Origin: a virus
IMG/VR virus record: IMGVR_UViG_3300046736_000171
Location: 1-40,329 of that record
DNA length: 40,329 nt
Reading direction: 5' to 3' (one strand)
Shown here: piece by piece, positions 1-40,329 of the stretch
Layout of the letters: every line of letters starts with the position of its first letter
How positions within the stretch are numbered: position 1 is the first letter of the stretch
The notes under the pieces: model-generated
Told to the model about the DNA's origin: nothing
The model's database searches: none
Seen by the model: only the letters and a program-made list of their open reading frames with translations
Position numbers and translations under genes: made by a program

Positions 1-127
1 CCAGATATACACCCGCCATTTGCACAATCTGTATTGTTACGGGGAAGTTGTTGATAGAAGTTTGTAAACGTGTAGAATACGCAGAGGTTATCGGCAATTT
101 TGATGCCTAGGGGGATTTATGGATCAA
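1..127. repeat. Terminal direct repeat, left copy (assembly overlap of a circular genome)
   Basis: These 127 bases are identical to the last 127 bases of the window. The length equals a k-mer size often used by short-read assemblers, so this is most simply the overlap of a circular contig. Positions 1-110 are the 3' end of the 67-aa gene that starts at 40109 (stop TAG at 108-110), and the next gene begins 8 bases later, so the early operon runs through the join. A real short terminal repeat of the virion DNA cannot be excluded from sequence alone. Confidence 0.95.
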
Positions 128-412
128 TTTGAATTTATGAAGGCATTGGTAGTAGTTCTTCTAGGAACTGCAGGGCTATACTTAGCCATTCAATTAACGT
201 CCGTAACAGTTCATAGAAATCTAGTTTCTGATTGCGAACAGCTTGGGGGTTTTCGTTATGACGATAAAGTATACACCTGTCAGCAAATCCGTCCCAACCC
301 CGTTCGGCCCTCTACCCACGTCGTCCCCCTTAGACCTGAATTTGGCGAAGGAAGCAAAGAGGGCGGACAACTTGGAGAAGGGGAAAGCAGCGGACGAACG
401 GTACCTTGGTGA
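119..412 (+). CDS. Small single-pass membrane protein (97 aa)
   Basis: The protein has one predicted membrane helix at about residues 7-27 (KALVVVLLGTAGLYLAIQL) followed by a short domain with two cysteines (SDCEQLGGF...DKVYTCQQI, residues 37-56). This Cys-Gly-Phe-Tyr-Cys arrangement is common in small phage membrane proteins of unknown role. The C-terminal 35 residues are Pro/Gly/Glu rich and look less like a folded protein. The ATG follows AGGGGGA by a few bases. It lies 8 bases after the preceding gene once the genome is closed. The 3' half overlaps the 258-470 gene in another frame. An early inner-membrane protein is a reasonable guess; no function is assigned. Confidence 0.7.
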   Translation: MDQFEFMKALVVVLLGTAGLYLAIQLTSVTVHRNLVSDCEQLGGFRYDDKVYTCQQIRPNPVRPSTHVVPLRPEFGEGSKEGGQLGEGESSGRTVPW

Positions 413-470
413 GCAGCAACGCCTGGAAGTTGAAATAGAAATTAGCTCCAAACTTCCTTGGGAGGATTAA
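258..470 (+). CDS. Hypothetical charged helical protein overlapping the membrane protein gene (70 aa)
   Basis: This frame overlaps 119-412 by 155 bases. The ATG at 258 has a GGGGG run 8 bases upstream; the frame is also open from a TTG at 243, which lacks a better ribosome site. Residues 25-70 are rich in Lys, Glu, Ala and Leu and read like a coiled helix (LAKEAKRADNLEK...EQQRLEVEIE), more protein-like than the Pro/Gly-rich tail read in the first frame. Embedded genes of this kind recall Rz/Rz1, but there is no lipobox or signal here, so I do not call it a spanin. Alternatives are a frameshift joining the two frames, or a shadow frame. Confidence 0.45.
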   Translation: MTIKYTPVSKSVPTPFGPLPTSSPLDLNLAKEAKRADNLEKGKAADERYLGEQQRLEVEIEISSKLPWED

Positions 471-546
471 GCGGGCGAGCTTGTTTGAGGATACACCCCA
501 TGCCATACTAGGTGGGCTGGGGCCACCTTATATTCAGGACCTAATC

Positions 547-921
547 ATGGAAACATCAGAACTAATGCAACTGGTTGATCAATGGGGCGCTGCTAGAAGA
601 AAGCGCCTTTCTGAACAGCATAAAGTGGATAAATTGGAGGAGGAAGAAAAGAAGCTTAAGGCTTTAGTAATTAAAGCCATGGCTGAAGGCAAGGTGACCT
701 CTGTTGGCGCAACACATTCCGGAGCTAACTATTCTAAGAAAGACAAGCCGATAGCTAGTGACTGGCAAAAAATCTACAACTATATACGAATCACAAATGA
801 ATTTGATCTGCTGCAAAAGCGATTGCTTGATTCAGCAATTATTTCTAGATGGGAGGACAAACTTCAAATTCCAGGTGTCGTTGCCTTTCCGGTTGAAGAC
901 ATCACGTTGTTTACACCTTAA
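547..921 (+). CDS. Conserved-type hypothetical phage protein (125 aa)
   Basis: The function is not recognised. The N-terminal half is a charged helix with a run of acidic and basic residues (HKVDKLEEEEKKLKALVIKA, residues 25-44), and the C-terminal half is mixed alpha/beta and ends in a hydrophobic segment. I chose the ATG at 547 because CAGGA lies 7 bases upstream; the frame is open from TTG 481 but that start has no ribosome site. It sits immediately before the putative ssDNA-binding protein gene (18-base gap), which suggests an accessory role in DNA metabolism by context only. Confidence 0.75.
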   Translation: METSELMQLVDQWGAARRKRLSEQHKVDKLEEEEKKLKALVIKAMAEGKVTSVGATHSGANYSKKDKPIASDWQKIYNYIRITNEFDLLQKRLLDSAIISRWEDKLQIPGVVAFPVEDITLFTP

Positions 922-938
922 TCTGTGAGTACTAACTA

Positions 939-1682
939 ATGACTACTGAAGACTCAGCCAATACACTGCCCGTAAAGTGGGATGAAGAACTGGCTAAGCA
1001 TGCTACCGCCATCGCTGCCACGGAACGCCCTAAGCTCTCTAAAATTAGTCTACGTGCGGGCATTATGTCCTACCAGGGCATAGCCATTCCGGGCAATAAG
1101 CTAGATTGTATCATTATGGGCAGCGCGTTTGAGCACCGATGGTACGAAAAGGAGTTTGACCCAAATAACCCCGCCAACCCGGCTTGCTTCGCACTGTCCC
1201 TTACGGGCGAGGACATGCAGCCACATGAAGATTCCAGGGATCCAAAATCAGAAACCTGCGAAACTTGTGAAAACTTTAAGTGGGGCAGCGACCGTAAGGG
1301 CGGAAGGGGAAAGGACTGCAAGGCGGGACGTCGGTTCACGCTGTTGCCGGCGGATGCCGTGAAACAAGGAGGCGTAAAGAAGGCTGAAATGGCATCCCTC
1401 ACCTGTCCCGTTACATCCGTTCGTAATTGGGCGAATTATGTCAATCGCATTGCAAGCGAATACCGCCGACCGCCTTGGGCCATGTTGACGTGTATTTCTG
1501 TGGTGGCAAATGTCAAGACCCAATTTGAAGTAAAATTCGAGGCCCTCGGGGTAGTGGAGGATCCACAGGCACTGTCAGATCTTATGTCGCGTATGGACAT
1601 GAGTACCACGGTTCTTTTGGCGCCCTATGAAGCCTCGGAATCTGTGGAAAAGCCAACTAATTCAAAAACCGCAAAGTATTGA
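939..1682 (+). CDS. Probable single-stranded DNA-binding / recombination accessory protein with a Cys cluster (247 aa)
   Basis: The protein contains a Cys motif at C107-x2-C110 followed by a basic Gly-rich stretch (KWGSDRKGGRGKDCK) with C127; C83 could complete a zinc site. This layout, an N-terminal Leu/Ile-rich part and a Ser/Thr/Lys-rich acidic tail are typical of a phage protein found beside family A polymerases and nucleases and often considered an ssDNA-binding protein. The 247-aa length and the position two genes before the polymerase fit. Binding to ssDNA is inferred from family resemblance and context; no OB-fold signature can be proved by eye. The start ATG 939 has only a weak ribosome site (GTGAG about 10 bases upstream). 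Confidence 0.55.
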   Translation: MTTEDSANTLPVKWDEELAKHATAIAATERPKLSKISLRAGIMSYQGIAIPGNKLDCIIMGSAFEHRWYEKEFDPNNPANPACFALSLTGEDMQPHEDSRDPKSETCETCENFKWGSDRKGGRGKDCKAGRRFTLLPADAVKQGGVKKAEMASLTCPVTSVRNWANYVNRIASEYRRPPWAMLTCISVVANVKTQFEVKFEALGVVEDPQALSDLMSRMDMSTTVLLAPYEASESVEKPTNSKTAKY

Positions 1683-1902
1683 GCTCCCTGATTAAGTAAG
1701 TGACGTAGAATGGATTGCACCGCTTACTTGGTATGCTCCCCTACGTAACCAGGGATAGCGTAGGCTCAGGCCGATACGGGAATTAAAGCAACGGGAGAAG
1801 CTAGTAGTCGGTACCCCACTAGGGAGCTGAGTTAAGTGCCACCGCGTTCTTTGGCAGTTTCTCCGAAATGCAAATAGAAACTGCCTCAACTCAGGAGTCT
1901 TC
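1683..1902 (+). other. Structured untranslated leader of the DNA polymerase gene
   Basis: This 220-base gap holds no gene. It contains a series of possible hairpins: AAGTAAG near 1693 with CTTACTT near 1724, CCTACG (1739-1744) with CGTAGG (1759-1764), CTAGT (1801-1805) with ACTAG (about 1818-1822), then the strong nested hairpin described separately at 1827-1894. I see no convincing sigma70 promoter and no T-tract, so it looks like a folded mRNA leader rather than a terminator. The stretch GCTGAGTTAAGT (from 1826) resembles GCTGAGTTGAGT (from 12284) in the convergent region. Confidence 0.5.
1827..1894 (+). promoter_or_regulatory. Nested hairpin abutting the polymerase ribosome-binding site
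   Basis: The inner stem is a perfect 10-bp inverted repeat: GGCAGTTTCT at 1853-1862 and AGAAACTGCC at 1876-1885 with a 13-base loop. An outer 7-bp pairing joins CTGAGTT (1827-1833) to AACTCAG (1888-1894). The right outer arm shares CAG with the Shine-Dalgarno sequence CAGGAG (1892-1897) of the polymerase gene. Pairing could therefore partly hide the ribosome site and tune polymerase translation. The pairing is seen in the sequence; the regulatory role is inferred. Confidence 0.55.
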
Positions 1903-3888
1903 ATGCCAAACCCAATAACGATTGACTTTGAAACGGATGCAATTGTAGGCAACCCGATTGTATCGCCACCTACCCCCGTCGGTTGTGCTTTTCTGATCCC
2001 AGGCCAACAACCTTTTTATCTAGACTGGGGGCATCCAGAATTTGAAGTAGGAGATCCAAAATATCCTAAAGGTTCCAAACGGAATTGTTCGTGGAGTAAA
2101 GCACATGAATATCTCGAAAAAATCGTTAGCAGTGGGGAAGATGTACTTTTTCATAATGCTGGCTTCGACCTCAGCGTTCTTAACGCAGCGTTTTGCAACG
2201 CCCGCTGGAATTGGATGGATAACAGTTGGCGTCGGGTTCACGATACTATGTATCTTTTGTTTTTGGCTGACCCTTACAGCACAACTCTCAGTCTTAAACC
2301 ATCAGCTGAAAGATACCTTGGAAAGCCTCCAATTGAACAGTCAGAACTTTACGATTGGATCGTTGCAAACGTTCCCGGTGCGACCCGTGCAACAGCTGGC
2401 GCATTCATATCTAAGGCTCCTGGTGATCTGGTGGCTCCTTACGCTGTTGGGGATGTGGTTCGTACCCGTGGTCTTTTTGATTTACTTCACGCAAAAATAG
2501 TTGAACAAGGGATGGAGGCCGCGTATGACCGAGAACGCCGCAATTTTCCTACGCTCGTCAACGCTACTCGTCGTGGGATTCGTATTGATAGAAATACTTT
2601 GGAATATCATACGGAGGTTTACGGAACGTGCTTGGAGGTTGCCACTGAAAGCCTTGCTGGTAGTTTGGGCTGCTCTGTGGGCGACCTTGGTGACGAGTCG
2701 TCTTTTGCTGACGCTCTCGAACGGTCAGGGGCTGTAACGGAATGGGTACTTACCCCCAAATCCAAAAAACGATCTATGTCTAAAGACAACCTTAAGATTG
2801 TCATACCGGAAGTTAAGATTTTAATGGAGTATAAAAGTGCGCTCGAAACCTGCCTCCAAACCTTCATGCGCCCCTGGCTGGCTCTTAGCGAAGCCGATGG
2901 CCGCCTGCACCCTAACTGGAACCAAGTCAAACAACCGAAAAATGGGGGTAACCCTTTCAGCCAAAAAGGCACCCGCACCGGCCGCCTCTCATCTGACAGT
3001 CCAAACTTTCAGAATGTGCCCACTGAGTTTAAAGATCAATTTGGAGCGCCTTTGGCAGTCCCCGATGGGCTACACCCACTGCCCTTCATGCGGCGGTATT
3101 GTCTTCCTGAAGAAGGACATGTGTGGCTTAAGCGCGACTTCTCTTCTCAAGAGATACGAATACTCGCGCACTTTGAAGATGGGTCACTTGCAACAGCTTA
3201 CCGGCTCAACCCAAATCTAGATCCACACCAAATGGCAGCAGATTTGATTGCTAATATCGTAGGATTAGTCTATGACAGGCCCGAAGTTAAAATCACTGGC
3301 TTTTCTATCATCTACGGAACAGGAGCTCCAGGCTTGTCAAGCCAGCTTGGGCGGCCAGTTCACGAAGCCGCGCAGATTAAATCTGCTTACCTTACGGCTA
3401 TGCCGGGTGTCTCTAGCCTGCAACGTGACGTTAAGTTGCGAGGCCAGTCAGGTCAACCAGTTCGAACGTGGGGTGGTAGAATCTATTACTCTGAACCTCC
3501 AAAAGAAATTGATGGAAGACTTCGGGACTTCGCTTATAAGCTGCTCAATTACCTCATTCAAGGAAGTGCGGCAGACCAAACGAAAGAAAGCATTGCAGAC
3601 TGGGAAGACACGCGCAAATGGCACGATATCTTCTTAGCGACAGTGCACGATGAAATAAACATCAGCGCCCCCAGGGAGCACGCATATGAAAGTATGCGGA
3701 CACTTAAACAATCCATGGAAAAGGACAGGCTGGACGTACCGATGCTGTCTGAAGGATTTATGGGCGAAAATTGGCAAGATTTAAAGTCTACTGATAAGCT
3801 GGAATCCAGAAATGATTACGAAAATCAATTTCATGGAAAAAATACGTCTACTGGACGGGGTGTGGGTAGAGGCGTCATGGATAACTGA
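1903..3888 (+). CDS. Family A DNA polymerase with 3'-5' exonuclease domain (661 aa)
   Basis: This is the replicative polymerase, a PolA/T7 gp5-type enzyme lacking the 5' nuclease domain. Exonuclease motifs are D8-x-E10 (IDFETD), N85-x3-D89 (FHNAGFD) and Y180-x3-D184 (YAVGD). Polymerase motifs are RTGRLSSDSPNFQNVP near 358-373, motif A RDFSSQEIR with D412, motif B K463-ITGF-SIIYG and motif C H582-D-E. Phe467 sits at the ribose-selecting position of the O-helix. All catalytic residues are present and the length suits the family. The ATG follows CAGGAG. A long folded leader precedes it and may regulate translation. It must accept whatever modified thymidine triphosphate the downstream cassette supplies. 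Confidence 0.96.
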   Translation: MPNPITIDFETDAIVGNPIVSPPTPVGCAFLIPGQQPFYLDWGHPEFEVGDPKYPKGSKRNCSWSKAHEYLEKIVSSGEDVLFHNAGFDLSVLNAAFCNARWNWMDNSWRRVHDTMYLLFLADPYSTTLSLKPSAERYLGKPPIEQSELYDWIVANVPGATRATAGAFISKAPGDLVAPYAVGDVVRTRGLFDLLHAKIVEQGMEAAYDRERRNFPTLVNATRRGIRIDRNTLEYHTEVYGTCLEVATESLAGSLGCSVGDLGDESSFADALERSGAVTEWVLTPKSKKRSMSKDNLKIVIPEVKILMEYKSALETCLQTFMRPWLALSEADGRLHPNWNQVKQPKNGGNPFSQKGTRTGRLSSDSPNFQNVPTEFKDQFGAPLAVPDGLHPLPFMRRYCLPEEGHVWLKRDFSSQEIRILAHFEDGSLATAYRLNPNLDPHQMAADLIANIVGLVYDRPEVKITGFSIIYGTGAPGLSSQLGRPVHEAAQIKSAYLTAMPGVSSLQRDVKLRGQSGQPVRTWGGRIYYSEPPKEIDGRLRDFAYKLLNYLIQGSAADQTKESIADWEDTRKWHDIFLATVHDEINISAPREHAYESMRTLKQSMEKDRLDVPMLSEGFMGENWQDLKSTDKLESRNDYENQFHGKNTSTGRGVGRGVMDN

Positions 3889-3897
3889 GGAATTTAT

Positions 3898-4149
3898 ATG
3901 AAAATAGAAAAGCAAGCAAAATTCATGCAAGAATTGCAAGAACTAATAAATCGGCACAGCATGGATAATGAATCAAATACTCCAGATTTTCTTTTGGCCG
4001 AATATCTTATGGGGTGCCTGTCTATTTATGCGAGTACACTAGCGCGGAGGGATGCATGGTTTAACTTCAAGCCATTTGGAGTAAAATTACATACGCATTG
4101 GACAACACCTGAGGGTATACCAGATGAAAATTCGCCTAGTAAGACTTAA
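3898..4149 (+). CDS. Hypothetical phage protein with TPDFLLAEYL-type motif (83 aa)
   Basis: This is a small, mostly helical protein with a segment ELINRHSMDNESNTPDFLLAEYL and then ASTLARRDAW. The pattern, a short protein listing TPDFxLAxYL then an Arg-Asp/Glu-Trp segment, recurs in many tailed phages as an uncharacterised protein. It starts 9 bases after the polymerase stop with AGGAA 5-6 bases before the ATG, and its end overlaps the next gene by 26 bases, so it is translated as part of the replication operon. No function is known to me. Confidence 0.8.
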   Translation: MKIEKQAKFMQELQELINRHSMDNESNTPDFLLAEYLMGCLSIYASTLARRDAWFNFKPFGVKLHTHWTTPEGIPDENSPSKT

Positions 4150-4411
4150 TTCGTTAACAACGGAGGTTGGGGAATTTTATCTAATGGGGGTCCGCCAAAT
4201 GGAGGGAACATCGATCGCACAATTTCCAGTTAGGCTGGAATGGTCGGAAGCGCCAAATCCAAAATGGCATACAGTGGAGTTTACAAATGAGTTTCAGCCT
4301 AACGAAGATAACAACGCACGAGAAGTGCGCCCTGAAGTACAAGTTCCGGTATATACTAAACCTTCCGGAGACGAAGGGGTCAGCAGCAGAAAGAGGCGTA
4401 AATCTACATAA
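4124..4411 (+). CDS. Hypothetical protein bridging to the nuclease gene (95 aa)
   Basis: No family is recognised. The first 60 residues look like a small beta-rich domain (IRLVRLNSLTTEVGEFYLMGV...QFPVRLEW), while the last 40 residues are Pro/Arg/Ser rich and lie inside the nuclease gene in a different frame (125-base overlap). GAGGG lies 8 bases upstream of the ATG. Without this gene there would be a 137-base hole in an otherwise gapless operon, which supports it. The C-terminal tail may be a by-product of the overlap. Confidence 0.6.
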   Translation: MKIRLVRLNSLTTEVGEFYLMGVRQMEGTSIAQFPVRLEWSEAPNPKWHTVEFTNEFQPNEDNNAREVRPEVQVPVYTKPSGDEGVSSRKRRKST

Positions 4412-4925
4412 GGCGGTCGAGGATAAGCTGAAACTAGGAACTCCTTTGCCCCAAGAAATAGATAAGTACGAAACATGGCTGGACCAACTTCGTGGTCCAG
4501 ATTGCTACCCAGAACACAAGGTAGCAGTTAACCGAAACTGGGAACCTGTGGGATTTGAAGATCCAGATGCATTTATGCGATCAGTACTTGACTTAAAGTA
4601 CATCATAAATCCACAGGAAATTGCAGTTTACGATTGGAAGACTGGTAAAATTTACGATGATCATGTTGACCAAAAGCGCCTTTATGCGGCGATGGTGTTT
4701 GCAGAACACCCAGAAGTTCGTATAATTCGTAGTACTCACACCTACCTAGACTTAGGAAAGAATGTAGTGGTTTCATTTCATAAAGATGAAGCAAAGGATC
4801 TTCAAACCATGTGGCGCCAGCGGGCGGAAGAAGTTGAAAAAGATTTAGACTTTATGCCATCCCCCAGCCATCGCTGTATTTGGTGTGGATATTCTAAAAA
4901 GGTAGGTGGGCCATGCAGATTTTAG
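4287..4925 (+). CDS. RecB/Cas4-like PD-(D/E)XK exonuclease with probable Fe-S cluster (212 aa)
   Basis: The protein carries the RecB-family nuclease motifs in order: RGVNLHKAVED (H41), SVLDL (D102), the core D116-W-K118 of YDWKTGK, and QKRLYAA (Q129, Y133). A lone cysteine near the N-terminus (C14) and a C-terminal C197-x2-C200-x9-C210 match the four-Cys layout of Cas4/AddB nucleases that bind a 4Fe-4S cluster. It would process DNA ends during replication or recombination, or degrade host DNA. Length is normal for a stand-alone Cas4-like phage nuclease. GGAG precedes the ATG by about 8 bases. It is followed closely by a VRR-NUC nuclease and a SNF2 helicase, suggesting joint work on DNA structures. 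No CRISPR or cas genes are present. Confidence 0.85.
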   Translation: MSFSLTKITTHEKCALKYKFRYILNLPETKGSAAERGVNLHKAVEDKLKLGTPLPQEIDKYETWLDQLRGPDCYPEHKVAVNRNWEPVGFEDPDAFMRSVLDLKYIINPQEIAVYDWKTGKIYDDHVDQKRLYAAMVFAEHPEVRIIRSTHTYLDLGKNVVVSFHKDEAKDLQTMWRQRAEEVEKDLDFMPSPSHRCIWCGYSKKVGGPCRF

Positions 4926-5191
4926 GAAAATCAAAGTATGGTACCATGGAAGTACAGTGTGAAAACTCTATGGTATGCTGGTTATCCGCGCCAAGGTGGA
5001 TTGATGGTAGACAATACTTTTTCCTTACTGGACAGTTTCAGTGTATTTGCGGCGGGAAGTGGCCTGTAGTAGCAATTTCTGCTGAACATGGCATAGAAAT
5101 TTTAGAATGTCTTATTGATGATGCGATATCAAAAATACAGACATTGGCTGAGAAATCGACACTTTGCGGAGAAGGTCATGCTGGAAATTGA
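4913..5191 (+). CDS. Hypothetical protein with CxCGG motif (92 aa)
   Basis: The function is not recognised. The first two thirds look like a small beta-sandwich with a CICGGKWP motif (residues about 44-51) that could bind metal with other cysteines (C15, C22), followed by a helix. It overlaps the nuclease gene by 13 bases and the next nuclease gene by 14 bases, and has AGGTAGG about 8 bases before the ATG. Translational coupling with two nuclease genes suggests an accessory role, but this is context only. Confidence 0.65.
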   Translation: MQILGKSKYGTMEVQCENSMVCWLSAPRWIDGRQYFFLTGQFQCICGGKWPVVAISAEHGIEILECLIDDAISKIQTLAEKSTLCGEGHAGN

Positions 5192-5711
5192 TATTGAAGA
5201 AAAGGTAATGAAGTGGGCGAAAAGAGAGGGATTTCTGACCCCCAAGGTAAAATTTGTTGAGGCCGGGTATCCAGATCGTTTATTCATAAGCCCCTTTGGC
5301 CACACTATCTTCATGGAATTTAAGCGGCCTGGGGAAGAACCCGAGCCCATTCAATACCATAGGCTTGAACAACTTACGAAACGCGGCATCCCAGCCGTCT
5401 GGGTAGACTCCGTACTGGAAGGCATCAATGTTCTCAAAGCGTCCTTGGAAGCCTCATCCATATCAAATGAGGGCGATACAACTACTCCTCTCCCAGGGGT
5501 CGGCAGGCCTCTTCTTGGATCCGGGGCTGGGGAAGACATCAACTGTTCTGGCAACCTTCAAAATTCTGTTAAGCAAGCTTTTCGTGAAAAAGATGCTGAT
5601 CGTTGCACCCCTCCGCCCAGCCCTGAAAGTGTGGCCGGACGAGATAAAGAAGTGGGAGGACTTTCAGGAACTATCCTACACGATTTTACACGGGGATATG
5701 AAGGAAGTTAA
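5178..5711 (+). CDS. VRR-NUC domain nuclease with an overprinted C-terminal extension (177 aa)
   Basis: Residues 1-95 form a compact VRR-NUC (virus-type replication-repair nuclease) domain, a PD-(D/E)XK fold: GYPDRLF holds the catalytic Asp, FMEFKRPGEEP the E-x-K pair, and a following Gln the last motif. Such phage proteins are usually only about 90-110 aa. Here the frame continues another 80 residues to 5711, lying entirely inside the start of the SNF2 helicase gene in a different frame. The ATG at 5178 is preceded by GGAGAAGG; the frame is open from 5115 but that part overlaps the preceding gene. It probably cuts branched or flapped DNA with the adjacent helicase. Whether the tail is made or removed by a frameshift is unknown. 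Confidence 0.8.
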   Translation: MLEIDIEEKVMKWAKREGFLTPKVKFVEAGYPDRLFISPFGHTIFMEFKRPGEEPEPIQYHRLEQLTKRGIPAVWVDSVLEGINVLKASLEASSISNEGDTTTPLPGVGRPLLGSGAGEDINCSGNLQNSVKQAFREKDADRCTPPPSPESVAGRDKEVGGLSGTILHDFTRGYEGS

Positions 5712-6888
5712 TCTTCAGAAAGATGTTCAAATTTATATCATAAATCCTGAAGGATTGCTATGGCTATTCGACCCTATACGAAAATACCAGCTCCCGGAAT
5801 TCGACGTCCTGTGCGTGGACGAAAGCAGCAAGTTCAAAGACTCAACGACAAAGAGATTCAAACTCTTAAAGCCGCATTTAGAGAAATACAAGAGGCGCTG
5901 GATTCTAACCGGAACACCGGCCCCGAACGGCTTAGAGGATCTCTTTGGGCAGATCTATATACTCGATCTGGGGCGTTCATTGGGACGCTACATTACGCAC
6001 TTTCGGAGCAACTTCTTTGCTCGGTCGGGGTACAATATGTACGACTGGAAGCCGAGATTGGGAGCGTTCGAGGAAGTAGTGGAGAAGATCAGCCCCCTGA
6101 TCCTGCAGTTGAACGCGGAAGATTATCTAGAAATGCCAGAACTAGTGTATCGGGACATTCGAGTAACCCTTCCCGAGCCAGTAATGCAAAAATATCTAGA
6201 CGTTCAAGAACTGTTCATAACAGCAATGGAAGAGGGTAATATTGTCGCAGCCAATGCTGCGGTCGCTGGCGTAAAGTGTCGTCAAATAGCAAACGGGGCC
6301 GTTTACCATGATGTAGAGGCTGAATGGTCCCACAACACTCTTTCTAAGGAGGGGGGCTATGTTCCAGTAGGTAAAAAAACAGGAAGTAGAGAATATGTCG
6401 TATTTCATGATGAAAAATTGGATGCACTTGAAAGCTTACTTGCAGAGTTGGAAGGTCGTTCGTGTCTTATACTTTACGAATTCGATCATGATAGAGCCCG
6501 TATTCTTGAAAGGTTGGGTCCCATGCCAGTGTTGGGCTCTGGGCTTTCGGACAAGAAACTTGACAGTACGATCGATAGCTTTAATTCGGGTAACATCCCC
6601 CGTCTGCTTGGGCACCCAGCATCTATGGGCCACGGCCTCAACTTGCAAGGGTCTTGCCATCACGTCATCTGGTTTGGCATCACATGGAACCTGGAATACT
6701 ACGATCAAGCTATTGCGCGAGTATATCGTCAGGGGCAGGAGAGTGAGCATGTTTTTGTGTATCACATTGTGGCGAGTGGTACACTAGACGAAAAGGTACT
6801 GCGGGTTTTAACTTCTAAAGATAAAACTCAGCAGGGGCTTTTAGGCGCTCTTCACAAGCATCGGGAAGAAAACTATGCAGACTCATGA
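5428..6888 (+). CDS. SNF2-family DNA helicase/translocase (486 aa)
   Basis: This is an ATP-driven double-stranded DNA translocase of superfamily 2. Motifs appear in order: PYQMRAI Q-motif-like start (residues 11-17), motif I DPGLGKT (31-37), motif II VDES (130-133), motif III LTGTPAPNG (160-168), motif V GHGLNLQG (401-408) and motif VI QAIARVYRQGQ (427-437). The protein is the compact form found in many phages, with both RecA lobes and no extra domains. GGAAGG lies about 5 bases before ATG 5428, so it starts independently even though the VRR-NUC frame runs 284 bases into it. The probable role is remodelling of replication or recombination intermediates with the two neighbouring nucleases. Confidence 0.93.
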   Translation: MFSKRPWKPHPYQMRAIQLLLSQGSAGLFLDPGLGKTSTVLATFKILLSKLFVKKMLIVAPLRPALKVWPDEIKKWEDFQELSYTILHGDMKEVNLQKDVQIYIINPEGLLWLFDPIRKYQLPEFDVLCVDESSKFKDSTTKRFKLLKPHLEKYKRRWILTGTPAPNGLEDLFGQIYILDLGRSLGRYITHFRSNFFARSGYNMYDWKPRLGAFEEVVEKISPLILQLNAEDYLEMPELVYRDIRVTLPEPVMQKYLDVQELFITAMEEGNIVAANAAVAGVKCRQIANGAVYHDVEAEWSHNTLSKEGGYVPVGKKTGSREYVVFHDEKLDALESLLAELEGRSCLILYEFDHDRARILERLGPMPVLGSGLSDKKLDSTIDSFNSGNIPRLLGHPASMGHGLNLQGSCHHVIWFGITWNLEYYDQAIARVYRQGQESEHVFVYHIVASGTLDEKVLRVLTSKDKTQQGLLGALHKHREENYADS

Positions 6889-7099
6889 ATATGATCTAAC
6901 CGTTACGCTGGTTGAACATGAAATATTTGTTCAATCCCACACTTCCGCTGGTGTAGATTTTCTACTAGGCCCATTCAGGGAATTGCGACCAATATCGGCT
7001 GAGGAATTCGTGGCATCTATTCCCCCGGGACTTCGTGTGGGCCTTCTAAATCCAGAGACAAATCTTTTTGCTCAATTGCCACCAACGTCCTTGCATTGA
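6875..7099 (+). CDS. Hypothetical small protein (74 aa)
   Basis: The family is not recognised. The first half is beta-rich (YDLTVTLVEHEIFVQSHT) and is followed by a GPFRELRPISAEEF segment; there are no Cys clusters or membrane helices. It overlaps the helicase stop by 14 bases and has GGAAG about 7 bases before the ATG, so it belongs to the same transcript. A sigma70-like promoter begins inside its last codons, so it appears to be the last gene before a new transcription unit. Confidence 0.7.
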   Translation: MQTHEYDLTVTLVEHEIFVQSHTSAGVDFLLGPFRELRPISAEEFVASIPPGLRVGLLNPETNLFAQLPPTSLH

Positions 7100-7119
7100 G
7101 TAATGGTCCTTGCTATAGT
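7091..7119 (+). promoter_or_regulatory. Candidate sigma70-type promoter with extended -10
   Basis: TTGCAT at 7091-7096 and TATAGT at 7114-7119 are separated by 17 bases, and TGC immediately precedes the -10 (extended -10 element). It lies 67 bases before the ATG of the basic H1-like protein at 7186, whose gene is closed by a strong terminator at 7727. Motif match only; not tested. Confidence 0.6.
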
Positions 7120-7185
7120 GAAGATGCAAGATACGGGCAGCGGGCTGGGTTCAGGCTGTCCACCAATTTTAATCAGGAGATTGTG

Positions 7186-7704
7186 ATGACCGAAGCTAAG
7201 AAAGTTCCAGATCTGACGCCACCTGTCGGTGGCATTAAGAAGACGCCCAAGGCGACCTTAACGCCGACTCCAGTTAAGGAAGCCAAGCCCCCGAAGGCCC
7301 CTAAAGAACCCAAGGCCGCCAAGGTGCCGAAGGAATCTTCGGGTGCAGGCTCCCCCCGCCCCCGCAAATATGAATATGGCATTAAGGCTGATGCTCAGGT
7401 TGTTGTCATTCTTGAACAGGCAGAAGCCGCGAAGCGAGCCGGTGTTGCTAAGGCATATGAATATGCCAAGGCAAAGGAAGACGGTACGAATGTCACGGTT
7501 GATGAATTCTACAAGGCGGGTGGCAATCGCCATGACTTGCGGGTCATGTCCCGCCGGGGTCTGATTAAGATTGTTTGGACCACGGGTGAAACTTTCCCGC
7601 AGACGGCAGTGGCTAAAGTCCCCGAGGCTCCGAAGCCTGAGGATGCAGCGCCGCCGGCCCAACCCACGGCGCCAGTTACTGAAGGCACTCCTAACGCAAG
7701 CTAA
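7186..7704 (+). CDS. Basic Lys/Pro/Ala-rich H1-like protein, probable nucleic-acid binder (172 aa)
   Basis: The N-terminal third (about residues 5-58) is a Lys-Pro-Ala-rich tail with repeated PKxPKE units (KPPKAPKEPKAAKVPKE), resembling histone H1 or TolA-like linkers. The centre (60-145) is a folded basic domain (IKADAQVVVILEQAEAAKRAG...VTVDEFYKAGGNRHDLRVMSRRGLIKIVW) and the C-terminus is Pro/Ala rich. The ATG follows CAGGAG; the longer frame from 7096 is promoter region. It has its own promoter upstream and an intrinsic terminator directly after it, making a one-gene unit, which suggests strong or separately timed expression. DNA binding is inferred from composition; the domain family is not known to me. 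Confidence 0.8.
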   Translation: MTEAKKVPDLTPPVGGIKKTPKATLTPTPVKEAKPPKAPKEPKAAKVPKESSGAGSPRPRKYEYGIKADAQVVVILEQAEAAKRAGVAKAYEYAKAKEDGTNVTVDEFYKAGGNRHDLRVMSRRGLIKIVWTTGETFPQTAVAKVPEAPKPEDAAPPAQPTAPVTEGTPNAS

Positions 7705-7726
7705 TCAAGCACGCGTCGTGTGATTA

Positions 7727-7755
7727 CGTGGCCCCGCAAGGGGCCACGATTTTAT
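7727..7755 (+). terminator. Intrinsic terminator
   Basis: A perfect 9-bp stem (CGTGGCCCC at 7727-7735, GGGGCCACG at 7740-7748) with a GCAA tetraloop is followed by ATTTTAT. It lies 22 bases after the stop of the H1-like gene. Read-through or reinitiation must feed the modification cassette downstream. Confidence 0.85.
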
Positions 7756-7767
7756 GGAGGATTCGTC

Positions 7768-8049
7768 GTGAAATACCCATGTGTAGAACTTTACTTTGAA
7801 GCAGAAACGGAAGGGGCACATATTCGTATTTGGCTGGCCACAGATAATGAACTGGTTGATTATGGGCCAAAGGTTGAGTACTTTCACAAATTACACAATC
7901 TACAGCTATTGATTAAATACCATAATCGCTTAGGAAATGACAAAATGATGGAAGTACTTGGAAAGCATCCAGACATTTCTGCCTTTCAGCTCATGCCGAA
8001 GTATATATCTAACAATATTGGTATAGTCGTCTATCGGGAGTGGCCATGA
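7768..8049 (+). CDS. Hypothetical protein preceding the kinase (93 aa)
   Basis: The family is not recognised. It is a small alpha/beta protein (CVELYFEAETEGAHIRIWLA, then a helical part with YFHKLHNLQLLIKYHNRL). I chose GTG 7768 because TGGAGG lies 7 bases upstream and the frame before it overlaps the terminator at 7727-7755. Its stop overlaps the kinase start (ATGA), so the two are translationally coupled and it may be the first gene of the modification cassette. Confidence 0.7.
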   Translation: MKYPCVELYFEAETEGAHIRIWLATDNELVDYGPKVEYFHKLHNLQLLIKYHNRLGNDKMMEVLGKHPDISAFQLMPKYISNNIGIVVYREWP

Positions 8050-8645
8050 AATCATACAATTTAAGAGGTACGAATGGAAGCGGCAAGACGTTCGTTGCTA
8101 GAGAATTGCTGAAGCAATCCAAAGGGGAGCCCTGCCTGTTTTTAGGCGCCAAAATCGCAGCCTATAAGGGTACTCTTTTTGGTGTACCATTCTATATCAT
8201 TGGATCGTACGCTACTCAATGCGGTGGCTGCGACACAATTCCAAAGGTCGCTTTGGTTGCGGACATTCTACGGGAGCTAATGACAAATAACGATATGTTT
8301 AATGTCTATACTGGTCCTGGTATCGTTTTCTTTGAGGGGTTGATGATTAGCCACATGCTGGGTACGGTCGGGGAAGTGCAAAAGCAGCTCGGCAAGCAAC
8401 ACAATGTTCTAGCGTTTCTAGATACCCCCTTAGATCTATGTGTCCAGCGTGTGATGCTTAGACGGGCAGCACGAGGGGACGAGCGGCCCTTCGATCCAAA
8501 GAATGTTATTAAGGATCATCCAAGGGTGAAATCTTGTATGGAAAATGCAATTCGGTATGGGTATAGAGTTCAGACAGTAAATCATCAAGACGCATTAAAT
8601 CAAGTTTTGCACGATCTAGAGATATTGAGTAAGGAAGTGTCATGA
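8046..8645 (+). CDS. P-loop kinase, probable 5-hydroxymethyl-deoxyuridine DNA kinase (199 aa)
   Basis: Walker A is GTNGSGKT (residues 8-15). A Cys-rich signature GSYATQCGGCDTI (53-65), a Walker-B-like strand IVFFEGLM (93-100) and FLDTPLDLC...RVMLRRAARGDERPFDP (124-147, lid-like arginines) follow. This set matches, from memory, the P-loop 5-hmdU DNA kinases of thymidine-hypermodifying phages, which activate 5-hmdU in DNA as a (pyro)phosphoester. Unlike some relatives, the helical partner is a separate protein encoded by the next gene, overlapping by 4 bases. The alternative is a deoxynucleotide monophosphate kinase; the CGGCDTI segment and the neighbour argue against it. The GGGAG site supports ATG 8046, not GTG 8040. 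Confidence 0.75.
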   Translation: MKSYNLRGTNGSGKTFVARELLKQSKGEPCLFLGAKIAAYKGTLFGVPFYIIGSYATQCGGCDTIPKVALVADILRELMTNNDMFNVYTGPGIVFFEGLMISHMLGTVGEVQKQLGKQHNVLAFLDTPLDLCVQRVMLRRAARGDERPFDPKNVIKDHPRVKSCMENAIRYGYRVQTVNHQDALNQVLHDLEILSKEVS

Positions 8646-9517
8646 TTAATTACAAGGAGCTATTTCAATACTGGATCAGTGAACGGGAAGCCATAAGAAT
8701 TGAAAAAGAGCAAGAACACTTAAAGCCTTGGTCTAGTGACCCAGTATTTCAAACTACTTATTTCTGTAATGTTAACAGAGAAAATGACAAAGTTACCAAG
8801 TGGATTCGTGAGAATTGGTCAATCCAGAAACTGGGATTGGACACTTATGAGTACGCAATGGTGCTCGCACGCTTTCTGAACTGGCCCCCAACCCTAGATT
8901 GCCTTACAGATCATAATGGGGATGTATGCATTTTACCAGAACAAGTGGAATCTACAATTACGAACTTGGCTAAGTTGGGGTTCAAAGTCTGGGGCAATGC
9001 CTACGTGATTACCTCTCACGGTATGCGTATGCCTAAAGCCACCTACCTATGCCAGCACCTACTCCCTGACGTTTATAGAGCCCTACCGGCGCTCAAAGCC
9101 GCAGGGGCGGTAGGTACCTGCGCGGCCATGGCGGGCGCCCTACAACGCATCACAGGCATTGGTAGCTTTCTGGCTGGCCAAATTGTAGCGGATCTAAAGA
9201 ATACTGTGGGACACCCGCTCTACGCGGCTCCGGACAAATTTAGTTTTGTCGTGCCCGGCCCTGGCAGCATACGAGGGTTAGCATGGTACCACTACGGTAA
9301 TGCCAATCAAATGTCTGAACGTACTTTTCAAGTACATTTTGACAAGTTGAGGGATGAAGTAAACGGATGGGGCCGCTTTGCCTATAATGGAGAAGTAGAA
9401 ATAGAATTCTGCCAAATTGATAGTCAAGATTTGCAAAATTGCCTGTGCGAATTTGATAAATATTGTCGGGTAAAATTCGGTACAGGCCGCAGTAAGCGGC
9501 AGTATCAAGGAGTATGA
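8642..9517 (+). CDS. HMUDK_hel / alpha-glutamyl-putrescinyl-thymine pyrophosphorylase-like helical protein (291 aa)
   Basis: Signature blocks are KPWSSDPVFQTTYFCNVNRENDKVTKWIRENW (29-59, split here by its conserved FCNVxREND core), LARFLNWPPTL (75-85), GNAYVIT (118-124), a helix-hairpin-helix-like block GIGSFLAGQIVADL (172-185), and APD...VPGPGSIRGL (196-213). These are the hallmarks of the helical family linked to 5-hmdU kinases and the pyrophosphorylases that swap an activated hydroxymethyl group for an amine or amino acid in hypermodified thymine. The start overlaps the kinase stop (ATGA). I cannot tell whether it is only the kinase's DNA-binding helical half or a true pyrophosphorylase. 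No extra catalytic domain is fused. Confidence 0.75.
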   Translation: MINYKELFQYWISEREAIRIEKEQEHLKPWSSDPVFQTTYFCNVNRENDKVTKWIRENWSIQKLGLDTYEYAMVLARFLNWPPTLDCLTDHNGDVCILPEQVESTITNLAKLGFKVWGNAYVITSHGMRMPKATYLCQHLLPDVYRALPALKAAGAVGTCAAMAGALQRITGIGSFLAGQIVADLKNTVGHPLYAAPDKFSFVVPGPGSIRGLAWYHYGNANQMSERTFQVHFDKLRDEVNGWGRFAYNGEVEIEFCQIDSQDLQNCLCEFDKYCRVKFGTGRSKRQYQGV

Positions 9518-9518
9518 A

Positions 9519-9872
9519 ATGTTTAAACTCTTCGTTATAACAACCTACGGCGTGCATTCAGGGGCTGGAGTTCATACTACAGTAGTGAAGTTTAAGGATA
9601 GGGACTTAGCAGAAAAATTTTGCAAAGTTGTGACAGATAGAACGTCGCCATACGTTGGAGTTGAAGTTATTAGACTTTATGAGGAACATAAAGTGACAAT
9701 TAAGAATGCAGAACCTATGGGAGATGTTCAACTTGAACGGTTACGCCGTAAGCGGGACCAAGCATGGGACATGGCTGGATTAGCGCGTAAAGATGGAGAT
9801 GAAGTGGCTGAACAAACTCGCACAGAAGAAGCCCGAAACTATGAATGTCTAATTAGGGAATATCTATCATGA
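9519..9872 (+). CDS. Unknown protein inside the modification cassette (117 aa)
   Basis: The family is not recognised. Residues 1-50 look like a small alpha/beta domain (KLFVITTYGVHSGAGVHTTVVKF...LAEKFCKVV); residues 68-117 are a charged helix (LERLRRKRDQAWDMAGLARKDGDE). It begins one base after the stop of the pyrophosphorylase-like gene, with AAGGAG 5-7 bases upstream, and its stop overlaps the dUMP hydroxymethylase start (ATGA). This tight placement makes it a candidate accessory or tailoring subunit. A short hairpin (GCCGC 9486-9490, GCGGC 9496-9500) lies just before its ribosome site. Confidence 0.75.
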   Translation: MFKLFVITTYGVHSGAGVHTTVVKFKDRDLAEKFCKVVTDRTSPYVGVEVIRLYEEHKVTIKNAEPMGDVQLERLRRKRDQAWDMAGLARKDGDEVAEQTRTEEARNYECLIREYLS

Positions 9873-10864
9873 ATACAATCAGCGGAAATAGTGCACCAGA
9901 AGTCTATACTGAAGCACTTTGGAAAGTTCCCCTCTGGGTGCTGCCTGAAAACAGTAGAAATGGGCCGGTACTTACTTGCCCGGAACCTGTATGCCTAGAG
10001 TTGACCAACCCGCTTCGTAGAGTATTGTTTGATCCAGTGCGAAAGGCCAATCCGTACTTCCATGTTATGGAATTCATATGGATGATGGCGGGAGACAATT
10101 CCACAAATTGGATTAGTCAATTCAATAAAGGGTTTAGAAATTATGCGGAGTTAGATGGTATGCACCATGGCGCCTATGGCCATCGGTGGCGAGAACATTT
10201 TGGTCATGATCAAATCCTACGTGCGGTAGATGAGCTTAAACTAAACCCTGAAAGTAGGAGGGTTACCATCAGTATGTGGGATCCCTCCTGTGATCAAGGA
10301 AGAAATGTCAAAGATGTGCCGTGTAATACGCATCTCTACCTAAGAATATTTGATGGTAGGCTGAATATGACCGTTTGCAATCGGTCAAATGACCTATTCT
10401 GGGGAATGCTCGGCAGCAACGTCGTCCATATGACGTTACTACAGGAGTTAATCGCAAATGCCTTGGGCATTCCCGTTGGGGTCTATCGAGTTATTACCAA
10501 CAACCTTCATGTCTATACTGAGATGCCACGGTTCGCAGAATTGTACGGGTCCAGGAACAGCCCTGATCTATATAAAGAACTGTGTTTGTCCCCATACAGG
10601 CTTCTGGCACCACACGAAGACATTGCAGATTTTCTAAGTGAATGCTACAACTTTATCCATAGTCCGAAAACTAGATATCAGTCTAGTTGGCTAACTGACG
10701 TAGCCCAGCCGATGTACTTTGACTATATGGATCGTCTGGGCAAGTTAAATAGTGATATGGACTGGCTTCCCTACATAGCTGCAGACGATTGGCGAAAGGC
10801 GTGTGAACTTTGGAGTGAATGGCATTACAATCCGGCTAAAAACATAGAGGAAAGAACAGCGTGA
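9869..10864 (+). CDS. Thymidylate synthase superfamily enzyme, probable dUMP hydroxymethylase (331 aa)
   Basis: The fold is thymidylate synthase-like: GAYGHRWR (101-108), an RR phosphate-binding pair (130-131), nucleophile Cys152 in VPCNTH, NRSNDLFWG (171-179, the RS-x-D phosphate/base site), Asn184 at the position that selects dUMP over dCMP, and NNLHVY (211-216, His and Tyr contacting the sugar). Compared with cellular ThyA, the His after the catalytic Cys is Asn and a Trp follows DLF, so it is divergent. Together with the adjacent 5-hmdU kinase-like genes, the best reading is 5-hydroxymethyl-dUMP synthesis from dUMP and methylene-tetrahydrofolate. Plain dTMP synthesis remains possible. Start and stop overlap both neighbours by 4 bases. 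Confidence 0.8.
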   Translation: MNTISGNSAPEVYTEALWKVPLWVLPENSRNGPVLTCPEPVCLELTNPLRRVLFDPVRKANPYFHVMEFIWMMAGDNSTNWISQFNKGFRNYAELDGMHHGAYGHRWREHFGHDQILRAVDELKLNPESRRVTISMWDPSCDQGRNVKDVPCNTHLYLRIFDGRLNMTVCNRSNDLFWGMLGSNVVHMTLLQELIANALGIPVGVYRVITNNLHVYTEMPRFAELYGSRNSPDLYKELCLSPYRLLAPHEDIADFLSECYNFIHSPKTRYQSSWLTDVAQPMYFDYMDRLGKLNSDMDWLPYIAADDWRKACELWSEWHYNPAKNIEERTA

Positions 10865-11331
10865 AAAACATCATAATTTGCGACATTGACGGTACGTTGT
10901 GCTCCGATGGACACAGAAATCATCTACTTCAAAACCCGAATAACCGGAAGTGGGATGAATATTTTGATTTATGCGACCAAGATCCCCCGGTGAAGGCAGT
11001 CATACAAGTACTTCGCCAATTTCACGGTTGCCAAATTTATGACAGCAACAAAATTGGACATGTCTATCGTGTTCACCTTATGACAGCCAGGGTTGAGCGA
11101 ATTAAACAGAAAACATTAGATTGGCTTGAGCAGCACGATGTCCCGTATGATGACATCACCTTTCGCCCCACTGACAGCAGGGTCCAAGACAATGTCCTCA
11201 AAACTCTCTGGGCTGACGCGCTTGGTGGACCCGACAGGGTATTATTTGTGCTCGAAGATCGTCAAAGAGTGGTTGATGCGTGGCGGCACGCGGGATACAC
11301 TTGTTTCCAAGTTGCTCCAGGTAATTTCTGA
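10861..11331 (+). CDS. HAD-superfamily phosphatase resembling the Pnkp 3'-phosphatase domain (156 aa)
   Basis: HAD motif I is DIDGT (D8, D10), motif II is LMTAR (Thr) and motif IV is VLEDRQRVVDAWR, closing with CFQVAPGNF. The end pattern (DR-x2-VV-x2-W-R...G-x2-C-x-QV-x2-G-x-F) is that of the phosphatase half of T4 polynucleotide kinase-type proteins; the kinase half is absent. Plausible substrates are 3'-phosphate DNA ends or a nucleotide/phosphoester in the thymidine-modification pathway. It starts with GTG overlapping the hydroxymethylase stop, so it is translated with the cassette. The fold is confident; the substrate is inferred. Confidence 0.82.
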   Translation: MKNIIICDIDGTLCSDGHRNHLLQNPNNRKWDEYFDLCDQDPPVKAVIQVLRQFHGCQIYDSNKIGHVYRVHLMTARVERIKQKTLDWLEQHDVPYDDITFRPTDSRVQDNVLKTLWADALGGPDRVLFVLEDRQRVVDAWRHAGYTCFQVAPGNF

Positions 11332-11341
11332 GGAAAATGCA

Positions 11342-11989
11342 ATGTCAAGAACTGAAAAATTGGGTTTTATAGACGTTTACGTAGAGCATATAGGGGGAAT
11401 GGTTACAAAGATTCAAAAAGCAGGGGTGGTCATTTGGCCAGCGGAGCCCCATACTACAGGTACGGAACCTATGCTTGGCCGAAGCACAGATAGAGCTGCT
11501 CAAATTAAGGCAATAATGGAATATGATGAATCTGCACGAAAAAAGGCAAATGATAGTATGGTTGGAGGTAATCACTACCGCATTCCTGATGCTGAGGGTA
11601 AATGCCCCCATTGCCATAAGGCAATTCAGCATTGGGACTGGGCTTACAATCTAAGGGGATTGGAATATGCGGCTACGAAATATATTGCTAGATGGCGGGC
11701 TAAGGGCGGTCTGGAATCTCTTAAGAAAGCCATTCACTATATTCAGAAAATTATCGAAATCAACTTTCCATGGGCCACGGTTACAATTACCATTCACGAA
11801 CAGCCTGGAAAAGACAAGGCTAGAAATGACGCAGAACTTGCGGCGGCCCACACTAATAGTGAGTGCATCCAAACAAACGCCAAGCGAGAAGCTGAAAGCT
11901 GCGCGGGCATGGATGGCCTCAAATCGGAGGATCCGCATGCGTGGATGGTCGCAGGAAAACGTGTAAAAACTAAAGATGATAGATTTTAA
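11342..11989 (+). CDS. DUF3310-containing protein with a CPHC insertion (215 aa)
   Basis: Residues 75-140 match the DUF3310 (SaV-like) pattern: VGGNHY (74-79), YNLRGLEYAATKYIARWRAKGGLESLKKAIHYIQKIIE (102-139; named here only by its YAATKYIxRWRxKGG core). This family is often labelled nucleotide kinase without direct proof. Unusual are the CPHC pair (88-91) inserted in the motif, a 70-residue N-terminal part and a charged C-terminal tail. ATG 11342 is preceded by GAGGA; the frame open from 11126 lies over the HAD gene and is a shadow. It is the last gene of the rightward operon and may act on nucleotides. Confidence 0.75.
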   Translation: MSRTEKLGFIDVYVEHIGGMVTKIQKAGVVIWPAEPHTTGTEPMLGRSTDRAAQIKAIMEYDESARKKANDSMVGGNHYRIPDAEGKCPHCHKAIQHWDWAYNLRGLEYAATKYIARWRAKGGLESLKKAIHYIQKIIEINFPWATVTITIHEQPGKDKARNDAELAAAHTNSECIQTNAKREAESCAGMDGLKSEDPHAWMVAGKRVKTKDDRF

Positions 11990-12062
11990 ATTTCTCGGGC
12001 GTAGCTTACACGCCGAGGTGGAGTTGCCAAACGTCCATCTCACTCCATGACCCTGAGCCTGC

Positions 12063-12083
12063 CAGGGTGTGAGCGGCAGGCAC
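12063..12083 (+). repeat. 21-base direct repeat, copy 1
   Basis: Exact copy of 12247-12267 (core AGGGTGTGAGCGGCAGGC). In this copy the flanking GCCTGCC pairs with GGCAGGC inside the repeat, exposing AGGGTGTGAGC in the loop. The copies start 184 bases apart and each is followed by an intrinsic terminator. Confidence 0.9.
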
Positions 12084-12184
12084 GAAAAACGGCAGTAGTG
12101 AGTATGTTCCGCTGTATACTCTACAGAATAAGGAAACTTACTATGGCAAGGCTAGCTAAGGTGCGATCTTAGGCTAGCACGAAA

Positions 12185-12220
12185 GGGAAGCTATGGCGCA
12201 CCATAGCTTCCCTTATTTTA
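12185..12220 (+). terminator. Intrinsic terminator 1 of the convergent region
   Basis: A perfect 12-bp stem (GGGAAGCTATGG at 12185-12196, CCATAGCTTCCC at 12201-12212) with a CGCA loop is followed by TTATTTTA. AAA on the left side means the hairpin could also act weakly on leftward transcripts. It ends transcription about 200 bases after the last early gene. Confidence 0.85.
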
Positions 12221-12246
12221 CCCCAAAACCCTTAAAATCTGCCCGA

Positions 12247-12267
12247 CAGGGTGTGAGCGGCAGGCAC
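12247..12267 (+). repeat. 21-base direct repeat, copy 2
   Basis: Exact copy of 12063-12083. Here CTGCC upstream (about 12239-12243) can pair with GGCAG in the repeat, giving a hairpin with a larger loop that again exposes GGGTGTGAGC. Confidence 0.9.
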
Positions 12268-12360
12268 TGTTGAAGGTAAGGCGGCTGAGTTGAGTTCCGC
12301 CAAGTTTGGGACCCCTTCTTAGGGTAACCCCCAGCACCGAACACAATTACTCAACACGCA

Positions 12361-12394
12361 CCCCCGGACAGGTTATTGCCTATCCGGGGGTTTT
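12361..12394 (+). terminator. Intrinsic terminator 2 of the convergent region
   Basis: CCCCCGGA (12361-12368) pairs with TCCGGGGG (12383-12390); one C-A mismatch separates this from an inner AGG/CCT pairing around a TTATTG loop. TTTT follows at 12391-12394. It is oriented for rightward transcripts. Confidence 0.8.
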
Positions 12395-12519
12395 ACTTGC
12401 CAAATCTGCTGTTTATAGAGACCGCTGGGGCACGTTTGGTACCCTGGCAATACGGTAGTGGAGGGCCACTTTTGCCAACCCTATAAAGCTCTATATAAGT
12501 GCTTGTTTTTGTTAGGGTT

Positions 12520-12870
12520 TTAGGTAACCGTAATCACAACCACGCCAGGGATGTTATTAAATTTCTTACACCCCTCCCCAGAATGGTCTGATGCCACGCC
12601 ATCCACAATGGCAACGACGTCCCAGCAATACTCTGCACCAGACAGTAGGCCAGTAGTTATCTGTCCACCAGAAGAAAAAGAACCTACCCGAGTTTTGGTC
12701 CGCCCCTTCAGCCCTTGGTAAAGATCGTAGATCTTAACAGCTGTAGAGGGGATGGGGGTGCCATCCATGTATGCCGAAACCCCGGTAAATGTGATGGTTG
12801 CTGTATTTGCAATCTGACCAATCGCAGCAAGACTGATTAATGTTAGTACGATTCCCGCTAAAATTTTCAT
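12520..12870 (-). CDS. Exported small beta-rich protein, last gene of the late operon (116 aa)
   Basis: The N-terminus is a clear Sec-type signal (MKILAGIVLTLISLAAIGQIANTA), followed by a domain of about 90 residues with a fibronectin-III/Ig-like strand pattern (ATITFTGVSAYMDGTPI...VKIYDLYQG...GAEYCWDVVAIVDG...GVVVITVT) and two cysteines (in EYCWD and GEGCKK) that could form a disulfide. I chose ATG 12870 with AGGAA 6 bases upstream, not the ATG at 12918, because the short start places the signal first. It may be delivered to the periplasm or surface; its role in lysis, exclusion or adsorption is open. It starts one base after the stop of the 58-aa gene. Confidence 0.75.
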   Translation of the reverse strand: MKILAGIVLTLISLAAIGQIANTATITFTGVSAYMDGTPIPSTAVKIYDLYQGLKGRTKTRVGSFSSGGQITTGLLSGAEYCWDVVAIVDGVASDHSGEGCKKFNNIPGVVVITVT

Positions 12871-12871
12871 A

Positions 12872-13048
12872 TTAGTTCCTAAGATAAGTCCAAAGAATGA
12901 GCAGTACCCGCAAAGCATCCCCTCTAGTTAACCTTACAGGATTTCTATCAAGGATATCTTGAAGAATAACTCTATCAATTGGATTGATATTCGTGGGTGT
13001 TTCCAGCAGTTTGCCGATAATAATTGGTCCACCACCACCGCCGCTCAT
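12872..13048 (-). CDS. Small hypothetical protein, Gly-rich start (58 aa)
   Basis: This short gene reads MSGGGGGPIIIGKLLETPTN..., then NPIDRVILQDILDRNPVRLTRGDALRV and ends LLILWTYLRN. It starts with ATG at 13048 overlapping the preceding stop (ATGA), with AGGAGAAG 6-7 bases upstream, and ends at 12872, directly before the exported-protein gene. Without it there is a 175-base hole in a gapless operon. The C-terminus is hydrophobic and helical but too short to be sure of a membrane segment. No family is recognised. Confidence 0.7.
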   Translation of the reverse strand: MSGGGGGPIIIGKLLETPTNINPIDRVILQDILDRNPVRLTRGDALRVLLILWTYLRN

Positions 13049-13362
13049 GGTTTCTTCTCCTGTTCAGGTTTCAATTGTTTTGCCTTTTGGGCTGACCAGC
13101 TTTCATCTGGCTTTATGATGTTAGCTTGCATCAGCTTACCATCCACTTGCATTACATAGTACTCCAACATACGAGTTTCTACTGAGGACTCCCGTGCGGC
13201 CCAGAAGCCAAAGGCCGTCAGCCCCATGGCCGTTCCGCATAGAATGGCAAGTACAACCAGCAAAGGTACGACTTTACCGCTGTCCAACATAATTACACTG
13301 GCCGCGCGTTCCCCTATTTGTGGGGACGCCCAGCTACCGCCCAAATTAGATTGCTCCATCAT
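13045..13362 (-). CDS. Single-pass membrane protein with charged C-terminus (105 aa)
   Basis: There is one strong membrane helix at about residues 31-54 (VVPLLVVLAILCGTAMGLTAFGFW), preceded by a soluble N-terminus and followed by a 50-residue Lys/Glu/Gln-rich tail (AQKAKQLKPEQEKKP). Start overlaps the previous stop (ATGA) with GAGGG close by. Its place near the end of the late operon, next to a second one-helix protein, is where holin, spanin or virion-membrane genes are often found, so it is a lysis candidate, but no motif proves that. Confidence 0.7.
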   Translation of the reverse strand: MMEQSNLGGSWASPQIGERAASVIMLDSGKVVPLLVVLAILCGTAMGLTAFGFWAARESSVETRMLEYYVMQVDGKLMQANIIKPDESWSAQKAKQLKPEQEKKP

Positions 13363-13676
13363 CGTACCCTCGTACGTTCTATGGTGACAACCCGCCCATC
13401 CAAAATATCAATGTGCGCTTCCATTCTTCTAGCTTGTGCGTCCCTATACTCGTTTTGAGTAACGACCTTAATCATAGTTTGATTAAGTTCGTCTATACTC
13501 CTTATTCCCCAGCCAGCAAGCACAATGAGTGCGGCTCCAATGGAAGACAATAGCCATGTTTGAACGCTAGTGACCCTTGGATCCGCCATTGTGATACGAG
13601 CACCACTATTGGCCAGTCGTTCTAACAGCTTATCCATTTCATCAGCTGACAACGTAGGCGGACGAGTGATACTCAT
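13359..13676 (-). CDS. Single-pass membrane protein with coiled C-terminus (105 aa)
   Basis: A soluble N-terminal part (SADEMDKLLERLANSG) is followed by one membrane helix at about residues 41-58 (WLLSSIGAALIVLAGWGI) and a charged helix (NEYRDAQARRMEAHIDILDGRVVTIERTR) likely to be a coiled coil. AAGGAT precedes the ATG. The layout (cytoplasmic tail, membrane helix, long charged helix) resembles small phage holin- or spanin-like proteins, but a spanin would normally have the helix at the very N-terminus. Function is open. Confidence 0.7.
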   Translation of the reverse strand: MSITRPPTLSADEMDKLLERLANSGARITMADPRVTSVQTWLLSSIGAALIVLAGWGIRSIDELNQTMIKVVTQNEYRDAQARRMEAHIDILDGRVVTIERTRVR

Positions 13677-13684
13677 GTTTATCC

Positions 13685-13855
13685 TTAACCCGGCGAAACT
13701 TCCACTTTAGCTTTTTTATCGGCAATGTGAGCCTGTACTTGAGAATTAATTTCGGTAATAGCTGGAAGTGCAACCTTATAGGGCAGCTCTTGCAGCGCTG
13801 CCCCGATGGTATTTAGGGTAGCCGCTGTAATCACCAAAGTAATCGTTTCCACCAT
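13685..13855 (-). CDS. Small hypothetical protein after the tail fibre (56 aa)
   Basis: A small helical protein (VETITLVITAATLNTIGAALQELPYKVALPAITEINSQV...ADKKAKVEVSPG). The first half is hydrophobic but not long enough for a confident membrane call. I chose ATG 13855 with AGGAGT 5 bases upstream; the longer frame to 13903 overlaps the tail fibre gene and lacks a ribosome site. Similar short proteins occur after podovirus tail-fibre genes; the role is unknown. Confidence 0.65.
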   Translation of the reverse strand: MVETITLVITAATLNTIGAALQELPYKVALPAITEINSQVQAHIADKKAKVEVSPG

Positions 13856-13865
13856 ATACTCCTGT

Positions 13866-15479
13866 TTAAAGAACAACGTAAGTGAACGTATAAGTAAATC
13901 CAATCGTACCCGCTGCAGACGCTAAGGACGCGCACTGCATACGATCGTTAACTGCATTCGCATAGACCTGACCAGCTCTGTCCGCAGCAATGCCCGTTCC
14001 GCCTATTGCCCCAGCTGCACCATTCAATTGCCCGGTAGCAGTCAAAGCACTAGCGATTGGCAGGGAAACATCAAAGGCTATTGCGCCACCGGCAGACGAA
14101 CTTCCACTCGCTTGACCAGAAACCGTAACCACGTTTCCAACCCGCATCCATTGGTGGGCTGCACCAGTCATGCCCGTAACATTCGTTGTATTCGTAAATG
14201 TGGGGGTATAGGTGCCTGATGCAATGTAATTATTCGTACCTGTCGGCGCTGTTCCGTTATGAATACCTTGAGCTTGTAGAAGTGGTGTCGATATGTTTAC
14301 GACATCAACCGTCGTACCTGTACGATCTACTGCCAGCCATGTTGTATCTACTGATTGAGCGTCATTTTGTATGATTCCTTGAAATTGTTCAGAGGATACT
14401 ACAAAGCGCCACCGCTGATTATTAGCAGCGGCATCACTTTCCACCATGTAAAAGTTTGGCTGAGTGCTGGTTTGCGTGATATTCGCATTCGTTAACAGCG
14501 CTGTAGCCGACAGTGTTATTGAATCAACTACAGTGCCCGTTCGATCAACGGCTAGAAAATCTGTTTGAATGGAGTTTGCATCATTAAGAAGACTCCACCG
14601 TAATTGTTCAGTATTAACCAACATCACCCAACGGCGATTGTCCGCCGCTGCGTCCGTTTCGTTCATAACGAAAACGGGGAGCGTATTAGAAAGAAGAATA
14701 TTTGGCGCTGAATTCAGCCCAGCTACAGTCCAAACATGGCTTCCTGCGGACCATGTTACAGTATCAACAGTGGTCCCCGTGCGGTCCACCATTATCCAAG
14801 CCGTATCTACTGATTGAGCGTCATTTTGAATAATGCCCTGAAACTGTTCAGAGGAAACCACAAAGCGCCAGCGTTTATTGTTCGCCGCTGCATCGCTTTC
14901 AACCATGTAGAAGTTTGGCTGAATACTGGTCTGGGTTATGTCCCCCGTCGTAGTGACAGCACCATTCAAAGCAAGAGTCGTGGCCGTTAAAGCCACAGAA
15001 TCAACGACTGTCCCTGTTCGATCTATTGTCATCCAAACGGTAGATACAGAAAGTGCGTCGTTTATTACCCTAAACGCCATCTGTTCGCCAGAAACTAGAA
15101 CATCCCAAAGCTTATTATTCGCAGCTGCGTCAGTTTCATTAAATCTAAAGACCGGTCCAGTGCCGCTGTATTGAAATAAATTCGTGTTTATCTTAAGAAC
15201 TTCAGTTGCAGCAATATTCCAGCGAAAATCTCCTGCCCCTGCCCGGTAAAGTCCAGAAGTAGTTTCAGTAGACCAAGAAAGCCCTGGAGCGCCTGATGTG
15301 CCATCAAATAACTTTAGGGCGGCAAGCATTCCGCCATTGCCGGATCGATCTAAGCTGGCTGTCATAGCCGTGGCTAGATCAGACATGGTCGTATTCGCCC
15401 AACTACTGGAAATTACAGTCAAAGTTACGACTGGATTTCCAACAGGAAGGGAATAGTTACCATTAGAATCTCGAGACAT
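13866..15479 (-). CDS. Tail fibre / receptor-binding protein with four internal repeats (537 aa)
   Basis: The N-terminus (SRDSNGNYSLPVGNPV..., STETTSGLYRAGAGDFRW near 70-87) is typical of podovirus tail fibres. Residues about 110-400 hold four repeats of 73-80 residues, each with an F-x-(M/F)-x-E-(S/T)-DAAA-(N/D)-N start, EQ, a ND-A-x-S stretch and a (V/I)DRTGT-x-VD end; starts lie near 110, 189, 269 and 342. The C-terminal 130 residues are Gly/Ala/Ser rich (SGTYTPTFTNTTNVTG...) as in trimeric tip domains. It probably binds the host receptor. AGGAGT precedes ATG. No lyase or hydrolase motif is seen. Confidence 0.85.
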   Translation of the reverse strand: MSRDSNGNYSLPVGNPVVTLTVISSSWANTTMSDLATAMTASLDRSGNGGMLAALKLFDGTSGAPGLSWSTETTSGLYRAGAGDFRWNIAATEVLKINTNLFQYSGTGPVFRFNETDAAANNKLWDVLVSGEQMAFRVINDALSVSTVWMTIDRTGTVVDSVALTATTLALNGAVTTTGDITQTSIQPNFYMVESDAAANNKRWRFVVSSEQFQGIIQNDAQSVDTAWIMVDRTGTTVDTVTWSAGSHVWTVAGLNSAPNILLSNTLPVFVMNETDAAADNRRWVMLVNTEQLRWSLLNDANSIQTDFLAVDRTGTVVDSITLSATALLTNANITQTSTQPNFYMVESDAAANNQRWRFVVSSEQFQGIIQNDAQSVDTTWLAVDRTGTTVDVVNISTPLLQAQGIHNGTAPTGTNNYIASGTYTPTFTNTTNVTGMTGAAHQWMRVGNVVTVSGQASGSSSAGGAIAFDVSLPIASALTATGQLNGAAGAIGGTGIAADRAGQVYANAVNDRMQCASLASAAGTIGFTYTFTYVVL

Positions 15480-15482
15480 GAA

Positions 15483-15677
15483 TTACTCCTGGCTCTTAAT
15501 CCATTCTTCGTAAGACTGCACAGGCTGACCTTCCATTTCAGCCTCTTTTACATAGAGCTGATAGCCCCTAAGCCGCTTATCCAACGGCTTTTTACCGGAG
15601 GAATCAGGCTTACCCGCCGTCATATTTCCACTGCGAAGTGCATCAATAACATACTGAAGTTTCTCTGGAAGCGGCAT
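15483..15677 (-). CDS. Small hypothetical protein before the tail fibre (64 aa)
   Basis: A short, charged, mostly helical protein ending in EGQPVQSYEEWIKSQE. AGGAG lies about 7 bases before ATG 15677, and it fits exactly between the 573-aa virion protein (1-base gap) and the tail fibre gene (3-base gap). It may be a minor virion or assembly factor by context. No family is recognised. Confidence 0.75.
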   Translation of the reverse strand: MPLPEKLQYVIDALRSGNMTAGKPDSSGKKPLDKRLRGYQLYVKEAEMEGQPVQSYEEWIKSQE

Positions 15678-15678
15678 A

Positions 15679-17400
15679 CTATTCTCCTGCCTCTGCTGTC
15701 GCGCCGCCTCGACCTGCGGCTCCTAAATATTGCATTTTCTTCGGGTTATTACGAAGTGCTTCTATTAATGCCTGTTGAGCGCGGGTGCGTCCCAACAATA
15801 CATCTTGTCCCAATTCCGTGGCGAGGGCATTGCCCCCACCAATCACGCCAGCGAGGGCACCTGGGCTTCCGAAATACCCCAGGCCTCCCAGTACACTGTA
15901 TGCAGCCATTCGCCCAGCCGGACTGGGACTCCCCAAATTCTCACTTAACACTTCTTCCGCGGTTTGACCCAAATGTTTTTGAGTACCAGACTGTCCGGCA
16001 GACTTCACAAGCTGGGCAGGGGTAAATGCTCCACGCTTAACTTCAGCCTTTTGAGTCGCCTTTTCTAAAGCCTCTAAATCTACAGAAGGACCTCGGGTCG
16101 CCATGTAGCGCTCCAAGTCCTTTTTCATGACTGGACTGTTACTTAACTTAAGTCTAGCTTCAATTACATCGTCAAATACCTTGACAGCTTCATCTGCGGC
16201 TTGCCGCTCAACTCCAGCCAATTTCCTAGTTTTATCTAAAATTTGTTGTCGTGCACGAAGTAAATTCTCTCCCACCAAAGTCGGCTTATTGGAACTAAAT
16301 CTGGCAATAGATTCATCCACCAAGGTAGCAATCTTATTGGCTGTAACATCGTCAACATCACTAACGCCAGCTTGAATTTTAGCCATTATATCTGAACGTG
16401 GGGGCACTCTAAATGAATACTGCTTGACAGTATCATTAATTTCGTCGTCAATTGTCTTACGTAACTTCTTTACCGCAGCCGCTGGGTCTGCAATATCGTC
16501 AGGGGTTAGGACCCCCTTGTAGTCAGCTTCCTTTAGGGCGATTTCACGAACATCCTCAGCTAACTTCTTTCCTTGAGATTTGATACGGCCAGAAGCTCCA
16601 GGAACCAATGGAAGAACTTCCTTATAAAGTGTCTTAACCAACCGACTGGGTAGATCAGCAGTGTCAGGTATGGCCTGCGCAGCAGGAATGAATATATCTT
16701 TACCATGCTGTTCCCCGAATTGTTCTAGATGGCCCGCTGCCTCGCCGGGCTGAGCTAACCCACCAACGGTGCGTTTCAGCGCTTGACCTGCTTTAGTCAA
16801 ACCTGCACCTAAACCGAACCCCAGGGCCGCACTGCCAGCTTGATCTTCAGGGGGGGCGGTTGCTGCGCCGCTTATAGAGCCCTCTATGCCACTACGCACG
16901 GTAGGGCCAGCCAAGGTGCGGGCTACTGCGGGCATGGCTTCTAGAGCAGCCCCAGAGGCTCTAGGAACGCCCCCCAGGGGCAAGCTAGCCGCCGCTTGCC
17001 CCACAAACTGGCCCATTCCTCCTTCAGCACTTCCCGTCAACGGCGCATCCAATCTATCTTGTTCGCGTAACGCTTCATCAGAAGCAAAATCGGGGGTTGG
17101 AATATTGTTAGACACTCCAAGCGAAGGACTTAGGCGATTTAGGGCCTTGATAAGTACATTCGTACCTCCTCGGCCCATACGTGTCAAACCAGAACCAATT
17201 CCTTCACGGAATGTCTGAAGGGGGTTGGTTGGTACTGCTTCACGACCGCCAGGGCTGACTAGCCCTGCTCCGCCCGCGTAAACTGGATCCCTGTTAACTA
17301 CTTTGGTCTTAACAGGACTAACAGCTCGTTCTTCAGCCTCTAGACGCTCAAGTTCTTCAAGCATCTTAAGTTCACGGGCCATTTCCTCCTTAGAGGCCAA
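15679..17400 (-). CDS. Large internal virion / DNA-ejection protein candidate (573 aa)
   Basis: The protein begins with a charged coiled helix, then long Gly/Ala-rich stretches (about 60-230; GQFVGQAAASLPLGG, SAALGFGLGAGLTKAG), a central helical region (250-450) and a C-terminal Gly/Ala block that could insert into membranes (MAAYSVLGGLGYFGSPGALAGVIGGGNA). This composition and the place between tail nozzle and tail fibre genes match podovirus internal proteins that leave the capsid with the DNA and build a channel across the envelope. No transglycosylase or peptidase motif is visible. The start is TTG 17400 with AAAGGAG 5 bases upstream; ATG 17382 sits too close to its own SD. Confidence 0.65.
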   Translation of the reverse strand: MASKEEMARELKMLEELERLEAEERAVSPVKTKVVNRDPVYAGGAGLVSPGGREAVPTNPLQTFREGIGSGLTRMGRGGTNVLIKALNRLSPSLGVSNNIPTPDFASDEALREQDRLDAPLTGSAEGGMGQFVGQAAASLPLGGVPRASGAALEAMPAVARTLAGPTVRSGIEGSISGAATAPPEDQAGSAALGFGLGAGLTKAGQALKRTVGGLAQPGEAAGHLEQFGEQHGKDIFIPAAQAIPDTADLPSRLVKTLYKEVLPLVPGASGRIKSQGKKLAEDVREIALKEADYKGVLTPDDIADPAAAVKKLRKTIDDEINDTVKQYSFRVPPRSDIMAKIQAGVSDVDDVTANKIATLVDESIARFSSNKPTLVGENLLRARQQILDKTRKLAGVERQAADEAVKVFDDVIEARLKLSNSPVMKKDLERYMATRGPSVDLEALEKATQKAEVKRGAFTPAQLVKSAGQSGTQKHLGQTAEEVLSENLGSPSPAGRMAAYSVLGGLGYFGSPGALAGVIGGGNALATELGQDVLLGRTRAQQALIEALRNNPKKMQYLGAAGRGGATAEAGE

Positions 17401-18352
17401 GTTGCTCCTTTAATTCTTTTATGCGCTTCTGGCGTACAGTGGGCTGCTCCGTCGCGGGCGCAGGAGTACCTGAGGCAGCGGGTTCCCCAGGAATTTCGCC
17501 CGCGACGGGCAGTTCTAGGCCCGGGATACTGGAGTACTCTCCAATTGCTTCCGCGTTGTACCCTTCCTTAGCTAGTCCCGCGCCCATATTTTTCAAACGC
17601 TGCTGTAGAACTTTGCGTAAAATAGGAATGGCTTCAGCAATCTGTTCATCAGATTGACGAATTGAAGGGTTGGCGTTTTCCCAGGCCGTTTGTTCGTTAG
17701 GGGTAAGGGTTGCTCCGAATAGTCGGTTACGTGCGCCGAGGGTGTATAGTCTATCAAATTCCTGCTTTGCAAGAAATGACTTCTTGGCTTCCTTACTGCC
17801 CAGCCCCCTGGAGGCTAGGGCATTGGATAGAGATCTGCTGCCTGGAATAGGAACTCCACCTATCTCTACTGCACCAAATTTTCCACCTTCGCCCAAGAAT
17901 TTTTCAAGCCCCTGCATAGACCCTATATCTTGAGATAAATCCTGAAGATTCTTAATATCAGAAACCCGAAGCCTGGGAGGTGCTTTTCCCTTCCCTGCCG
18001 CCCGAAGCGTCGCAGCCAACAAAGATATATCTTGGCCGCGACGGGTCGTAGCATCTCGCATATTAGATGAACGGATGCTTTCGTCAAGCACTCCCCCCAT
18101 ATGCTGAAGTTGACCTGTCTGATACGCGGCTGTTTGGTCGTTATCTACATCAGCTAGCCGAGTTTCCTGAAGTTGTTTGGCGGCCTTATCCGCCATATCA
18201 AGCTGTTCTTTTCCAAACGGCTGCAGAACTTTGTCCCCAGTTAAGGTCGCCAGTTCACCAAACGCTCGCTTACGGCGAAGTGCATCCGCAATCGCCTTCT
18301 GCTCTTCTTTTTTAGAAGGGGCTTTCCCAATTAAAGAAGAGTAAATGTCCAT
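17390..18352 (-). CDS. Internal virion protein candidate (320 aa)
   Basis: A soluble, highly charged and mainly helical protein (KKEEQKAIADALRRKRAFGEL...) with a Pro/Ala-rich low-complexity patch near residues 280-308 (EIPGEPAASGTPAPATEQP) and a helical end. It starts at an ATG overlapping the preceding stop (TAATG) and overlaps the next gene by 11 bases. Position in a run of four genes between the GNAT protein and tail fibre suggests an ejected internal protein. No enzymatic motif is seen. Confidence 0.6.
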   Translation of the reverse strand: MDIYSSLIGKAPSKKEEQKAIADALRRKRAFGELATLTGDKVLQPFGKEQLDMADKAAKQLQETRLADVDNDQTAAYQTGQLQHMGGVLDESIRSSNMRDATTRRGQDISLLAATLRAAGKGKAPPRLRVSDIKNLQDLSQDIGSMQGLEKFLGEGGKFGAVEIGGVPIPGSRSLSNALASRGLGSKEAKKSFLAKQEFDRLYTLGARNRLFGATLTPNEQTAWENANPSIRQSDEQIAEAIPILRKVLQQRLKNMGAGLAKEGYNAEAIGEYSSIPGLELPVAGEIPGEPAASGTPAPATEQPTVRQKRIKELKEQLGL

Positions 18353-18750
18353 TAGAAATTTACCGTCGGCATTTTGAAAGATTCAGGATCTATGGGCGCC
18401 ATGGGGATAGGGGGCTTCTTGCCGTACATCGCTCTAAGAAACTGACCTCGGCCTGCAACCTGCTTATCTAGAAGATCTTGTTGCTTTTTAGTCAAGCTAT
18501 CTATATCTTTTCTAGCCTGAATTTCTTCAAAGGCATGTACAGCGTGCTCTATGGGACTTGCAGCCGTGTATACTCGTCCAGAATTCCTTCCTTGCGGGCC
18601 TTCCGATTTTCGTATTGCGGTAGCCTCGGCAAGTCGTTGAGCTAATGCGTCCTGCTCAGAAGGAATCACCCCCAATTCCATCAATTGTTGGATTTCTTCT
18701 TCACTTAATCCCTCTAGAGGGTCAGAGTCTTCGTACGCTGTTAGGTCCAT
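18352..18750 (-). CDS. Small internal virion or assembly protein candidate (132 aa)
   Basis: An acidic N-terminus (DLTAYEDSDPLEGLSEEEIQQL) leads into helices with Lys/Asp and a short Pro-rich C-terminus (KKPPIPMAPIDPESFKMP). GAGGG lies about 8 bases before the ATG; the start overlaps the S74-domain protein gene by 10 bases, giving tight coupling. No family is recognised. Confidence 0.65.
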   Translation of the reverse strand: MDLTAYEDSDPLEGLSEEEIQQLMELGVIPSEQDALAQRLAEATAIRKSEGPQGRNSGRVYTAASPIEHAVHAFEEIQARKDIDSLTKKQQDLLDKQVAGRGQFLRAMYGKKPPIPMAPIDPESFKMPTVNF

Positions 18751-20027
18751 CCGGGCACCCTCGAGTAGTCAACCATCTTGTAGCCATGAAATTCAACAAT
18801 TGCGTCTGGATACAATTTCTCTACTTCGTCCGCCATATAACCGATGTTCGGTGCCCCACCATGCTCCCAAATATACCAGAATTTGTACTTTCGCAATCCA
18901 TTACTATCAAACCCTAAAGGTTCAATATCTTTCTTTAATCGCCTATCTGAGAACATCATGGCACCGCCCGCGATACCTGATAGTGTACCTTGGGTCGCTT
19001 GCTGCTGAGCATTGAACACATCCAAATCATGCTGTCCCTGCATGTCCGCTGCAGTCAGTGCTTGTACCCCCTCAGATCTTTGTGCAGTATTAAATCCAGG
19101 CATAGACGGCATACCGACTTGCTGGCCACTGATAATTGCATTAATTTCGTTAAGGCTAAATCCGCGCTTTTGCATTTCTTCAGCAATCTGCTGTTGTCGC
19201 AAAGTATTCTGGTAATTAGCCGACTGCATGTTCTGACCATAATTGGCCTGACCAGTTGCTAACTGTTGATTTAATGCTTGTTGGGCAGCAGAATTCGCAA
19301 AAGTACCCCCCGCCTGTCGCTCTCCAAACATCTGTGCACGGGTGGAAGCGTCCATCCCAAGCATCCGTTGCGCTTCTTCCCCAGAACCAATAGTTGCCTG
19401 ATACTGAGCTTGCTGTCTTGCATCGCCTTGAGATTGTCTGAGCTTACGCATTTCTTCATCGTAAGCTGCGTCCCCTTCCTTAAGTCCCGAATTATACAAT
19501 TGAGTTCTAAGTGCTTCCGTATCTCGTGTATTCTGAGGTTCAGCCCTGCTTGCCCACTGATTAAAGATGGCATCATTTGCATCAGTACGATATTTCTCTG
19601 AAGGGTCAACATTCGTCAGCCCAGAAGTGTCTAGATTTCGCTGAACTTGCTCTGGACTATAGGTTTGACCCTGTGGCGTCCCAGCCAACTGGTCAAACTT
19701 ACTCCAATCCATTGTATCGCCATACTCTTGCTGGGAACGACCAAGCAAGCTTTCAGCTAGGCCAGACCGCCCCTGTTGGAGCCGCATCTGTGAATCAAGA
19801 GCAGACTGTGATTCAGGAGTAAGGTTAGTATTCTGAGTCCAAGTATTCAGATACTGACCAGTGGAAGGGTCCCACTGAGGAGTAACTTCCCATGTTTGTT
19901 GGCCAAATGGGGTGTTGACTGTCGGTCTATTAGCCCAAGTCTGCTGCTCCGTTACTTCGCGGCTAGACTGCGCTTGCTGCTGCGCGGCGCCCGCGTAATC
20001 AGGAGCGGCAGGGGCTGTTTTACTCAT
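18741..20027 (-). CDS. Gln-rich virion protein with C-terminal peptidase S74 / intramolecular chaperone domain (428 aa)
   Basis: Residues 1-350 are rich in Gln, Asn, Ala and Ser with extended helices (AQQQAQSSREVTEQQ, LRQQQIAEEMQKRG). The last 69 residues form an S74-type domain: SDRRLKKDI with Ser360 as the likely autoproteolytic serine, then GLRKYKFWYIWE, NIGYMADEVEKLYPDAI and GYKMVDYSRV. In tail spikes this domain helps trimer folding and then cuts itself off. Finding it in the internal/ejection protein block rather than on the fibre is notable, though I recall similar proteins in environmental podoviruses. It probably assembles as an oligomer in the virion. Confidence 0.75.
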   Translation of the reverse strand: MSKTAPAAPDYAGAAQQQAQSSREVTEQQTWANRPTVNTPFGQQTWEVTPQWDPSTGQYLNTWTQNTNLTPESQSALDSQMRLQQGRSGLAESLLGRSQQEYGDTMDWSKFDQLAGTPQGQTYSPEQVQRNLDTSGLTNVDPSEKYRTDANDAIFNQWASRAEPQNTRDTEALRTQLYNSGLKEGDAAYDEEMRKLRQSQGDARQQAQYQATIGSGEEAQRMLGMDASTRAQMFGERQAGGTFANSAAQQALNQQLATGQANYGQNMQSANYQNTLRQQQIAEEMQKRGFSLNEINAIISGQQVGMPSMPGFNTAQRSEGVQALTAADMQGQHDLDVFNAQQQATQGTLSGIAGGAMMFSDRRLKKDIEPLGFDSNGLRKYKFWYIWEHGGAPNIGYMADEVEKLYPDAIVEFHGYKMVDYSRVPGWT

Positions 20028-20455
20028 TAAAATCCCATCATTGTGGGAGCTTTAATCCCGCCTGTTGGCCGAAACATTCCCATCTTTGCGGGAGGCTGAA
20101 TTTGCGACAACGGCTGTCCAGTACCGGACAGTGGCTCTGGTCCCCCCATCCCTGCTTGGGGTCCGCCAATAGCAGGATTTCCGCGAAGCGCAGCCACCTG
20201 CGCCATCTGGGCAGCAAATGGATTATCCACGTAATTCTTCCCGCCAGGGGCACCACCAAACCGAACAGTAGGTCCAGGTTGTCCAATCTGGGGTTTCAAA
20301 CTATTATCTACTGGCTGAGCCCCTGGTGGTAGCTGAGGTTTAGAATAAAAATTCAGGGGATCCCCGTAGCTTCCACCAGTTTGCTTTCGCAACTGGTTAC
20401 CGATGGGATCGATAACCTTCGTAACCTTCTTGAGTTTTTTGCTTAACCAACTCAT
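20027..20455 (-). CDS. Pro/Gly-rich virion-associated protein (142 aa)
   Basis: A short basic helix (MSWLSKKLKKVTKVIDPIGNQLRKQ) is followed by a Pro/Gly/Gln-rich, probably disordered chain (PGAQPVDNSLKPQIGQPGPTVRFGG...). I chose ATG 20455 (GGAGGATC about 8 bases upstream, overlapping the GNAT stop) over ATG 20479. The basic amphipathic start could bind membrane or DNA. It lies at the head of the internal-protein gene block. No family is recognised. Confidence 0.65.
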   Translation of the reverse strand: MSWLSKKLKKVTKVIDPIGNQLRKQTGGSYGDPLNFYSKPQLPPGAQPVDNSLKPQIGQPGPTVRFGGAPGGKNYVDNPFAAQMAQVAALRGNPAIGGPQAGMGGPEPLSGTGQPLSQIQPPAKMGMFRPTGGIKAPTMMGF

Positions 20456-20871
20456 GCTGTGATCCTCCGGGGAAGCCACCTACACTGATCGAGGCGCATT
20501 TCCTGGATGACCATGTCGGTTCCAAGACTCCAACCGTCTTTTACTCTATAGGTCTCTACGAACCCTATCTTACGGTTGAACTCTAAAGCTCGCTTATTAT
20601 CACCTGGAGTTACGCCGATTACAAGATTCCGACCGTTGTTAAACGGATACGAAAATGCTTCCTGTATAAATTCTCTATCTAAGTAGGCTTCTGGATGTTT
20701 TATCCAAATGTGCATCTGTACAGCATTGTGGGTCCAAAAGTCATAGCCAACCATAGCCCGCAATTCCCCATCAACAGTAGTGAGCTTTATTCCCTTAAAA
20801 TTTTGAGTAGGAACATAAGAAGTTGCAGACATAAATTCTGCAAGATCATCCGCATTTGTAGCTTCTATCAT
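20452..20871 (-). CDS. GNAT-type acetyltransferase-like protein (139 aa)
   Basis: The order of elements fits a short GNAT fold: an N-terminal helix region, central strands (ELRAMVGYDFWTHNAVQMHIWI), a helix with YPFNNGRNLVIGVTPGDN and the typical C-terminal NKRALEFNRKIGFVETYRV (Asn-x2-Ala-x3-Arg-x2-GF), ending with a strand. Proteins of this type are common between tail nozzle and internal virion protein genes of podoviruses; their substrate is unknown. The ATG overlaps the nozzle gene stop (ATGA). Confidence 0.75.
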   Translation of the reverse strand: MIEATNADDLAEFMSATSYVPTQNFKGIKLTTVDGELRAMVGYDFWTHNAVQMHIWIKHPEAYLDREFIQEAFSYPFNNGRNLVIGVTPGDNKRALEFNRKIGFVETYRVKDGWSLGTDMVIQEMRLDQCRWLPRRITA

Positions 20872-22490
20872 AGCATGTTCCCCGTTGTGAACATTAAATC
20901 ATGGCGCACTAGAATAGTTTCAGCTCCTGACTGTCCATTCAGTGCTATCGCCATGGCCCTACCAATCCCATCAGCTCCTTGGGGGTTATCGGCAGTTATA
21001 AAGTCGCCACCCCACAAACTTAGATCCCAAATACCAACATCCCATAAAGTTCCAGAAGAACTACCTCCAGGAACTATTGATCCAGAAGCAGCAGAAAGAT
21101 TGTAATCAAAATGTATTTCAACTCCATATGCAGGAACCTGTTCTGAAATAAATACTGGACGAACATACTGGGGAATGTGATAAAGTCCAGGTTCTCCAAC
21201 ATCAGAAAATGCCTGCAAAACAGACCAGGAGATTAAAGTAGAAGTTAAACCATTAAGACTCACGTTGTCCAAATTATCTTGAAGGATGTATGCAGTACCA
21301 TTCGCGGCCGCAATGTAGAAATTACCGTGCCATTCTTCCCCATTTAGATAAGGAATATCCCGATAAATACTCCAGCCTTGGTTATTCGTGCTCTGGGCAA
21401 ATTGTGAGAATGGAAAAGCCTCCCGTTTGGGAGTTGAGATTATAAGCGTATTCTCCTTAGAAATTAACTTAACTTCCCAACCACGAGTTGTTCTAGTAGA
21501 AGACATTTCTAAATTAACTAGCGGAGTTATTTTTCTGGACAAATAAGTCTGCTCAGCCTGAACTAGCTGCCCAGAAACAAGGCTGGACATCGGCAGAAGT
21601 CCATAGCTCGAGAGTAAACATAATTCACCCCCAAAACTTCCACCTATCCGCCTACCTACGGGGGGCGGGCCAATAAACCAGACACCATGCTGCTCAAAAT
21701 CAGTTGCTACAGATGGATCACTTCCCTTATAGACTACTACATCCCCACCGGAGCTGACTGCTACTAAGTAATCGTCTACCCCCTGACCGCCATCCACTGT
21801 CCAATTAAATAATGCTTCTAACGTACCGCCCTTCTTAAATTTATTACCGAAGTTAAATACTGTAGCTGCGCCGAAAATTGAACCTGTTGGAAGATACCAT
21901 GCCCGAGCAGAATTACGTTCAACAAACCACGCCCGTTCCTTGAATATCGTAACAGCGACAAAAAGATCTGGATCAATGTTAGCTACTTGATTGGCGCCGC
22001 CACCGAGGGCAACTTTCGCCCAGGCCCCAGCTTCAGTATAGACATAATATCCATTCTGTTCATCGCAGTATAAACTGAAATGGCCTGCCACAGTCGTATA
22101 GGCAGTCCAAATACCAAATCCAGACACGGACGTAGCGGATGGAAAAGCTAAAAGAAGTGCAGGCGCAGTTCCTGTAGAACTTATGTCATAAAATCCGGCT
22201 TGCCCAACCGCAAAAAGCTTATCATTAGCAGATACAGACGCGGTATATGGAATTATAGTTCTAACACCATTAACATCAACGCTCGTTACCCATTCTTTGT
22301 ATCCAGTTCTAACACGGGTACCGTACTGAGACGGCGCCATATTATACATGAATATCGCCTCTTCAGGCGACATTGCTATCAAACCATCTACTGCATTGAT
22401 CCCCTTCTGGGGCGCAGGTATCGGTGTAGATTGAGTAATTTGCTTGATCGGCGCAACTGGGAACGGGCGCCTACCGGGGGAGAATAACAT
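20868..22490 (-). CDS. Tail nozzle / hub protein (540 aa)
   Basis: A large beta-rich protein with many repeated strand-turn elements (DKLFAVGQAGFYDIS, GDVVVYKGSDPS, GGELCLLSSYGLLPMSSLVSG) suggestive of a beta-propeller-like platform. The N-terminal segment (PAPQKGINAVDGLIAMSPEEAIFMYNMAPSQYGTRVRTGY; only its GINAVDGL...EEAIxMYNM core matters) is a hallmark of podovirus nozzle proteins (T7 gp12 / P22 gp10-type). It follows the adaptor gene with overlapping stop and start (TAATG), the usual order for these two tail-tube parts. Confidence 0.8.
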   Translation of the reverse strand: MLFSPGRRPFPVAPIKQITQSTPIPAPQKGINAVDGLIAMSPEEAIFMYNMAPSQYGTRVRTGYKEWVTSVDVNGVRTIIPYTASVSANDKLFAVGQAGFYDISSTGTAPALLLAFPSATSVSGFGIWTAYTTVAGHFSLYCDEQNGYYVYTEAGAWAKVALGGGANQVANIDPDLFVAVTIFKERAWFVERNSARAWYLPTGSIFGAATVFNFGNKFKKGGTLEALFNWTVDGGQGVDDYLVAVSSGGDVVVYKGSDPSVATDFEQHGVWFIGPPPVGRRIGGSFGGELCLLSSYGLLPMSSLVSGQLVQAEQTYLSRKITPLVNLEMSSTRTTRGWEVKLISKENTLIISTPKREAFPFSQFAQSTNNQGWSIYRDIPYLNGEEWHGNFYIAAANGTAYILQDNLDNVSLNGLTSTLISWSVLQAFSDVGEPGLYHIPQYVRPVFISEQVPAYGVEIHFDYNLSAASGSIVPGGSSSGTLWDVGIWDLSLWGGDFITADNPQGADGIGRAMAIALNGQSGAETILVRHDLMFTTGNML

Positions 22491-23239
22491 TACGGCAATC
22501 CAAAATTAGTCTGTGGGACATTCCTCCAGCTAAGGTAAGGAAAGACACGATTGCGCGCCATACTCAAAACAGGGGCAGTGAGGTCCTTGCCCGTCCACTG
22601 CATGAATGCATTGGTGAATTGAGTAAGCGCAGCAGACGTATCAAAACCTTTGGCCTCCAAATACCGAAGTTTTAAAAACTTCATCGCCAAAATTGGCTCG
22701 TAAAGAACAATATCATCCGCCGCAGTACAGGAATCTTTCGCAACACCCCCCGCAGTAGTCGCCCAATTTCGCATCACATACTCAAATGTAATGTCAACAT
22801 TCGCAGGCGGCGGATCCGGAAGTATCCATAATTGACCCTGTATCTGACGTATACTCACATAAATCGTACTATTGGCCAGATTGGTCGCCACCAAGTACGT
22901 CCAATCTTGCGGCGTCAATGGACCACCGAGGGGCAATCCCATCCCTGCATTCGTAGGAGTCCAACCGGTCTGATCTATAATCCAAGCAAAGTCATCCGGC
23001 AAATCCCACTTATTGCTCAAAAGTGGATTTGCCGGAGTAGTCGTAGTGTTAATCGTATGTTCTTTTATCAGCTTTTGCCATTCGTGGGCCGCCAATAGTT
23101 CCCGGCCAGAAGATGTAAGAATATTACGAAGTTGTATGAATGCCGGATCTAGGCTTGCGTAAGGGTCACTCACAGCAGTTAAGCCGCATTCAGATGCGGC
23201 TTGATTTATGATGGTAGCTGCCGTTTCGTACCGCGACAT
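22490..23239 (-). CDS. Tail adaptor protein, T7 gp11-like (249 aa)
   Basis: The N-terminal helices (ETAATIINQAASECGL...IQLRNILTSSGRELLAAHEWQKL) followed by strands with WDLPDDFAWIIDQTGW, YVSIRQIQGQLWILPDPPP and the C-terminal helix with AMKFLKLRYLEAKG are typical of the ring that joins portal and nozzle in podoviruses. The length is usual. It sits directly before the nozzle gene. The start overlaps the preceding stop (TAATG) with AAGG upstream. Confidence 0.82.
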   Translation of the reverse strand: MSRYETAATIINQAASECGLTAVSDPYASLDPAFIQLRNILTSSGRELLAAHEWQKLIKEHTINTTTTPANPLLSNKWDLPDDFAWIIDQTGWTPTNAGMGLPLGGPLTPQDWTYLVATNLANSTIYVSIRQIQGQLWILPDPPPANVDITFEYVMRNWATTAGGVAKDSCTAADDIVLYEPILAMKFLKLRYLEAKGFDTSAALTQFTNAFMQWTGKDLTAPVLSMARNRVFPYLSWRNVPQTNFGLP

Positions 23240-23847
23240 TACGCTGCCTTACTTTTACCGAGTGTATCTTCCAACAACTTAATGCGTACGCTCTGTTCTT
23301 CAATGGCCTTCAAAGCTGCTGCCAGCTGATCATCTTTCTTTTCAATTTCTGCACGAATCTGAGCAAGGGGAGCCTGCTCTTTTGCAGCAGCTACGAAGTC
23401 TCGTGCACGCTGGCGCAGCCCGACCATCCCCATAAATTTCTGAACATGTTGGTCTGCCATCGCCGCCAATTGCTCCAAGGTGTAGCAATTGAAGTATTCC
23501 AGTTCCCTTACCTGGGCAGAATTGAGCCAAGGAACCATCTTGAGGGGTGTACCTTCAGACGTGTCGTTACCGACTTTGTTCTTCCAATTTCGGTAGCGTT
23601 CAGAGAAACGAGCACGGTCCATTTCAGACATTGGACGATGGACAATGCTGTCCTTGTCGCCCGGAACCATTATCAGGATGTACTCACGTTCCTCGTAAAT
23701 TGGACGTCCCTCAAGATTAGTTTTGCTTTGACTAAGGTGAGGTTCATAGTTAAACTGAACGTAAAGAGCCTTATCAGCTTCAGATTGCTTTTGATGAATT
23801 ACATCCATCATTTCAATCGAAGCTTCGCCCATTTGGGATGCACGCAT
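23239..23847 (-). CDS. Hypothetical structural protein with coiled-coil C-terminus (202 aa)
   Basis: A soluble protein: a mixed domain at 25-120 (PIYEEREYILIMVPGDKDSIVHRPM, RYRNWKN, TPLKMVPWLNSAQVRELEYFN, an LEQLAAM helix that reads like a helix-hairpin) and a C-terminal coiled coil at about 155-198 (RAEIEKKDDQLAAALKAIEEQSVRIKLLEDTL). Similar proteins stand between capsid and tail-adaptor genes of other podoviruses without known role; a head-tail or scaffold-like function is possible. AGGAG lies 7 bases before ATG. Confidence 0.7.
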   Translation of the reverse strand: MRASQMGEASIEMMDVIHQKQSEADKALYVQFNYEPHLSQSKTNLEGRPIYEEREYILIMVPGDKDSIVHRPMSEMDRARFSERYRNWKNKVGNDTSEGTPLKMVPWLNSAQVRELEYFNCYTLEQLAAMADQHVQKFMGMVGLRQRARDFVAAAKEQAPLAQIRAEIEKKDDQLAAALKAIEEQSVRIKLLEDTLGKSKAA

Positions 23848-23869
23848 AAAACACTCCTGTACACTTCTA

Positions 23870-24064
23870 TTATCCGAGATTTACCCCAGTCTTTGCTGTT
23901 GCACTGATTTGCAGCGCAGGCAACAAAAGATCTGGCCGCTTAGAAAGTATCGTCAAAAGATCACCCAATGCCTGGGCTTCCGCTGTCGTGGTTCCTGTAA
24001 TAGCAGTTGCAACAGCAGCCGCATTCGTTGTAATATTCGCACCAAGCGTGCTTGCCTTAATCAT
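23870..24064 (-). CDS. Small Ala/Thr-rich hypothetical protein (64 aa)
   Basis: This short protein (MIKASTLGANITTNAAAVATAITGTTT...LGDLLTILSKRPDLLLPAL) is hydrophilic at the start and helical at the end. ATG 24064 has GAGG 6 bases upstream; the frame is open further upstream only from a TTG. It lies between an exported-type protein gene and the 202-aa gene, in the run of small genes after the capsid. Function is unknown. Confidence 0.6.
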   Translation of the reverse strand: MIKASTLGANITTNAAAVATAITGTTTAEAQALGDLLTILSKRPDLLLPALQISATAKTGVNLG

Positions 24065-24071
24065 AACTGCC

Positions 24072-24521
24072 TCATCCAAGTGATTGATCAAACGCAGAGG
24101 TTATAGTAATCGTTCCTAAAGTTTGCCTAACGGCGAAGAACCAACCCGCAGGTAATACGAAAGATACAGGGGTTGCTGAAGCAGTGTTCATAGCAATGCC
24201 AATTACGACTGTGCCCGTAGAACTATTGCTATATTTTCCAACAATAGTTCCGGTACCAGACGCGACTGCATTAGTAGAGCCAATTAAAATATCAGCACTA
24301 TGGGTCTGGCCACCGCCCAAAGTAATCGCAGCAGTAGACGTAAGATTGATTACTACTACCGATGGATGATTTACATCAGTTGCTTGGTAGGCGGTCGCCA
24401 AGCTGAGGGTCCGTGCATTTGGAACCCCCGTAGCAAAGGGGGTTGATCCAATACTCTTTATTACTGCCCCAGCCGTTCCTACAATGCCTAATAGAATTAA
24501 AGCCAATAGAAATTTCTTCAC
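24072..24521 (-). CDS. Small beta-rich protein with N-terminal signal-like segment (149 aa)
   Basis: The GTG start (24521, AGGAG about 8 bases upstream, overlapping the previous stop as GTGA) places a Sec-like signal first: KKFLLALILLGIVGTAGAV. The rest is a beta-rich domain of Gly/Ser/Thr strands (RTLSLATAYQATDVNHPSVVVINLTSTAAITL, VSFVLPAGWFFAVRQTLGTITIT) that looks like a jelly-roll decoration or spike domain. A signal peptide on a protein coded among virion genes is unusual. It may be a surface-exposed protein or a decoration protein with a hydrophobic leader. Confidence 0.65.
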   Translation of the reverse strand: MKKFLLALILLGIVGTAGAVIKSIGSTPFATGVPNARTLSLATAYQATDVNHPSVVVINLTSTAAITLGGGQTHSADILIGSTNAVASGTGTIVGKYSNSSTGTVVIGIAMNTASATPVSFVLPAGWFFAVRQTLGTITITSAFDQSLG

Positions 24522-24874
24522 AGCCCGGCTCCTCTTAAAAAGGAAACATCGCAAGGGCCAGCTGATGCCAAAATAACTGAGGCATAAGTGTAAGTTGTGG
24601 ATACTGAAAATATTTCAATAGAATTTGGTGCGAGGGGAATATCAGAAGTTGCAGCTGTCAGACCTGAAGAATTGCCAAATTTGACAAACGCAATTACTGA
24701 ACAAGTATTGTAAACTCTAACTTGGCCTTCACTTAGGCTGTTGGCCATCGTTCCATTGCTGGAACTGTTAGTAGCAGAAAGCGTAGTGGGGGAATTGTAA
24801 ATGGGATTAAAGATGTTCTGTGTCCAGCAAGCTGAACACCACATCAACACCAGAAACGCAAATGACCTCTTCAA
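24518..24874 (-). CDS. Small protein with signal-like N-terminus (118 aa)
   Basis: The TTG start at 24874 lies 3-4 bases after GGAGGGA and gives a leader LKRSFAFLVLMWCSACW followed by a beta-rich, Ser/Thr/Asn-rich domain (SPTTLSATNSSSNGTMA...QVRVYNTCSVIAFVKFGNSSG...NSIEIFSVSTTYTYASVILASAGPCDVSFLRGAGL). The CSAC near the leader end is not a standard lipobox, so signal peptidase I or retention is more likely than lipidation. The ATG at 24934 is possible but overlaps the previous gene by 44 bases. Probably a paired partner of the next gene. Confidence 0.6.
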   Translation of the reverse strand: MKRSFAFLVLMWCSACWTQNIFNPIYNSPTTLSATNSSSNGTMANSLSEGQVRVYNTCSVIAFVKFGNSSGLTAATSDIPLAPNSIEIFSVSTTYTYASVILASAGPCDVSFLRGAGL

Positions 24875-24890
24875 GATCCCTCCAAGGTCG

Positions 24891-25235
24891 TTAATTGACC
24901 GCAAAATTCCCCGCTGCTGTGATTGGATTACCATTTACGAAATACGCTGCGTCAGCACTTTCGTAAATAATCTGCCCAAGAGCAGACCGCCTTAACCCCT
25001 CAAACCAAACATCAGTTGCAGACTGCACCGTCGTACCGTAAATGGCCCCTGACAAATTAACCCGAAAACCCTTATTGTAAAGAGTAGTGGAGGGTGGATC
25101 TGTATCTATACAGATTGCCCCTCCACTACTGAAAAACCCAAATCCCTGTCCAATAAATGAGACCGATGGGGCAGAACCGATGGCTGCGAAAACTCGCAGC
25201 CCACCGGTAAAGAACCGCATACTTCCAACAAGCAT
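24891..25235 (-). CDS. Small beta-rich structural protein candidate (114 aa)
   Basis: The sequence is Gly/Phe/Ser rich with alternating hydrophobic residues (GLRVFAAIGSAPSVSFIGQGFGFFSSGGAI...; FRVNLSGAIYGTTVQSATDVWFEGL) and ends NGNPITAAGNFAVN, consistent with a small beta-barrel on the head or tail. It starts 4 bases after the stop of the decoration-like gene with GAGG about 10 bases upstream. No family is recognised. Confidence 0.65.
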   Translation of the reverse strand: MLVGSMRFFTGGLRVFAAIGSAPSVSFIGQGFGFFSSGGAICIDTDPPSTTLYNKGFRVNLSGAIYGTTVQSATDVWFEGLRRSALGQIIYESADAAYFVNGNPITAAGNFAVN

Positions 25236-25239
25236 GCGA

Positions 25240-25986
25240 TTAGGCCTCGTCAGCTCCGTGCATGCGATTCATTTCCAACACATTGTAGAAAATGGTCGCA
25301 TTATTGTACGTGACCGTAACGTTACCCGTCACAGCCGCGCTGTTCGCCACCGTAACAAGAATAAACTTGCCGTTCGGATTGACTGCGGAAATGATTGCCG
25401 CAGCCCCAACGCCAGTTCCAGACACATATCCCCCGATAATAAACCCATCAGTACTGACAAGATTGATGCGAGTATCAGCAATCAAGCCAGAACCTGCGGA
25501 TACAACCGTCTGTGTTGCGGGTGTAATGCAGATTGCACCCTCAATACCCAAAGTGGCAGCATCTGCTGTACCTTGACCAGTCGCGTTGTGACCAACTGCC
25601 ACACCTGCCGCGACGCTCGCAGAGCTATTTAGTGGGCTTCTGCCCGCCATTTGGAACCAACCGTACTCACCTGTCACACCGGCACGATTGCCTTGCCAGA
25701 TATAGTACGGGCGTCCTGCATTAGCCGTAGCCGTCCATTCCAGAAAGTTGTAGGTGAAGACTTTATTAGTCGCATCCCAAACCGGAAGGGACATACATCC
25801 GCCGTAAATGCGAATGCCTGCGCTAACGCGGCCAAAAACAAATTCACCTGGACCCCAAACTGGATCCTCTGCTACTGCAATAAATCCGGGACTGATAGGC
25901 AATCCCCTCGGAGGATCTGCTGGAACAGCTACAACCTCTTCAATCGGCGGGTAGCCAATAATCCCATCATCAAAACGATACGTCAT
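25240..25986 (-). CDS. Probable head decoration or minor capsid protein (248 aa)
   Basis: The protein begins MTYRFDDGIIGYPPIEEV and is rich in Gly, Ala, Thr and Val with repeated strands (GVAVGHNATGQGTADAATLG, TQTVVSAGSGLIADTRINLVSTDGFIIGGYVSGTGVGAAAIISA). Such proteins directly after the capsid gene are usually capsid decoration or spike proteins. AGGAG lies 8 bases before ATG 25986, supporting that start over the longer frame to 26016, which would overlap the capsid gene. Structural role is by context and composition. Confidence 0.7.
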   Translation of the reverse strand: MTYRFDDGIIGYPPIEEVVAVPADPPRGLPISPGFIAVAEDPVWGPGEFVFGRVSAGIRIYGGCMSLPVWDATNKVFTYNFLEWTATANAGRPYYIWQGNRAGVTGEYGWFQMAGRSPLNSSASVAAGVAVGHNATGQGTADAATLGIEGAICITPATQTVVSAGSGLIADTRINLVSTDGFIIGGYVSGTGVGAAAIISAVNPNGKFILVTVANSAAVTGNVTVTYNNATIFYNVLEMNRMHGADEA

Positions 25987-25999
25987 GGTAGTGCTCCTA

Positions 26000-26971
26000 T
26001 TAGCCGTTGGCGTCAAGCCGACCCTGGAACTGTGCGCCAGAAGTCGTCAAGTTGCCGGCCCAGCCGATGATCTGCACTTCAGCATCTTGATTGATGCTGT
26101 ATCGCTTATTGGGCGACAGTGGAACCATGTTACGCTGAGCATGCGGGCGCCAGAAGATATACTTCGTGTTCAGCATAAACATCGTGCCCGGAGGGCAGAA
26201 GCCACCAATACCACCATCCAGCCCATAGTCACAACCCATGAACTTAATGACGGGAAAGCCAAGGTTGGCGGTCTCTGGGTCCGTAAATCTCTGTTGTGCC
26301 TGCAAAGAGGCGATGTAAATCGCCCACAACACAGAATCAGACACAATAAGGTCAGGGCGATCCATGCCTCGAACCAGCTGTGCCCACAGAGCATTCATGA
26401 AGCCTTGAATAGTTGCTGAAGTAACGCCTGCCGCTGTTTGGTCAGAAATCTTAGACCGCCAGAATGCCCATGTAGCACGATTAATGCCCCCATAGGTTCC
26501 CGTGGCCGGCGCCAACGGAACTGCTGCATTCAAGCCCGTGACTTCCTTGCCGCCCGTGCCCGTACCATCAGAATAGACGCCACCGGCAAGAAGATTGGCC
26601 ATGCTGGATTCCGCAACATCCATACGGCCGTCCAGAAGATCAATAATGCGTTCCTTGCCTGCGTTCTGGAGCATTTCCAGACCAGACATCGTAACCGGAC
26701 AAGCGGCCTGCTTGATTGCATATTCAGCTGCGGACAAAACGTCTTGCGCAGCAACGGGCAGAATGTCGTATCCGCTGTAGTATCCAGCGTTACCGTTTTC
26801 CTGGAACGAAAGTTCTTCAAAAATTTTCGTACCGCCAGAAATGGTACGTACATTACCTCGCTTACTCAATTTTGTGAGTAGGAGGTTGTTCTTGGTGACG
26901 TTATCAGCAATCTCGCCACTGCGAGATTCAATGGTGGTCGCCACCATATCGGAGACATTTGGAAATGCCAT
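26000..26971 (-). CDS. Major capsid protein (323 aa)
   Basis: The protein follows portal and scaffold genes and has the look of an HK97-fold capsid protein: N-terminal helical arm (DMVATTIESRSGEIADNVTKNNLLLTKLSKRG), an E-loop-like segment (GGTKIFEELSFQENGNAGYYSGYD), a long spine helix region with MSGLEMLQNAGKERIIDLLDGRMDVAESSM, then a P-domain/A-domain part with PDLIVSDSVLWAIYIASLQAQQRF and WRPHAQRNMVPL. Length is typical of podovirus capsids. AGAGGAT precedes the ATG by about 8 bases. A strong hairpin lies 100 bases upstream, between scaffold and capsid, and may adjust its level. Confidence 0.88.
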   Translation of the reverse strand: MAFPNVSDMVATTIESRSGEIADNVTKNNLLLTKLSKRGNVRTISGGTKIFEELSFQENGNAGYYSGYDILPVAAQDVLSAAEYAIKQAACPVTMSGLEMLQNAGKERIIDLLDGRMDVAESSMANLLAGGVYSDGTGTGGKEVTGLNAAVPLAPATGTYGGINRATWAFWRSKISDQTAAGVTSATIQGFMNALWAQLVRGMDRPDLIVSDSVLWAIYIASLQAQQRFTDPETANLGFPVIKFMGCDYGLDGGIGGFCPPGTMFMLNTKYIFWRPHAQRNMVPLSPNKRYSINQDAEVQIIGWAGNLTTSGAQFQGRLDANG

Positions 26972-27069
26972 CGTATGGATCCTCTAAGTTAATGAAACGA
27001 CTCTACTGGCCGCTTTTACTTGAGGATCTGTCCCCGAAGGGTGGTAGGTCCTAGCTAAAGCTCACATAC

Positions 27070-27100
27070 GCAATCCTACAGGGGTTGCCTGTAGGATTGC
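27070..27100 (-). promoter_or_regulatory. Perfect hairpin between scaffold and capsid genes
   Basis: A perfect 13-bp inverted repeat (GCAATCCTACAGG at 27070-27082 and its complement at 27088-27100) with a 5-base loop lies 9 bases after the scaffold stop. No T-tract follows on the leftward strand, so it is not a standard terminator; mRNA processing or stability control ahead of the capsid gene is more likely. A UUCG-type mini-hairpin (CCC TTCG GGG) lies a little downstream. The rest of 26972-27109 holds only the capsid ribosome site. Confidence 0.65.
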
Positions 27101-27109
27101 AAGAGCCGA

Positions 27110-28222
27110 TTACGTCTGGTCATCCCAGGCTTCCAGTAACGCTTCTTTACGAGATTTGGGCTTTCCATCGCCACCTACGCCTCCGCGCGGCGATCCATTT
27201 ATGGATGCAGCGGCTTTCTTAGAGCGTGCAATCTTTGCAGGGTCTTTATTAATAGCAGCTGCCCGTTTTCTTTGATCAAGAATCTTCTTAACCTCAGGAT
27301 TGAAATTTACTGCCCGTTCATGTGCCTGCTCAATAGTTAGTTCTTGGCCCCGCGCTGCAGCAATTTCCATCAGGTCCGCAATATCATTTCTTAGATCTTC
27401 AAAGAATGGAAGTTCCTGCGCTTTGTCAACCGCGGTTTGAGCATTTGCCTGAAGTTGTTGAATATACTGTTGCCGACCCTGCTCCACTCGCCCCATAAAT
27501 TCATTAATGGGCCGCAATGCAGATTCCAATTGTGGTGGAATGGCTGCAACACCCGAATTCGGATTAGCTGGACGCTTAGACAGCACGTCATCCAAAACCT
27601 GAATGTCTACCCCATAATTCTCCAGTATTTCAGCAACAATGAGTGCCTTCTGCTGTGGATTGCCAGTGGTCAGTCCAGCCGCAGTTTCCATCAAATTTTT
27701 AACAGCATTCAGTGGCGTGGAGTTGCGCGCACGTATAAGGTGTGCGAAGGGCTTCACTACATCCACAAACTCGCCCTGAAATCGTCGGCTTTGGGCAGAC
27801 TCATTCAGCACCCGGGAAGTCTCCAACTCCCTACGTTGGATGGCGGCCTGCGCCGCTACTGGAATCTTATTCCAATGCTCACGTTCTGCTGGCGTCCAAG
27901 ATTGAGGAGGCTTTACCGCCGAAACTGTTGAGTCAGCTCCAGCGGGGACAGTTGTAGAAGCTTTTTCTGCAGGCTTCTTGGCAGTTTGTCGATTTGCAGC
28001 TTCTTGTTCGACTTTTTGAGGGTCTTTTGGAGGTTTTCCACTTGCGGGTGCATCTTCAGTTCCTGATTCACCTTCGCTCGGTGTGCCAGATTCTTCCCCT
28101 CCTTCTTGTTCCGTGTCATCACTTGGTACTTCACTTTCTTCCTCCAATTCTGGAGTTTCCTCCTCTTCCGCTGCATCAAACGCAGCTTCAAGCGCTGCTC
28201 TACGCGAATTTGTGTCACTCAT
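27110..28222 (-). CDS. Scaffolding protein (370 aa)
   Basis: The N-terminal 110 residues are extremely acidic and Pro/Ser/Glu rich (EEEETPELEEESEVPSDD) and the rest is helical with coiled segments (VEQGRQQYIQQLQANAQTAVDKAQEL), ending in a basic tail with Lys/Arg (RKRAAAINKDPAKIARSKKAA). This acidic-start, helical-body, basic-end design and the place between portal and capsid are those of podovirus scaffolds; the basic end would bind the capsid shell. No protease motif is seen. AGGAGT lies about 9 bases before ATG. Confidence 0.85.
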   Translation of the reverse strand: MSDTNSRRAALEAAFDAAEEEETPELEEESEVPSDDTEQEGGEESGTPSEGESGTEDAPASGKPPKDPQKVEQEAANRQTAKKPAEKASTTVPAGADSTVSAVKPPQSWTPAEREHWNKIPVAAQAAIQRRELETSRVLNESAQSRRFQGEFVDVVKPFAHLIRARNSTPLNAVKNLMETAAGLTTGNPQQKALIVAEILENYGVDIQVLDDVLSKRPANPNSGVAAIPPQLESALRPINEFMGRVEQGRQQYIQQLQANAQTAVDKAQELPFFEDLRNDIADLMEIAAARGQELTIEQAHERAVNFNPEVKKILDQRKRAAAINKDPAKIARSKKAAASINGSPRGGVGGDGKPKSRKEALLEAWDDQT

Positions 28223-28548
28223 CGACGTTTACTCCTAGAATGTTGTTCATAAGCACGCACGAGGTGCTGTACCCGCCGTTCTCTATCATACCCAGACCCT
28301 GGTATGAAAAGCTTTGCTCGTTCTGCCGCTTTTTTCTTCCATTCGTTTGTATAGTCGGCCGCATTCGTGACGTTGTTTCTCTTATTGTGTTCACGAAGTG
28401 ACTTTCTTCCGTGCACAATTGACCCGTCGACTGGGCTGACAAAGTCAGGAATATCGGGCATAATAATGAGGCCACTATTCACCCCCTCCGTTTGACTTAT
28501 TAGCTCTTGCTTGAGCGTTTGCGGATTCCACCTGTAACGCCGCCTCAT
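28219..28548 (-). CDS. Conserved-type protein between portal and scaffold (109 aa)
   Basis: The core LIIMPDIPDFVSPVDGSIVHGRKSLREHNKRNNV (residues 27-60; key MPDI, PVDG and H-REH) is a pattern shared by small podovirus proteins encoded after the portal gene, of unknown role. The C-terminus is strongly basic (RERRVQHLVRAYEQHSRSKRR). I chose ATG 28548 with AGAGG about 9 bases upstream, giving a 74-base overlap with the portal gene; the next ATG (28461) has no ribosome site. The stop overlaps the scaffold start. Confidence 0.72.
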   Translation of the reverse strand: MRRRYRWNPQTLKQELISQTEGVNSGLIIMPDIPDFVSPVDGSIVHGRKSLREHNKRNNVTNAADYTNEWKKKAAERAKLFIPGSGYDRERRVQHLVRAYEQHSRSKRR

Positions 28549-30661
28549 GTTCACTTACCTCTGCATCTACAGCCCGCTCGGCCGTGTTGAATTTAAACTG
28601 CGCCGCCTGCTCTTCCTTCTTAAACTGAAGTTCAGCCGACAACTCCTGCATCTTCATTTGGAATTCCATTAACATTTGCTTCATTTCTAGGGCAAATTTC
28701 TGCCTGTCCTGCTCAAGCTCCGCTTGCATCTCTTCCCGTTTAAGTTGCATTTCCTGCTGCATTTCTGTCATTTGTAGCTGGAACTTCTGCTGCTCCTGCT
28801 GCATCTTAGCTGTATGTTCTTGTTTTGCCATCTCCATTTCAGCTTTAATCTTCTCCATAGCTGGATCCGGCTTGGGCTGTTCGGGTTGATTAGCCTTTTG
28901 TGTGAAGAGTGCGATTGCCTTATCCATCACACCTTCAATTTCGTTACTTCCCTTAAACCCAGCCAGTCCCCACTGCAGAAGTTCCAGCAAGGTAGGTACG
29001 ATGGCTTTATCAAGTTGAGCTAAAGGCGCAGCAGATTGCATAAATGTTGACACGCCATTGATAAACTCCCCACGAGTTTGCTTAAGCTGAGCATAATCTG
29101 CTTGAGCAAGGGTTTCTGGTCGAACTTTAACGCGCCACCGAGCTGCATCAGGATCCTGTAAAAGTTGAATAGCCTGTTCCGCATATTCCGCGTCTGCAGT
29201 ATTCTCTATATTGCTTTGCTGAATAAAACAGTAGGGATCGAAATGCCGCTGCATGATTTCAAGTTTAATACTCTGTAGATCCCCCGCAAATCGCGCAAAT
29301 TCATCCTGAAGAGCTTGAACACGAATACTCGCAAACTGTGCCTTCGTCTCACTGGTGGCCGCTGCCTCGTATTTCTGAGCCACCCCGCGCAAGATATCAG
29401 ACATACCTGTAACTTCGTAGAGCTGCTGCATCTTGGCCGACTGCCGCTGCTGAAGTTGCTCAATTGTGGTTATCACAGATTCAAGCGGAATCCAATCAAT
29501 CATCCCTTTAAGACCGCCTTTCTCCGCAAACGCGGCCCAGGCATCTACTGGAATAAGATCATTCTCCAAACCTTCGTTAAATATCCGCTTAATGCCTTCT
29601 TGAGATTTATCGTATACACCTACGAGTTTGCACGCGCGGGTAAGAATGGCCAACCGAGTTTCAAGTTCGTTAATCTGAATATATAGATCTTGAGCAATTG
29701 AATAATCACTGCGCGGCATCCATTTAGACGTCGTAGTGTTGGCAATCATCGGCGGGGGATCAGGCCAAAATTGATTAAGCCCCATTGGATCAGTTTGTTC
29801 GTCCAAAATCTCAGTAAACCCCTCCACGTACCAGTAGCACTTCTTATCTTCCTTACTCCATATCTCCCAAACCTCAGCTTGCTGCCTGGGATCTGCATCT
29901 TCATCCCTGGAATCGGTGTCTGATGGGTTAAATGGACCTTTGGAGGCAAGAGGAATCCGTTTTGCCATTTCCTCGCCAAACCGTTTCTCCAATTCTGGGA
30001 AGTACATGTACGAACGATATGCCTTCCAACGCAATTCATCGTACGTACGGCAAGGACTCCACAGTATGTCCTTCCAATGAGTGTAGATAATGTCTACCCA
30101 TTCCTTAGTAATCTCCTCTTCTTCCACCTCCGGCGCCAATTCTTCCCCCGTTTCTGGATCCAATATCGCAGGGGTCAACTTTGTCTTGGATGTATAGTCG
30201 TATTTACAGCGAGCGGAGCCCATCCCCGGTAACAGCCGATCCTCAAGCGCCTGCCGCAAGACGTTTATGACCGTAGCACCTGGAGATTGGATGTCTTGGT
30301 TAAGAATTCTGGACGCCATCATCGATGCAACCCGACCAACATCATCCTTTGCATCGGCAAATGAACGGTCAACCTCAACCTTCGGCGTATTCCCGTACAG
30401 CATCGCCATTAGAGTGGAAACGTTGGAATGGAAAAGATTGAGTTTAAAGTTCATGTCCTCAATGCCGCCTTCGTCTGGCGGGCTGGTCGCAAGTTTGCCG
30501 AGATATTCCCGAACCGTTTTATCACCCTCTTTATGCCATTTCTTAACTTTAGGCCGCGCCGCAGCGAATTCCGCGTTCCAACGCTTATATTGACCCTGCG
30601 GTGTCTTCGGAAACTCACCCTTTTTCTTGGGTGTGCTCTTTTGTGTTGATTTCTTGCTCAT
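28475..30661 (-). CDS. Portal protein with long C-terminal coiled coil (728 aa)
   Basis: The protein follows the large terminase (ATGA overlap) and has a portal-type body: N-terminal basic part, then EGDKTVREYLGKL, a conserved WPDPPPMIANTT, PRSDYSIAQDLYIQINELETRLAILTRACKLVGVYD and VTGMSDILRGVAQKYEAAATSETKAQFASIRVQALQDEFARF (320-470; the last is the typical portal stem/wing region). Residues about 600-720 form a very long Gln/Glu/Lys/Met-rich coiled coil (KMQQEQQKFQLQMTEMQQE). In P22-like portals this part is the barrel inside the capsid. Length is normal for that class. It forms the DNA entry/exit ring. Confidence 0.92.
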   Translation of the reverse strand: MSKKSTQKSTPKKKGEFPKTPQGQYKRWNAEFAAARPKVKKWHKEGDKTVREYLGKLATSPPDEGGIEDMNFKLNLFHSNVSTLMAMLYGNTPKVEVDRSFADAKDDVGRVASMMASRILNQDIQSPGATVINVLRQALEDRLLPGMGSARCKYDYTSKTKLTPAILDPETGEELAPEVEEEEITKEWVDIIYTHWKDILWSPCRTYDELRWKAYRSYMYFPELEKRFGEEMAKRIPLASKGPFNPSDTDSRDEDADPRQQAEVWEIWSKEDKKCYWYVEGFTEILDEQTDPMGLNQFWPDPPPMIANTTTSKWMPRSDYSIAQDLYIQINELETRLAILTRACKLVGVYDKSQEGIKRIFNEGLENDLIPVDAWAAFAEKGGLKGMIDWIPLESVITTIEQLQQRQSAKMQQLYEVTGMSDILRGVAQKYEAAATSETKAQFASIRVQALQDEFARFAGDLQSIKLEIMQRHFDPYCFIQQSNIENTADAEYAEQAIQLLQDPDAARWRVKVRPETLAQADYAQLKQTRGEFINGVSTFMQSAAPLAQLDKAIVPTLLELLQWGLAGFKGSNEIEGVMDKAIALFTQKANQPEQPKPDPAMEKIKAEMEMAKQEHTAKMQQEQQKFQLQMTEMQQEMQLKREEMQAELEQDRQKFALEMKQMLMEFQMKMQELSAELQFKKEEQAAQFKFNTAERAVDAEVSEHEAALQVESANAQARANKSNGGGE

Positions 30662-32106
30662 ACGCGGCCTCGCCGTAAACTAAGGTGACGCTCGCGGAAC
30701 GCGAAAAGTTCATCGAGCTTGATTTGTGGTACAATTATTCGTCGTCCAGATGCCTGTTCCTCAGCATACGTCTGAACCTTCCCGAGGCCCTCTGCTGTTG
30801 TCGCAAAGTACCTGAATGCATCCGCGCCATTTGACGCCCAATTATGATTGGGTTTGTCACGAAATATCTTGTTGTCTTCATCCCATTCGCGCGCATAAGC
30901 GCGAAGTGCCTCAATACCGTCCGCACACTTAGGGGAGAACCAGCACGTATGGAGGATTTTTCTTGAAGCATTGATTCCGTCTTGAACCCCAAGCCGAGGT
31001 AGAATCCGAATAATGGTTCCCTGAACAGACGCGTCAAAACGAGCGAATTTCGTATCTTCGTTGGAGTCCACGTCCAAAAACTGTTGGATGGTTGTTCGCT
31101 TTGCCGCCAAAGTTTGAGCCTTAGCGTCGTGAGGAAGGTGGATAGTACCGTACCTGTACGGCTTCTGTCGCAAGAGGTCAAAGTAAAAATCGAGCTCCTT
31201 CCCATGATGTTCTTCGTAGTCCACCAATGCATGTCCATCGGGGCGACGCTGGTGGAACCAGAAGGGGGTAGAATCGGATTTACCCAAGTCGGCATATACA
31301 TCGACTGGAAAGTCTGAGTCCCACAGGGCTTTGATCGTGTTGATTTGGCCCTTAGCCTCCAGTGTAGAGATGATCTTTGCATAATACGTACCCTTGATGG
31401 CTGCATTGGGATTGCACTTGAATTCCTGCTCCCAATCCTCGTCATCCACCTCCGCTCGTTGTATTATTTTCTCTTCTTCTGAAAGGCACGTGGAATGATC
31501 GATATCCAAAAGGAAGTTAAACCACGTCCTCCGAAAGTACTCCGGATCCTCGCCGGGCTGCATATCAAGTCCCTGGGAACGTCTATAGATCTGGTAAAAG
31601 TGGTTCTTCCCCTTGAAAGTACCAATAAAGACCGCCCAGCCACGTCTATCGGCCAACGTTGGTAGGATAACCCGCCCCCACAGGCTCGGAGACATATCAC
31701 CATACTCGTCAAGAATGACGCCATCAAAGTACTGACCACGAAACGAATCTGGATTATCCGCCCCGTAGACGCATATCTCAGCTCCATTGTGCTTGAGTAC
31801 AACATAGAGGTCACTTTCGCTAATCTTTGAAGTAAGACCTTGCGTGTACTCCTTCAGGTATTCCCACGCAATCTTTTTCGCCTGCTTCAACTGGGGACCG
31901 ATATAACCGTACCGTGGCCGCTTCTTCTTAGAGTAAACGGCCCGGGCTACGAGTTCATTTATGCACGCAACCGTCTTACCCGCCCGCCGATGGGCGACCA
32001 TGCATGCAAATCGCTGATTTCTCTGATGAAAGTGTAGGAATTCCTTCCGGGGCGTGTACGGTATTCGTATTACGCCATCGTCAACCGCTTCCTCAACACC
32101 GCTCAC
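30658..32106 (-). CDS. Terminase large subunit (482 aa)
   Basis: This is the DNA-packaging motor and headful nuclease. Walker A is AHRRAGKT (38-45), Walker B GVILDEYGD (129-137; D133, E134), a coupling motif VFIGTFKGKNHF follows near 159-170, and the RNase H-like nuclease domain begins at DVYADLGKSD (269-278; D273) and includes IHLPHDAKA (His-Asp). The length is typical of a compact podovirus terminase. It begins with GTG overlapping the previous stop; the GGTGGAG site is close, so the exact start is a little uncertain. Confidence 0.95.
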   Translation of the reverse strand: MSGVEEAVDDGVIRIPYTPRKEFLHFHQRNQRFACMVAHRRAGKTVACINELVARAVYSKKKRPRYGYIGPQLKQAKKIAWEYLKEYTQGLTSKISESDLYVVLKHNGAEICVYGADNPDSFRGQYFDGVILDEYGDMSPSLWGRVILPTLADRRGWAVFIGTFKGKNHFYQIYRRSQGLDMQPGEDPEYFRRTWFNFLLDIDHSTCLSEEEKIIQRAEVDDEDWEQEFKCNPNAAIKGTYYAKIISTLEAKGQINTIKALWDSDFPVDVYADLGKSDSTPFWFHQRRPDGHALVDYEEHHGKELDFYFDLLRQKPYRYGTIHLPHDAKAQTLAAKRTTIQQFLDVDSNEDTKFARFDASVQGTIIRILPRLGVQDGINASRKILHTCWFSPKCADGIEALRAYAREWDEDNKIFRDKPNHNWASNGADAFRYFATTAEGLGKVQTYAEEQASGRRIIVPQIKLDELFAFRERHLSLRRGRV

Positions 32107-32339
32107 TCCACCGGACCAAATCGGCGGATAAGGTCATCCTTATTGTCCTTTGGACTGAATTCAATATTACGCTGAATTAGAAGCCTCTTGAGTTCGTCCT
32201 TAGTCAGTGTAGTTAGATCAACATTATCTACAACAACCAGCTCTGGAGTAATAGGGGGCGGGGGGCACCAACAATTCTTGTCATCATCCCAGTATCCACT
32301 CACATTGCCCAGATCATCGTATAGCGTACGAATATTCAT
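32103..32339 (-). CDS. Small HeH/LEM-like domain protein (78 aa)
   Basis: The C-terminal half is a SAP/HeH/LEM-type helix-extended loop-helix: LTTLTKDELKRLLIQRNIEFSPKDNKDDLIRRF (residues 42-74, key LxKDELKxLLxxRxI and KDDLIxRF), a small fold that binds DNA or proteins. The N-terminal half holds a short Trp/Pro/Cys segment (GYWDDDKNCWCPPPP). It sits between small and large terminase with overlapping ends, so it may help start packaging. Confidence 0.75.
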   Translation of the reverse strand: MNIRTLYDDLGNVSGYWDDDKNCWCPPPPITPELVVVDNVDLTTLTKDELKRLLIQRNIEFSPKDNKDDLIRRFGPVE

Positions 32340-32725
32340 TACTTTGTTCCTTCAATTACCTTACCATCAGAAGATATAGGATCAGCTTGATCTAAAGCTG
32401 ATTCCCCAATAGAACATACGATCTGTACCGGGCCACTGGCGTGAACAGCCATGTGATTGATTGCCTGGGGAAGAGTCTTAGCTACGACCTTCGTAATGAA
32501 TTCCCCGTAGTGCGCATCTGCCCACATGGCGAGGCGCGCTTCCCCACCCAGCTCCTCGTAAACATTCGCAACACCTGTGAGAAAAGCATCCTTACGAAAC
32601 TTCAGTGGTTTGACATCACGACGTCGCTCACTGTTAACCCGACGGGCTATCTGCCCATCCTCACTGAGGGGTAGCGAGGGGAAGCGGATGCCGTCGTCAA
32701 AAACTTCTGCTGGCAGGGTTTCCAT
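32339..32725 (-). CDS. Probable terminase small subunit (128 aa)
   Basis: A mainly helical protein with the segment LKFRKDAFLTGVANVYEELGGEARLAMWADAHYGEFITKVVAKTLPQAI (residues about 41-89; key F-x3-Y-x-LGG, WA-x3-Y-x2-F), which is typical of small proteins placed ahead of large terminase in podoviruses. The C-terminus is loose and acidic. It is the first gene of the late operon; its start codon lies only 9 bases from the start of a divergent gene (32735), so its promoter must lie inside that gene. Confidence 0.65.
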   Translation of the reverse strand: METLPAEVFDDGIRFPSLPLSEDGQIARRVNSERRRDVKPLKFRKDAFLTGVANVYEELGGEARLAMWADAHYGEFITKVVAKTLPQAINHMAVHASGPVQIVCSIGESALDQADPISSDGKVIEGTK

Positions 32726-32733
32726 AGGAGCCT

Positions 32734-32763
32734 AGTGTACGCGTACAGGAGTGTACTTGACAA
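32734..32763 (-). promoter_or_regulatory. Possible late-operon promoter overlapping two palindromes
   Basis: Read leftward, TTGTCA (32763-32758) and TACACT (32739-32734) are 18 bases apart. The -10 overlaps the palindrome TGTACGCGTACA (32736-32747) and the -35 overlaps the inverted repeat TTGAC-AAGC-GTCAA (32757-32770), as expected for operator sites. A start near 32727 would give an almost leaderless terminase message, which weakens the call. Confidence 0.35.
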
Positions 32764-32977
32764 GCGTCAATTCATACTCTTGAAACAGTCAAAAATAGAT
32801 GCGTGGGATGATCCGACCGACTTGAATGTTGTTTTAAAACCACTCGCGGGGGAGTTTGCTGTATACGAGTTGGCACAGGACTTGCATGGCAAGTACCATG
32901 CCATCACCTTGGCTGGCACTAGACTTGCATGGCAAGCGGCATGCCAAGAGTACGAAACAAAGTTGCAAAGAAAGTGA
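32735..32977 (+). CDS. Small hypothetical protein, divergent from terminase (80 aa)
   Basis: Begins with GTG 32735, AGGAG 5 bases upstream. The sequence (SVLDKRQFILLKQSKIDAWDDPTDLNVVLKPLAGEFAVYELAQDL...) looks like a compact alpha/beta protein with no Cys or membrane helix. Its 3' half contains two copies of a palindromic 15-base element, so part of the gene may also serve as a control region. It is the first gene of a small rightward island. It may be a regulator acting on its own region; this is speculation. Confidence 0.6.
   Translation: MYAYRSVLDKRQFILLKQSKIDAWDDPTDLNVVLKPLAGEFAVYELAQDLHGKYHAITLAGTRLAWQAACQEYETKLQRK
32879..32893 (+). repeat. 15-base palindromic direct repeat, copy 1
   Basis: GACTTGCATGGCAAG; the core CTTGC-ATG-GCAAG is an inverted repeat. 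It is followed by TACCATGCC. Copy 2 lies 43 bases further (about four helical turns), as in operator pairs. Confidence 0.75.
32922..32936 (+). repeat. 15-base palindromic direct repeat, copy 2
   Basis: Identical to 32879-32893 (GACTTGCATGGCAAG) and followed by CGGCATGCC, which is similar to the sequence after copy 1. It lies 26 bases before the -35 box of the promoter at 32963. Confidence 0.75.
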
Positions 32978-32992
32978 AAGAAACGCTACACT
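32963..32992 (+). promoter_or_regulatory. Candidate sigma70-type promoter of the small rightward island
   Basis: TTGCAA (32963-32968) and TACACT (32987-32992) are separated by 18 bases. Downstream genes at 33065, 33194 and 33595 end at the strong terminator 33801-33834. Two palindromic repeats just upstream may be operators. Confidence 0.45.
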
Positions 32993-33064
32993 TTTATCTG
33001 TGGGCCTAGTACTATAACTACGTGGCCCGGCACTACCGCGCGGGCTGTCACCAAGGCCGCCCCC

Positions 33065-33175
33065 ATGCGCTACATTGTCCGCCAACCCTACAGTCGGTAT
33101 CGGGTGCAAGCCCGTCCGCTAATTCGGGTTTATCGTTGGGCAAACTGGTCGCGCAAGGTATTCTGGTGGCTTTAA
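33065..33175 (+). CDS. Tiny basic aromatic peptide (36 aa)
   Basis: The frame reads MRYIVRQPYSRYRVQARPLI and continues RVYRWANWSRKVFWWL: 10 Arg/Lys, no acidic residue, and four Trp. It lies between the candidate promoter (32963) and the 134-aa gene, filling most of the gap. The ribosome site is weak (AAGG about 9 bases upstream). The composition resembles membrane-active peptides such as short lysis peptides. It may also be untranslated leader. Confidence 0.35.
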   Translation: MRYIVRQPYSRYRVQARPLIRVYRWANWSRKVFWWL

Positions 33176-33193
33176 ATCTTAGGGGTATTTATC

Positions 33194-33598
33194 ATGGCTA
33201 AGCGTTTAAACAAACGGCAGGTAGCAGAACTGGCCGCCCTGGTGGCCGCGCCCGCATTGACAAATGCGGTGCAGTTAGAGCGTAACGATGAACCACTGCC
33301 GCCCCCCACTGATAGTCCGGAACGTACGGCAACCGAATTGGCGGCCCAGCTGCCCGAGCAGGCGCCCAAGGGGCCGGTACTGCGAGTGAAACAGGGGCTG
33401 ACGCTACGGGGCGGACGGGGCGAATGGTACAAACTGCTGTGCCAGTACGACGGCAAGCCGGTAGCTGACTTTGTGGCGCAGGGCAAGGCGAAGCCTGCCA
33501 GCCACTACACGGCGCGCAGCACGAAGTGTGGGCAAGCGAAAACCCCGGAAAGCCGGTTGAGCTGGTTTAAGCGAGCGGGCATTGTGACCATAGGGTGA
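33194..33598 (+). CDS. Hypothetical basic protein (134 aa)
   Basis: No family is recognised. The N-terminus is basic and Ala-rich (AKRLNKRQVAELAALVAAPALTNAV), followed by a Pro/Glu linker and a C-terminal module (VLRVKQGLTLRGGRGEWYKLLCQYDGKPVADFVAQGKAKPASHYTAR...TPESRLSWFKRAGIV) that looks like a small DNA- or RNA-binding or structural domain. AGGGG lies 8 bases before ATG. Its base composition is GC-richer than that of the neighbours, suggesting a recent acquisition. Confidence 0.75.
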   Translation: MAKRLNKRQVAELAALVAAPALTNAVQLERNDEPLPPPTDSPERTATELAAQLPEQAPKGPVLRVKQGLTLRGGRGEWYKLLCQYDGKPVADFVAQGKAKPASHYTARSTKCGQAKTPESRLSWFKRAGIVTIG

Positions 33599-33786
33599 GC
33601 GCCATGGCAAAGCAACGATTGGTGTTGACAGTAGATGGGGACTGGGGCAGTGCAGACCCGCACTTGGTAGAACTGGTACTGGAATACCAGCATTTATCTG
33701 GTTGCTGGGTACCCTACGGCACCCTAAGTCCCTTGGCCGCAGCGGGCATACTGGAGTTGGTGAACAACGACCCTGACGCCTACTAG
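33595..33786 (+). CDS. Small hypothetical protein (63 aa, or 60 from ATG 33604)
   Basis: A short, acidic alpha/beta protein (QRLVLTVDGDWGSADPHLVELVLEYQHLSGCWVPYGTLSPLAAAGILELVNNDPDAY). GTG 33595 overlaps the preceding stop (GTGA), while ATG 33604 has GGTGAG just upstream; both are possible. It ends 14 bases before a strong terminator, so it closes this unit. Function is unknown. Confidence 0.65.
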   Translation: MSAMAKQRLVLTVDGDWGSADPHLVELVLEYQHLSGCWVPYGTLSPLAAAGILELVNNDPDAY

Positions 33787-33800
33787 ACCCCCAGGCCGAT

Positions 33801-33834
33801 AGCCCCCGCAGGTGCGAACTTGCGGGGGCTTTTT
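33801..33834 (+). terminator. Intrinsic terminator of the small rightward island
   Basis: A perfect 10-bp stem (AGCCCCCGCA at 33801-33810, TGCGGGGGCT at 33821-33830) with a 10-base loop is followed by TTTTT (33830-33834). Strong and correctly oriented for the genes ending at 33786. Confidence 0.92.
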
Positions 33835-34301
33835 GTTGCATTAATTGCTCAAAGCAATTGCGTATTGTATCGCTGCAAATCGGTAAATCGGAATATTTTG
33901 GGTTATACCACTCGGGCCAATCTTTTGCAAGAGCTCCGAAGTTGCTCCGATTTGAGCGTTTTTGAGGGTTTTGCGCCTCGGAGCGAACACCTGGGGCCAG
34001 GGGCCAAATGTGCACCAAAGGGGTGCAAAAAGGCCGTTTGTACCCAATGAAGCCAATGTAACCAACGTTTTGTAAACCCCTAGTAAAAACACCAAATATA
34101 TAGTGCGTTAAGTAAATATTAACCAAGTTAAGTAAATATTATCAATGACACCTATAAATTTTTATTAAAAAGTTTTTACCCCTACTTATTGGTTACATTA
34201 GTTTCACCGGCCCAACCCGCTAATTTTAAACAACTTTTTTGTAACCAATATCAGTTTCATTAGTTACACATTGGTTGCGTTGTGCGCAAACAACACTTTC
34301 C
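33835..34301. other. AT-rich repeat region, candidate origin of replication
   Basis: No gene is supported in this 467-base gap (leftward frames across it are shadows). It contains a hairpin AATTGC/GCAATT (33843-33859), a 15-base direct repeat (34107-34141), AT-only tracts (34150-34175), and several copies of a GTAACCAA-type element in both directions (34056-34065, 34189-34198, 34240-34248, plus TAGTTACACATTGGTT near 34261). An AT-rich stretch with short repeats between convergent units is typical of a replication origin or control region. This is inference; no GC-skew was calculated. Confidence 0.5.
34107..34141 (+). repeat. Tandem AT-rich iteron pair
   Basis: GTTAAGTAAATATTA occurs at 34107-34121 and again at 34127-34141, a period of 20 bases (about two helical turns). 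It resembles iterons bound by initiator proteins. Confidence 0.85.
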
Positions 34302-34484
34302 TCACCGCCGTCTGATCGGCCGGCTGTACCTCCTCCATACAGTCGGATGAATACGTTGAGGTGACACAGCCGGCCGATCAAACTGCGGTACGGGGCAATC
34401 GTAAAGCCCGCAAATGGTCAAGCTTCCCAGTACCGCCACAACGGTCACAGCAAATATCAATTTTTCGTACCATTTAAATTTCAT
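34302..34484 (-). CDS. Small membrane-anchored or exported protein with a tail read from an inverted repeat (60 aa)
   Basis: The N-terminus has a basic start and a hydrophobic segment (MKFKWYEKLIFAVTVVAVLGSLTICGL), either a signal or one membrane helix. Residues after about 36 are Arg/Pro-rich and are encoded by a perfect 15-bp inverted repeat, so the tail may not be important. The ATG overlaps the previous stop (ATGA) but the ribosome site is weak. It is the last gene of the middle operon. Confidence 0.5.
   Translation of the reverse strand: MKFKWYEKLIFAVTVVAVLGSLTICGLYDCPVPQFDRPAVSPQRIHPTVWRRYSRPIRRR
34313..34380. repeat. Perfect 15-bp inverted repeat
   Basis: TGATCGGCCGGCTGT (34313-34327) and its exact complement (34366-34380) are separated by 38 bases; ACCTC (34328-34332) and GAGGT (34358-34362) extend the pairing. 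It lies inside the 60-aa gene at the end of the middle operon and beside the AT-rich region. It could be a terminator-like or processing hairpin, or a protein-binding site. No T-tract is seen. Confidence 0.8.
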
Positions 34485-35305
34485 ACATCAAATATATCCT
34501 GTGCAATTTTGCTGAATACGCCCCTGGCTTCTTTTAGCATTCCCGCATGGTCGTGTACTTGAAGGGTTGTAGCCCGCTCCCGTTCAGGGTCGAACGCCTG
34601 CCATGCCCGGCAGAATTTGTCCATTTCTGGCCCCGCCCCCAGCCGGTCAACCCGAATACCTTCATGCATTTGGCGGTAGAATGCACGAAGAATGGGGGGC
34701 AGATCTTCTACCTTTCCCTTCCGAAGAGCATCTAGATTTTTCCTTACTTCTTCTACTGCCGCATGCTTCTTCTTAACCATCATCCCCGACAGGCGGAGGG
34801 TAATGGCGGAGCTGTAGGGCGAACTGTCGAGGGGCGTGCTCTTGGTTTTCTGTACAGCGTTGAATTGGGCCATGGCAGGGCCGAATACCTCAAGCATTAG
34901 CTCTATTTCAAATTCGTGCGGCACTTTGCGGCCTACCATCAGCCGGAATAAAGTCGTACAAATGCTGACTTCCCTGCGCGGCTTCTTTAGCCGCTCAGAA
35001 ATGGTGCGGGACATACCACTATCCAAGACAGAATACGCCTCCACGGGGACGTCCCAAGCCACGACAAGCTTAACCGCCCGGTTGGCCAGGATAATGGACC
35101 GCAGCCGATGCTGGCCGTCCAACAGCCAACGTTCGGGCACCGGACTCACCGCAATTGCCTGATGGGTTAGAAGGAACTTGCCACTGTCTATCGCCCTGGC
35201 AAGATGGGCGCATTTATGTTCCCGTAGCTCCCTATTTTCCGGATAATTTCTGCTTAGAAGGTCCGCTGCCAAGGCAGGGGTGACCTCAACTACTTCAAAG
35301 CGCAT
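34481..35305 (-). CDS. DGQHR / ParB-like protein (274 aa)
   Basis: Residues 7-75 resemble a ParB/Srx-like domain: ALAADLLSRNYPENRELREHKCAHLARAIDSGKF, and the signature LLDGQHRLRSI (61-71). The DGQHR motif occurs in ParB-like NTPase/nuclease folds and in DndB-type proteins. The rest is helical (KKPRREVSICTTLFRL..., AVEEVRKNLDALRKG). It may bind DNA near the candidate origin or help in replication or host control; the substrate is unknown. It sits in the middle operon between the small genes and the origin-like region. Confidence 0.75.
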   Translation of the reverse strand: MRFEVVEVTPALAADLLSRNYPENRELREHKCAHLARAIDSGKFLLTHQAIAVSPVPERWLLDGQHRLRSIILANRAVKLVVAWDVPVEAYSVLDSGMSRTISERLKKPRREVSICTTLFRLMVGRKVPHEFEIELMLEVFGPAMAQFNAVQKTKSTPLDSSPYSSAITLRLSGMMVKKKHAAVEEVRKNLDALRKGKVEDLPPILRAFYRQMHEGIRVDRLGAGPEMDKFCRAWQAFDPERERATTLQVHDHAGMLKEARGVFSKIAQDIFDV

Positions 35306-35309
35306 AAAT

Positions 35310-35624
35310 CTATCTCCGCCTTAGAATAAAGTTCGTCCAAATTTCATTTTTCATTTCATCAATTTCCAAAAGTGATTCAACCGGCACCCCAACTTCGGTA
35401 AAATGTGGGTAAAATCCATGGCTGCGAGCATCATCATTATAATCAGGCCAATCCCGGCCAAACAAGAAAGCCTGTCCTTCCAGGAAATGGCCGAATATTT
35501 GCCCGAGCACGCACTCGCGCATACTATCCATTTTAAGTTTTTCGAGATCGATAATGGCGGCCCAGCCTGGAACTTTTTCATCCAACAACTTTGCGCCTTT
35601 TTCTGCCCGTTCATAAATATTCAT
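35310..35624 (-). CDS. Hypothetical protein (104 aa)
   Basis: No family is recognised. It is mixed alpha/beta with an N-terminal helix (ERAEKGAKLLDEKVPGWAAIIDLEKL) and an acidic aromatic middle (FGRDWPDYNDDARSHGFYPHF). Similar small proteins with a WxDYxDDxxxxGFY-type middle occur in phage middle operons. GAGGTAG lies about 9 bases upstream of ATG 35624. Confidence 0.7.
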   Translation of the reverse strand: MNIYERAEKGAKLLDEKVPGWAAIIDLEKLKMDSMRECVLGQIFGHFLEGQAFLFGRDWPDYNDDARSHGFYPHFTEVGVPVESLLEIDEMKNEIWTNFILRRR

Positions 35625-35632
35625 CGTTGATA

Positions 35633-36067
35633 CTACCTCTTTTCAACAAATAACTTCTGCAATTCATCATGGCGACTGCCTTCCGCACCATCAAAAAAGT
35701 CATTTAGTAAATCCAAAACTTCTGCTGCAATCTTGTAATCCGCATCACTATGGCACGCCTTGGCCAGCACCTCTTCTGCACTGTCGTCGCACCCGCCCCA
35801 AACCATGGTCAAAGCCATGTCTTCAGGCGGACCCTCTTCCCCACCATACCAACGGGGCGGCTCTTCATCCTCCGAAAACAAGGCGGACAAACTAAGCCCA
35901 GAGAGCCATCCCAAAAGTTGTTCACAGCGCATGAATTCTTGCTGCCAGTCGCTTGGTATTTCTGCGTAGCGATTGATGGCCCATGGCTTTTGTCCAAGGT
36001 AGAGCCCCTTGTCGGCTTGAGTTTGGTAGAAGCATTCCATCAATATCGGTAGTTCATAAAGTTTCAT
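35633..36067 (-). CDS. Hypothetical acidic protein (144 aa)
   Basis: No family is recognised. The protein is acidic with a helical start (PILMECFYQTQADKGLYL), a central WYGGEEGPPEDMA segment and a helical C-terminus (AAEVLDLLNDFFDGAEG). GGGAGG lies 5 bases before the ATG. It sits in a run of four small genes after the primase-helicase gene; a host-takeover role is only a guess. Confidence 0.7.
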   Translation of the reverse strand: MKLYELPILMECFYQTQADKGLYLGQKPWAINRYAEIPSDWQQEFMRCEQLLGWLSGLSLSALFSEDEEPPRWYGGEEGPPEDMALTMVWGGCDDSAEEVLAKACHSDADYKIAAEVLDLLNDFFDGAEGSRHDELQKLFVEKR

Positions 36068-36068
36068 A

Positions 36069-36293
36069 CTAACCTCCCGCCTTCAGCTGTCGGTTAATTT
36101 CACGCTCCAACGCGCCGATGACGGTGTCAATGCCAGTTTGGGGGCCATACCCAAGTTCAACTGCTGCCATCTTGCGCATGCTCTTGCCGCTGCTGTGCTT
36201 CATCCCAACGGATTCAAGCTTTACCGCTTGTTTGAGCACCATCAGCCGTGCCAAAGCAATTTGATCAGGACCTTGAATAATTTGTGCTTTCAT
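36069..36293 (-). CDS. Hypothetical small basic protein (74 aa)
   Basis: A helical protein (IALARLMVLKQAVKLESVGMKHSSGKSMRKMAAVELGYGPQTGIDTVIGALEREINRQL) of a type seen in phage early regions. ATG 36293 is chosen because AGGAGG lies 4-5 bases upstream; the frame open to 36362 runs into the preceding gene. No function is known. Confidence 0.7.
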   Translation of the reverse strand: MKAQIIQGPDQIALARLMVLKQAVKLESVGMKHSSGKSMRKMAAVELGYGPQTGIDTVIGALEREINRQLKAGG

Positions 36294-36301
36294 AAAACCT
36301 C

Positions 36302-36574
36302 CTAATAAATTTCGTTTGGAAGCATGTCCCAGCCAAACTTGATGGCCCGTTCCACGCGACACTTTACGTACTGTGCAACTACATTGTCACCAATGGCAAT
36401 TTCACGAAACTTGCTGGAAATAGAAATAGCGGCTTCACGATCTGCCATAACCATGTGGCCCCACGTATTTAAACGATTTTCGTAAATGAAAATGTCTGCA
36501 GCAACTAAGTCACATCCAGATGACATAGCCCATTCAGGTGGGAACCCTGGCGGTTGCATGTTGTAATCTTTCAC
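36302..36574 (-). CDS. Hypothetical small protein, first of the small-gene run (90 aa)
   Basis: No family is recognised. Mixed alpha/beta with a Pro-rich start (MQPPGFPPEWAM) and a basic helical end (QYVKCRVERAIKFGWDML). GTG 36574 is preceded by TAGGAGT 7 bases upstream; ATG 36559 is a possible alternative. A sigma70-like promoter is seen 40-70 bases upstream, so this and the three following genes can be transcribed apart from the primase-helicase. Confidence 0.68.
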   Translation of the reverse strand: MKDYNMQPPGFPPEWAMSSGCDLVAADIFIYENRLNTWGHMVMADREAAISISSKFREIAIGDNVVAQYVKCRVERAIKFGWDMLPNEIY

Positions 36575-36616
36575 CTGATTTACTCCTATGAAGGGCAGGG
36601 TGTTGCCCTAGTTAGA

Positions 36617-36645
36617 AGCATAGCAATCAGCTAGGTGATTTGCAA
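36617..36645 (-). promoter_or_regulatory. Candidate sigma70-type promoter with extended -10
   Basis: Read leftward: TTGCAA (36645-36640), 17-base spacer, TATGCT (36622-36617), with TGC directly before the -10. It lies 43 bases before the GTG of the 90-aa gene. AGGGCA with TGCCCT (about 36594-36611) forms a short hairpin in the leader. The rest of the gap 36575-36699 shows nothing more. Confidence 0.6.
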
Positions 36646-36699
36646 CTTCTATTTAGTCACACCTTATGAATATGCGCGCCCGCCCGCGTAGCATTCAAA

Positions 36700-38712
36700 C
36701 TAATTAGATGCAAGCGGTGGTTGCCAGATCCACCATTTCTGCAATTCTTTTGTTTCAGGATGTCGACAACCTGAACGATCAGGGCGAATACAGCCCGCCT
36801 TGACTAAAAATTCCGCTATATCCCGCACTTGGGTAGAATTTGGACCAACCTTCCCAATATCTAAATGTTGCAGTACTTGTGACATAAGAAAATAGACTGG
36901 ATCGTTGGCATTTTTCTTAGCATACTTCGCCGCTGCCTGTCCATAAAGAAATGCGTCCACCGCTTCTTGCATGGGATTAGGAATTTCATACTGATGGGCA
37001 TTCTCTGCATTTCCCTCAACTTCCCAGTAACGCAGCCCTCCTCCGGTGTATAAGTGCCAAGCTTCAGCCCATAGCTGAGCTCTAATTTCTTCTAATCCCG
37101 CAAAGTTGAGTTTACGCTGCCCCGCGTCCAAAATGCTGTAACGTCTTTGGCCATCAGTATCATGTAGGAAGACCCGTTTATTTCCACAGCCGTAAAGGAC
37201 AAACCGTCGAGGGAATATTTCAACTGACGTTCCGTACGGTGGCCGAAATGAATCAGTTGATTGGGTGATAAGGGCGCGAAGCATCGAACTTTCGCGTTTT
37301 CCGAAGGAATCGAGTTCATCAAATCCAATACAGAGCTTAGAGTGCATGAGTTGGTGGAGGTCTTTGTCACTATGCTCTCCATAAATGGGTTGATAATTTG
37401 AACGAAACAACACGTTGGGCATGCTTGTCTTACCGATACCCATACCCCCAATGATAATTAACATCCAATCTATCTTTGTTCCGGGTTTATCTAGCCGAGC
37501 ACAGGAGCTGACCATCCACTTGCGCCCCACCTCCCGTACATATTCGCTGTCTGGTATTCCCCATAGTTCCTGAAACCATGTTTCCAGCCGTGGTTTGCCG
37601 TCCCATATTTGGGATTGAATGTATTGAAGAAACGGGCTTCGTTCATTTTTCTTGCCCTGAGCCACCATGCACTTCAAGACTTCCCAAGACTTAACGTTGA
37701 AAAATCCCAAATTATGCTGGAAATAATTTGTGACCTCAACTTCCGTTAAATCAGGCCGAGCTTCCTTGTCCCCAAACATCAAAGTGTTAGTGTCAGTATT
37801 TCGCCAGATTTCCGGAAATGCCCCTCGGTGTTGCTCAAGGATTTTCGTAACGTTGGAACTGTGTTGATAGACAATTGGCCGGTCTTTGGTATCAACCTTA
37901 AACGCAAGCCCGAACTTGGCGATAAGGGAAGCGGGGGATTGAACGAGATCGTTAAGCGGAATGCTTTCCAGTTGACTGAAACGTTCACTTGCTTCTGCAC
38001 CCCATTCCAGAAGTAAGTCATCAATTTTTCCGGCAGGGTTAACGATAGTGACTGTGATCCCTTCTGATTCCAGTGCCCGTGCGAAGGTTCCGTATGCATT
38101 ACAGATGTCGTACCTGAATACATCGCCGTCTGGGACAATTCGCACCGATAAAATGCCACGCTTCTTAAGGTATCCCATGATCCAGGGATGTACACCTCCC
38201 GATCCACCGGGCGCCCGCCACATTTGACATCCACCAATGCCGAATGCTGGTAGCCCCAACCGATGCAGCAGAGCGGCAGTCTTCTTCTCACCCTCACATA
38301 CCACAACTTCTTTGCCTTCATTTGTAAATGATAGCGGATGGAAATAAGGGACAGTCGGTGGAAGATTATATTTCGCAAGTGTTTCTGCGGACGGCTGGGT
38401 ATATCGTGATTCACGACTAAACTCCGGATGCTTAAGGCGAACGCGGTACATGACCAAGCCACCATCTGCATCGCAAATAGGCTGACCGTCTAGTCCGTAG
38501 TAGGGGATGGTGTAGCCGGCAAGCGCTTTATCCCCAATACGCATGGTGGGGTGAACGCCGGCGTCTATTTGTTCTATTGTCAAGCCGCTGCGGGCTAGGT
38601 CTTCTACCGCGAAATCGCGGTTATGGGGCGAGTCAGATTTTATAAATGGTGATTCTATTACGTTGGTCAATCTATACTTCCGCACGGGCGGAAAGGGTAG
38701 AATGGTTGCCAT
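36700..38712 (-). CDS. TOPRIM (DUF3854-type) - VirE/D5-like primase-helicase (670 aa)
   Basis: The N-terminal part has a TOPRIM-like motif (VVVCEGEKKTAALL, E140; VPDGD, D195-D197) of the DUF3854 type found in phage primases. The C-terminal part is a VirE/D5-like superfamily 3 helicase: Walker A GGMGIGKT (422-429), Walker B CIGFDELD (461-468), then YGCGNKRVFLHDTDGQRRYSIL with sensor and arginine-finger-like residues. It should unwind the fork and perhaps make primers for the family A polymerase. CGGAGT lies about 6 bases before ATG. It is the first gene of the leftward middle operon, facing away from the early operon. Confidence 0.85.
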   Translation of the reverse strand: MATILPFPPVRKYRLTNVIESPFIKSDSPHNRDFAVEDLARSGLTIEQIDAGVHPTMRIGDKALAGYTIPYYGLDGQPICDADGGLVMYRVRLKHPEFSRESRYTQPSAETLAKYNLPPTVPYFHPLSFTNEGKEVVVCEGEKKTAALLHRLGLPAFGIGGCQMWRAPGGSGGVHPWIMGYLKKRGILSVRIVPDGDVFRYDICNAYGTFARALESEGITVTIVNPAGKIDDLLLEWGAEASERFSQLESIPLNDLVQSPASLIAKFGLAFKVDTKDRPIVYQHSSNVTKILEQHRGAFPEIWRNTDTNTLMFGDKEARPDLTEVEVTNYFQHNLGFFNVKSWEVLKCMVAQGKKNERSPFLQYIQSQIWDGKPRLETWFQELWGIPDSEYVREVGRKWMVSSCARLDKPGTKIDWMLIIIGGMGIGKTSMPNVLFRSNYQPIYGEHSDKDLHQLMHSKLCIGFDELDSFGKRESSMLRALITQSTDSFRPPYGTSVEIFPRRFVLYGCGNKRVFLHDTDGQRRYSILDAGQRKLNFAGLEEIRAQLWAEAWHLYTGGGLRYWEVEGNAENAHQYEIPNPMQEAVDAFLYGQAAAKYAKKNANDPVYFLMSQVLQHLDIGKVGPNSTQVRDIAEFLVKAGCIRPDRSGCRHPETKELQKWWIWQPPLASN

Positions 38713-39075
38713 CTTTACTCCGTGATAGCCCGCTGACTTTATTGTGGGGCTGGTGGGTAAGTATGCGCCAGTAGATTTAGGGGAACAATACGGTGCACCA
38801 TTGCATGGAAGGGGTTAGAGCGGCATACTGGCTGGGCGTTTCCACAACCTGTCGGAGTAGCGTATGAACCTTGGTAAGCTCTTTAGCGCTGCGATTTTCG
38901 CCAGCCATCGCCATATTTTTGGTGGGATTCCCCTTGCACGGCTGAGCAACACAGCCCGGCGCCAGCTGACCAGCCATAGAGGTTGGGGCAGTAGAAGCAC
39001 AAGTCACCATAGCCCGAACGGCGTCAAGGAGTGTGCGCGTCGGTTGGCGTTCAAGGCTCGACATGGGTATTTCGC
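38713..39075. other. Divergent intergenic region between primase and early operons
   Basis: About 360 bases where transcription diverges. Frames exist (leftward 39115-38777, 112 codons; rightward 38864-39079, 71 codons), but neither has a ribosome site, so no gene is called. For the leftward operon, TTGTTC (38788-38783) and CATACT (38765-38760) are 17 bases apart and lie about 50 bases before the primase ATG, a moderate promoter candidate. I found no convincing rightward promoter, although one must exist nearby. Confidence 0.4.
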
Positions 39076-39288
39076 ATGAGCCGTGTGACCTCTGACCAAG
39101 TGCCCGCCATAGCATGGATTGCAGTGGGGCATCTTAGTAGCGCACTCGGGTATGTACACAACATGGTGCATGTGACTTCCCCCACTACTATCCAGGGGCA
39201 AAAGGATAGACAGACAATGGAGGACGCTAAGGTTCACATCCAATTGGCAATAGAATTTATTGAACGATTTGCCATGAAGGATATTTAG
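39076..39288 (+). CDS. Hypothetical small protein at the head of the early operon (70 aa)
   Basis: The protein ends with a clear amphipathic helix (MEDAKVHIQLAIEFIERFAMKDI) seen in many small phage proteins; the first part (MSRVTSDQVPAIAWIAVGHL...) is less typical. The start is unsure: GTG 39031, ATG 39076 (GGGT 8 bases before) and ATG 39219 are in frame, none with a strong ribosome site. It is followed by the Cys-rich gene after 10 bases. Confidence 0.5.
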   Translation: MSRVTSDQVPAIAWIAVGHLSSALGYVHNMVHVTSPTTIQGQKDRQTMEDAKVHIQLAIEFIERFAMKDI

Positions 39289-39298
39289 GTAAATAACC

Positions 39299-39505
39299 AT
39301 GGAAGACTTCACCCAAGATCCTGAGCAGCCACATGAACATTCCTGTGGAACAACGGCGACAGGAAAAATACTTGGGTATGGCTGCGGACACACTTGGACA
39401 CATGAAGGTATACGCAACGTTTCAAATAAGTATCGCGCCAATATGCATATGTGTCCAAGTTGCGGTAGAGGTCCTTGGTTTTACGTAATAAGTAGTGGAA
39501 AATGA
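39299..39505 (+). CDS. Small Cys/His-rich zinc-ribbon-like protein (68 aa)
   Basis: Cys/His pairs are spread over the protein: HEHSC (12-16), YGCGHTW (27-33) and CPSCGRG (52-58), enough for one or two zinc sites. AGGT lies about 10 bases upstream of ATG; the stop overlaps the MazG-like start (ATGA). Such small early zinc proteins often bind nucleic acid or host RNA polymerase. The exact role is unknown. Confidence 0.7.
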   Translation: MEDFTQDPEQPHEHSCGTTATGKILGYGCGHTWTHEGIRNVSNKYRANMHMCPSCGRGPWFYVISSGK

Positions 39506-39837
39506 ACAAGCTAACACTAGCCCAAGTTGAACGGATTGCTTTGCTGGTTGAAGAAGCTTCGGAGGTTATCCATGCTGCACAGAAAATAATTAGACACGGT
39601 TATCTATCCTATCACCCCAAATGCCCAAATTTCGATAATCGTGCGCAGCTTATTCGGGAACTAGGGGATTTTGCTGCCTCAGTTAGCTTGCTTATTCAAT
39701 CTGGGGATTTAGGGGAAAATGCAGCATACTCAATAAACTTAGAGTCAAAAGATAAATTGTGGAGGGTTCGAAAATATCTACATTCAGAAGATAATGTCGT
39801 ATTAGTCAATACGTTGCGTACCATAAAGGAGGATTAG
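39502..39837 (+). CDS. MazG-like nucleotide pyrophosphohydrolase (111 aa)
   Basis: An all-alpha NTP-pyrophosphatase pattern is visible: EEASEVIHAAQKIIRHG (17-33) supplies E18-x2-E21, and NRAQLIRELGDFAAS (46-60) supplies E53-x2-D56, the usual metal-binding quartet. The length suits a minimal single-domain MazG-like enzyme that cleaves (d)NTPs to (d)NMPs. In thymidine-modifying phages an enzyme of this class could remove dTTP or dUTP so that 5-hmdUTP is used instead; here that is inference. The start overlaps the previous stop. Confidence 0.75.
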   Translation: MNKLTLAQVERIALLVEEASEVIHAAQKIIRHGYLSYHPKCPNFDNRAQLIRELGDFAASVSLLIQSGDLGENAAYSINLESKDKLWRVRKYLHSEDNVVLVNTLRTIKED

Positions 39838-39839
39838 TC

Positions 39840-40112
39840 ATGGATTGCTTTAGCGTCATTTGTCTTTCAAGCTTTTTTATAACTGTCGAAGGGGGGTATC
39901 AACGTGTTGTTGCCCCGCCTCGGGGGGAATATCACATTTATGATCGCAATAATGCTTCACCTTACCTCGGTGCATTTTCGATAGGATTGAAAAAGGAGCT
40001 AAATTCACAGTGGACGTGGTCTGCTTACTATCGACATGAATCCATGCCAACATTGCCAGACATGGGGGTAGATGCGGTATGGCTAACCACTGAATGGAGA
40101 CCATTTAAATGA
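39840..40112 (+). CDS. Small beta-strand-rich protein, outer-membrane-like (90 aa)
   Basis: After a hydrophobic start (MDCFSVICLSSFFITVEGGYQRV) the protein shows alternating aromatic strands like a piece of outer-membrane barrel (PYLGAFSIGLKKELNSQWTWSAYYRHESMPTLPDMGVDAVWLTTEWRPF; key YRHESM...G-D-A and final WRPF). Similar small proteins occur in phages; the role is not known to me, perhaps superinfection control. AAAGGAGG lies 7 bases before ATG, the best ribosome site in this operon. The stop overlaps the next start (ATGA). Confidence 0.7.
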   Translation: MDCFSVICLSSFFITVEGGYQRVVAPPRGEYHIYDRNNASPYLGAFSIGLKKELNSQWTWSAYYRHESMPTLPDMGVDAVWLTTEWRPFK

Positions 40113-40312
40113 AGCCACCAAAAGAAGGTATACAGAAACTGCTAGAAATGGGGTACCAAGTGGATAGCTGGACTTACAGAAAGGGATGGTGGGTTGGGTA
40201 TGCCAGATATACACCCGCCATTTGCACAATCTGTATTGTTACGGGGAAGTTGTTGATAGAAGTTTGTAAACGTGTAGAATACGCAGAGGTTATCGGCAAT
40301 TTTGATGCCTAG
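40109..40312 (+). CDS. Hypothetical small protein spanning the window join (67 aa)
   Basis: A basic alpha/beta protein (MKPPKEGIQKLLEMGYQVDSWTYRKGWWVGYARYTPAICTICIVTGKLLIEV...). The N-terminal PKEGIQKLLEMGYQVDSW element looks like a small helical DNA- or protein-binding turn, but no family is recognised. Its last 110 bases are repeated at 1-110, because the genome is circular in the assembly. The next gene begins 8 bases after its stop on the circle. Confidence 0.7.
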   Translation: MKPPKEGIQKLLEMGYQVDSWTYRKGWWVGYARYTPAICTICIVTGKLLIEVCKRVEYAEVIGNFDA

Positions 40313-40329
40313 GGGGATTTATGGATCAA
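40203..40329. repeat. Terminal direct repeat, right copy
   Basis: Identical to positions 1-127. Removing one copy gives a circle of 40,202 bp. The copy includes the 3' end of the 67-aa gene and the first bases (ATGGATCAA) of the 97-aa gene. Confidence 0.95.

Follow-up and report, generated by a model that had tools for sequence, protein, structure and literature searches.

The DNA of phages M6, ViI and phiW-14 contains bases derived from 5-hmdU (PMC6449724, PMC5977210), and phosphorylation of 5-hmdU in DNA is the known activity of the 5-HMUDK enzyme used in PMC6457204. In M6/YuA-like phages (Mesyanzhinovviridae; MP1412, SN1, M6), the genes for a kinase, a protein of the HMUDK_hel family (hel; PF18723) and a hydroxymethylase are clustered near polA. 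The same three genes form a block in the PaMx11/Ab18 pathway, which leads from 5-PmdU through N-alpha-GlyT to 5-NmdU. Glycinyltransferase activity has been characterised in a family distinct from PF18723, namely PF18724 (ADDT, formerly aGPT-PPlase2), which includes the Ab18 enzyme (PDB 8z2m); ADDT is a separate gene near the kinase/hel pair in Ab18-, M6- and MP1412-type phages. Small podoviruses with such a gene set also have precedents, namely Rhodoferax phage P26218, a Manatee Spring podovirus and the HTVC023P-type pelagiphages. In P26218 and Podoviridae ctfPj964 (36–39 kb), kinase and hydroxymethylase genes lie downstream of a polymerase and an SNF2-type helicase. The HTVC023P-type pelagiphages, as described in PMC9599517, are small podoviruses with a thymidylate synthase (TS) gene near aG/PT-PPlase1, which corresponds to hel; some have a nearby glucosyltransferase gene, regarded there as an extra, and a 5'-deoxynucleotidase.

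The window, which is the whole 40,329-nt stretch of viral DNA analysed here, contains a related block. An exact 127-bp direct repeat at the ends of the record shows that the genome is closed, and thus rules out that the window is a mere fragment in which the absence of ADDT would be meaningless. The relevant features are:

1–127, + strand: left terminal direct repeat (exact; right copy at 40203–40329)
1903–3888, + strand: DNA polymerase I-type polymerase, the likely user of 5-hmdUTP (phrog_17, 1.5e-85)
8040–8645, + strand: 5-hmdU DNA kinase homologue, with P-loop GTNGSGKT, the GSYATQCGGCDT signature, FEGL and LDTP (Pfam HMUDK_HMUD1, E 1.2e-5)
8642–9517, + strand: HMUDK_hel protein (aGPT-PPlase1 clade; PF18723), 291 aa, HhH-GPD-like helical fold, proposed 5-hmdU-presenting subunit
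9519–9872, + strand: 117-aa orphan ORF, no family
9869–10864, + strand: dUMP hydroxymethylase-type TS homologue, 331 aa (phrog_5131, 3e-87)
10861–11331, + strand: HAD phosphatase of the PNKP phosphatase-domain type, 156 aa (PF25109, 76.2 bits)
11342–11989, + strand: DUF3310-type protein, possibly a (5-hmd)UMP kinase (start 11342 guessed; frame open from 11126)
39502–39837, + strand: MazG-like NTP pyrophosphohydrolase, possibly with a nucleotide-pool role (phrog_4856, 5.6e-13; PF03819, 21.5 bits, just below the cut-off of 22)

The ORF calls bear out the five-gene block of the initial annotation: all five ORFs are present as described, with 4-bp overlaps at the junctions except between hel and the 117-aa ORF, which are 1 bp apart. 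The block also runs on past the HAD gene into the DUF3310 gene (~11342–11989), which had not been listed. The earlier assignment to the podoviruses gains indirect support from a portal resembling that of Myxococcus phage Mx8, from a terminase nearest to those of Rhodoferax podovirus P26218 and pelagiphages, and from the lack of a tape-measure match among the ORFs scanned; a nucleotide search of a phage collection returned no close relatives.

Gene order in the block is shared with the M6/YuA-like cassette, whose proteins are 27–36% identical to those of the window. However, the M6-like genomes are about 60 kb rather than 40 kb and additionally encode ADDT, radical SAM and PLP enzymes and an HD protein, none of which is recognised in the window, whereas the window has the PNKP-type HAD. 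The Ab18 glycinyltransferase, FAD enzyme and acetyltransferase are likewise absent from the block. P26218 and ctfPj964 resemble the window in the position of kinase and hydroxymethylase and have related terminases, but encode ADDT together with a YfbR-like HD protein, with no hel in the region examined, where the window has hel and HAD and no ADDT. The window's layout, polA-SNF2-hel-TS-HAD-DUF3310, recurs in sister loci (L007, L010, L011, L047 and others) with 72–79% identity in the capsid protein, but these have a TAGT-like GT-A glycosyltransferase (GT) in place of the kinase, with glycosyl-5-hmdU, a base J-like nucleotide, as the predicted product.

The kinase starts at a GTG at 8040, the previously chosen ATG at 8046 yielding 199 aa. 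Its GSYATQCGGCDTI signature, named in the initial annotation, is indeed present at residues 55–67, and both the signature positions G55, Y57, G63 and D65 and the P-loop core (G10, G13, G15, K16) are invariant across 12 homologues. Profile searches had been proposed for the 199- and 291-aa proteins. The larger one matches HMUDK_hel clearly (125 bits against a cut-off of 25), and the kinase falls just short of PF18748 (HMUDK_HMUD1; 25.3 bits, E 1.2e-5, cut-off 27). An HMM built from the window kinase and four metagenomic homologues retrieves the Kuttervirus HMUDK at 9e-18, which indirectly identifies the kinase, by profile, as a homologue of the Kuttervirus 5-hmdU DNA kinase; searches against PDB sequences gave chance-level matches only. 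Homologues of the kinase adjoin hel and TS in Mesyanzhinovviridae, and the kinase-hel-TS set is also found in Yuavirus (M6-like) and Abidjanvirus genomes.

The TS homologue belongs to the thymidylate synthase superfamily by Pfam (78 bits, cut-off 24.3) as well as by PHROG. These matches, together with the kinase score below the HMUDK_HMUD1 cut-off, would fit ordinary nucleotide metabolism, in which a true thymidylate synthase and a P-loop dNMP kinase serve unmodified DNA. A tree of TS proteins has long branches and does not firmly separate the hydroxymethylases from canonical TS (p-AU 0.385 for keeping the hydroxymethylases together), so active-site residues were used to tell the two apart. 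The PCN motif contains the catalytic C152 followed by N153, with N184 (Asn184) as the dUMP-type pyrimidine-binding Asn and WxxW absent; the residue after Cys152 is Asn, as in phage hydroxymethylases, and of five annotated phage TSs used for comparison three have His there. The best PDB match is MilA, a hydroxymethylase acting on CMP; one position occupied by Asp in that enzyme is Asn in the homologue. The residues match the phage-hydroxymethylase signature and not the canonical TS one. This signature, the MilA match, the constant linkage to hel, whose score is five times the Pfam cut-off, and the orthologues in M6-like phages, where hypermodified T is proven (PMC6449724), make ordinary metabolism very improbable. 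Together with the kinase homology to the Kuttervirus enzyme, the active site supports the earlier proposal that a TS-type hydroxymethylase provides 5-hmdU.

The 291-aa protein is of the HMUDK_hel type, as the initial annotation had stated, with a whole-length match to PF18723 (125.2 bits, residues 6–280). It has no match among PDB sequences. The fold of the AlphaFold2 model (mean pLDDT 90.8) appears to be of the HhH-GPD type, like that of 8-oxoguanine glycosylases, and also weakly resembles the ADDT glycinyltransferase: Foldseek places it as near to the glycinyltransferase as to 8-oxoG DNA glycosylases (probability up to 0.98, low TM), and the best PDB match is the 5-PmdU glycinyltransferase gp46 (8z2m, probability 0.98, low TM). 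This match agrees with the reading of hel in the initial annotation, as an aGPT-pyrophosphorylase-type transferase whose amine or amino acid displaces the phosphate on kinase-activated 5-hmdU. So do the older name aGPT-PPlase1 (PMC9476957, PMC9599517) and several kinase- and hel-bearing genomes lacking a recognisable ADDT. Yet profile comparison reveals no similarity between hel and ADDT, and Ab18/MP1412-type phages have a distinct ADDT gene near kinase and hel. ADDT itself has no match in the closed genome, either by Pfam or by a custom profile, and Pfam finds none in several further records that carry the kinase. This absence refers to sequence searches, which very divergent forms might escape; the custom profile did recover ADDT copies overlooked by Pfam in two other loci (L108, L242). 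Nor did roughly 50 ORFs scanned match the tailoring enzymes rSAM, PLP and FAD; of the full M6-type pathway, hydroxymethylase and kinase are therefore what the window contains. The predicted attachment of an amine or amino acid is thus not supported.

The main new result is comparative: hel has an exclusive and repeatedly exchanged partner. In 145 distinct related loci, the gene in the slot beside hel was scored as a TAGT-like GT-A glycosyltransferase in 79 and as a kinase in 61, with both present in none. Hel accompanies the glycosyltransferase in 79/79 loci and the kinase in 57/61, neither a kinase nor ADDT was found in any of the 79 glycosyltransferase loci, and scans seeded with the glycosyltransferase or the kinase give the same picture as the hel-seeded scan. 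About 10 partner changes are placed on the hel tree, of which at least seven are forced. The window falls in a set of 12 (support 100/93), 11 of which have a glycosyltransferase, and the sister phages whose capsid protein is 70–79% identical to that of the window carry this gene; the sister enzyme is modelled with a GT-A fold, and one member exceeds the TAGT cut-off. The clean replacement of the kinase by a sugar-adding gene in sisters suggests a modular DNA-disguise system. No kinase/glycosyltransferase exchange is reported in the available portion of PMC9599517, and an earlier description in other key papers is possible.

Since the neighbour of hel in most relatives is a glycosyltransferase and not a kinase, a role as a transferase acting on a phosphate leaving group leaves the pattern unexplained, and that role is unlikely. 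Less likely still is that hel is a kinase-specific subunit, recruited to a different and unrelated job in the glycosyltransferase loci. The Pfam name HMUDK_hel and the overlap of the kinase and hel genes speak for such a subunit, but the glycosyltransferase is the commonest partner in the census, and each of many independent swaps would require a change of job. Moreover, the same 29 hel positions reach at least 90% conservation whichever partner is present, and just one column discriminates, weakly, between the two forms. No fused kinase-hel or GT-hel proteins were found. Hel is missing from four of the kinase loci, P26218 and ctfPj964 among them; thus the kinase does not always need it. Hel is probably a partner-independent subunit that presents 5-hmdU.

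The favored reading, given a probability of about 0.6, is that the block is a thymidine-modification operon in which the kinase and a partner-independent hel phosphorylate 5-hmdU in DNA, hel not being an amine transferase. From the gene content and family memberships, we infer the following chemistry. The TS homologue would convert dUMP to 5-hydroxymethyl-dUMP, which the DUF3310 protein and host kinases would raise to the triphosphate, while competing dTMP and dNTPs would be cleared by the HAD phosphatase together with the MazG-like enzyme. The phage polymerase would place 5-hmdU in DNA, and the kinase together with hel would turn it into 5-phosphomethyl-dU; hel, as a protein of DNA-glycosylase fold, would bind DNA and offer the base to the partner encoded beside it, here the kinase and in sisters the TAGT-like glycosyltransferase. 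Since the genome lacks an amino-acid:DNA transferase gene, modification here would end with phospho-hmdU, or with a derivative made by an unrecognised enzyme; the predicted base is 5-phosphomethyl-dU or a derivative here and a base J-like glycosyl-hmdU in sisters. The expectation that the T bases are 5-hmdU or a derivative therefore stands in part: 5-hmdU and its phosphorylation on DNA are well supported by homology, and the amine or amino-acid derivative is not. A broader version is offered tentatively, with somewhat less than even confidence: hel would be the universal 5-hmdU-presenting subunit, with kinase and TAGT exchanged as a cassette; phages with closely related capsid proteins would carry phosphorylated or glycosylated 5-hmdU, the bacterial viruses of the glycosyltransferase lineage would have base J-like DNA, and 5-phosphomethyl-dU would be the final base here.

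The family name leaves the role of hel (aGPT-PPlase1) unsettled, and the exclusive, swapped pairing makes base delivery to a partner testable. If true, phages under restriction pressure could alter their DNA chemistry rapidly in evolution by exchanging partners; environmental phages would be expected to contain glycosyl-5-hmdU, which is related to the base J of trypanosomes, as well as terminal phospho-hmdU, and new enzymes for 5-hmdU labelling would become available.

Position and distant homology suggest the roles given to the HAD and DUF3310 proteins. The HAD matches PF25109 (HAD_PNKP) at 76.2 bits against 27.6, with the DxDGT motif present as CDIDGT, and fills the slot held in relatives by a YfbR-like HD 5'-deoxynucleotidase, the family matched by the P26218 HD protein; HAD and HD occur together in 0/145 loci. 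A partnership of HAD with the kinase was ruled out, since HAD in the census is confined to glycosyltransferase loci (10), plus the window; the gene associates with the glycosyltransferase lineage rather than the kinase. A parallel with a Rhizobium phage gene that carries a PNKP annotation was rejected, because Pfam assigns that gene to the AAA_33 kinases. The DUF3310 gene follows the block in 111/145 related loci, and its product matches PHROG nucleotide-kinase families (1.4e-10 to 4e-5) and phrog_5839 (6.5e-14), scoring 15.7 bits against a cut-off of 24 for Pfam DUF3310 (T7 gp1.7-like nucleotide kinase class). The 117-aa ORF has no Pfam family, a PHROG match (15108) at E 0.006 only and no homologue in related loci, a candidate in L038 not being upheld by phmmer. 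In another locus (L021), a MazG homologue sits between hel and TS.

The predicted five-gene thymidine-hypermodification cassette lies where the initial annotation placed it. All five ORFs were found, and each junction is a 4-bp overlap or a 1-bp gap:

8040–8645, kinase, near Pfam HMUDK_HMUD1 (25.3 bits, cut-off 27)
8642–9517, hel (HMUDK_hel protein, PF18723), Pfam HMUDK_hel (125 bits)
9519–9872, 117-aa ORF, no family match in family searches
9869–10864, thymidylate synthase (TS) homologue, thymidylate synthase superfamily (78 bits)
10861–11331, HAD protein, HAD phosphatase domain of PNKP (76 bits)

PHROG matches of these ORFs agree with the Pfam placement, and the kinase, hel and hydroxymethylase set is that of the M6-like module. 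The cassette is real, with good predictions for its first two steps; all of its chemistry is prediction from sequence. Because an identical 127-bp sequence occurs at both ends of the record, the window is a closed genome of ~40.2 kb and absences from it are meaningful; no tRNA genes were found in it. Upstream of the cassette are polA, a PD-(D/E)XK nuclease, a SNF2 helicase and a basic Lys/Pro-rich protein. Downstream, the cassette continues into a gene for a DUF3310 protein, which PHROGs ties to nucleotide kinases; we take T7 gp1.7, a dNMP kinase, to be a DUF3310 protein. The late genes are on the opposite strand; among them, the portal resembles its counterpart in Myxococcus phage Mx8, and the terminase is nearest to those of Rhodoferax phage P26218 and pelagiphages. 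A MazG-like protein gene lies close to the right end. Elsewhere, an acyl-CoA N-acyltransferase-like gene (20452–20871, minus strand; phrog_4470) adjoins an amidase (20868–22490), both kept in several relatives, and 34481–35305 (minus strand) has a PHROGs match to a ParB-like N-terminal, in a small phage.

Homologues of the kinase adjoin hel and TS in Mesyanzhinovviridae. A profile built solely from the window kinase and metagenomic homologues recovers the Kuttervirus kinase (E 9e-18), which scores 373 bits against HMUDK_HMUD1. In vitro, a 5-HMUDK enzyme has been shown to phosphorylate the 5-hmdU of DNA (PMC6457204), and the DNAs of M6, ViI and phiW-14 contain 5-hmdU-derived bases (PMC6449724). 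The Erwinia phage Bue1 copy scores 390 bits to HMUDK_HMUD1. Among public-record homologues of 8040–8645 (H45, L004, L005, L277), 5-hmdU DNA kinases commonly bear the annotation ‘terminase small subunit’, a label apparently derived from the name of PHROG 800.

The sequences nearest to the TS homologue are those of phage enzymes that carry a TS or dUMP hydroxymethylase annotation, and its best solved relative is MilA, a CMP hydroxymethylase. Its alignment with hydroxymethylase-type proteins and annotated phage TSs shows C152-N153 in place of the Cys-His of the T4-like, Arthrobacter and Bacteroides TSs. The paired tryptophans are missing, and Asn184 is retained at a position that is Asp in MilA. 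This is the pattern of a dUMP hydroxymethylase. The TS tree was not decisive on its placement. The annotated thymidylate synthase of Pelagibacter phage HTVC119P (L274:397–1245) may be a (d)CMP hydroxymethylase, since it has Asp at the position selecting uracil (Asn) or cytosine (Asp).

The further proposal that the hel-type protein attaches an amine or amino acid is not supported: neither Pfam nor a custom profile found the amino acid:DNA transferase family (ADDT, PF18724) in the window, and hel belongs to another family. In MP1412 and Ab18 the transferase is a gene separate from hel and matches PF18724, and the hel and ADDT profiles give no alignment, so hel was rejected as the known transferase. 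The Ab18 transferase matches the PaMx11 glycinyltransferase (PDB 8z2m) over its whole length (E 1.7e-193). The AlphaFold model of hel (mean pLDDT 90.8) resembles 8z2m as well as 8-oxoguanine glycosylases of archaea, at modest E-values and with TM-scores that are low. The resemblance suggests a common HhH-GPD-like base-flipping fold with divergent roles. Phospho-hmdU or an unrecognised derivative is a more likely end product here than an amine or amino-acid product.

The most interesting point, beyond the initial annotation, is that hel is apparently common to two modification systems that are alternatives to each other. Searching IMG/VR with the hel alignment yielded at least 557 homologues; in the loci retrieved, profile searches showed that the adjacent gene usually encodes the kinase or a protein of ~275 aa in which a DDD motif is invariant. 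One member of the latter family exceeds the TAGT cut-off (70 bits). Another was modelled with AlphaFold (mean pLDDT 89), and its model matches GT-A glycosyltransferases, TarP and POMGNT1 among them. Scans were also started from each of the two enzymes: hel lay no more than 5 kb away in 71 of 73 loci found with the glycosyltransferase and in 72 of 80 found with the kinase, and none of these loci had both enzymes. A census of 145 loci, with duplicates removed and sequence present on both sides, contained the glycosyltransferase in 79, the kinase in 61, neither in 5 and both in 0; as loci were gathered through the hel, kinase and glycosyltransferase genes, overall frequencies are biased. The exclusion is not a sampling effect. 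ADDT is nearby in 17 of the 61 kinase loci versus 0 of the 79 glycosyltransferase loci. The basic Lys/Pro-rich protein directly upstream of the window cassette (7096–7704) is kept in loci of both kinds.

Loci with neither partner often carry another sugar-transferase-like gene (GT4-type in L038, TAGT-like in L110 and, by eye, GT4-like in L082). In L038 (8724–9971) and L082 (4851–5999) this gene fills the place of the partner next to hel, making it a second type of glycosyltransferase in that position. In L076 (702–2529) and L110 (4071–5949), a radical SAM gene (with a Pfam SPASM domain in L076, by eye in L110) accompanies a TAGT-like glycosyltransferase gene upstream of hel and TS, a pairing that suggests further modification chemistry.

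Partners have been exchanged repeatedly. The partner label changes 10 times on the hel tree (bootstrap range 9–10), at least 7 of these forced by supported branches, versus 18 changes with shuffled labels. The window's hel falls in a set of 12, 11 with a glycosyltransferase partner (support 100/93), and the window's own sister phages, with capsid proteins 70–79% and portals ~50% identical, carry the glycosyltransferase. Loci L064 (kinase) and L076 (glycosyltransferase and radical SAM) share 79% identity in hel, 81% in HD and 92% in DUF3310. Across hel, 29 positions are at least 90% conserved in both partner classes and one column is weakly discriminating; we infer that hel would do one job serving two chemistries. 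Small podoviruses with parts of the M6-like module were found here and appear in PMC9599517, which also notes for pelagiphages a glucosyltransferase gene close to hel and TS. No prior description of the exclusive kinase/glycosyltransferase exchange was found in the literature searched, the main primary papers lying outside its reach.

The gene after TS in relatives is a YfbR-like HD protein (76 loci) or a HAD phosphatase (10 loci), never both. Given this mutual exclusion, the HAD protein is probably a substitute dNMP phosphatase, or a 3’-phosphatase for the repair of nicks left by 5-hmdU excision; its presence does not go with that of the kinase. In Rhizobium phage RHph_I65, an annotated polynucleotide 5’-kinase/3’-phosphatase (L039:1834–2322) directly precedes ADDT, kinase, hel and TS; it has the AAA_33 kinase domain as its best Pfam match and lacks a phosphatase domain.
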